A stretch of DNA of 33,738 bases from Candidatus Parcubacteria bacterium (GTDB lineage: Bacteria > Patescibacteriota > Patescibacteriia > Buchananbacterales > SURF-54), in NCBI GenBank assembly GCA_003599635.1, contig QZIX01000015.1, positions 1 to 33,738 of the forward strand, in the 5' to 3' direction. Below the pieces are notes generated by a model. The model searched no databases. It was not told the origin of the DNA and saw only the letters and a program-made list of their open reading frames with translations. A program made the translations under genes and the position numbers. Positions 1 to 33,738 of this stretch are shown here, in pieces. Numbering within the stretch: position 1 is the first letter of the stretch; each line of letters opens with the position of its first letter.

Positions 1-26
1 AAACGAGCGTCTACGGCTCGTTTTTG
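1..26 (+). terminator. Intrinsic terminator-like hairpin AAACGAGC-GTCTACG-GCTCGTTT + T run
   Basis: 8-bp inverted repeat followed by T's; the upstream gene is outside the window. Confidence 0.6.
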
Positions 27-83
27 ACGAATAAACTCATGATAAAAAATAAAATCAGTCACTAACACTGATTTTCCCTAAAC

Positions 84-134
84 GGGTGAGCGGAATCCGC
101 GTACGTTTCACTTCGGCGGACGCAGTCGAACCGC
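84..134 (-). pseudogene. tRNA-Gly 3' remnant (T-arm) with 30-nt insertion in the T-loop
   Basis: cgggtgagcggaat + cgaaccgc match the 3' part of the complete tRNA-Gly at 263-334, interrupted at 97-126. Confidence 0.5.
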
Positions 135-148
135 ATTCTTACACACAA

Positions 149-425
149 AGCGGGTAACGGGAATTGAACCCGTATCTCCAGCTTGTCCCGCAACGATGAG
201 GCGATTTCGCCTTAGCGAAAGAGCCCATCTTGTTGCGAGGAATCCCGAAGTTGCACACTGAGAGCGGGTGAGCGGAATCGAACCGCCCTCCTCAGCTTGG
301 AAGGCTGATATAATAACCACTATACGACACCCGCTCTCAATGCGGGATCCATTTGCATACTTAGAAATAAAAATAACATTTTATGCGGGAGAAGGCTAGC
401 ATAATAGCCATTATACTATACCCGC
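149..425 (-). tRNA. Interrupted tRNA-Gly-like gene: 5' half 391-425 (35 nt), insert 186-390 (205 nt), 3' half 149-185 (37 nt)
   Basis: Joined halves give 72 nt with 7/7 acceptor pairing GCGGGTA/TACCCGC, anticodon stem CTAGC/GCTGG, loop CTTC|CAA, T-arm ACGGG-TTCAATT-CCCGT; similar to E. coli tRNA-Gly(UCC). Confidence 0.55.
263..334 (-). tRNA. tRNA-Gly(TCC), nested inside the interrupted tRNA-Gly
   Basis: Cloverleaf: GCGGGTG/CACCCGC, anticodon loop CTTCCAA, T-arm GGCGG-TTCGATT-CCGCT. Confidence 0.9.
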
Positions 426-562
426 TTTCTGTATAAGAATTTATTTTTAAAATTTTTTCAAACCTGCCTGTTCCGCCTTTCAGGAAAAGATTTACCATTC
501 TGACTGCTTTTCAATATATAAGCATAATACTTAACAAAAATTTAGCGGGACACCCGCCGAAA

Positions 563-1045
563 CTATTCCTTAAAACTTTTGGCGTAATCATCCAGATCCT
601 TGTCAAAAACCATAACAGCTCCCAATTGCAGATCCATTTTTTTTACTCCGCCGCTGTTTATTTCCAGAACAAATTTCGCCTTTTTATCCGGTGCGACAAC
701 CGGGCAGTTTGTCTGACACGGCTGATTGTCCTCTTTTATAAAAACAACTCTTCTTTCTTCGTCCAGCCAGATAAAATCCAAAGGCATTTTTGTTTTCTTC
801 ATCCAAAAGCCGTAAAAATCCGATTGTGGAAAAAGAAAAAGCATGCCTTTGTCCTGATCCAATTTTTCCCTGTTCATCAGTCCCAAAAACCTTTCCTGGT
901 CATCGTCGGCTATTTCAACCTTATAACAAATACTTTTATAACAAACCCAATTCATTGATCCGGGTTGGTTGTTTGCGGTTTGGTTTTTTTTACTGCAACC
1001 GGCAACTGTTAAACCCAAAAGCAAAAGCAGAATTGTTTTTTTCAT
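563..1045 (-). CDS. DUF192 family lipoprotein
   Basis: Signal peptide with lipobox (TVAGC) and DUF192 pattern FLGLMNREKLDQDKGMLFLFPQ...FWMKKTKMPLDFIWLD. Confidence 0.85.
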   Translation of the reverse strand: MKKTILLLLLGLTVAGCSKKNQTANNQPGSMNWVCYKSICYKVEIADDDQERFLGLMNREKLDQDKGMLFLFPQSDFYGFWMKKTKMPLDFIWLDEERRVVFIKEDNQPCQTNCPVVAPDKKAKFVLEINSGGVKKMDLQLGAVMVFDKDLDDYAKSFKE

Positions 1046-1050
1046 AAATT

Positions 1051-2019
1051 TTACAGCCAGCGCCGCCAGACAAAGATAGAATAAGACAGCCCCATAATTA
1101 TCAGGGTAAATCCCATTATATAATAAAAAACCCCGTCCTGTCCACCCCCCGGAAGCCCCACATTCATGCCGTAGATGCTGGAAATTATCGTAGGCAAAGT
1201 AAGTATAATGGTTATGGAAGTTAAAAATTTCAAAACTTTGTTCAGGTTATTGGTCAGTATTGTCGAATACGCCTCACGGATATTTTTTATGGTTTTGATG
1301 TTGGTATCGCAAAGTTCGATAACCTGCCTCATATCGACCAAAAGGTCTTCAATCAAGTCCTGTTCCTGTTCAAAAAGGCTGATAAACTTGCCTTTTAAAA
1401 TCTTATTAAAAATACTGGCGTTTCCGACAAGGGCTGAAATATAGTTATTCAAAATCTCCTCCCTTTCAACTAAATTTGTTATATCTGTATTTTTCAGTTT
1501 ATCAAGACGAAATCTCTGTTTATTAATAGACTTGGCTGATGACCTGATAAGATAATCATAGGATTTTACCGTTCTTTTAAAAACGTCAAACAAAAATTTA
1601 GGCCTGTTTTGAGTCTGAAAATCCTTTCCGCCCAAAAGGAAGCTGCCGATTATGTCATTTGGCCTGATACTGACGGTAATCAGATACTTTTGGGTTAAAA
1701 TAATGGTCAGGGGAATGGAAAAAAAACTTTCTTTTTCTCCTAAGGGGATCCTGATAATAATGACCAGGTAATCTTTTTCGGATTCTATTCTGGGCAGTTC
1801 GCTTTCATCTAAGGCATCTTCCAAGATATCCAAAGGAATATTTGCTTTTTCGCTTATAAACCTGATTTCCTGGGCAGTCGGGTCAACAACTCTTACCCAG
1901 CAGTTTTCGCTTAATTCGCCTACTTCTTTTAATTCCCGGTCGCGATGATTTTTTTTGTAAATTTTGATCATAAAAAATATACCGTCTGTAATTTTAAAAT
2001 AAAAATAAAAAATAGGCAA
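1051..2019 (-). CDS. corA: CorA-like divalent cation transporter
   Basis: C-terminal TM helices with YGMN motif (SIYGMNVGLPG); start may be the internal MIKIYKKN. Confidence 0.85.
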   Translation of the reverse strand: MPIFYFYFKITDGIFFMIKIYKKNHRDRELKEVGELSENCWVRVVDPTAQEIRFISEKANIPLDILEDALDESELPRIESEKDYLVIIIRIPLGEKESFFSIPLTIILTQKYLITVSIRPNDIIGSFLLGGKDFQTQNRPKFLFDVFKRTVKSYDYLIRSSAKSINKQRFRLDKLKNTDITNLVEREEILNNYISALVGNASIFNKILKGKFISLFEQEQDLIEDLLVDMRQVIELCDTNIKTIKNIREAYSTILTNNLNKVLKFLTSITIILTLPTIISSIYGMNVGLPGGGQDGVFYYIMGFTLIIMGLSYSIFVWRRWL

Positions 2020-2055
2020 TTCCTGCCCAAAACCTTATTCTTAATAATGATTTTT

Positions 2056-2808
2056 TTATTGTAAATTTAGTAGATGATCCAGCTTTTCCTTGTCAAAACC
2101 TATTATTAAATCCTCCCTGCCGTCTTTTTCAATTATAATTACCGGCACGCTCATTTGTCCTGTACGCGAAATCATTTCACCTGCTGCCTTCTCGTCGGAA
2201 GTCACGTCTTTTTCGACAAAATCAATATTTTTCTCGGCTAAATATTTTTTTGTCATCTGGCAATAAGGACAGGCGGCTGTCGTATAAACGGTTATTTTTT
2301 GATCTTGAGCCATAAATTTTTTTAAAGCGGCAAAATCCGCCATAAAACGCGGTCTGATTTTAGGAAAACGTCTGGCAGCCTGCGGGTGGTAGGTTATGAA
2401 ATATTTTATTTTCGGCAATCTGGGAATCTGCCGGGCTAAACGACCCATTAAAACGATAACTTTCGGCTTTATTATCCTTATCTGTAAAAAAAGATAGGGC
2501 AAACAGGCCTTGACCTCGTCTTTTTCAGGATAACGGTTTCGGGGGGTTTTATGCTTGACCACGCCCGTTATAAAAAGCTCACTCCGTTTTAAATCCGATT
2601 TTAAAAGCACTTCGTTTAAAAAAATTCCGGACAACCCCACAAACGGCCGGCCAGTTGCGTCTTCTTTTGCCCCGGGGTTCTGGCCGACAAGCATGATTTT
2701 AGCATTTTCGGGGCCTTCTCCGGGCACCGCTTTGTTGGCTTGCTGCCATAACCGGCATCTTTTGCAATTATTAATGGTGCGATTTAAATTTTTTAATCTG
2801 TCTGTCAC
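2056..2808 (-). CDS. Family 4-like uracil-DNA glycosylase fused to a C-terminal glutaredoxin domain
   Basis: N-term CKRC, VGQNPGAKEDATGRPFVGLSG, TYHPQAARR; C-term KITVYTTAACPYCQMTKKYL...SVPVIII. Confidence 0.85.
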   Translation of the reverse strand: MTDRLKNLNRTINNCKRCRLWQQANKAVPGEGPENAKIMLVGQNPGAKEDATGRPFVGLSGIFLNEVLLKSDLKRSELFITGVVKHKTPRNRYPEKDEVKACLPYLFLQIRIIKPKVIVLMGRLARQIPRLPKIKYFITYHPQAARRFPKIRPRFMADFAALKKFMAQDQKITVYTTAACPYCQMTKKYLAEKNIDFVEKDVTSDEKAAGEMISRTGQMSVPVIIIEKDGREDLIIGFDKEKLDHLLNLQ

Positions 2809-3545
2809 TTTTTTATCCGGCTTTTTAGATTCAGGGCATTCTTTACGGCATAGCCCTTATAGTCGTTATTGAAATAGCAGTAAACCTCTTTTCCGTCTTT
2901 TGACCATTTTTTGATTCTCTTCGACCACAAAATCAGTTCTTTTGGCGAATAATTCCCCCGGTACATTTTTTTCGGTCCGTGCAATCTGATATAAACCATG
3001 CTGCTTGTAACCCACAACGGAGCGGTGAAACCTAAACCGTTATAAATGCAAAACCCAGTATTCGATTCAGCCAGAACATTTTTCACTTCCCGGCAGAACC
3101 ATTCTCTGTTCCTAAACTCAATTACGGCTTTTATGCCCTTGGGCAGGGTATGGATGAACTTTTTAAAACGCTCCGTATCCTTTTTAAAGCCGGGTGGCAG
3201 CTGAAACAAAATCGGACCCAAATTATCTTTTAAAAATTTCACTCTTTGCCAGAACAATCTTGTCGCCTTGTCAGGCGTCTTTAGTCTTTTTATATGGGTG
3301 ATGTAACGGCTGGCTTTTACCGCAAAAACAAAATCTTTGTTAACCGTTTTTCTCCATCTGAAAAAAGAATTTTTTTCCGGCAGAACGTAAAAAGTGTTGT
3401 TTATTTCAACCGTGTCAAAAAAAAGGGAATAATATCTAAGCCAGTCTTGGACCGCAAAATTTACAGGATAAAAAACTTTTTTCCAATGGTTATAACTCCA
3501 GCCGGAAGTACCGATATGGATTCTGCCTGAATTTTTTGAAATCAT
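2805..3545 (-). CDS. DUF72 family protein
   Basis: IHIGTSGWSYNHWKKVFYP, FDTVEINNTFY, FAVKASRYITHIKRL. Confidence 0.9.
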   Translation of the reverse strand: MISKNSGRIHIGTSGWSYNHWKKVFYPVNFAVQDWLRYYSLFFDTVEINNTFYVLPEKNSFFRWRKTVNKDFVFAVKASRYITHIKRLKTPDKATRLFWQRVKFLKDNLGPILFQLPPGFKKDTERFKKFIHTLPKGIKAVIEFRNREWFCREVKNVLAESNTGFCIYNGLGFTAPLWVTSSMVYIRLHGPKKMYRGNYSPKELILWSKRIKKWSKDGKEVYCYFNNDYKGYAVKNALNLKSRIKK

Positions 3546-3802
3546 TTTTCATCCTTCTTTTTTTTCCGCCGCCATTTGTTTAAACCCAAAGTCGCCGCCA
3601 AAAGCAAAGTCACACCGGCGATTCCCGCCCAGATTTTTTTCTTTTGCCCTTCTTCCGCCTCGTCATATCTGCTTTTGGCTTCCTCAAGCCGGGCTTTAAG
3701 GCGCTCAACGGTTTTTTTCAGCTTCTCCTTGCTGCCGGGTTCAGTTTCATCATATTCTTCCGGGTCAGAATCGTTTTTTTTTCTTTTTTCAGCTCTGTTC
3801 AT
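3542..3802 (-). CDS. Small charged coiled-coil protein with one TM segment
   Basis: ORF overlaps the DUF72 start by 4 nt; coiled coil then hydrophobic stretch and KKKK tail. Confidence 0.55.
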   Translation of the reverse strand: MNRAEKRKKNDSDPEEYDETEPGSKEKLKKTVERLKARLEEAKSRYDEAEEGQKKKIWAGIAGVTLLLAATLGLNKWRRKKKKDEK

Positions 3803-3819
3803 ATATTATTGTTATTTAA

Positions 3820-4149
3820 TCAGATCGTCATCCATAAAGATATTACGGCAATTGCAAAACCTGAAATTACGTCATTCCACAGGGCATAGGGGCTTGAATA
3901 TCCTAAAACGAAAGGAGCGAATATAAGCCACGTACCCAACAGGACATTGACCAGTTTCAGATATGAATATTTTGACGGATAAAAAGACGATATTACCGTA
4001 AAAACAGAAATTACCAGTCCTATGGCTAAATCGTTGGGCATAGCCAAAAGATAACTATAACCGAAAACAAAAGGAGAAAAGAAAAGCCAGACGCTAAAGA
4101 TCAGAACTATGGCCGCACTGCTTGTCGTTATTTTCGATTTTTTTTTCAT
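3820..4149 (-). CDS. SPW repeat-like membrane protein
   Basis: Four hydrophobic helices, repeated pattern WLFFSPFVFGYS / WLIFAPFVLGYSS...WNDVISG. Confidence 0.65.
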   Translation of the reverse strand: MKKKSKITTSSAAIVLIFSVWLFFSPFVFGYSYLLAMPNDLAIGLVISVFTVISSFYPSKYSYLKLVNVLLGTWLIFAPFVLGYSSPYALWNDVISGFAIAVISLWMTI

Positions 4150-4175
4150 TTTCTTGCCTTTTTCAGCTTAAATCC

Positions 4176-4523
4176 CTACTCGCGGAAATCCTCCATTTCA
4201 AAAATTATTGCCAGTTTGCCTCTGGCCTCATCATAAGCCCGCTTAAGTTCCAAAATGCTTAACTGGGCATTTTCAATCAGTTCGGGTGATGCCTGAGCAA
4301 TATCTTTTTTTGCCGCCAGAACATTCTGTTCGGCGCGGGACTGGATTTTATGCAAATCATTCCGTATTTTGAGCAATCGTTCTTTCATTTCGTCATTACC
4401 GGCCGCTTTTTGGTTAACATTATCAAACAATTCAGTTATTTTTGAATTAATTTCCTCCAGCTGATATAACAACATTTTCATAAATATTTCGGTTATTTTT
4501 TCAAACATATCATTATGAATCAT
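4176..4523 (-). CDS. Hypothetical coiled-coil protein
   Basis: 115-aa ORF, heptad-like helical composition. Confidence 0.5.
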   Translation of the reverse strand: MIHNDMFEKITEIFMKMLLYQLEEINSKITELFDNVNQKAAGNDEMKERLLKIRNDLHKIQSRAEQNVLAAKKDIAQASPELIENAQLSILELKRAYDEARGKLAIIFEMEDFRE

Positions 4524-4571
4524 TTAGGCAATTAGCAGATTAACAAAAAAGAATTAACCTGTAATTAAGTT

Positions 4572-4603
4572 TAAAAAAAGCCCGGAACCGGCCGGTCCGG
4601 GCG
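4572..4603 (-). terminator. Intrinsic terminator downstream of the CAP-domain gene
   Basis: minus: GCCCGGACCGGCCGGTTCCGGGC followed by TTTTTTT. Confidence 0.8.
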
Positions 4604-4628
4604 TTAATAATTAATTTATTTTTGTTTT

Positions 4629-5384
4629 TTATTTTGGCTGACCGAAAAGTTCTACTGCCACCCAGCGATTTTTGCCTTTAAACATGCCATATCCCGCAGC
4701 CGCTCCCATTTCAGTGTATTTTGAATTTAACATGTTATGCCTGTGGCCATCGCTGTTATACCAGGCGGTTACCAGTGTTTTGTCATCTTTATAGCTGCCG
4801 TAAGCGATATTTTCGCCGACTCCATAATAGCTGTAGCCGGCGGCACGGATGGCCGCGGAAAATGTTTCGCCGGAAGGTGTCGTATGCGAAAAATATTGTC
4901 TGTCAAACATGTCTTTTACCCTTGCCTGAGCCGCTTTATCCAGTTTGGCATTTCTTTTTAATTCCGACTTGCCATTTTGTTTTCGATAGTAGTTTGTCCA
5001 GTAAACTATGCCCTCGGCGGAAAGGCCTGATGACGGCACTTCCGGCTGGGTCGGGGTCGACGGCTTTGGTTTTTCTTCCGGTTCGGGTTTTGGTTCGGGC
5101 GCGGGTTTTGGCGCAGGCGCGGGTTTTGGCTCGGGAGTTTTGGTTTCCGGTGTATCGGTTTTTAAATTCAGATTGTCGAATATTTTTTCACGCAAAACAT
5201 CAGCGCTGGTTCTTGACTGCGCCGCTTTTGACATGGCGTTTTCAAGTATTGTTTTTTGGTTTGCCGAAAGATCGATTTTTTTTGTCAAATCCTCTCTTTG
5301 AAAGGACGGACCGGAAAAGGAAGCTGCCGCGAAAATCGCCGTCAGCAAACCTACCGAATAGAGTTTGGTTTTTTTATTTTTCAT
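4629..5384 (-). CDS. CAP (SCP/PR-1-like) domain secreted protein with P/E/K-rich linker
   Basis: NYYRKQNGKSELKRNAKLDKAAQARVKDM...YFSHTTPSGETF...VGENIAYG...AWYNSDGHRHNMLNSKYTEMGA. Confidence 0.9.
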   Translation of the reverse strand: MKNKKTKLYSVGLLTAIFAAASFSGPSFQREDLTKKIDLSANQKTILENAMSKAAQSRTSADVLREKIFDNLNLKTDTPETKTPEPKPAPAPKPAPEPKPEPEEKPKPSTPTQPEVPSSGLSAEGIVYWTNYYRKQNGKSELKRNAKLDKAAQARVKDMFDRQYFSHTTPSGETFSAAIRAAGYSYYGVGENIAYGSYKDDKTLVTAWYNSDGHRHNMLNSKYTEMGAAAGYGMFKGKNRWVAVELFGQPK

Positions 5385-5565
5385 ATAGAGGCGATTATAA
5401 CAAAAAAAAATAAACGGTCAAAAAAAGACAGTTTATTAAATTAATTTAGGCAATAACAGTAATTTTTCCGGCTGCCGTGTGGATAAAAAATATTTTTTAC
5501 TGTTAATAAATCAACGGCTTCCGACTTGTTAACGCTTAGTTAACAGTAAAAAAACAGACTTTCCT

Positions 5566-6600
5566 TTAAAGCCATTTTCTCTTCTTGAAAAAATAAATCA
5601 ACACCGCCGAAATTAATAGACAAATAATCCAGAACCACAAATAACCGAATTTCCAGTTCAGTTCGGGAAAGTACCTGAAATTCATGCCATAAACGCCGGC
5701 GATAAAAGTTAGGGGTATAAATATGGAGGCGAAAATAGTCAATACTTTCATCACTTCATTCAGTCTGTTGCTGACACTGGACAAATAAATATCAATCATG
5801 CCCGAAACCATATCCCGGAATGTTTCCAGGGTATCTATCACCTGGATGGTATGGTCGTAAGCATTGCGGAAATATATGACCGTTTTTTTATTAATCAACA
5901 GAGACTCGCTTCTCACAATGCCGGCCAGAATTTCACGGACCGGCCAGACTGATTTTCGCAACGTCAGCAGCTTGCGTTTTAATGCATGGAGATGATGAAC
6001 GTTTTCCGGTCCGGGATCCTTTATAAGTTTTTCTTCCATAACCGAAATTTTTTCGCCGATCATTTCCAAAACCAAAAAATAACCATCAATTACCGCATCA
6101 ATCAAAGTATAAGTCAGGTAATCCGCGCCCATTTTCCTGTGACGCCCTGAAACATTTTTTATCCTTTCCCTGATTGGTCCGAATAAATCACCCGGTATAT
6201 CCTGGAAAGAAATAACGTAATTTTTGCCCACGACCAGACTTAACTGTTCCATTTTGTAATCTTTCTGCGCATCTAAATTGATCATTTTTAAAGAAATAAA
6301 AAAATAATCGTCAAATTCTTCAAATTTCGGGCGTTGGGCGTGATTTGAAATATCTTCTGAGGTCAGGGGATGCAAATCAAAACTTTTGCTTAACTTTTCA
6401 ATTAAATCGTTATTCGAGCATTCTATGTTGATCCAGGCGACACTGTCCCTGGCAATGTCTGACGGCTTACAGCCGTCAAAGCCGGATTTTTTTGTCTGGT
6501 AATTATCCTTGCCGTAACTGATAACTTCAACTTCTGTTTTACTGCAGCTTCGTCCCGCTGTTTTTTTTATTGACTGATCAGCTTTAGCTGTTATTTGCAT
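5566..6600 (-). CDS. corA: CorA family magnesium/cobalt transporter (second paralog)
   Basis: Full-length CorA architecture with AGVYGMNFRYFPEL and two C-terminal TMs. Confidence 0.93.
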   Translation of the reverse strand: MQITAKADQSIKKTAGRSCSKTEVEVISYGKDNYQTKKSGFDGCKPSDIARDSVAWINIECSNNDLIEKLSKSFDLHPLTSEDISNHAQRPKFEEFDDYFFISLKMINLDAQKDYKMEQLSLVVGKNYVISFQDIPGDLFGPIRERIKNVSGRHRKMGADYLTYTLIDAVIDGYFLVLEMIGEKISVMEEKLIKDPGPENVHHLHALKRKLLTLRKSVWPVREILAGIVRSESLLINKKTVIYFRNAYDHTIQVIDTLETFRDMVSGMIDIYLSSVSNRLNEVMKVLTIFASIFIPLTFIAGVYGMNFRYFPELNWKFGYLWFWIICLLISAVLIYFFKKRKWL

Positions 6601-6770
6601 ATAAGATATTATACTCCTTTTAAGCTATAATAGGCAAAAAAAATTTAACTGCCTTTTTTAGAAATGATGTTAGAACAAAAAAGACAATTAAAAAATTAAA
6701 AACCGCGTGAAAGACAGAAATAATCACGAATTATATGAAAACTATAATAGCGCAGAATATGAAAAAGGCC

Positions 6771-7277
6771 TTAATCAATTTTACAATTACCAAACAAAAT
6801 AATCCAAGACGCCAATTTACCGGCTGCACCCTGCTTGGATATGAATCTGAAAGTTTTGTCTTCTACCCAATAGAAAGTCTCTGAATAATCTTGTTTGCCG
6901 CAAAAACCTTTAATATCTGTGACCGTACAATCGTTTAATTGAACTTTGCCAAATCCCGGATAATTAGGGTCGTTATTTATTTTTTGTAATTCATTTTTTG
7001 TAACCGAATAAATTTTTTGTGCTTCTTCCTGGGTTTGAAATTTTTTAACCGTAAAGGCGAAATTGTTTGTCAGATCTTTTTGATAAACGTATCTGACAGT
7101 ATTTTCAGCCCGTTCAGTATTTGACAGTTTGAAATCCTCAACTGATTCAGGGAAAGCACAAACAACCTGACCTTGTTTTTCAGCATCTGAATTTTTATTT
7201 GTTGTTATGTTTTGATTGTTTGTACAACCTGCAATGAGCAACAAAACTATAGATAATACGATTTTTTTTAATTTCAT
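6771..7277 (-). CDS. Hypothetical lipoprotein
   Basis: Signal peptide with lipobox LLIAGC. Confidence 0.7.
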   Translation of the reverse strand: MKLKKIVLSIVLLLIAGCTNNQNITTNKNSDAEKQGQVVCAFPESVEDFKLSNTERAENTVRYVYQKDLTNNFAFTVKKFQTQEEAQKIYSVTKNELQKINNDPNYPGFGKVQLNDCTVTDIKGFCGKQDYSETFYWVEDKTFRFISKQGAAGKLASWIILFGNCKID

Positions 7278-7411
7278 AATTTTATCAACAATATAATTAT
7301 TTTAGAAGTATTTTATGAAAAATGCAAATAAAAACAGTGTGGTTAGCTGTTATTGATTATCATTTGATTATTAAACTACTGGTATATCGAAACTGCTCAC
7401 TTTCATAAAAA

Positions 7412-7485
7412 TCGGGGTAGTCGGACTTGAACCGACAACCTCCTGCTCCCAAAGCAGGCGCTCTAGCCAGTTGAGCCATACCCCG
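7412..7485 (-). tRNA. tRNA-Pro(TGG)
   Basis: Cloverleaf CGGGGTA/TACCCCG, CCTGC-TTTGGGA-GCAGG, GTCGG-TTCAAGT-CCGAC. Confidence 0.95.
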
Positions 7486-7497
7486 AAGATAGTAAAG

Positions 7498-7557
7498 GGC
7501 CTATGGCTAATAGCTGTTCGCAATCCGCAATAGCTACAAGCCATAAGCCGCTTGCTA
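7498..7557. repeat. Degenerate 7-nt-period array (atggcta-atagctg-ttcgcaa-tccgcaa-tagctac-aagccat-aagccgc)
   Basis: Read directly; the two halves are inverted relative to each other. Confidence 0.55.
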
Positions 7558-7560
7558 AAA

Positions 7561-7632
7561 TGCCGAGGGGCGGAATCGAACCGCCGACGCAAGGATTTTC
7601 AGTCCTTCGCTCTACCTCTGAGCTACCTCGGC
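7561..7632 (-). tRNA. tRNA-Phe(GAA)
   Basis: Cloverleaf GCCGAGG/CCTCGGC, AAGGA-CTGAAAA-TCCTT, GGCGG-TTCGATT-CCGCC. Confidence 0.95.
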
Positions 7633-7682
7633 AAAATTTACTGCCTGATATCTTATAATTAACAACTCTGTCCGGCGTTGAA

Positions 7683-7770
7683 AGCGGCGACTGGAAGAAT
7701 CGAATCCCGTAAAATTTCGCTTACGCTCAATTTACGGGACAAGCCTAATGACCTCGTCATTATCCCGAAA
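7683..7770 (-). pseudogene. tRNA-Ile-like 3' remnant interrupted by a palindromic insert
   Basis: minus GATAATGACGAGGTC identical to the tRNA-Ile anticodon loop/stem, then an insert containing CCCGTAAA...TTTACGGG, then GGATTCGATTCTTCCAGTCGCC. Confidence 0.5.
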
Positions 7771-7817
7771 ATGCTTGAACATACCCGGGACAAGTCAACT
7801 CCGTCTTTCATTAAAAG

Positions 7818-7891
7818 TGGGCGCGTCAGGAATCGAACCTGAGACCTCGTCATTATCAGTGACGCGCTCTAACCAACTGAGCTACGCGCCC
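7818..7891 (-). tRNA. tRNA-Ile(GAT)
   Basis: Cloverleaf GGGCGCG/CGCGCCC, CGTCA-CTGATAA-TGACG, TCAGG-TTCGATT-CCTGA. Confidence 0.95.
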
Positions 7892-7896
7892 ATACG

Positions 7897-7978
7897 CCCA
7901 CTTCTGGTGCGGGGTGAACACTCTAACTCGCCTCGCTTTCAGCATATAACGAAGCGGGCCAACTGAGCTTGTCGCCCT
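7897..7978 (-). pseudogene. tRNA 5' remnant with ~30-nt insertion in the D-loop
   Basis: minus GGGCGACAAGCTCAGTTGG + insert + GTTAGAGTG, no matching 3' half adjacent. Confidence 0.45.
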
Positions 7979-8036
7979 AAACTATTTAAAAACCCAAAAC
8001 TTACAAAATACAGTCTACACTATTCAGGCAAAAAAA

Positions 8037-9458
8037 TCAAGGTCCTAAAAACCGATAAAGCAAAAAAGAACCGGCGGTCAGTTCCACCGACAATTTTTTG
8101 TCATTGTCCAGTTTATCTTTTAAATCTATTCTTCTGACCAATAAGCCGTCATTGATTTTAATGTCGCATTCTGAATTATAATTACAATAATATATTCTGC
8201 CGGAAGCAACGGCTTCAAGGTAAAAAAGTTCCGCCTGACCGAGTTTATAATCAACGAATATATCGTTTACCTGTCCGAACTTTTGCCTATTGGCAATGAT
8301 TTCATCAATAAATATATTTCTGAAATTTATCGGTTCATAATTTTTCTTGACCTGAACTGCTCCAATTATCAAAAAAGTCGCAAATAAAACCAAAATTAAC
8401 GCTTTAAAAAATAAATGTTTAAAAAAACTAAAGGTCTTAAAAAATAAGGCCGCTACAATCACCGCCGCTGCCGGATAAACAGGACTGATATAATGCGCCA
8501 GTTTTGTTTTTACCAGCGACATAACAATTAAAAAGGAAAAAAACCATATCAAAAGAAGCGCTGATGATTCCGATTTTTTTCTGTAATAATCGTATATTGC
8601 CAAAGCCAGACCCGGAACCAGAATTAAATTCCAGGGGAAGAAACCTGCAATTATTTGATTGACATAAAAATCATATCCCGACAAATGACCTTCGACCCCC
8701 TGAAAGGTTCTTTGGTAAAAATCAAACTTAAACATCTGGATAAAAAAATCGCTGCCCGCCAAATATCTGTATATCAGCCAGGGAAAAATGATCCCGGCAA
8801 TTATCAGACAGTAAAAAATGTAATCTATAAAAGTATACCGTTTTATTTTTTTTACCGCCAGCAAAAATGCCGAAATTATAAATATTGGCGTCAGGCCAAT
8901 TATACTTTTGTACATAAATCCCAAACCGACCGTTATTGCCGACAGAAAAAAATATCTTTTCTTATGATATTTGAAGCTTAAATAAAACAGATAGATTGAC
9001 AAGAGTATAAAAAAGTTTATTCCCGCGTTAAAATCCGCCGTTCTAGCAACCCAAATATTGATATATTGGCTGGTGGTCAAATATATTCCCACAGCCATTA
9101 AAGCGGCTTTTTTATTTAAAACTTCCGTGCCAAAAGCGTAAATTACGACTGCCGTTAATACGGCAAATGCTGCTGACCAAAATCTCAAAGTGAACTCATT
9201 TACGCCGAATAGTCTAAAAATAATTGCGATAAGCCATATCCCCAGAGGCGGTCTGACATTATAAGTGTCCGGAAAATAATTGTATTGGGCAACCAGCCAC
9301 TTTCCGGTTTTTATCATTTCCAAAGCGCTTACTGCGTAACGGGATTCATCCCAGTTAAACGCCGAATTGCCGCCGAGATTGTAAAAAATTATCAGAGCTG
9401 AAACAATCAGAACTCCGGTCATCTGAAAATATTTGTGACGCAGTATTTTGACTATCAT
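8037..9458 (-). CDS. Glycosyltransferase family 39 (ArnT/PMT-like) membrane protein
   Basis: NWDESRYAVSALEMIKTGKWLV...RPPLGIWL, multiple TM helices. Confidence 0.88.
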   Translation of the reverse strand: MIVKILRHKYFQMTGVLIVSALIIFYNLGGNSAFNWDESRYAVSALEMIKTGKWLVAQYNYFPDTYNVRPPLGIWLIAIIFRLFGVNEFTLRFWSAAFAVLTAVVIYAFGTEVLNKKAALMAVGIYLTTSQYINIWVARTADFNAGINFFILLSIYLFYLSFKYHKKRYFFLSAITVGLGFMYKSIIGLTPIFIISAFLLAVKKIKRYTFIDYIFYCLIIAGIIFPWLIYRYLAGSDFFIQMFKFDFYQRTFQGVEGHLSGYDFYVNQIIAGFFPWNLILVPGLALAIYDYYRKKSESSALLLIWFFSFLIVMSLVKTKLAHYISPVYPAAAVIVAALFFKTFSFFKHLFFKALILVLFATFLIIGAVQVKKNYEPINFRNIFIDEIIANRQKFGQVNDIFVDYKLGQAELFYLEAVASGRIYYCNYNSECDIKINDGLLVRRIDLKDKLDNDKKLSVELTAGSFLLYRFLGP

Positions 9459-10060
9459 TTTTTATCGATAATGATAAAAGTAGGGGAAAGCAGTCCTGCC
9501 AGATATTTTATTCTGAACTTAATAAAAAAATACGGAAAATAACCGTATATCGCCGATTCCGGAAATAGTTTTCTGACATCTTCGTAATTAAAAAAATGCA
9601 AATGTTCCTTATTCTGCAAATCTTTCGGCTTGTATTTCAGCCAATAAAACGGCTTCATCAAAATAAAATAGCTGTTGGGTGTGGTTAGAATCATTTTTCC
9701 GCCCGGCCTTAAAACCCGGCGGAATTCATTTATTGCGGATTTTACATTCGCAAGATGTTCGATAACCTCAGAAGCCCAGACCAAATCGAAACTGTTATCT
9801 TTGAAAGGAAGCATTCGGTCAGCATCAACTGTCCGGCATTTTTCGTATTGTTTGGTTTTATCGACAGATATTACATCAAATCCCTTTTTAATTAAAATTT
9901 CCGACTGTCTGCCTTTTCCGCAGCCGATATCCAGGGCTTTTTTACCGCGACCGTTTCCTGCAAATTCCATGGCTATGACTTTACCCCTGGTCCTATTTGC
10001 CACCGTTTCCTGACCTAAATCTATGGGAATTGACTTTAACAATTTAAAAACCCTCTCCAT
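9455..10060 (-). CDS. SAM-dependent methyltransferase
   Basis: ALDIGCGKGRQSEIL, DLVWASEVIEHL, RVLRPGGKMILTTPN. Confidence 0.9.
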   Translation of the reverse strand: MERVFKLLKSIPIDLGQETVANRTRGKVIAMEFAGNGRGKKALDIGCGKGRQSEILIKKGFDVISVDKTKQYEKCRTVDADRMLPFKDNSFDLVWASEVIEHLANVKSAINEFRRVLRPGGKMILTTPNSYFILMKPFYWLKYKPKDLQNKEHLHFFNYEDVRKLFPESAIYGYFPYFFIKFRIKYLAGLLSPTFIIIDKK

Positions 10061-10802
10061 TAAATCTTTTTTTTAAAGTAATAATTTTTCGTATATTCTG
10101 AATGCTTAAACTAATCGGACTGACCTTGCTTTTTCTGCCCGGCTGGTTAGCCCAATTGACGGGAATTTCTTTTATTTTAAACATTTTCCTTTCCGCCAAA
10201 AGCAGAAGTTCGGTATCAAAAAACCAGCAACCGTCCTGAATGCGCGGTACGATTTCATTTACAACATTTCTGTTAGCCGCTTTGAAACCGCACTGAAAAT
10301 CTGAAATTTTAGAATTAAACACCAGGCGTATTATCTGTTTGTAAAAAAAAGAAAAGAATAAACGATAACGGCTGACTATAACGCGGGAACTTCTCATATA
10401 GCGCGAACCGATGACAATGTCGCTGCCCGAAAAAATTTCCCTTAAAGCTTCCGGCAATGCGTTTAGATCGGTTGACAGATCAGAATCCATATAAACGTAA
10501 ATATCGGCCTGGTTTGACAGCCAGCCAGAAATTACGGCATTGCCCTTGCCTTTGACTTTAAGCGACATTAAGCTAACAACCCCGGGGAATTCTTCTGCCA
10601 AATTTTCGGCCACCTGCCGGGTATTATCGATCGAACCGTTTTCGGCAATCACTATTTTAGCCGGAAGATTCCGGGATTTTAAAAAAACAGCCAGCTTTTC
10701 CACGTTCGGCCTTAAAAATGCGGCCTCATTATACGCCGGCAAAACTATGACGATTCTTTTTTCCGTATTCATAATGTAATTATAACTGATAAAGCCAAAC
10801 AA
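10044..10802 (-). CDS. Glycosyltransferase family 2 (dolichyl-phosphate sugar synthase-like)
   Basis: IVIVLPAYNEAAFL, YVYMDSDLSTD, DFQCGFKA; likely start at internal MNTEKR. Confidence 0.9.
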   Translation of the reverse strand: MFGFISYNYIMNTEKRIVIVLPAYNEAAFLRPNVEKLAVFLKSRNLPAKIVIAENGSIDNTRQVAENLAEEFPGVVSLMSLKVKGKGNAVISGWLSNQADIYVYMDSDLSTDLNALPEALREIFSGSDIVIGSRYMRSSRVIVSRYRLFFSFFYKQIIRLVFNSKISDFQCGFKAANRNVVNEIVPRIQDGCWFFDTELLLLAERKMFKIKEIPVNWANQPGRKSKVSPISLSIQNIRKIITLKKRFNGEGF

Positions 10803-10827
10803 AAAAACCTCCGAAAGGAGATTTATA
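10800..10827 (-). terminator. Intrinsic terminator after the 16S rRNA
   Basis: minus: CTCC-TTTC-GGAG + TTTTTTT. Confidence 0.65.
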
Positions 10828-10852
10828 TTGACAACCCGAATATGGCAAACTT
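10827..10852 (-). other. 3' strand of the pre-16S processing stem
   Basis: minus agtttgccatattcgggttgtcaat pairs with the leader 12994-13018 over 25 nt (one G-U). Confidence 0.8.
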
Positions 10853-11313
10853 GTGTAAACGTCTTGATTTTTGAACCAAATAGTTCAAAAAACGACCTTG
10901 TAAGTGTAAGTTATCCTTGCATATGCAAAAGGATAACTTGAAACACCGTATCTCCCTAGAAAGGAGGTGATCCATCCACAGCTTCCGCTACGGATGCCTT
11001 GTTACGACTTCGTCCCTGTCATCAACCCTACCTTCTGCCGCAAACTGCGACATTCGGGTATTGCCGACTCCCTTGACGTGACGGGCGGTGTGTACAAGAC
11101 CCGAGAACGTATTCACCGCGCCGAGGCTGATACGCGGTTACTAGCGATTCCAGCTTCATGAAGTCAGGTTGCAGACTTCAATCCGAACTGAGACCAATTT
11201 TGGTGGGATTAGCTCCATCTCGCGACTTAGCAACCCATTGTATTGGCCATTGTAGCACGTGTGTAGCCCAGGATGTAAGAGCCATGCTGATTTGACGTCA
11301 TCCCCACCTTCCT

Positions 11314-11414
11314 CCCCGCCCAAATTTTCCGAGCTACTCGGTTTGCAATAATTATATTTCAAACCGAGAGAATAAGAATAATCTTATCCTTATGTTTAGA
11401 AAATTTGGGCGGGG
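11314..11414 (-). other. 16S helix-40 expansion/IVS with 15-bp basal stem
   Basis: CCCCGCCCAAATTTT (11314-11328) / AAAATTTGGGCGGGG (11400-11414) with inner hairpins, placed between ACTGCC and GGAGGAAGG. Confidence 0.85.
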
Positions 11415-11474
11415 CAGTTTCCTATGAATATTTAACATAGAATAGGGGTTGCGCTCGTTACCCAACTTAATGGT

Positions 11475-11517
<43 letters not shown>

Positions 11518-11603
11518 GTGCACCCTCGAAGGCGGCCTTAATTTCTTAAAGCTTGCAGCACCATGTCAAACCCTGGTAAGGTTCCTCGCTTATTGTCGAA
11601 TTG

Positions 11604-11671
<68 letters not shown>

Positions 11672-12051
11672 TCCCAGGCGGGATGCTTAAGGAGTTATCT
11701 TAATAGAACGACACTGGTAGGGTCGAAACTACCAATGCCTAGCATCCATCGTTTACGGCGTGGACTACTGGGGTATCTAATCCCATTCGCTACCCACGCT
11801 TTCGTCCCTCACTGTCAGAACCGTTCCAGCAAGATGCTTTCGCATTTGGTGTTCTTGCCGATATTAACACATTTGACCGTTACACCGGCAATTCCACTTG
11901 CCTCTCCCGGTCTCGATCTTAAAAGTATTTCCCGCAGTCTCGCCGTTAAGCAGCGAGATTTGACGAAAAACTTTTTAAGACAGCTACGGACCCTTTACGC
12001 CCAATAAATCCGGATAACGCTTGGGGCACTCGTATTACCGCTGCTGCTGGC

Positions 12052-12370
12052 CCTGCACCATTTGCGCAGAACTTGGACTATACCACCATCCTGACAAATT
12101 GTCAGGCGTTCGGCGTTTGATAATACATATATTTTAATCTCGATGCACTATCTCATTTCGATCTTTATCGAAAATCAGTCTCTGAGGGGTCATACTCAAT
12201 AGAGCAGAGGACTTCCCTGCTGATTGGCAATGAATATTTAAGCAGCACATCATTGCTTTCCAGCATATGAGCCGAATTTTTCAATTCCGATTACTCGGAA
12301 AAGTCGCGCTACGGTTTTTTTATACGAGTTTACATTGCTTGCCCTGTCACCTTAATGGCGCAGGGCTGGC
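12052..12370 (-). other. Group I intron (~319 nt, no ORF) in 16S at ~E. coli position 516
   Basis: Interrupts GTGCCAGCAGCAGCGGTAA; contains P7-like TCAGAGACT ... GGTATAGTCC; 5' exon ends in U and intron ends in G. Junction ambiguous by ~6 nt because gccagc is repeated. Confidence 0.85.
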
Positions 12371-12810
12371 ACGAGTTTAGCAGCCCCTTATTCCTCAGGT
12401 ACCGTCATTAATTCTTCCCTGAGAAAAGATCTTTACACCCCGAAGGGCTTCTTCGATCACGCGGCGTCGCTCCCTCAGACTTTCGTCCATTGGGGAATAT
12501 TCTTGACTGCAGCCTCCCGTAGGAGTCTGGGCAGTGTCTCAGTCCCAGTGAGGCGGGTCGCGCTCTCACGCCCGCTACCCGTCATAGCCTTGGTGAGCTG
12601 TTATCTCACCAACTAGCTGATAGGCCATAGGCCCCTCCCGATCCGGCATCTTGCGATGCCTTTATTATTTCCTCTTGTGAGAAAATAAACCATCGGCTAT
12701 TAGCCCCGCTTTCGCGGGGTTATGGCCGAGATCGGGGCAGGTTACCAATGTGTTACGCACCCGTTTGCCACTGTAGCCTTGCGGCTACCGTTCGACTTGC
12801 ATGCCTTAGA

Positions 12811-12850
<40 letters not shown>

Positions 12851-12990
12851 AAAAAAGTTTATTACGAAAACCAGTAAAACGTAAGAATTTCTACTTTTAA
12901 CGAGATGTCAAAAATGAAATACTTAAAGATATTTTTAAAGGTGTATCCAAACCTTATAGAATTGACGTCTACTTTGCCGGTAAACCGGCA

Positions 12991-13020
12991 AAGAGTTTGC
13001 CATATTCGGATTGTCAATGT
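12991..13020 (-). other. 5' strand of the pre-16S processing stem
   Basis: minus acattgacaatccgaatatggcaaact pairs with 10827-10852. Confidence 0.8.
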
Positions 13021-13084
13021 CCTTTTTCCTCTCCCTGACTTTCTTTCCAATGCTTGGGTGAAGAAAAAACAGCAGGACCATTTT

Positions 13085-13148
13085 TGCTTATGGCTTATGG
13101 CTGATTGCCTATGGCAGGATTTGCCATCTGCTATTAGCTATTCGCCAG
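13085..13148. repeat. Degenerate 7-nt-period array in the 16S leader
   Basis: minus: ggcgaat agctaat agcagat ggcaaat ... aggcaat cagccat aagccat aagcaaa. Confidence 0.6.
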
Positions 13149-13243
13149 AAAGGGTGCCACTGTTTTTTCTCCAAATTTATGGAAAATATTTAATTTTCAA
13201 TAATTTATTTGCGAATTTTTTAGGTTAATTATTAACCAAATAT

Positions 13244-13272
13244 ATGATAACGCATTCTAAAAAGAATGTCAA
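13244..13272 (-). promoter_or_regulatory. 16S rRNA promoter, TTGACA-17-TATCAT
   Basis: minus ttgacattctttttagaatgcgttatcat. Confidence 0.8.
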
Positions 13273-13628
13273 GCAAAAAAATTACGGTAAATAAAACTCC
13301 TATCGACCAATTTAATGGACCAGAGATCTGCCCCCGTCATGCCCCCAGGAGGGGACCCCGGGCAATAAATATATTTTATATCAACAGATGATTAATCAAA
13401 TCAATTTAACCACAGCTTTTGCACAGAATTCCTTAATTTACCGGCGAAAACAGGGGATAGATACTCCTACTGCCCATTTGTTTGATTAGGGGAGAGAATA
13501 AGAAAGGGTAAACTTTTCTTCCGCTTGTGCTTCTGATGTCAGTTTTTAATTTTTTAATGGTTGCCCGAACTTCAGGAACCCGGTTATTTGCCATTAGCAA
13601 TTAGCGGCAGGCTATCTGCTTTTGACTA

Positions 13629-14372
13629 TTATTTCTTTTTTCTTTGGTGTTTCTGCCTCCATTCATGTATTTTTTGATGATTTCCAGACAATAACACTTC
13701 AGGAACTTTAACCGTTTGCCGTTTGCCGTTTGCCGTTTGCCATTTAAAAACTTCCGGCCTTGTATACTGGGGGTACTCAACATAATCCAGGTCTTTGCAG
13801 AAAGTTTCCTCATCCAAAGCGTGTTCATGCCCGACCACGCCTTTTATGTGCCGGGAGACTGCTTCCATAATCGTCATAGCGGCCAATTCGCCTCCGGCTA
13901 AAATAAAATTGCCGACAGAAATTTTTTCATCAACAAATTTTTCCACGCGCGAATCAAATCCTTCATAGCGCCCGCAGAGTAAAACCAGCTGGTCGTATTT
14001 GGAAAGACGCTTGGCTTCTTTTTGGTTGAAAGTTTTGCCTTCAGGGGCAAGCATGATAATCCTCATCTTTGACTTTTTCGCTTTACCCCTGTATCGCTTT
14101 ATCACTTTTCGTTCAATTTCGTTTATCGCCTTATATATCGGTTCTGCCTTTAAAATCATCCCGGGTCCGCCGCCAAAAGGCCTGTCATCGACCGACTTGT
14201 GTCGGTCATTAGTGTATTTTCGCAGATCGTGGGCATGGATTTTAATCAGCCCTTTTTTAAGAGCGCGCCTTAATATGCCGTAATCAAAATAACAGCAGGA
14301 GCCGTTTTCATATCCTTTGCCTGTGGCACAAAATAATTTCGGAAAAATTGTAATGATGTCAAATTGAATCAT
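13629..14372 (-). CDS. trmD: tRNA (guanine-N1)-methyltransferase
   Basis: FDIITIFPKLF, RPFGGGPGMILKAEPIY, LCGRYEGFDSRVE, GNFILAGGELAAM, VPEVLLSGNHQKIHEWR. Confidence 0.95.
   Translation of the reverse strand: MIQFDIITIFPKLFCATGKGYENGSCCYFDYGILRRALKKGLIKIHAHDLRKYTNDRHKSVDDRPFGGGPGMILKAEPIYKAINEIERKVIKRYRGKAKKSKMRIIMLAPEGKTFNQKEAKRLSKYDQLVLLCGRYEGFDSRVEKFVDEKISVGNFILAGGELAAMTIMEAVSRHIKGVVGHEHALDEETFCKDLDYVEYPQYTRPEVFKWQTANGKRQTVKVPEVLLSGNHQKIHEWRQKHQRKKK
13714..13741. repeat. (GTTTGCC)x4 heptamer tandem repeat inside trmD
   Basis: Four perfect tandem copies encoding QTANGKRQT. Confidence 0.95.
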
Positions 14373-14431
14373 ATAATATAAATACCCTTATTTTCTTCCA
14401 AAGTCAATTCATAACTGCTGACATTTTATAG

Positions 14432-14461
14432 TGAAGGCGACATTCTGGAAAGTCGCCTTCA
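14432..14461. repeat. REP-like palindrome TGAAGGCGACATTCTGGAAAGTCGCCTTCA
   Basis: 10-bp outer stem TGAAGGCGAC/GTCGCCTTCA; near-identical to 16532-16561. Confidence 0.85.
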
Positions 14462-14486
14462 GTTAAACCGTCTTTCAATTCTTAAA

Positions 14487-14514
14487 GAAGGCAAAACGTC
14501 GACGTTTTGCCTTC
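14487..14514. repeat. REP-like palindrome GAAGGCAAAACGTC|GACGTTTTGCCTTC
   Basis: Perfect 28-nt palindrome sharing GAAGGC...GCCTTC arms. Confidence 0.85.
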
Positions 14515-14524
14515 AGGAAATAAT

Positions 14525-15169
14525 TTATTTTTCCAACCTGCCAAATAAAGCGTAATGAGGCCGGTAATGAATTTTTCTATTGACAATATTGCTTTTTTCC
14601 ACCCAAACTTCCGGCCTAAAATTTTTGAATTCCTTCTCTAACAACTGTCTATTAAAAATGTAATGCGGCAACCCTTTTTCCCAACATTTCAAGGGAATAT
14701 AAGTTCTTGAAGCAACAAGTTTCCTGTTTCTTTTATACTTATTAAAACTTTTTTGGACCGTTATAAATAAAAAGCCTTGTGGCTTTAAAACTCTTTGAAT
14801 CTCTTTAATTGCGCTTCTTATATTATCTATCTTGCCGTGGTTAATAACCTGAATCGAAATTACGGCATCAAACAAATTATCGGGGTAGGGTAGGCGCTGA
14901 AAAACATTTCCTGTTTTTAAATTGGCCTCAAGTTTTTCTTTCCGCAACCATTGGCGCGTCAAATTAATGCCGCTTTTTGAAACATCAACTCCATAAACTT
15001 TAAAACCTCGCTTGGCTAGAAAAACAGTATGCCTTCCGGAGCCGCAGCCTAAACCCAAAACTCTTTTGACTTTATTTTTTTTAAAAAGCCTGACAATTTT
15101 TGCCATATCTTCCTGCGGCTTTAAAAAAAATCTTCCCTTTTCTTTAAATATTGTATCCCACTGCAACAT
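14525..15169 (-). CDS. SAM-dependent methyltransferase
   Basis: VLGLGCGSGRHTVFLAKRGFKVYGVDVS, LFDAVISIQVINHG, EIQRVLKPQGFLFITV. Confidence 0.9.
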   Translation of the reverse strand: MLQWDTIFKEKGRFFLKPQEDMAKIVRLFKKNKVKRVLGLGCGSGRHTVFLAKRGFKVYGVDVSKSGINLTRQWLRKEKLEANLKTGNVFQRLPYPDNLFDAVISIQVINHGKIDNIRSAIKEIQRVLKPQGFLFITVQKSFNKYKRNRKLVASRTYIPLKCWEKGLPHYIFNRQLLEKEFKNFRPEVWVEKSNIVNRKIHYRPHYALFGRLEK

Positions 15170-15179
15170 AACATTATAA

Positions 15180-15595
15180 TATCAGAAATTTTTCAATAAA
15201 AAAACACCGTGGCTTTTTAAAATCCATGGACTTGAAGCAACCCTTGAAGACGTTTTGTTGCCTTTAAAGGTGCAAAAGGAAAGCGAAGGAGAGGAAGAAT
15301 ATTACAATAGAGACTTCACGTTCAAAGATCCCATTGCGCAGTTTAGCAAGAAGCCTTTTAACGGATATTGCCTGGTCCGTTGTTATGCAAATGCATGTCA
15401 GGTTGTAGTTGAAAAAACACGTGTATCCGACCCGACAGATGTGGCAATTTTTTGTATGCAGTCAATGAAATCTGCCGCATTGCAAGGCAGCAGAAGATAA
15501 CCAAAAGACTGATAACGGCTATCAATCAGGAAAACTATGGTTATGCAGAAAGGCAGAAGAAAGAATTACTGGAAACATTTGGAGAGGGTCTTTAA
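15180..15595 (+). pseudogene. Frameshifted hypothetical gene
   Basis: Frame of ORF 15255-15500 (open from 15180) continues as LYAVNEICRIARQQKITKRLITAINQENYGYAERQKKELLETFGEGL* in another frame after the T6 at 15448-15453; no clear ATG/GTG start. Confidence 0.55.
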
Positions 15596-15743
15596 TATTT
15601 GTGCAATCCGGCCGCCGGGTTTTTACCTGCGGCCGTTTTCTTTTTTTAAAATTGAATGAGGAAAGATTTCTCCAAACAATAAAATTTTCCTTCCAAATCA
15701 AAAACCGCCCGACAAGAGGCGATTTTTGATATTATTTTTTTGT

Positions 15744-16088
15744 TTAGATCTTTAAATCATCAACAACCGAGGTATCAGCTTCAGCGGCTCTGCTCCTTGA
15801 TTGTCTGCCGCCTTCCGGCTCTTCAATCTTTAGATTGACGCGAGCGTTGTTTTTGGCGCCGACAATTTTTAGCAAGGTGCGGATAGCTCTTGCTGTCTGA
15901 CCCTGTCGTCCAATGACATAACCCATATCTTGTGGGTTAATCTTGAGAGTAATTAATACTCCCATCTCGTCAACTTTTCTGTCGGTTGTCACATCTTCAG
16001 GATGGGCAACGATAGCTTTGACGATACTTTCTACGAATTCCTGGTCTGTTACAGTTTTTGCCATAAGTGCTTTTCCATCCCGCCACAA
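15744..16088 (-). CDS. khpA: KH-domain RNA-binding protein (KhpA-like)
   Basis: MAKTVTDQEFVESIVKAIVAHPEDV...GYVIGRQGQTARAIRTLL; true start probably the internal MAKTV. Confidence 0.9.
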   Translation of the reverse strand: MWRDGKALMAKTVTDQEFVESIVKAIVAHPEDVTTDRKVDEMGVLITLKINPQDMGYVIGRQGQTARAIRTLLKIVGAKNNARVNLKIEEPEGGRQSRSRAAEADTSVVDDLKI

Positions 16089-16295
16089 AAAATTTTTCTG
16101 TGTCGGAATTTACTTGTTAATTCAATCAGTACTGTCGACCTATTACTCCCATATCAGGAAGTTGATTTTAAAAAACAGTCTGACCATTTTTTAACGGTTC
16201 TCTAAATTTAGAACCAATAACTATTATAGCATATAATAAACATTTGTCAAGTAAGAGAGTAATTATTAATTTTGAAGGTGGTTTATTCAAAGTTA

Positions 16296-16845
16296 TTAAT
16301 TTATTGAAGTGTATTGCCAGTCATCAGACAAATGATGTTTTGAGAAGTTATAAATGGTGTAATGATAATAATTTTGCAGGTCTTTTACATTTCTAATAAT
16401 ATGGTCATAGTCAGATTTCTGCCATTTGAATTTATGAAATGGATTAAGGCTGCCACTTAAATCTATTTTTATATTTTAATAAATTTGGAGCTGTAAAATT
16501 TTTTGAAAAGCGATATGAGAATTGTTGACCCTGAAGGCGACATTCCGGAATGTCGCCTTCAATTACATAATTAATATCTCTTGACGACTCTTTTTTTAAT
16601 GATTGGATGACTTTTGAGATATTATATTTTTCACTCGCCTGTAATAATATATGCGCATGATTATGAAGAATGCAAAAACCGTATAATACAAAACTCTTTA
16701 ACTTCTGGCACAATAAAATTTCTTCAACCAATAAATCACAAAAAATTCTTTCCCTAAATAATGGAGAACTATTGTCTGTCTTTATAGTAATGAAGTAAAC
16801 GGCATTATCAATCTTGTAACGTTTTTGCGAGTTTTGATGCAACAT
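16296..16845 (-). pseudogene. REP-associated tyrosine transposase (RAYT, Y1_Tnp), frameshifted
   Basis: YFITIKTDNSSPLF, HNHAHILLQ (HUH motif), then after a +1 shift at ~16461-16472 DLSGSLNPFHKFKWQKSDYDHIIRNVKDLQNYYHYTIYN...DDWQYTSIN*. Confidence 0.85.
16532..16561. repeat. REP palindrome inside the RAYT coding sequence
   Basis: Perfect 30-nt palindrome tgaaggcgacattcc|ggaatgtcgccttca, translated as EGDIPECRLQ. Confidence 0.95.
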
Positions 16846-16849
16846 AAAA

Positions 16850-16868
16850 AACGGCTTTTACGCCGTTG
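16850..16868 (-). terminator. Terminator AACGGC-gtaaaa-GCCGTT + T run
   Basis: Inverted repeat plus T tract on the minus strand. Confidence 0.6.
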
Positions 16869-16909
16869 ATTCATATTTTAAACTAATGGCAAAAATCCGT
16901 CAAAGGCTT

Positions 16910-16942
16910 AAAAAAAACCGGCTAACATGGTGTTAGCCGGGA
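16910..16942 (-). terminator. serA intrinsic terminator
   Basis: minus CCGGCTAACACCATGTTAGCCGG + TTTTTTTT. Confidence 0.85.
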
Positions 16943-16953
16943 TTAAGAGATAT

Positions 16954-18195
16954 TCAGAATTTCAGGTCAAAATTTCTGACCTTGATGACAAAAGACAAAC
17001 CATCCCTGGTTTTCAGATTGTAAAGCTCAGTCACGAGGCTTTCTGGAACGGCAGTATCCGTATCAATCACATTAAAAACAATGTGCTCTTTGGTACGGTG
17101 AAGACCTTGGTCGGCGATATTTATACCCGCATCATAAAATGGTCCTGTTAGTATGTGGAGCGCGCCCGGCACATCTTTGTGCACCACAACCACCCGGTGG
17201 CTGCCCGGATTATCAAGCTCTTCGTTTGGATGCATCTTCGGCAGATTGACCGCATTGTCGACCTGGCCCCAGAGCCAATAGTTTAAAAACTGCCGCACAA
17301 TCGTCTTGGAAGAAGCTTTCTGTCCTTCCTCGGATTGACCTCCTATGTGTGGGGTCCAGATTACATTTTCCACATCAGGCGCCTCGGCGGCAACCGGCGG
17401 TTCAGAGTTAAATACATCAGCGGCAAAACCGCCGACTTTTTTTTCTTTTATGGCTTCAAAAACTTCCTGATGGTTGACGATGCCGCCGCGCGACAAGTTT
17501 ATTATCTTTACTCCTTTCTTCATCTGATTGATGGTGGCGGCGCAAATCATATTTCTCGTGCCTTCGGTAAGCGGAACATGCAAAGTGATAATATCGGCTA
17601 AAGCATAAAGTTCGCCGATGTTTTCAACGAAGCGACCGTTACTTTCCCATTTTTCCTTATCCACCTCGTAGATGACGACTTTGGTGCCGAAAGTTACTGC
17701 ATATTTAACGACCAGACTGCCAGTTTGGCCGTAGCCGATAACGCCGATTGTCTTGCCTCGAAGTTCCGTGCCGATAAACTTTTTCTTTTCCCATTTGCCC
17801 GACTTAATTGATCTATCGGCATCAATCACCCGACGCGACAGATTCAGCATCTGGGTAAATGCCAGTTCGGCAACAGCTACCGCGGTCTCGTTGCCTGCGT
17901 TGGCGACAACAATGCCCTTTTTTGTGGCGGATTTAACGTCAATATTGTCGATACCGACACCGGCGCGGCCGATTGCCAATAAATTTCTGGCAGCCTCCAA
18001 GTGCTCAGCCATAACTTTGGTACCGGACCTGACACCCAAAAAATCAATGTTGGATATCGCTTCAAGCAATTCGTTGTGGGACATGCTTTTATCTCTGGCG
18101 TCGACTACCATTTCTTCTCTTTGCATAAGCTCCTGGACTCCTGCCTTATGGAATCCGTCAAGTAAAAGAACGTGTGCTTTCTTGTTCCCGTTCAT
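16954..18195 (-). CDS. serA: D-3-phosphoglycerate dehydrogenase with C-terminal ACT-like domain
   Basis: IGRAGVGIDNIDVKSATKKGIVVANAG, TIGVIGYGQTGSLV, INLSRGGIVNHQ, WTPHIGGQSEEGQ; ACT-like C-term. Confidence 0.92.
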   Translation of the reverse strand: MNGNKKAHVLLLDGFHKAGVQELMQREEMVVDARDKSMSHNELLEAISNIDFLGVRSGTKVMAEHLEAARNLLAIGRAGVGIDNIDVKSATKKGIVVANAGNETAVAVAELAFTQMLNLSRRVIDADRSIKSGKWEKKKFIGTELRGKTIGVIGYGQTGSLVVKYAVTFGTKVVIYEVDKEKWESNGRFVENIGELYALADIITLHVPLTEGTRNMICAATINQMKKGVKIINLSRGGIVNHQEVFEAIKEKKVGGFAADVFNSEPPVAAEAPDVENVIWTPHIGGQSEEGQKASSKTIVRQFLNYWLWGQVDNAVNLPKMHPNEELDNPGSHRVVVVHKDVPGALHILTGPFYDAGINIADQGLHRTKEHIVFNVIDTDTAVPESLVTELYNLKTRDGLSFVIKVRNFDLKF

Positions 18196-18229
18196 CTCTT
18201 GTATCTCCTTTTTGTTGTAATGTACGAAG

Positions 18230-18268
18230 CTAAAAACAAAAACCAGCCGTTCTTGTGGAAGGCTAGCT
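18230..18268 (-). terminator. Attenuator terminator hairpin in the serA leader
   Basis: minus AGCTAGCC-ttccacaagaac-GGCTGGTT then TTTGTTTTT; lies between the leader ORF and the serA RBS. Confidence 0.75.
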
Positions 18269-18288
18269 GTTTTTACTTTAACGTGAAT

Positions 18289-18390
18289 CTATGCAGAAAA
18301 AAACCTTCCACCAAAGGCTGATGATGAACATGATGATGAGCAGATTATGCTCCAGCTTGATTGCGCGGAAAGGTATTTCTTAAGATTCAT
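18289..18390 (-). CDS. Serine-rich leader peptide MNLKKYLSAQSSWSIICSSSCSSSAFGGRFFSA
   Basis: 34-codon ORF (with stop) upstream of serA, 11 Ser/33 aa, including TCA TCA TCA TGT TCA TCA TCA. Confidence 0.75.
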   Translation of the reverse strand: MNLKKYLSAQSSWSIICSSSCSSSAFGGRFFSA

Positions 18391-18399
18391 ATTGTTGAT

Positions 18400-18428
18400 A
18401 TCTTATACCATCAATTTAAAAGTGTCAA
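18400..18428 (-). promoter_or_regulatory. serA operon promoter TTGACA-17-TAAGAT
   Basis: minus ttgacacttttaaattgatggtataagat; ATG of the leader ORF lies 9 nt after the -10. Confidence 0.65.
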
Positions 18429-18481
18429 ATTAAGTATAATCAACCATAATAATAATTTCTTTTCTGTTCAATAAACAAAAT

Positions 18482-18503
18482 CTCCCCCTGAATCGGGGGA
18501 GAA
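18482..18503 (-). terminator. rpsP intrinsic terminator
   Basis: CTCCCCC-gattca-GGGGGAG + T-rich tail. Confidence 0.8.
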
Positions 18504-18512
18504 AAGATGTGA

Positions 18513-18908
18513 TTATTTTTTTTCTTCCGGCTTAGCTTCTGGTTTAGGTGGTTCTTCTTTCAGGGCTTCTTTAACTTCAGATTTTGTTTCCGGTTTTGGC
18601 CCCTCTGCCTTTGGGGCTTCGGCTTTTGCCTCTTCGGTTTTTTTCTTGCTCTTTGATGCTTTGACCTTTTTTCCGGTAATGATATTTTTATCAAGGAATA
18701 GATTGTTTAACGTGGGGGAAAGCTTGGCACCTCTGCCTATCCAAAAAAGTATCCTGTCTTTTTTAAAATCACCGGCTTTGGTGTGCGGGTCATAATGGCC
18801 CAGGTACTCCAATGCCCTGCCCTGGGTGTCTTTGGATTTTTCCGAAACAATTATCCTGTAAGTCGGATATTTTCTTTTGCCATAGCGGGAAAAACGAATT
18901 GCTAACAT
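18513..18908 (-). CDS. rpsP: 30S ribosomal protein S16 with K/E/A/P-rich tail
   Basis: MLAIRFSRYGKRKYPTYRIIVSEKSKDTQGRALEYLGHYDP. Confidence 0.95.
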   Translation of the reverse strand: MLAIRFSRYGKRKYPTYRIIVSEKSKDTQGRALEYLGHYDPHTKAGDFKKDRILFWIGRGAKLSPTLNNLFLDKNIITGKKVKASKSKKKTEEAKAEAPKAEGPKPETKSEVKEALKEEPPKPEAKPEEKK

Positions 18909-18988
18909 AAAAAAAATAAACTAATTAATAATGAATTATGAGCGCAATGACGTAGAAGTATAGTAAATTATTTTTTAAGAAATGTCAA

Positions 18989-19105
18989 GGACTTAAATCC
19001 AAAGCCCTAAACTCAAATGCCAATTCAATATCAAATTATTAATGCCAAATGCTTTGGGATTTGTACTTTGAGCTTGATTTGAAATTTGGATTTTGACATT
19101 TGTAC
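18989..19105. repeat. Degenerate 7-nt-period array with inverted halves (caaatgc/... gatttga)
   Basis: acttaaa tccaaag ccctaaa ctcaaat gccaatt ... ttgggat ttgtact ttgagct tgatttg aaatttg gattttg. Confidence 0.55.
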
Positions 19106-21409
19106 TTATCGATTTACTAATGCTTCAGCGTCTTCTAACTTAATACTGAGTAGTTTGGAAACACCGTCATCGCCCATGGAAACACCGTATAAAATATTGG
19201 CTTTATACATTGTGGCGCGATTGTGAGTGATGGTTATAAACTGGGTCTTGTGGGAAAGTTCATCCAAAATCTGGGCAAACCGCTGCGAATTGGCTTCATC
19301 CAGTGCCGCATCCACTTCATCAAGCACCACGAACGGCGAAGGATTATTGGAAATAATGGCGCAAATAAGGGCAATGGAAGTCAACGCTCTTTCACCGCCT
19401 GAAAGCATGCTAATATTTTTTAATTTTTTTCCCGGGGGAGTGGCAAATATTTCTATGCCTTTGATGGTTTTGTCCGATTCCAGCTTCTTCCACGGCTTTT
19501 TTTCATCATTGCTTGCATCATTGCCGTTGGCGTTCTTGCCGTTGCCGATTTCTTCCTTAATAATTTCTTTTTCGGCTTTCTTCTCTTCTTTGATCAATGA
19601 AAGTTCCGCCCTGCCGCCGTTAAACAAAATTTTAAAATACTTCTGAAATTCATTATTGATATTTTTAAAGGAAGAATCAAACTGTAAATGGATATTTTCA
19701 TCCAAATCCTTGATCACTTCTTCCAAAGAGCTTATTGATTTGTTTAAATCTTCCGACTGGCCGGATAAAAAATCAAAACGTTCCTTTGTTTCCCTGTATT
19801 CCTTGACTGCTTCCGGATCAATTCCGCCTATAAGCTCTAGCTGATGCTTCAAATGATGGATCTGTTGCAATGTCTGCGTTTCGTCAAAACTTTTTTGGCT
19901 TTGGTATTCGTCCAACCAGGCGAAATCTTTCATTTCGTCTTTTATTTCTTCTTCCAGGTCTTCCCGTTTGGTTTCCAGGCGGGTTAATTCCACCCTCAGC
20001 TCGGAATTTTTGCCGTTTAAAAAATTCAAATCGGTCTGCTGCTTTTGATATTGGCGCTGCAACTGGAAAAATTCGCCTTTCTGTTCGTCTTGCTTTTGAT
20101 TAAAACCGTCAATATCCGCCTGCGCCACTTTTACTTTGCTTTCCAGATCTTTGAGTTTTTCCAAAATTGACTGTTGTTCTTTTTCCAGCGCCGGATCAAT
20201 TTCGCTTATTTTTTTCTTTTGCGGATTTTCCAGATCCGAAATCAAAACCTTTAAACTCTCTTCAAGTTTTTGTGAAAATTTCAGAATCTCGGAAAAATTT
20301 TTTTGATCAATAGCATTTTTTAATTCATCTTGAATTTTCCGGCTTTCTTTCAGACGGTTTATAACTTCCGAAAGAGGCATTGCCTCCATTTTAAAACTCC
20401 TCTGGCGGGCAAGCTCGATTTTATTTTTTAAGATAAGCTGTTTTTCCGTTAAACCGTTTTTTTCTTCCAGCAGTTTTTGAAAATTAGACTGAAGTCTATT
20501 AAAATTTTCAGTCCGGGAATCCTGTTTTTCCAGATCAAAAAGTTTGTTTTTGGTTAAACTCAGTTCAGACTGTTTTTTTTCCGTTTGATCCTTAAGGTTT
20601 TCGTATTCCGGTTTCAATCCCTTTATTTTATTTTCTATATCATGCCACAAAGTGCCGAAATAACTGATTTGCACCTGGCGCAATTCTTTTTCTATAATTT
20701 CCCTCTTTTCCAGGCGGTTGACCTGGCGCGTTAAAGACCTTAGGCGCGGTTCTATTTCATTTAACAAAACTTCCACTGATTTAAGATTCTGCCAGGCCAG
20801 CTCCAGTTTGTTTATGGACTGGTCGCGCTTGATTTGAAACTGCCTGACACCGACAGCCTCGTCAAAAAATTCCTTTCTTTCCGCCGGCGAAGCCACTAGG
20901 ATAGAATCGATCATTCCCTGGGAGATGATACTGTAACTTTTCTGGCCGAAATTGGCTTTGGCAATCAGCATTAAAATATCCTGCAGTCTGACTTTACTCT
21001 TATTGATTAAATATTCGCCTTCGCCTGAACGGTAAAGCCGGCGGGTGATTACCACCTCCGGATAATCGATATCGACTGTTTTATCTTCATTATTAATATG
21101 GAGGGAAACTTCCGCCATCCCTAAACGCCCGCGCCGATCAGATCCGGAAAAAATAACGTCGTCGGATTTTTTGCCGCGGACAGACTTCATGCTTTGTTCG
21201 CCCAATGCCCAGCGGATAGCGTCGGCAATATTGGATTTGCCCGAACCGTTGGGGCCGACAATAGCGGCAATGCCGCAGATTTTTTTCGGCAAGGGCGAAC
21301 TTGCGCCGTTTTCTGTGAGCGGACAGCCCTTTCCCGGATGGGGAAATTCCAAAACGGTTTTATTGGCGAAAGACTTAAAGCCCAGAATTTCAATTTTTTG
21401 CAAAAACAT
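19106..21409 (-). CDS. smc: SMC-family ATPase, short form without recognisable hinge
   Basis: Walker A VGPNGSGKSN, signature LSGGERAL, Walker B FVVLDEVDAALDE; 767 aa. Confidence 0.92.
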   Translation of the reverse strand: MFLQKIEILGFKSFANKTVLEFPHPGKGCPLTENGASSPLPKKICGIAAIVGPNGSGKSNIADAIRWALGEQSMKSVRGKKSDDVIFSGSDRRGRLGMAEVSLHINNEDKTVDIDYPEVVITRRLYRSGEGEYLINKSKVRLQDILMLIAKANFGQKSYSIISQGMIDSILVASPAERKEFFDEAVGVRQFQIKRDQSINKLELAWQNLKSVEVLLNEIEPRLRSLTRQVNRLEKREIIEKELRQVQISYFGTLWHDIENKIKGLKPEYENLKDQTEKKQSELSLTKNKLFDLEKQDSRTENFNRLQSNFQKLLEEKNGLTEKQLILKNKIELARQRSFKMEAMPLSEVINRLKESRKIQDELKNAIDQKNFSEILKFSQKLEESLKVLISDLENPQKKKISEIDPALEKEQQSILEKLKDLESKVKVAQADIDGFNQKQDEQKGEFFQLQRQYQKQQTDLNFLNGKNSELRVELTRLETKREDLEEEIKDEMKDFAWLDEYQSQKSFDETQTLQQIHHLKHQLELIGGIDPEAVKEYRETKERFDFLSGQSEDLNKSISSLEEVIKDLDENIHLQFDSSFKNINNEFQKYFKILFNGGRAELSLIKEEKKAEKEIIKEEIGNGKNANGNDASNDEKKPWKKLESDKTIKGIEIFATPPGKKLKNISMLSGGERALTSIALICAIISNNPSPFVVLDEVDAALDEANSQRFAQILDELSHKTQFITITHNRATMYKANILYGVSMGDDGVSKLLSIKLEDAEALVNR

Positions 21410-21482
21410 AAAAAAATAAATTAGCTGACCAGCTGTTTACCCGGCGAGCTGACCAGTTTATGAAATCATTTTACCAAAAACA

Positions 21483-21511
21483 TTGACAAAATACAATATT
21501 TATGCTAATAT
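21483..21511 (+). promoter_or_regulatory. Promoter TTGACA-17-TAATAT with extended -10 (TGC)
   Basis: ttgacaaaatacaatatttatgctaatat. Confidence 0.75.
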
Positions 21512-21564
21512 TTTAAGTTAAAAAAAGGGGATTTCAATAAACCTATTCGTTAAGGAGAAAGCAA

Positions 21565-21669
21565 ATGTTTTCTGAAAACCTGTTTCCAGGCAGTATTGTA
21601 GTAAGAAATAGCTGTCCTGATAAAGTTAACCGGAGCCAATTAAATGAGAAAGGTGACCCCTTCTATTAG
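21565..21669 (+). CDS. Small ORF MFSENLFPGSIVVRNSCPDKVNRSQLNEKGDPFY
   Basis: AAGGAG 8 nt upstream of ATG, preceded by a consensus promoter; 34 aa. Confidence 0.45.
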   Translation: MFSENLFPGSIVVRNSCPDKVNRSQLNEKGDPFY

Positions 21670-21828
21670 ATGAAAAAAGACAAACGGCTTTTTTTGACAG
21701 AAAATTCTGCCGGTACCATTTTCACGAATTAAGCCTCCAGGCGGTTATTGACTATATCTTACAGTCATGGCCGGCTAAAATGGCAAAAAACTGTCAAGGA
21801 TATCAGATATTCGTACCCGAAGAAAAAA

Positions 21829-22087
21829 TGCGTTTTTGGTTTGGCAAAAACGCTTGGTCATGGATTCGAAAAAAAACGAATCCGCGCCTTTTCTCTTAAT
21901 AAGAATAATTTTCATGCACTACCATATTGCTCAATATGGTAATTTTTTAATGAAGTTGACAACAAATATTGTTAACTACTTGCCGTTACCATATAACGAT
22001 ATATGGTAATAGTCTGTTTTCATTTTGAACTAAAAATAATACACATTATTTTATAGAGCTTCCACAACCACATGTCGAGATGTGGTA
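21829..22087. repeat. Series of five hairpins in the region upstream of prs
   Basis: gcgtttttg/caaaaacgc; ggattcg/cgaatcc; taccatattg/caatatggta; ttaccatata/tatatggtaa; accacat/atgtggt. Confidence 0.7.
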
Positions 22088-22112
22088 ATGAAAAATTTAA
22101 AGGTTGAATTAC

Positions 22113-22180
22113 CAATACTGACCTCTAACTACTGATAACTGGTAACTGACACCTCATATTGATTTGACTACTAACTGCAA
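22113..22180. repeat. Degenerate 7-nt-period array (actgacc tctaact actgata actggta actgaca ...)
   Basis: Read directly. Confidence 0.55.
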
Positions 22181-22266
22181 ATTCTCTAAGATGTTAGTGG
22201 TTTTTTAGGAGGTTAAAAATTCAATTCAATAGGAAGTGTTTTTTTGACAATTGAAGGAGGAAGAAC

Positions 22267-23232
22267 ATGTACTCGGTTTATGGTCCTTTGAAAATTCTTT
22301 CTTGTGAAGCAGCATTACACTCTGGCTTCGGACCAACTGTTGCCGGCCTATTAGCTGCGCCTCTCGTCAAAAGACGTGTAAAGATCTTTAGTAATGAAAA
22401 TCTAATGCCCGAGATCGACCCTTCTGAGGATCTAGAAGGGTGCGATGTCTACATCCTGCAACAACAGGTGTCACCTCTTTCCCAACAGATGATTGAACTT
22501 CTTCTTTTCATCGACGCTGCCAAGACTACATGTAAGGCAGCGCGTGTAACAGTCGTGTTGCCATACTATTTTTATGCGCGAACAGACCGTACCGATGGCA
22601 GAAAAATTTCAGCCGCAGCGGCTCTTTGGAGCAAACTGTATCAAAGAGCCGGTGCAGATCGTATCTTAACAATGGATCCTCACACAAATACTATCGAGGC
22701 ACAATCGCGAATCCCGCTTGATGCTCTACATGCAACAGTCTATTTACTGGCAAAGGTTTTGGGAGAAATTGGAAAAGAAGGAAAGGTCGTGGTAGCCACA
22801 GATCAGGGTTCAGCGAAATACAGTGGCGTCTACGCTGACTATTTCAATTTGCCATTGGCAGTAATCGACAAACGCCGAACTGACGATTCGGAAAAACCAA
22901 AAATGGTCGGCATTCTGGGGGAAGTGAATGGACTTACTGCAATTTTCTGTGATGATGAAACATTAAGCGGTAATACCTTGATTGACGCAGCTGAAATGGT
23001 AAAGTCGCGCGGCGCAAAAACAGCAATTGCAGTAGTAAGCCATGGATTTCTAAGTCTTGGTGTTAATAAAATTGAGGATTCCAAACTTGACCGCCTGGTT
23101 ATCACTGATACTGTGCCAATAATTGAAGAAAAAATTACGAAGAAGATTCAAGTCGTAACTATCGCCCAAATGTTTGCTGATGCCATAAGAAAAATGCACG
23201 GCTCACGAACATCAACAGAAAGCATTACCTAG
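22267..23232 (+). CDS. prs: Ribose-phosphate pyrophosphokinase (divergent)
   Basis: VVLPYYFYARTDRTDGRKISAA, DPHT, VVATDQGSAKYSGVYAD, DKRRTDD, DDETLSGNT; RBS gaaggagg. Confidence 0.9.
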   Translation: MYSVYGPLKILSCEAALHSGFGPTVAGLLAAPLVKRRVKIFSNENLMPEIDPSEDLEGCDVYILQQQVSPLSQQMIELLLFIDAAKTTCKAARVTVVLPYYFYARTDRTDGRKISAAAALWSKLYQRAGADRILTMDPHTNTIEAQSRIPLDALHATVYLLAKVLGEIGKEGKVVVATDQGSAKYSGVYADYFNLPLAVIDKRRTDDSEKPKMVGILGEVNGLTAIFCDDETLSGNTLIDAAEMVKSRGAKTAIAVVSHGFLSLGVNKIEDSKLDRLVITDTVPIIEEKITKKIQVVTIAQMFADAIRKMHGSRTSTESIT

Positions 23233-23244
23233 CGTGATACAACT

Positions 23245-23290
23245 GCGCACTTTCGGAAATCGCGTTTTCCGAAAGTGCGCCTTTTTTTAA
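23245..23290 (+). terminator. prs intrinsic terminator
   Basis: GCGCACTTTCGGAA-...-TTCCGAAAGTGCGC + TTTTTTT. Confidence 0.92.
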
Positions 23291-23351
23291 AATTACGAAT
23301 TAAGAATCAATACGAATATTACGAATACTTAGCTGTCTGCTGTAAGTATAT

Positions 23352-23380
23352 TTGACAGTTATAACTTTATCTGCTAGCTT
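23352..23380 (+). promoter_or_regulatory. dapA promoter TTGACA-17-TAGCTT, extended -10 TGC
   Basis: ttgacagttataactttatctgctagctt. Confidence 0.55.
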
Positions 23381-23386
23381 ATAAAT

Positions 23387-23434
23387 ATGAAATACTTTTT
23401 ATTAAGCAATAAGGATAAGAAACCTGCAACTTAA
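23387..23434 (+). CDS. Putative lysine-containing leader peptide MKYFLLSNKDKKPAT
   Basis: 15-codon ORF starting 6 nt after the -10; 4 Lys, three clustered immediately before the terminator 5' arm. Confidence 0.45.
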   Translation: MKYFLLSNKDKKPAT

Positions 23435-23499
23435 GTCCAGGCGGATTAGTATTGCTAAAAAAGTAAAAATAAGAATCTGCCCGGACGGCAGGTTTTTTT
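23420..23499 (+). terminator. Attenuator-like terminator in the dapA leader
   Basis: AAACCTGC...GCAGGTTT outer stem, TCC-a-GGCGGATT/AATCTGCC-c-GGA inner stem, T7 tract. Confidence 0.7.
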
Positions 23500-23623
23500 G
23501 TTAACCCTGAACTTGCCGAAGGGTTACTGGAGTAAAAAAACGAACTTTTACAAGAAGGGAGGGAATAACAAGAACCGTCGGCGCGTTTGTATTGATTTAT
23601 TGGCAAAAAAAGGAGGTTAAATA

Positions 23624-24505
23624 ATGTTTACAGGGTCATGTGTAGCGTTAATTACGCCGTTCAAAAACGGCCAGGTCGATTATCAAAAAATAACGGCCTT
23701 AGTTGAACGGCAAATAAAAAACGGCACCCGCGTCATCTGTCCCTGCGGTTGTACCGGGCAAGCAGCCACGCTTTCCCATGATGAACAAATCCGCATCATC
23801 GAAGCAGTCGTTGCAGCTGCTAATGGCCGCGTGAAGGTAGTTGCTGGCACTGGAAGCAATTCGACCCACGAGGCGATCATATTAACGCGGCGAGCCAAAG
23901 AAGCCGGAGCAGATGCTGCCTTGATGATAACGCCGTATTACAACAAACCGACGCAAGATGGTTTGTTCAAACACTATGAAGCAGTAGCCAAGGAAGTCGA
24001 TATTCCCATTGTTCTTTATAATGTTCCCGGCCGTACCGGAGTTAACATGCTGCCGTCGACTGTCGCGCGACTTACCAAAATCGAAACTATAATAGCGATC
24101 AAAGAAGCATCAGGTAATATAAACCAGGTAAATGAACTGATGGAAAGCTGCAGTATTACCGTTTTATCTGGCGATGACCCGCTGACTCTGCCGATGCTGG
24201 CTTTGGGTGCCGCGGGCGTAGTCAGCGTTACGGCCAATGTGGCGCCTTTTCAGGTAGCTGACATGATCAACACCTGGGAACAAGGCAAATACAAACATGC
24301 CCAGGAAATTCATTTCAGACTTTTACCGCTGTCAAAAATCCTATTTTGTGAAACCAACCCAATACCTGTACAGTGGATAATGTCACATTTGGGATTTTGC
24401 GAAGACGAGCTTCGATCGCCGCTTTTTTCCCTGTCCGAACAGTGGCAACCAAAAATTTTAGCCGTACTTGAAAAATTACGCTTGTTTAAACAAGTTGCGG
24501 CTTAA
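23624..24505 (+). CDS. dapA: 4-hydroxy-tetrahydrodipicolinate synthase family protein
   Basis: GSCVALITPFKNG, ITPYYNKPTQDGL, VLYNVPGRTGVNM, IIAIKEASGN, LSGDDPLTLPMLALGAAGVVSV. Confidence 0.93.
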   Translation: MFTGSCVALITPFKNGQVDYQKITALVERQIKNGTRVICPCGCTGQAATLSHDEQIRIIEAVVAAANGRVKVVAGTGSNSTHEAIILTRRAKEAGADAALMITPYYNKPTQDGLFKHYEAVAKEVDIPIVLYNVPGRTGVNMLPSTVARLTKIETIIAIKEASGNINQVNELMESCSITVLSGDDPLTLPMLALGAAGVVSVTANVAPFQVADMINTWEQGKYKHAQEIHFRLLPLSKILFCETNPIPVQWIMSHLGFCEDELRSPLFSLSEQWQPKILAVLEKLRLFKQVAA

Positions 24506-24526
24506 AAGGTTTTGTTGATCCAACAA

Positions 24527-24562
24527 GCGCGCATTTTGTCATAGATGCGCGCTTCTTTTTAT
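24527..24562 (+). terminator. dapA intrinsic terminator
   Basis: AAGCGCGCAT-...-ATGCGCGCTT + T-rich tail. Confidence 0.9.
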
Positions 24563-24694
24563 CTGCTACATCTTAATGGTCAAGGTACAAATTGACAAAA
24601 ATTAAGTTTAACGCTAAGATTTAAACCCATATTGTAGATGTTCTTTATTAAATTGAGGAAAATACCCTACGGGGTTTAAGAAAGTGAGAAAAAA

Positions 24695-24934
24695 ATGTTG
24701 CCGTCACATTTGACAATTAACTTTCCCAATCAGAAACAAACATTGCCGATTGAAATTATCGAATTCCCTCGAGATCGGTTTGAGAGAAATCTCAGAGGAG
24801 AAAAAATCGGCTACCGGGGGTTAACTCTTTCGGTCAGTAAGGACCCCTCACCTAAATGTAAAAGGAAACGCAGGCTAATCTGTGATGTTATCGGAAAAAA
24901 CGGCCATCGTGCTAATATTCTCATATTTGCCTAA
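24695..24934 (+). CDS. Small hypothetical protein
   Basis: 79-aa ORF between promoter TTGACA-16-TAAGAT (24593-24620) and a terminator (24970-25012). Confidence 0.55.
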   Translation: MLPSHLTINFPNQKQTLPIEIIEFPRDRFERNLRGEKIGYRGLTLSVSKDPSPKCKRKRRLICDVIGKNGHRANILIFA

Positions 24935-25049
24935 AACTTTTCCTATAACTATTACGACAAAGTCATGCCTTTAGACTTCGCATCAAACTAATGAAGCGCG
25001 GAGTCTTTTTTTCACCCAAAAATAATTCAAATAATGCTATAATTAATAT

Positions 25050-27800
25050 ATGGTTAAAAAACAAAAATTCATAGTAATAGACGGTAATGCGTTAATCCAT
25101 CGCGCCTGGCATGCGCTGCCGCCTTTGGCCAATAAAAAGGGGGAATTGACCAATGCGGTCTACGGCTTTACCATGGTTTTGCTTAAAGTCCTAAAGGAAT
25201 TAAAACCCGACTATGCGGCTGTGACTTTTGACCTGCCTAAGCCGACCTTCCGCCATGAAGAGTACAAAGAATACAAGGGCAAGCGCAAAAAGCAGCCCGA
25301 TGAGCTTTATTTGCAGTTTCCCAAAGTCAAAGAAATCGTCCGGGCTTTTAATTTGCAAATTTTCGAAAAGGAAGGTTTTGAAGCCGATGATGTCATTGCC
25401 ACGATTGTTTCGCACCCCCAGGCAAAAAACTTTAAAAAAATAATCGTTACCGGGGATTTGGATACTTTGCAGCTGGTTTCTGATGATGTGGAAGTTTTCA
25501 CCATGCACAAAGGATTGTCCGACACCATAACTTACGATGTGGCGGGGGTTAAGAAAAAATACCAGGGCTTAACGCCGGAACAGATGATTGATTACAAAGC
25601 CATTGTCGGCGACCAGTCCGACAATATTGCCGGCGTCAAGGGTTTGGGCGAGACCTCGGCCATAAAACTGCTTTCAGAATTTGAAACACTTGATAACATT
25701 TATAAAAACATTAATTCGGAAAAAATAAAAGACAGGCAAAGAAATCTGTTAGTCGAACACAAGGAAGAAGCCATGCAGTCAAAACGTCTGGTCACTTTAA
25801 TTCGTGACGTGCCCCTGGATTTTGACGTTAAAAAATGCCAGGTGGCCTGCTATGACGAAAAAAAAGTTTTGGAGCTGTTCCGGGAATTGGAATTTAAAAA
25901 CTTGATGGCGCGCCTGCCCGAAGTTTTTTCCCAGATCTCAACAACGGTACAGACTAAGCTTGATTTTGCCATGATGAAAGAAAAAAAACCTCAGGACGTA
26001 AGATACACACTTGTCGACTCGCAGGAAAAATTTGAAAAATTCATTTCTGAACTTAAAAAAACCGACACTTTTGCCGTTGATACGGAATTAAACGAACTGG
26101 ATACTTTTTTCGGCAAACTTTTAGGCATCAGCTTTTCCTGGAAAGAAAAAGAAGCTTATTTTGTAACGCCAAAAGCTTACCAAAAGAAAAAAGAAAAATT
26201 AACTGAAATTTTCTGCAACCCAAAAGTAAAAAAAATCGGACATAATATGAAGTTTGATTTGGAAGTTTTGCAGTCCGAAGGTTTCGATCTGCAGGGGATT
26301 TCATTCGACACGATGCTGGCATCTTATATTTTAAGCCCGGGAACCCGTTCTCACAGCCTTGATAACCTTGTTTTTACCGAATTCGGTTTTCAAATGAAAA
26401 GCCTGGAAGACATTTTAAACAAAAAACTTTCCAGAAAACAAAAAGGCGACCTGGGTCTTGACAAAATCCCCCTGCAGGAACTGTCCGATTACTCCTGCGC
26501 TGATGCCGACTTTACCTGGCGACTGGCAAAACCGCTGCAGACACAACTTGAAAAAAACAACCTTTTGAACTTGCTGCAAAAAATAGAAGTGCCGTTGGTT
26601 CCCGTTCTGGCAGAAATTGAACGGCATGGCGTAAACATCGACGTTAAATTTTTAAAAAACCTTTCCGATAAAATGGGGCAAAAAATAAAAAAACTGCAAA
26701 AAAAAATTTGCCACCTGGCCGGCTGCGAATTTAACATTTCCTCGCCTCTGCAGTTAAAAGAAGTGCTCTTTGACCGCCTGAAAATTTCAACTAAGGGTCT
26801 GGGACGCACCAAAACCGGAATTTCCACGGCTGCCGATGAACTAGAAAAACTGCGCGGCCGGCATCCGATAATTGAGCTGATTTCCGAATACCGGGAGCTG
26901 AGTAAATTAAAATCAACTTATCTTGACGCTTTGCCTAAACTCGTCAATAAAAATGACAAACGCGTCCACACCAATTACAATCAGACAATCACGGCCACCG
27001 GACGTTTGTCTTCATCTGACCCTAATTTGCAAAATATTCCCATCCGCACCGAAGTCGGGCAGCAAATCAGAAAAGCTTTTGTGGCAACGAAGGGTTACAA
27101 AATTCTGGCTGCGGATTATTCCCAGATTGAACTGCGGATTATCGCTTCGCTTGCCAACGACAAAAAAATGATTGAATCTTTTAATAACAACGAGGACATC
27201 CATGCCCGGACAGCGGCGGAAATAAATGAAATGCCGCAGGAAAAAGTTTCCAAACAAATGCGCCGCGAAGCCAAAGCAATCAACTTCGGCATTATTTACG
27301 GTATGGGGGTTTACGGCCTGGCCCAGGGGGCGGGCATAAGCTATGAACAAGCTGGAATGTTTATTGATAAATATTTTACCCTGCATTCAGAAATAAATAA
27401 ATATTTGGACCAAACCAAGAGCTTCGCTTACAAAAACGGTTATGTGGAAACGATTTTCGGCCGCAGGCGCTATTTGCCCGATATCAATTCGGGGGTGCAA
27501 AATTTAAAAGCCGCGGCCGAAAGAGCGGCCATAAACCATCCAATCCAGGGGACAGCGGCTGATTTGATGAAACTGGCGATGATAGAAATAAAAAATAAAC
27601 TCCCGGCTGTCAGCAGCAAGGCAAAAATGATCATGCAGGTTCACGATGAACTGGTTTTTGAAGTGCCGGCAAAAGAAGTCGGCGCTGTTGCCGGATTTAT
27701 AGAAGACATCATGAACAACATTTATAAATTAAGAGTACCTATAAAAACCGACCTTGAAGCCGGCGACAACTGGGGCGAAATGAAAAGCTTAACCCAATAA
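25050..27800 (+). CDS. polA: DNA polymerase I (5'-3' exo, 3'-5' exo, polymerase)
   Basis: FIVIDGNALIHRAWHAL, VTGDLDTLQLV, VDTELNELD, ADYSQIELRIIASLA, RREAKAINFGIIYGMG, MQVHDELVFEVP. Confidence 0.97.
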   Translation: MVKKQKFIVIDGNALIHRAWHALPPLANKKGELTNAVYGFTMVLLKVLKELKPDYAAVTFDLPKPTFRHEEYKEYKGKRKKQPDELYLQFPKVKEIVRAFNLQIFEKEGFEADDVIATIVSHPQAKNFKKIIVTGDLDTLQLVSDDVEVFTMHKGLSDTITYDVAGVKKKYQGLTPEQMIDYKAIVGDQSDNIAGVKGLGETSAIKLLSEFETLDNIYKNINSEKIKDRQRNLLVEHKEEAMQSKRLVTLIRDVPLDFDVKKCQVACYDEKKVLELFRELEFKNLMARLPEVFSQISTTVQTKLDFAMMKEKKPQDVRYTLVDSQEKFEKFISELKKTDTFAVDTELNELDTFFGKLLGISFSWKEKEAYFVTPKAYQKKKEKLTEIFCNPKVKKIGHNMKFDLEVLQSEGFDLQGISFDTMLASYILSPGTRSHSLDNLVFTEFGFQMKSLEDILNKKLSRKQKGDLGLDKIPLQELSDYSCADADFTWRLAKPLQTQLEKNNLLNLLQKIEVPLVPVLAEIERHGVNIDVKFLKNLSDKMGQKIKKLQKKICHLAGCEFNISSPLQLKEVLFDRLKISTKGLGRTKTGISTAADELEKLRGRHPIIELISEYRELSKLKSTYLDALPKLVNKNDKRVHTNYNQTITATGRLSSSDPNLQNIPIRTEVGQQIRKAFVATKGYKILAADYSQIELRIIASLANDKKMIESFNNNEDIHARTAAEINEMPQEKVSKQMRREAKAINFGIIYGMGVYGLAQGAGISYEQAGMFIDKYFTLHSEINKYLDQTKSFAYKNGYVETIFGRRRYLPDINSGVQNLKAAAERAAINHPIQGTAADLMKLAMIEIKNKLPAVSSKAKMIMQVHDELVFEVPAKEVGAVAGFIEDIMNNIYKLRVPIKTDLEAGDNWGEMKSLTQ

Positions 27801-28028
27801 AAAAATATCTCGCAAAACTGCAATTGTATTAATACGAAAAAAGGTATTTTGAAGGCACTAAGGGCGTAGTTTTAAGGTAAAAAATAATTAGTTAAATAAT
27901 AAAAGGAAGCTTTTTCCTTATTTTATCAACAAAAACAGCTTTTTAAGAGTTGTTTTTTGTTTTATGATTAATAAACGGACATTTTTATAAAATGTTAAAA
28001 TGAGGAAAAAACTGTACACCGTTAAATA

Positions 28029-28057
28029 TTGACAAAAATCATTAAATATGCTATTTT
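28029..28057 (+). promoter_or_regulatory. Promoter TTGACA-17-TATTTT with extended -10
   Basis: ttgacaaaaatcattaaatatgctatttt. Confidence 0.55.
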
Positions 28058-28115
28058 TTAATGTTAGTTCTTTTTTTGCTAAACTATAGTTTAGTTTTTT
28101 TAAGGAGGTTCTGTT

Positions 28116-28898
28116 ATGAATTTGCCGGAAGACGTAAAAAGTAAGCTAGAAGCAGTTAGGGCAGCTCTTCTTCCGGAAGGGAATGATATTCCGGAAGAAA
28201 CAGTGGCCGCAGAAAAGAAAAAGTATGAAGTAAAAAAGGCGCCCGCCGAAACCATTACTAATAGTTGGCTTATTTCTGAAATTTTCCCTCCTGCAAAGGC
28301 GGGTACTGCGCGCGAACCAATTCGAAAGAAACCAAAACTTCAAGAATGTGAGCATCCTGATGAAACCAGACAAACTCTAACCGATTGGGCTACGGCTCAA
28401 CTGAGACCCCCCAAAAAACCAACGACTCCGGCAATACACAAAATTTCGACCGGAGAACTGGTAGAAAGGTTTATTTTTTGTTTTGTATTACCCCATGATG
28501 GTAATACAAACTGGTTTGATGACTTCAGGATAGGGGATCACATCAGATTAGAAAAATCCCCGCCGCCGAAACAAACCAAAGCGGTATACCAACAGCCAAA
28601 CGCATCCGTAAAATGTTGCTCAGCGCCTGACATGGCGAGCTACCTTCGGGAGAGTGGGTTTAGACTTATTGATACCCATTATAAAATCGTGGGTATCAAA
28701 GAACGGATCTATTTCACTTTTGCCCTTAACAATGAACAGGGACAACACCCGGTCGATGCGAAAGCAGAGGAAATTTTCACAAATTTAGGTCAGGTGACCT
28801 TCACTGCAATAGATATCTGGACTAACCACAGTGGGAAGTTTCTCTCGTTTAAGGGTCCGCTTTTGGGAAATGTTCCGACGAACAACCTCGTCCTGTGA
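28116..28898 (+). CDS. Hypothetical protein
   Basis: 260-aa ORF with RBS aaggagg, promoter upstream and a strong terminator at 28909-28940. Confidence 0.7.
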   Translation: MNLPEDVKSKLEAVRAALLPEGNDIPEETVAAEKKKYEVKKAPAETITNSWLISEIFPPAKAGTAREPIRKKPKLQECEHPDETRQTLTDWATAQLRPPKKPTTPAIHKISTGELVERFIFCFVLPHDGNTNWFDDFRIGDHIRLEKSPPPKQTKAVYQQPNASVKCCSAPDMASYLRESGFRLIDTHYKIVGIKERIYFTFALNNEQGQHPVDAKAEEIFTNLGQVTFTAIDIWTNHSGKFLSFKGPLLGNVPTNNLVL

Positions 28899-28908
28899 GT
28901 CCTGTGGG

Positions 28909-28940
28909 GAAAGACAAAAGTTTTTCCCCACTTTTTTTGT
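28909..28940 (+). terminator. Intrinsic terminator
   Basis: GTGGGGAAA-...-TTTCCCCAC + TTTTTTT. Confidence 0.9.
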
Positions 28941-28991
28941 TTTATAAACACCTTTGTTATTAATCAGGATTTCTGTTAAAATTAGGTTGCC

Positions 28992-29948
28992 ATGATTATC
29001 TTTTTATACGGCCCCGACACTTTCAGGTCGCGGCGGAAATTAAATGAATTAAAGGAAAAATTTATCAAGGAAGTTGATAAATCGGCTTTGAATTTGGAAA
29101 AGCTTGATGCTAAAAAAATGGAAATTTCCGATTTCCGACGCGCTATAATGTCACAGCCGTTTCTTGCCAAAAAAAGATTAATCATCGTAGAGAACCTGTT
29201 TGCCAAACCGCAAAAAAAACTATGCCACGAAATTTTAAAAACATTGTCGGATATGAAAAACGACAATATAATAATTTTTTGGGACGGCGAAACACCCAAA
29301 AAACCGGCTGACGGCTGTCTGCCGCTTTTTAAAAAGCTTGCCGACCAAAAATACAGCCAGCAGTTCAAGCTTTTAACGGAGGCGGAAACAAAAAAATGGA
29401 TTTTACAGGAAATCAAAAAAATCGGCTCAGTGATTGAAAATGAAGCCGCTAATCTACTGGCCTGTTGGATCGGTAATGACCTTTGGCAGCTTGATTCCGA
29501 AATAAAAAAGCTTGCCGCTTACTGCCAAAACCGGCCAATAACTGTTCTGGAAATCAATCTGCTTACCAAAAGCAAGCTGGATGAAAATATTTTTAATTTA
29601 ACCGACGCTTTGGGACAGAAAAACAAAGCAAAAGCCCTCAGACTTATTCAAAATCAGCTGGATCTGGGAATAAGCCAGACTTCCCTGCTGTCGAAAATGA
29701 TCTGGCATTATAAAAATCTATTGCTGGTAAAAAACTTTTCGGAATCAGGGTGTTTTTCATATTTTAAAATCGCCGCTGAATTGAAAATCCATCCCTTTGT
29801 CGCGCAAAAAGCCCTGCAGCAGTCCGGCAATTACACACATAATGAATTAAAAAAAATCTATCAGCGGCTTCTGGAGATAGATTTTTCTTTTAAGACAAGT
29901 CAAGTTGACGGCAGAACCTTATTTGATCTTTTTGTCGTCAGGGTTTAA
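28992..29948 (+). CDS. holA: DNA polymerase III delta subunit
   Basis: IIFLYGPDTFRSRRKLNELKEKF; ENIFNLTDALGQKNKAKALRLIQ. Confidence 0.88.
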   Translation: MIIFLYGPDTFRSRRKLNELKEKFIKEVDKSALNLEKLDAKKMEISDFRRAIMSQPFLAKKRLIIVENLFAKPQKKLCHEILKTLSDMKNDNIIIFWDGETPKKPADGCLPLFKKLADQKYSQQFKLLTEAETKKWILQEIKKIGSVIENEAANLLACWIGNDLWQLDSEIKKLAAYCQNRPITVLEINLLTKSKLDENIFNLTDALGQKNKAKALRLIQNQLDLGISQTSLLSKMIWHYKNLLLVKNFSESGCFSYFKIAAELKIHPFVAQKALQQSGNYTHNELKKIYQRLLEIDFSFKTSQVDGRTLFDLFVVRV

Positions 29949-30203
29949 TCTGTGTAATTTTTTTGCCAGGTGTGATTTTTTTCTGGCAGCGGTATTTTTC
30001 TTTATGATGTTTTTTTGTACTGCCTTATCCACGGCCTTTATAACTTTTTTCATCAGTTCGCCGGCTTCCGCTTTTTTCCCCTGAGCGAGCGATTTTTCGG
30101 TCTTCTTAATCAAAAAAAACAAATTGGACAGAATCAATTTATTCTTTTGGAAATTCTTCTTGTTCTGCCTTAAGGATTTTGCGGCAGCTTTTTTTATCGG
30201 CAT
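29919..30203 (-). CDS. rpsT: 30S ribosomal protein S20
   Basis: MPIKKAAAKSLRQNKKNFQKN...KKNTAARKKSHLAKKLH. Confidence 0.9.
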   Translation of the reverse strand: MPIKKAAAKSLRQNKKNFQKNKLILSNLFFLIKKTEKSLAQGKKAEAGELMKKVIKAVDKAVQKNIIKKNTAARKKSHLAKKLHRLNPDDKKIK

Positions 30204-30337
30204 AAAAAAAATTTATTTGTTAAATCAATGAAATCAATCTTAGCATCGCGGCGCTAAAGTGTCAAGAATCCGGATTGACAATAAACAGAAATTAAAGCTA
30301 ATATAAAAACAACGCTAAAAATTAAGCCATAAATTTT

Positions 30338-30763
30338 ATGTTTAAAGAAACCGAGAAAAATGACGGTATCGAAACAATAATCGGCCCTTCGGTAAGAGTG
30401 GAAGGCGATTTTTCAGCCAACGGCAATGTCGTTGTTGAGGGGATCGTCGCCGGCACCATAAAAACGGAAAAAAATCTGCGCATCGGACCTGAGGCCAAGA
30501 TTTTTGCCAGTGTCAGCGCAGCCAATGCTCAAATTGCCGGAGAAATCCAGGGTAATGTCAGGATAAATGAAAAATTGGAATTAAAAGAAACGGCAAAAAT
30601 TTTCGGCGACATTAAAACCAGTGTGCTTATTGTTTCACCCGGTGCATCCATAGACGGCAAGTGCCACTGCGGCGACGATAAAAAATCCCGTCTGGAAAAA
30701 CCCGAACCGGTAAAAAAGGAACCGGCTGCTGATTTTATGAAAGCCAAGGGGATTAAAGTTTAA
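30338..30763 (+). CDS. Bactofilin (polymer-forming cytoskeletal protein)
   Basis: TIIGPSVRVEGDFSANGNVVVEGIVAGTIKTEKNLRIGPEAKI beta-helical repeats. Confidence 0.92.
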   Translation: MFKETEKNDGIETIIGPSVRVEGDFSANGNVVVEGIVAGTIKTEKNLRIGPEAKIFASVSAANAQIAGEIQGNVRINEKLELKETAKIFGDIKTSVLIVSPGASIDGKCHCGDDKKSRLEKPEPVKKEPAADFMKAKGIKV

Positions 30764-30772
30764 TTTAGCAGC

Positions 30773-31543
30773 ATGTATTTATATTTATACGATTCTTTTT
30801 TAAATGAGCAGAAATACAATTCCAGGCTGGCTAAAATTGAAATCAGGCTGACTGATTTAGGAATAGGCGGGAAAATCAGCCGGCTGTCACCTTTAAAAAA
30901 TTTGCATGATTTAATTGACGATGAAATCAGATCAGGCGTCCAGACAATAGTAGCTGTGGGAAACGACAAAACGCTGATTGAAATTATAAATGTGGCGGCT
31001 GATTATAAAGTTTCAATCGGCTATATACCGATAGGCGAGCACACAAAAATCGCCGATATTTTGGGACTGCCAGGGGAGGACAAGGCGTGCGATGTGGTTT
31101 CTGCAAGGAAAATCGAAAAACTAGACCTGGGCAAAGTGAACGGCACCTATTTTTTAGGCAGTGTTAAAATCAGCCCCGGTCCGGTTGTCCTGGAATGCGA
31201 AAAAAAATACCAGGTTGAAATAAAACAAAGCGTCTGCCAAGTCAATATCTGTAATTTAAGGCCCGGTTTCTTATCAACTGCCAATACCACAGGTTCCCAC
31301 TTCAATCCGCAGGACGGCGTTTTAGAGGCCTTAATTTCCATAGCCAAGCCGACTCAATTTTTTTCTTTTTTTTCCGCCAAAAGCTGCTATGACAGCATTT
31401 TTCCCTTTAAAAAATTATCAATCAAAAGTAAAAAATCCTTATCTGTGCATACTGACGACCAAAGAGTGCTTAAGACACCTGTTGATGTTGAAATAATCCC
31501 CAAAAAAATCAATATTATAGTCGGCAAAGAAAGGCAGTTTTAA
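30773..31543 (+). CDS. Diacylglycerol kinase catalytic domain-like protein
   Basis: TIVAVGNDKTLIEIIN...IGYIPIGEHTKIADILGLP resembles DAGK GGDGT and IPxGTxND motifs, both degenerate. Confidence 0.6.
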   Translation: MYLYLYDSFLNEQKYNSRLAKIEIRLTDLGIGGKISRLSPLKNLHDLIDDEIRSGVQTIVAVGNDKTLIEIINVAADYKVSIGYIPIGEHTKIADILGLPGEDKACDVVSARKIEKLDLGKVNGTYFLGSVKISPGPVVLECEKKYQVEIKQSVCQVNICNLRPGFLSTANTTGSHFNPQDGVLEALISIAKPTQFFSFFSAKSCYDSIFPFKKLSIKSKKSLSVHTDDQRVLKTPVDVEIIPKKINIIVGKERQF

Positions 31544-31637
31544 ATACAAAACTCCAAAGTTAAAAAGACTTTTTCAATTTGAAAATTAACTGATTTACCA
31601 TTAGTTTGTAAAACTTGTTACAGACAAGGAGAAAGAT

Positions 31638-31869
31638 ATGGAGAATTTAGAATATTTACTGGAAGAGGTAAATTCTTTAATTGACGCGTCTGATAAAAAA
31701 TAATGGTGATACAAAAGCGGTTCTTCGGGGCACTTTAGTTTTAATTGAAACATTCAGAAAGTTTTTGACAAGCAAGCCGGCTGATGAAAAATTTTGGCGC
31801 GAAATAAAGCACCAATCCGGCTGCATCGGACAAACTATCGCTACAGCCAAAAAAATACTTTACCCCTAG
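31638..31869 (+). pseudogene. Small hypothetical gene split by a +1 shift at A6
   Basis: MENLEYLLEEVNSLIDASDKK* (RBS aaggag) continues as NNGDTKAVLRGTLVLIETFRKFLTSKPADEKFWREIKHQSGCIGQTIATAKKILYP* after A6 at 31695-31700. Confidence 0.55.
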
Positions 31870-31873
31870 GGTC

Positions 31874-31900
31874 ATACCCCCTAAAGGGGTTTTTTTACCG
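31874..31900 (+). terminator. Intrinsic terminator CCCC-TAAA-GGGG + T7
   Basis: Inverted repeat plus T tract. Confidence 0.75.
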
Positions 31901-31931
31901 GAAGTTCTATGGAAACCTGAAACAATATTTT

Positions 31932-32228
31932 TTATTTGCTGGGAGATGTTGCCAGCCGGATCACTTTTTCTTCTAGCGCATGCGCTGAATCATCGACTGT
32001 CATTTTTTCTTTGGTGATTGATATTACCTGACTTCGATGGATTATAAGCTGCTTTTTCCATAAATTTTGAATCAGCCCCGACTTTACAAAATACCTGATA
32101 ATACTCTGAGAACCTTCATCGATTTCAAAATGGTTGATACGCCCTAAAAATCTGCCGCTTTTGGTATAAACCGGAAGATTGATTAGATCCTGGTTTTCTA
32201 AAACCATATGTTTATTTTTTAAGCTCAA
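31932..32228 (-). CDS. PRC-barrel-like protein
   Basis: LINLPVYTKSGRFLGRINHFEIDEGSQSIIRYFVKS. Confidence 0.7.
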   Translation of the reverse strand: MSLKNKHMVLENQDLINLPVYTKSGRFLGRINHFEIDEGSQSIIRYFVKSGLIQNLWKKQLIIHRSQVISITKEKMTVDDSAHALEEKVIRLATSPSK

Positions 32229-32943
32229 TCACTTTATCTTTTCTGAAAAGAAGATACTGCTGTAAAATCATAAGTAAAGTCGTGGTCAGCCAGTAAAGCA
32301 CCAGTCCGGAAGGAAGCTGAAAACCGATGAAAACGGTCATAATCGGCATAAAGTAAAGCATCTGCCTGTTCATCATGGTTAACATTTTTTCATCCTGTGA
32401 GCCGGGAACGCTCGGTTGTTTTTTTGTTATCATCATTTTTGACTGCCAGAACTGTATGATGCCCGTCAGGACAGCCAGCCAGATATTCGGTCTGGCCATA
32501 TCAAGACTGAAAAAAAATTTTGACACCGACTCAAGACGACCGGGGTTTTCAATAAAAGGATATAAATACCCCAGACTTTCAGAACTCAAACCGGTACGAA
32601 AAACCTGATAAACGGCCAATAAAAAAGGCAGCTGAATCAAAAGCGGCAGGCAGGAAGAAAAAGGACTGACTTTTTCTTCCCGGTAAAGACGCATCATTTC
32701 CGCAGCCAATTTTTCCTTCTGATTTGAAAATTTTTTCTTTAATTCTTCGATTTTTGGCTGAATTTCCTGCAAGGCTTTCTGTGATTTGATTGACTTTAAG
32801 GAAAAAGGGTAAAGTATCAGTTTGATTATTACTGTCAGCAACACAATTGCCAGCCCGATATCGTGGCCGGGAATAATGTTATATAAAAAAACTAGGACAT
32901 TTAGAATCGGCTGGTATAAAATTGCATTAAAAAATTCAGACAT
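32212..32943 (-). CDS. yidC: Membrane protein insertase YidC/Oxa1
   Basis: GLAIVLLTVIIKLILYPFSLKSIKSQKALQEIQPKIEELKKKF, GLVLYWLTTTLLMILQQYLL. Confidence 0.95.
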   Translation of the reverse strand: MSEFFNAILYQPILNVLVFLYNIIPGHDIGLAIVLLTVIIKLILYPFSLKSIKSQKALQEIQPKIEELKKKFSNQKEKLAAEMMRLYREEKVSPFSSCLPLLIQLPFLLAVYQVFRTGLSSESLGYLYPFIENPGRLESVSKFFFSLDMARPNIWLAVLTGIIQFWQSKMMITKKQPSVPGSQDEKMLTMMNRQMLYFMPIMTVFIGFQLPSGLVLYWLTTTLLMILQQYLLFRKDKVIELKK

Positions 32944-33000
32944 TATTTTTGACTTTTAGATTATAAAATGTTAATTTAGCGACAAAGGAGGAAAAAACCA

Positions 33001-33234
33001 ATGTCGACGATGACCAAATTTTTGCCAGGAACAGAGATAACAGTTAAGGGTTACTGCGACGACTACTGCGGGACCGCAAAAGTCGTTCGGCATGAAAACG
33101 ATTTTTTGATCATTGAATTTTCGGGAAAAAAATACATTATTACGGAAACATGGGTTACCCTCGGGAATAAATTTATTCCTGAAAAAGCCGAATTATTTTT
33201 AAAAAACCGGGAATCATTCCTGTCAGCTGAATGA
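33001..33234 (+). CDS. Small hypothetical protein, antisense-oriented between yidC and yidD
   Basis: RBS aaaggagg, 77 aa, terminator GGGCC...GGCCC + T's at 33238-33258. Confidence 0.6.
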   Translation: MSTMTKFLPGTEITVKGYCDDYCGTAKVVRHENDFLIIEFSGKKYIITETWVTLGNKFIPEKAELFLKNRESFLSAE

Positions 33235-33261
33235 ACAGGGCCTGCGTATGCCGGCCCCCTT

Positions 33262-33516
33262 TTATTTTAACGGGTCATAACCACCGTGTGAAAAAGGATT
33301 ACATCGCAAGACTCTTCCCAATGACTTCAAACCGCCTTTTATCACACCGTATTTTCCGACTGCCTGATAAGCGTATTCCGAACAGGTCGGCCTGAAGCGA
33401 CAAAAACCGTGCGGGTACATATAGCTGAAAAATCCATGATCAAAAGACAAAGTTTTCTGATATATTCTGATCAGCTTTAAAACTAAAAATCTGATTTGCC
33501 AGACTGATAATCTCAT
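33262..33516 (-). CDS. yidD: Membrane protein insertion efficiency factor YidD
   Basis: [14 protein letters not shown]...[44 protein letters not shown]. Confidence 0.96.
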
Positions 33517-33738
33517 TTTAAAAATTTAATTTTTTTTAATATACCAAGTAAAACCCTTTCAATTTCCTTATAATTTTTAATAATATCCGGACTGACAATT
33601 ACAATCATATCATAACCGTTTTCCATGCGAGTAAGATTAATTCTTAAAATTTCATAAATACGACGCCTGATTTTATTTCTTACTGTCGCTTTCTTTGAAA
33701 TCTTAGCCGATACCACCACGGCAAAACGGTTATAACCA
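33513..33738 (-). CDS. rnpA: Ribonuclease P protein component (partial, runs off the window)
   Basis: [30 protein letters not shown]. Confidence 0.9.

Follow-up and report, generated by a model that had tools for sequence, protein, structure and literature searches.

A REP palindrome held in frame within a RAYT transposase gene of a Candidatus Parcubacteria bacterium and of its patescibacterial relatives

Why should the gene of a RAYT transposase carry, in its own reading frame, a perfect palindrome of the REP type? The question is raised by contig QZIX01000015.1 (GCA_003599635.1) of a Candidatus Parcubacteria bacterium (Patescibacteriota; Patescibacteriia; Buchananbacterales; SURF-54), whose positions 1-33,738 on the forward strand, 33,738 nt in all, are referred to here as the window, and which constitutes contig C4 in a 778-kb draft genome with a completeness of 79.7%. 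An initial annotation, made from the letters alone, had described a perfect 30-nt palindrome at 16532-16561, encoding EGDIPECRLQ inside a Y1/RAYT gene, and this description holds. The palindrome is loopless and in frame, its arm of 15 exceeds the longest arm, 10, that arose when the codons of the RAYT ORF were shuffled 5,000 times, and this ORF matches Y1_Tnp (PF01797) with 34.6 bits in a family search. It consists of a 28-nt REP core, with arms GAAGGCGACATTCC and GGAATGTCGCCTTC, plus one base pair, and folds as a single-stranded DNA hairpin at -14.5 kcal/mol (z -6.7 versus shuffles). Exactly 1 of the 27,648 synonymous codings of EGDIPECRL forms the 28-nt palindrome. Taking into account this single coding and the shuffle maximum of 10, the feature that has been kept is a DNA palindrome and not merely a peptide. 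Thus, a chance palindrome is ruled out by the codon shuffles and by the 0 chance matches to the palindrome type expected in the window, and a palindrome driven by the peptide is ruled out by the count of codings.

The transposase gene lies on the minus strand and is broken. Its frame 0 (16444-16845, 133 aa) contains the HUH motif HNHAH (16651-16665) and reads to KYKNRF, followed by WQP and a stop, since a frameshift ends this frame early. The rest of the RAYT is found in another frame (16296-16457), which picks up at SGSLNPFHKFKWQKSDYDH, contains the W motif WQ (16419-16424) and the catalytic Tyr codon (16359-16361), and finishes with YTSIN at a premature stop (16296-16298), about nine codons early. 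The frameshift that had been proposed is therefore real, but its position at an A5 run (16466-16470) was wrong, and the relatives put the break at about 16458. Since F-[IVF]-x-K-Y-(about 7 residues)-PKF stands at this point in the relatives, about 11 nt appear to be gone there, in the I/F-x-K-Y block, in comparison with the intact homologs; the junction TTT-A-AGT-GGC would then lie at 16452-16461. With the frameshift and the early stop, the window RAYT bears two lesions and is an apparent pseudogene, lacking the intact open gene that most relatives retain in a single frame. Programmed frameshifting, which would make the gene a regulated fusion of two frames, could be argued from the fact that these frames jointly span the whole RAYT. 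However, inspection revealed no usual -1 slippery site, the shift is of a +1-like kind, which is consistent with missing codons, and the extra early stop and the single-frame state of most relatives point the same way, making this reading highly improbable; a programmed -1 frameshift has been rejected.

The catalytic block that had been located in the downstream frame was misassigned, the cited motif, WQKSDYDHIIRN, being the conserved W motif of the family. The catalytic residue of Escherichia coli TnpAREP (4er8) is Y115 (PMC8266576). The stretch DYIYINPVKHG of that protein aligns to Y-x-x-Y-N-x-x-KH in the window, and the Tyr of the YTIYN context is near-invariant across the family alignment. 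Judged from this alignment, the catalytic Tyr of the window is thus the Y of YTIYNFSKH, and not a residue of WQKSDYDH. The HUH motif and a Tyr in a Y---N context are therefore both present, the latter in the shifted frame. All eight members of alignment A1, the window included, match NF047646 (the NCBI model of REP-associated tyrosine transposases) and PF01797, and no further close relative of the window RAYT was found elsewhere in its 79.7%-complete genome. At least eight members (L038, L039, L040, L041, L042, L044, L045, and L048) have Asn in place of the second HUH histidine (DHxN).

The palindrome type is not confined to the gene. A genome-wide count has revealed three more copies in the 778-kb genome, which thus holds dispersed REPs cognate to the in-gene one. 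Two of them, both reported by the initial annotation and both present, form a pair, separated by 25 nt, in the DNA between two genes of the window: an intergenic palindrome at 14432-14461, with a core near-identical to that of the in-gene copy, and a perfect 28-nt palindrome at 14487-14514, with GAAGGC feet and a different centre. The third (C6:80091) is located just after a recA-like gene. The view of a REP embedded in its own RAYT gene is supported. No REP directly flanks the window RAYT gene, the nearest intergenic one being 1.8 kb off, and the feet of the window REP are GAAG and not a 5' GTAG or GTGG. Elsewhere in the window, a loopless near-perfect 36-nt inverted repeat (23245-23280), lying between the ORFs 22267-23232 and 23624-24505, is of other than the REP type, and a short plus-strand ORF without a Pfam match (15255-15500) could be a gene remnant.

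Across the 84,980 species genomes scanned, 27 loci with relatives of this gene were found, mostly from Patescibacteria (Kuenen-, Falkow-, Torok-, Kerfeld-, Uhr-, Gracili-, Peregrini-, Dojka-, and Buchananbacteria, among others), with one from Coatesbacteria. The family is sparse, since close homologs were present in only 5 of the 380 genomes of a phylum-wide search; the plasmid and phage collections searched yielded no homolog of the L037 protein. In 25 of the 27 loci, the same protein site carries a perfect or near-perfect palindrome; it is absent in the outlying Colwellia homolog (L063), and L062 has short hairpins only. The self-insertion first suggested is not supported as a recent event, given these homologs from many other genera; the ancestral segment that the initial annotation had named as grounds for refutation is present in a modified form, the homologs having an equivalent and not an identical palindrome. 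Of 25 Y1 genes in a set that also covers divergent ones, 18 have their strongest inverted repeat between HUH and W, and most of the others are without the long insert. A T/A foot occurs in 10 of 25 relatives. The RAYT of L055/L025 contains, besides the REP, extra insert-like stretches (WPARLRLATKSLAGG and ACFAKLCGG), one of which has a short palindrome of its own.

The in-gene palindromes of the 25 genes share site and phase, and their arms differ in sequence. When they are aligned on their centres, 344 of 350 pairs are Watson-Crick, whereas random dealing of the 3' letters gives a mean of 224 and a maximum of 247. Parsimony on the protein tree sums to at least 53 two-sided pair changes versus 6 unpaired cells, on a quick tree with several unresolved forks, in which the insert columns were kept and the window row, stitched from its two frames, serves for placement only. 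Near relatives on this tree have arms in common, which are GACATTCC in L038, L042, and the window, and GAAGRAGCGATT in L049, L052, and L061. Taking into account that the arms have stayed complementary through these two-sided changes, and that they track the copies of their own genomes, the in-gene palindrome may be a recognition or regulatory site, as had also been proposed.

A rival reading, adopted in 2018 for subclass 2.4, supposes that REPs are inserted recurrently and in frame into a tolerant loop, that only the copies in harmless loops survive, and that the RAYT, acting near its own gene, is a frequent victim. REPs do occur in frame in other genes of these genomes (of 67 copies examined, 13 lie in other ORFs, 49 are intergenic, and 5 are in Y1 genes), a situation also known from Rickettsia; the palindrome codes for a flexible loop, and the L047 insert is repeated (IRESRL three times) and the L048 loop longer. 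Nevertheless, one site is shared by nearly every member of the family, the palindrome sequences follow the gene tree, and codon phases are 23:0:0 in RAYT genes versus a mixed 8:3:1 in other genes, so that we consider recurrent insertion unlikely. The phase argument itself, by which the middle of the palindrome is at codon phase 2 in all of the 23 Y1 genes checked, including those with a frameshift, is weakened as evidence of a single origin because 8 of the 12 in-frame REPs examined in other genes also have phase 2, the commonest there. In-frame 28-nt REPs in other genes have been observed at L066, L071, L081, L085, L106, L108, L135, L136, L138, and L143 (near 1501), in hosts that we read from their sequences as TsaD-like, TyrRS-like, glycosyltransferase, RNA methyltransferase, and other genes, and a 343-aa ORF of L064 has two palindromes with GTAG/GTAA feet in frame (1706 and 2159).

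If the in-gene palindrome belongs with its enzyme, it should resemble the REPs of its own genome. Patterns of the GWAGGCG type gave 1 to 47 hits per genome in 22 genomes, nearly all of them palindromic and exactly 28 nt long, and control patterns gave few matches. The best similarity between an in-gene palindrome and the REPs of its own genome was 16.1 of 20, versus 13.1 with permuted hosts (0 of 10,000 permutations), in a test that rests on pattern-limited REP searches, in which a few of the copies taken as dispersed sit in paralogous RAYTs (G063:C23:20522 in L124 and G074:C4:57 in L077) and the L056 gene's own copy (C41:3150) stayed among the dispersed ones, the result holding since other exact copies exist. 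About ten genes have exact copies of their core elsewhere in their own genomes, and genes with other feet (GAAGRAGCG and GAAGGCTGG) also have matching copies there; with the limited search patterns, no exact cognate copy was found elsewhere for L041, L044, L046, L050, and L055. Within 10 kb of the genes, palindrome density was 1.56/kb in the Y1 gene, 0.24 in intergenic DNA, and 0.014 in other ORFs, a count that saw no REP-type palindromes in these other ORFs and understates in-frame REPs elsewhere. REPs flank the RAYT gene at L039, L042, L054, and L059. The genome of L056 (G070), with 43 pattern hits and the centre types GGTTCC, GGTTTGC, GGATATAT, and CATTGG, suggests that several REP subfamilies occur in one genome.

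It could be asked whether the perfection of the arms reflects recognition at all. Palindromy extends beyond the 28-nt core by a mean of 2.65 bp in Y1 genes and 2.75 bp in the remaining copies, versus 0.71 and 0.53 bp with shuffled flanks, and these flanks differ from locus to locus. The longest extensions reach 12 bp in L060 and 19 bp at L039:2260 (palindromy past the core covers L060:10313-10364, L039:2241-2306, and L056:5167-5206). Such flanks would be expected from template switching at hairpins, or from insertions into palindromes already in place. As template switching could also make the two arms alike, and so preserve a perfect palindrome without selection, perfection alone does not prove selection. 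An old palindrome held perfect by this quasi-palindrome correction, and not by selection for recognition, is an explanation to which the flanks lend weight; taken alone it leaves the match to own-genome REPs and the near-constant presence unexplained, and we regard it as doubtful. It can, however, act together with the explanation that we prefer.

A role in the mRNA has also been considered, whereby the in-gene stem would slow translation, or the RAYT would bind it and limit its own expression. The RNA fold is strong (-21.8 kcal/mol, z -5.1 versus shuffles) and its position is conserved; but the stem is in the middle of the gene, a long way from the start codon, and follows the dispersed DNA copies in sequence, something that an RNA role would not require. 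Such autoregulation seems quite unlikely, more so than recurrent insertion.

At the protein level, the AlphaFold model of L037 has a pLDDT of 86.7 and is confident except at the N-terminus and at residues about 101-120. The peptide encoded by the palindrome corresponds to a low-confidence loop between the helices 77-96 and 117-141, and the best fold match is 4er8, a solved RAYT with its REP hairpin bound. The peptide may be tolerated as a flexible surface loop.

Taken together, the locus is probably a decayed REPtron, that is, a RAYT gene with its own cognate REP as an in-frame hairpin and a few dispersed copies. An inherited, co-evolving REP is favoured over repeated self-insertion as the origin of the internal palindrome, because of its near-universal presence at one site and phase, the compensated change on the tree, the match to dispersed copies, and the palindromy of the flanks. 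Across the relatives, the site is fixed in the loop that leads from the helix after the HUH strand to the helix preceding the W and Tyr motifs, the 28-nt core and the reading phase are constant, and the sequence follows the gene tree. It may be proposed that the HUH enzyme recognises foot (GTAG or GAAG) and stem as a single-stranded hairpin, like characterised RAYTs, that the in-gene copy would be kept as a substrate linked to the enzyme, its peptide tolerated as a surface loop, and that enzyme specificity and REP sequence would thereby stay matched and travel together. More tentatively, the hairpin might be an obligatory cis element, a master copy recognised by the transposase that seeds the REPs of the genome, with protein and REP co-evolving through one gene. 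The GAAG feet in the window, in place of GTAG, and the REP-free flanks of its gene are evidence against the preferred explanation. Since the window enzyme is broken, mobilisation of its four REPs has probably ceased.

An in-gene REP is, as a kind, already known. By the description of Quentin et al. (2018; PMC6006769), subclass 2.4 (RAYT group 4) has in-frame double-foot REPs within tnpAREP, in the stretch from HuH to Y; they were taken as insertions of little consequence and reported mainly for Cyanobacteria and Bacteroidetes, with the motifs NH[IFV]H / WQ / YIxNNP. Compared with that description, the family shares an in-frame REP between HuH and Y in a variable loop, and WQ. It differs in a HUH motif that is mostly DHxH or DHxN, in a Y motif that is mostly YTxYN[HF] instead of YIxNNP, in its patescibacterial hosts, in one fixed site and phase with nearly constant presence, in co-varying arms, and in feet that are often GAAG. 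The patescibacterial groups searched for are unnamed in the main text of that paper, and a literature search of incomplete coverage found no report of in-gene REPs in candidate phyla. The E. coli system (REPtron Ec; 4er8) is alike in its HUH Y1 fold, in a Tyr within a Y---NP-like motif, and in a GTAG-type foot with a stem, whereas its REPs are bulged and intergenic, flanking the gene and not lying inside it. Rickettsia palindromic elements are likewise in-frame palindromes of protein genes, a resemblance in kind only; they have no link to a fixed site in a transposase gene, and here there is a 28-nt core with REP-type feet. IS200/IS605 elements (IS608, ISDra2) also have a Y1 HUH enzyme acting on single-stranded DNA hairpins, but these stand at the element ends, and the window showed none at the borders of the gene. 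Thus, what is new here is the patescibacterial family, the near-universal presence of the palindrome at one site and phase, its compensated change, its match to dispersed copies, and the flank palindromy.

How RAYTs and REPs stay matched over the long term is unsettled, and the present family would join enzyme and substrate in one gene. With its at least 53 paired changes, it provides natural enzyme/hairpin pairs, which could be swapped in vitro for the study of specificity co-evolution. The family also extends in-gene REPs to candidate phyla, in bacteria whose genomes are small and poor in REPs.

Follow-up and report, generated by a model that had tools for sequence, protein, structure and literature searches.

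The short region upstream of serA raises the question of whether a serine-rich ORF, lying between a promoter and a gene for serine synthesis, acts as the leader peptide of a transcription attenuator. We examined this region within the window, the whole stretch of 33,738 nt analysed here; all window features below are on the minus strand. The gene itself, serA (16954–18195), encodes a 413-aa protein assigned as 3-phosphoglycerate dehydrogenase with an ACT domain (TIGR01327, E=1.5e-98), and its ATG at 18195 has an SD, AAGGAG, in front.

A sigma-70-type promoter, TTGACA-17-TAAGAT, occupies 18400–18428 (TTGACA 18428–18423, TAAGAT 18405–18400) and is followed by the leader ORF MNLKKYLSAQSSWSIICSSSCSSSAFGGRFFSA (18289–18390), in which 11 of the 33 residues are serine, seven of them encoded by TCA. 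The putative control codons, TCA TCA TCA TGT TCA TCA TCA (18319–18339), produce the run TCATCATCATGTTCATCATCA, and two Cys codons flank the Ser run. Region 1 (18360–18380), which contains the first Ser codon, S8 (18369–18367), can pair with region 2, GTGGAAGGTT (18302–18311). Region 2 is the 5′ arm of an antiterminator, and its GGAAGG begins 18 nt 5′ of the leader stop codon. The 3′ arm is region 3, AGCCTTCCAC (18255–18264), which overlaps the 5′ arm of the terminator. Regions 3 and 4 form an intrinsic terminator, AGCTAGCC...GGCTGGTT plus a T tract (18232–18268; −12.0 kcal/mol), with 18268–18261 paired to 18248–18241. The promoter, the Ser ORF, the codon run, both antiterminator arms and the terminator had been proposed in an earlier sequence-only reading of the window, and all of them held, positions included; these elements are shown.

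That reading omitted the probable leaderless nature of the ORF. The leader ATG lies ∼10 nt past the −10 box and there is no SD; therefore, the ORF is probably leaderless. We consider it likely that it is translated from a leaderless 5′ end, the start site and the translation of the leader being inferred and not shown.

Searches with cmscan gave no T-box covariance-model match and, across all Rfam 15 families, no match to the serC leader RF00517. The earlier remark that no T-box signature is present was thus upheld, and no other Rfam family matched.

The leader is not a chance arrangement, as judged by the occurrence of its codon run and by its folding stability relative to shuffled sequences. 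Among 451 ATG ORFs of 10–60 aa on both strands of the window, six identical residues out of seven were found in one, which is this leader ORF. Dinucleotide shuffling of the 317-nt intergenic region gave a six-of-seven Ser run in none of 5,000 shuffles, and a six-of-seven run of any residue in one of 5,000. The folding energy of the leader was −49 kcal/mol (z = −4.68), with equal stability reached in none of 200 shuffles. The pattern GGAAGGN{25,55}CCTTYC had no second occurrence across the 778-kb assembly beyond the window leader.

Fold prediction indicated that the leader has the full three-state arrangement, with the alternative pairings 1:2, 2:3 and 3:4. The exclusivity of the 2:3 antiterminator and the 3:4 terminator, claimed in the earlier reading, held in these predictions; the third pairing had been omitted there. 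In this 1:2 hairpin, AGAAATACCTTTCCG (from 18380, within the leader ORF) pairs with GGTGGAAGGTTTTTTTCT (z = −2.4, p = 0.028), and the protector hairpin overlaps the control codons. Ribosome positions were imitated by blocking the bases where a stalled or terminating ribosome would sit. The free leader folded into the terminator (P(3:4) = 1.00). With the ORF occupied to 9 nt before GGAAGG, as in the stalled state, the antiterminator was favoured (P(2:3) = 0.96), and with the ribosome at the leader stop codon the terminator returned (P(3:4) = 0.94). S8 lies within region 1, and therefore early stalling would also free region 2. The mutually exclusive folds are shown in silico.

The serA leader is very likely a ribosome-mediated transcription attenuator tied to the supply of charged tRNA-Ser, a conclusion reached without expression data. 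In the proposed mechanism, transcription would begin with the ATG of the leaderless Ser-rich 33-codon ORF or immediately beside it. Where Ser-tRNA is scarce, the ribosome would stall on the Ser codons and hold region 1 off region 2; region 2, now free, would pair with region 3, and serA would be transcribed. A ribosome that reaches the leader stop codon would favour the 3:4 terminator, and an untranslated leader would adopt the 1:2 plus 3:4 form and transcription would end. Stalling and the response to serine are inferred. Every defining feature of a trp/his-type attenuator that can be tested in sequence is met, with the folding in silico only: a promoter with a Ser-rich short ORF, an intrinsic terminator between the ORF and serA, an antiterminator switched by ribosome position (in silico), a 1:2 protector hairpin over the control codons and, downstream, a biosynthesis gene for the amino acid of the leader.

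The sequence-only reading would have been refuted had the Ser ORF or the alternative pairing been unconserved in relatives. This was not the case: in G004, a genome of the same order and a different family, serA is likewise preceded by a leader with a Ser run, by the region-2/region-3 core found in the window and by a terminator. The G004 leader was located via SerA homology and not by a pattern search. It has a TTGACA-16-TACGAT promoter, a leaderless ORF, MKFNLLMKSCQSSSLSSGLSNSGGRLVFT, the elements TCATCATCATTGTCATCA, GGGGGAAGGTTG and CAGCCTTTCACC, and a strong terminator. The locus is syntenic with that of the window (rpsP, leader, serA, khpA, with smc nearby in G004), and the ACT-type SerA of G004 has ∼30% identity to the window SerA. 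Eight of 29 residues of the G004 leader are serine, compared to the 11 of 33 in the window, and GGAAGG lies exactly 18 nt 5′ of the stop codon in both. Of the 19 Ser codons in the two leaders, 13 are TCA; in window genes the share of TCA is 18% (P = 2.6e-6). Conservation is therefore shown, between two genomes only, the window's own (G000) and G004. In G004 the 1:2 pairing was not significant, and at equilibrium with only the leader ORF blocked the terminator outcompeted the antiterminator.

No close relatives of SerA were found in the genome collections, the best having 41% identity; inside the class, the best identities were 34–39% over shorter stretches. An upstream scan of other ACT-type SerA/2-hydroxyacid dehydrogenases of the class and phylum revealed no Ser leader, and none was found before serB-serA fusion genes. 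Such fusions occur in Patescibacteria in G071 (L148:4969-7005), G399, G418 and G528; that of G071 joins HAD, 2-hydroxyacid dehydrogenase and ACT domains, and a class-V aminotransferase comes after it.

The window also carries an IS200-like Y1 transposase (E=2e-8) between serA and khpA (16444–16845, minus strand), which is missing from the syntenic position in G004. At 10960–12856, also on the minus strand, a 16S rRNA match extends over 1,897 nt against a model of 1,533 positions, and the 16S rRNA gene therefore contains ∼360 nt of insertion(s).

For both SerA proteins, the best-scoring models are phosphoglycerate dehydrogenase, with scores under the curated cut-off for that enzyme; the substrate is on this basis inferred to be 3-phosphoglycerate. 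No SerB-like HAD above cut-off was found in G000 (assembly 80% complete) or in G004 (97%). The remaining serine-pathway genes were not found in G000, where the sole strong class-V aminotransferase is NifS-like and lies beside an IscU-type gene.

Pattern searches for GGAAGG...CCTTYC pairs were run across the phylum, the core being fixed by the pattern. The first phylum pattern had too short a gap, 55–85 nt; it missed leaders of the window type and found those of family f157. Approximately half of the pattern matches were chance matches in coding DNA; the searches also returned unmistakable leaders. TTGACA is found upstream of the pattern-found leaders, as it is in G004; it was partly imposed by the design of the search, except for G004 and three Ile leaders.

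In G001, which belongs to the window's own family, a Leu-run leader, MKPFSLKLNQNLKALLLLLLPFGGRFTYV, has TTTGGTGGAAGGTTT...AGCTAGCCTTTC and then a terminator behind it, all before a 2-isopropylmalate synthase gene (leuA; best model 2-isopropylmalate synthase, E=3e-81). The pair CTTTGGTGGAAGGTTT...AGCTAGCCTTCC takes the counterpart position in the window leader. Ile leaders directly precede citramalate synthase genes in G304 (L188; E=7e-196, above cut-off), G091 (L174; 1e-82) and G006 (L171; CimA type, 3e-118). In G725, from a different class, the leader in front of prephenate dehydratase is of the Phe type, MSARTFAFGFTSFSFSAGKEPMCLS, and the one in front of aspartokinase is of the Thr/Met/Lys type, MQRFVTMKKMTKTSLSGKDGC (L161, L168). 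The leader codons fit the amino acid of the downstream enzyme in all eight assignable leaders (exact permutation probability 0.0003), and this matching of codons to genes across the phylum is shown. Together with the conservation at serA it supports the attenuator interpretation of the sequence-only reading, of which the regulatory response and the transcription start remain inferred.

Nine more leaders precede genes without an assignment and are left out of this count. Unassigned genes follow Ile leaders in G003 (L170), G013 (L184), G112 (L186), G209 (L175) and G326 (L187), Leu leaders in G574 (L159) and G614 (L158), and a Phe leader in G508 (L160). A Lys-rich leader with the same core, MEFNSRKLAVKKSKKGLIWRKVLVKL, precedes a 65-aa zinc-ribbon-like ORF in G045 (L177). 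The Ile-run leaders, from eight genomes, are leaderless and have the GGAAGG/CCTTCC core; several of the unassigned small ORFs behind Ile leaders could be Ile-related. Behind that of G112 is a lone 94-aa ORF (L152:7311-7595, minus) with a weak LeuA-dimer match (E=0.05), and on this slender basis it might be a stand-alone amino-acid-binding domain. Family f157, of a class other than the window's, contains leaders of this build with Phe, Leu and Thr/Lys/Met codons (G725, G508, G574 and G614).

We considered whether selection acts on the RNA or on the peptide. The reading frame of GGAAGG within the ORF (0, 1 or 2) differs between leaders, and in some it lies past the stop codon; therefore, it is kept as RNA and not for the peptide, whose sequence is unconserved apart from the codon type and a GGR end. 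Since the GGAAGG/CCTTYC core was set by the search pattern, it is no evidence for pairing. Outside the pattern, the 3:4 terminator hairpins of 16 leaders gave a combined Z of −10.5, and the 1:2 pairing a combined Z of −3.25. Covariation in the 2:3 flanks over all 16 leaders, from two classes, was equalled in 3 of 20,000 permutations (P = 1.5e-4). Inside the class alone it was not significant (P = 0.12), and it is thus not our main evidence.

A bolder reading is that a single modular chassis for leaderless attenuators is common to the Patescibacteria. It would comprise the leader ORF, GTGGAAGG near the stop codon, CCTTCCAC and a terminator, with control codons (Ser, Leu, Ile, Phe or Thr/Lys/Met) that were exchanged as it came to stand before different amino-acid genes, the window holding the serine version. 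We lean towards this reading, by a modest margin. The chassis may have arisen by common descent or by convergence on a good pairing core; we favour neither.

Of the alternatives, the one that survives best retains the attenuator and alters its signal, which would be Ser plus Cys, or growth rate, rather than serine by itself, with SerA not making serine. Its support comes from the two Cys codons at the Ser run, from the lack of a SerB-like HAD above cut-off in either genome and from SerA scores below the curated cut-off. Against it, the Ser content of both leaders is high (11/33 and 8/29) and phosphoglycerate dehydrogenase is the best model for both SerA proteins; we regard it as unlikely.

Two further alternatives have much less support. 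The ORF could encode a small functional protein, with the terminator limiting read-through and no amino-acid switch. In its favour, the frame is open and a promoter of its own precedes it. However, only the codon type and the GGR end of the peptide are conserved, other leaders have GGAAGG in any of the three frames or outside the ORF, and codons match the enzyme in 8/8 assignable leaders, leaving this explanation very improbable. Alternatively, the nascent chain could arrest the ribosome on sensing a drug or metabolite instead of tRNA charging, and the structure test indeed needs only a stalled ribosome, whatever the cause. In contrast, the codon runs (Ser, Leu, Ile, Phe, Thr/Lys/Met) differ according to the downstream gene, and there is a synonymous bias towards TCA; therefore, decoding is favoured over the nascent-chain sequence, and we give arrest very little credence. 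A T-box or metabolite riboswitch with an incidental ORF is all but excluded: a terminator/antiterminator does precede an amino-acid gene, and Ser T-boxes upstream of serA occur in Firmicutes, but Rfam gave no match at gathering or relaxed thresholds, T-box sequence is absent and what is conserved is the ORF together with the GGAAGG/CCTTCC pair.

Attenuation through tRNA-Ser remains the preferred reading. If it is true, serine, which textbooks do not list among the attenuated pathways, gains a leader-peptide attenuator, and the highly reduced, mostly uncultured and regulator-poor Patescibacteria control amino-acid genes via ribosome-coupled attenuation; tight transcription–translation coupling and leaderless initiation would also be implied there. 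The shared core offers an annotation tool, in which leader codons predict the substrates of poorly annotated enzymes (leuA and cimA were separated in this way here) and show which amino acids Patescibacteria sense and make. The sequence-only reading knew of no leader-peptide attenuator for serine in this phylum, and in the limited open-access literature searched we likewise found neither this nor any leader-peptide attenuation in CPR/Patescibacteria. Judged by that literature, the new points are serine specificity without a T-box, the phylum, its leaderless initiation and the sharing of one core between leaders of different specificity.

Among known systems, the serC leader (RF00517) of Alphaproteobacteria is a putative attenuator before a serine-synthesis gene; the gene and the phylum differ from those here. 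In Bacillus subtilis sinR, TCN codons report serine shortage via translation speed (PMC3862929), the same readout as proposed for the window leader, whereas sinR acts on the level of SinR protein in a coding gene, without a leader peptide or terminator. The leader ORFs of Sinorhizobium trpL and of actinobacterial trp, ilv and leu begin at or near the transcription start, as proposed for the window; PMC7298713 and PMC11857589 are related. These systems involve other phyla and amino acids, and to our knowledge no core is shared between their leaders. The closest model is the enteric ribosome-mediated attenuator (trp, his, leu, thr, ilv and pheA; PMC1183508, which does not list serine), with its leader ORF of control codons, exclusive 1:2, 2:3 and 3:4 pairings and an intrinsic terminator before the gene. 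The window leader differs in its serine specificity, its single serA gene, its lack of an SD and its near-zero 5′ UTR, and the Patescibacteria leaders as a group differ in having one GGAAGG/CCTTCC core common to different amino-acid specificities.
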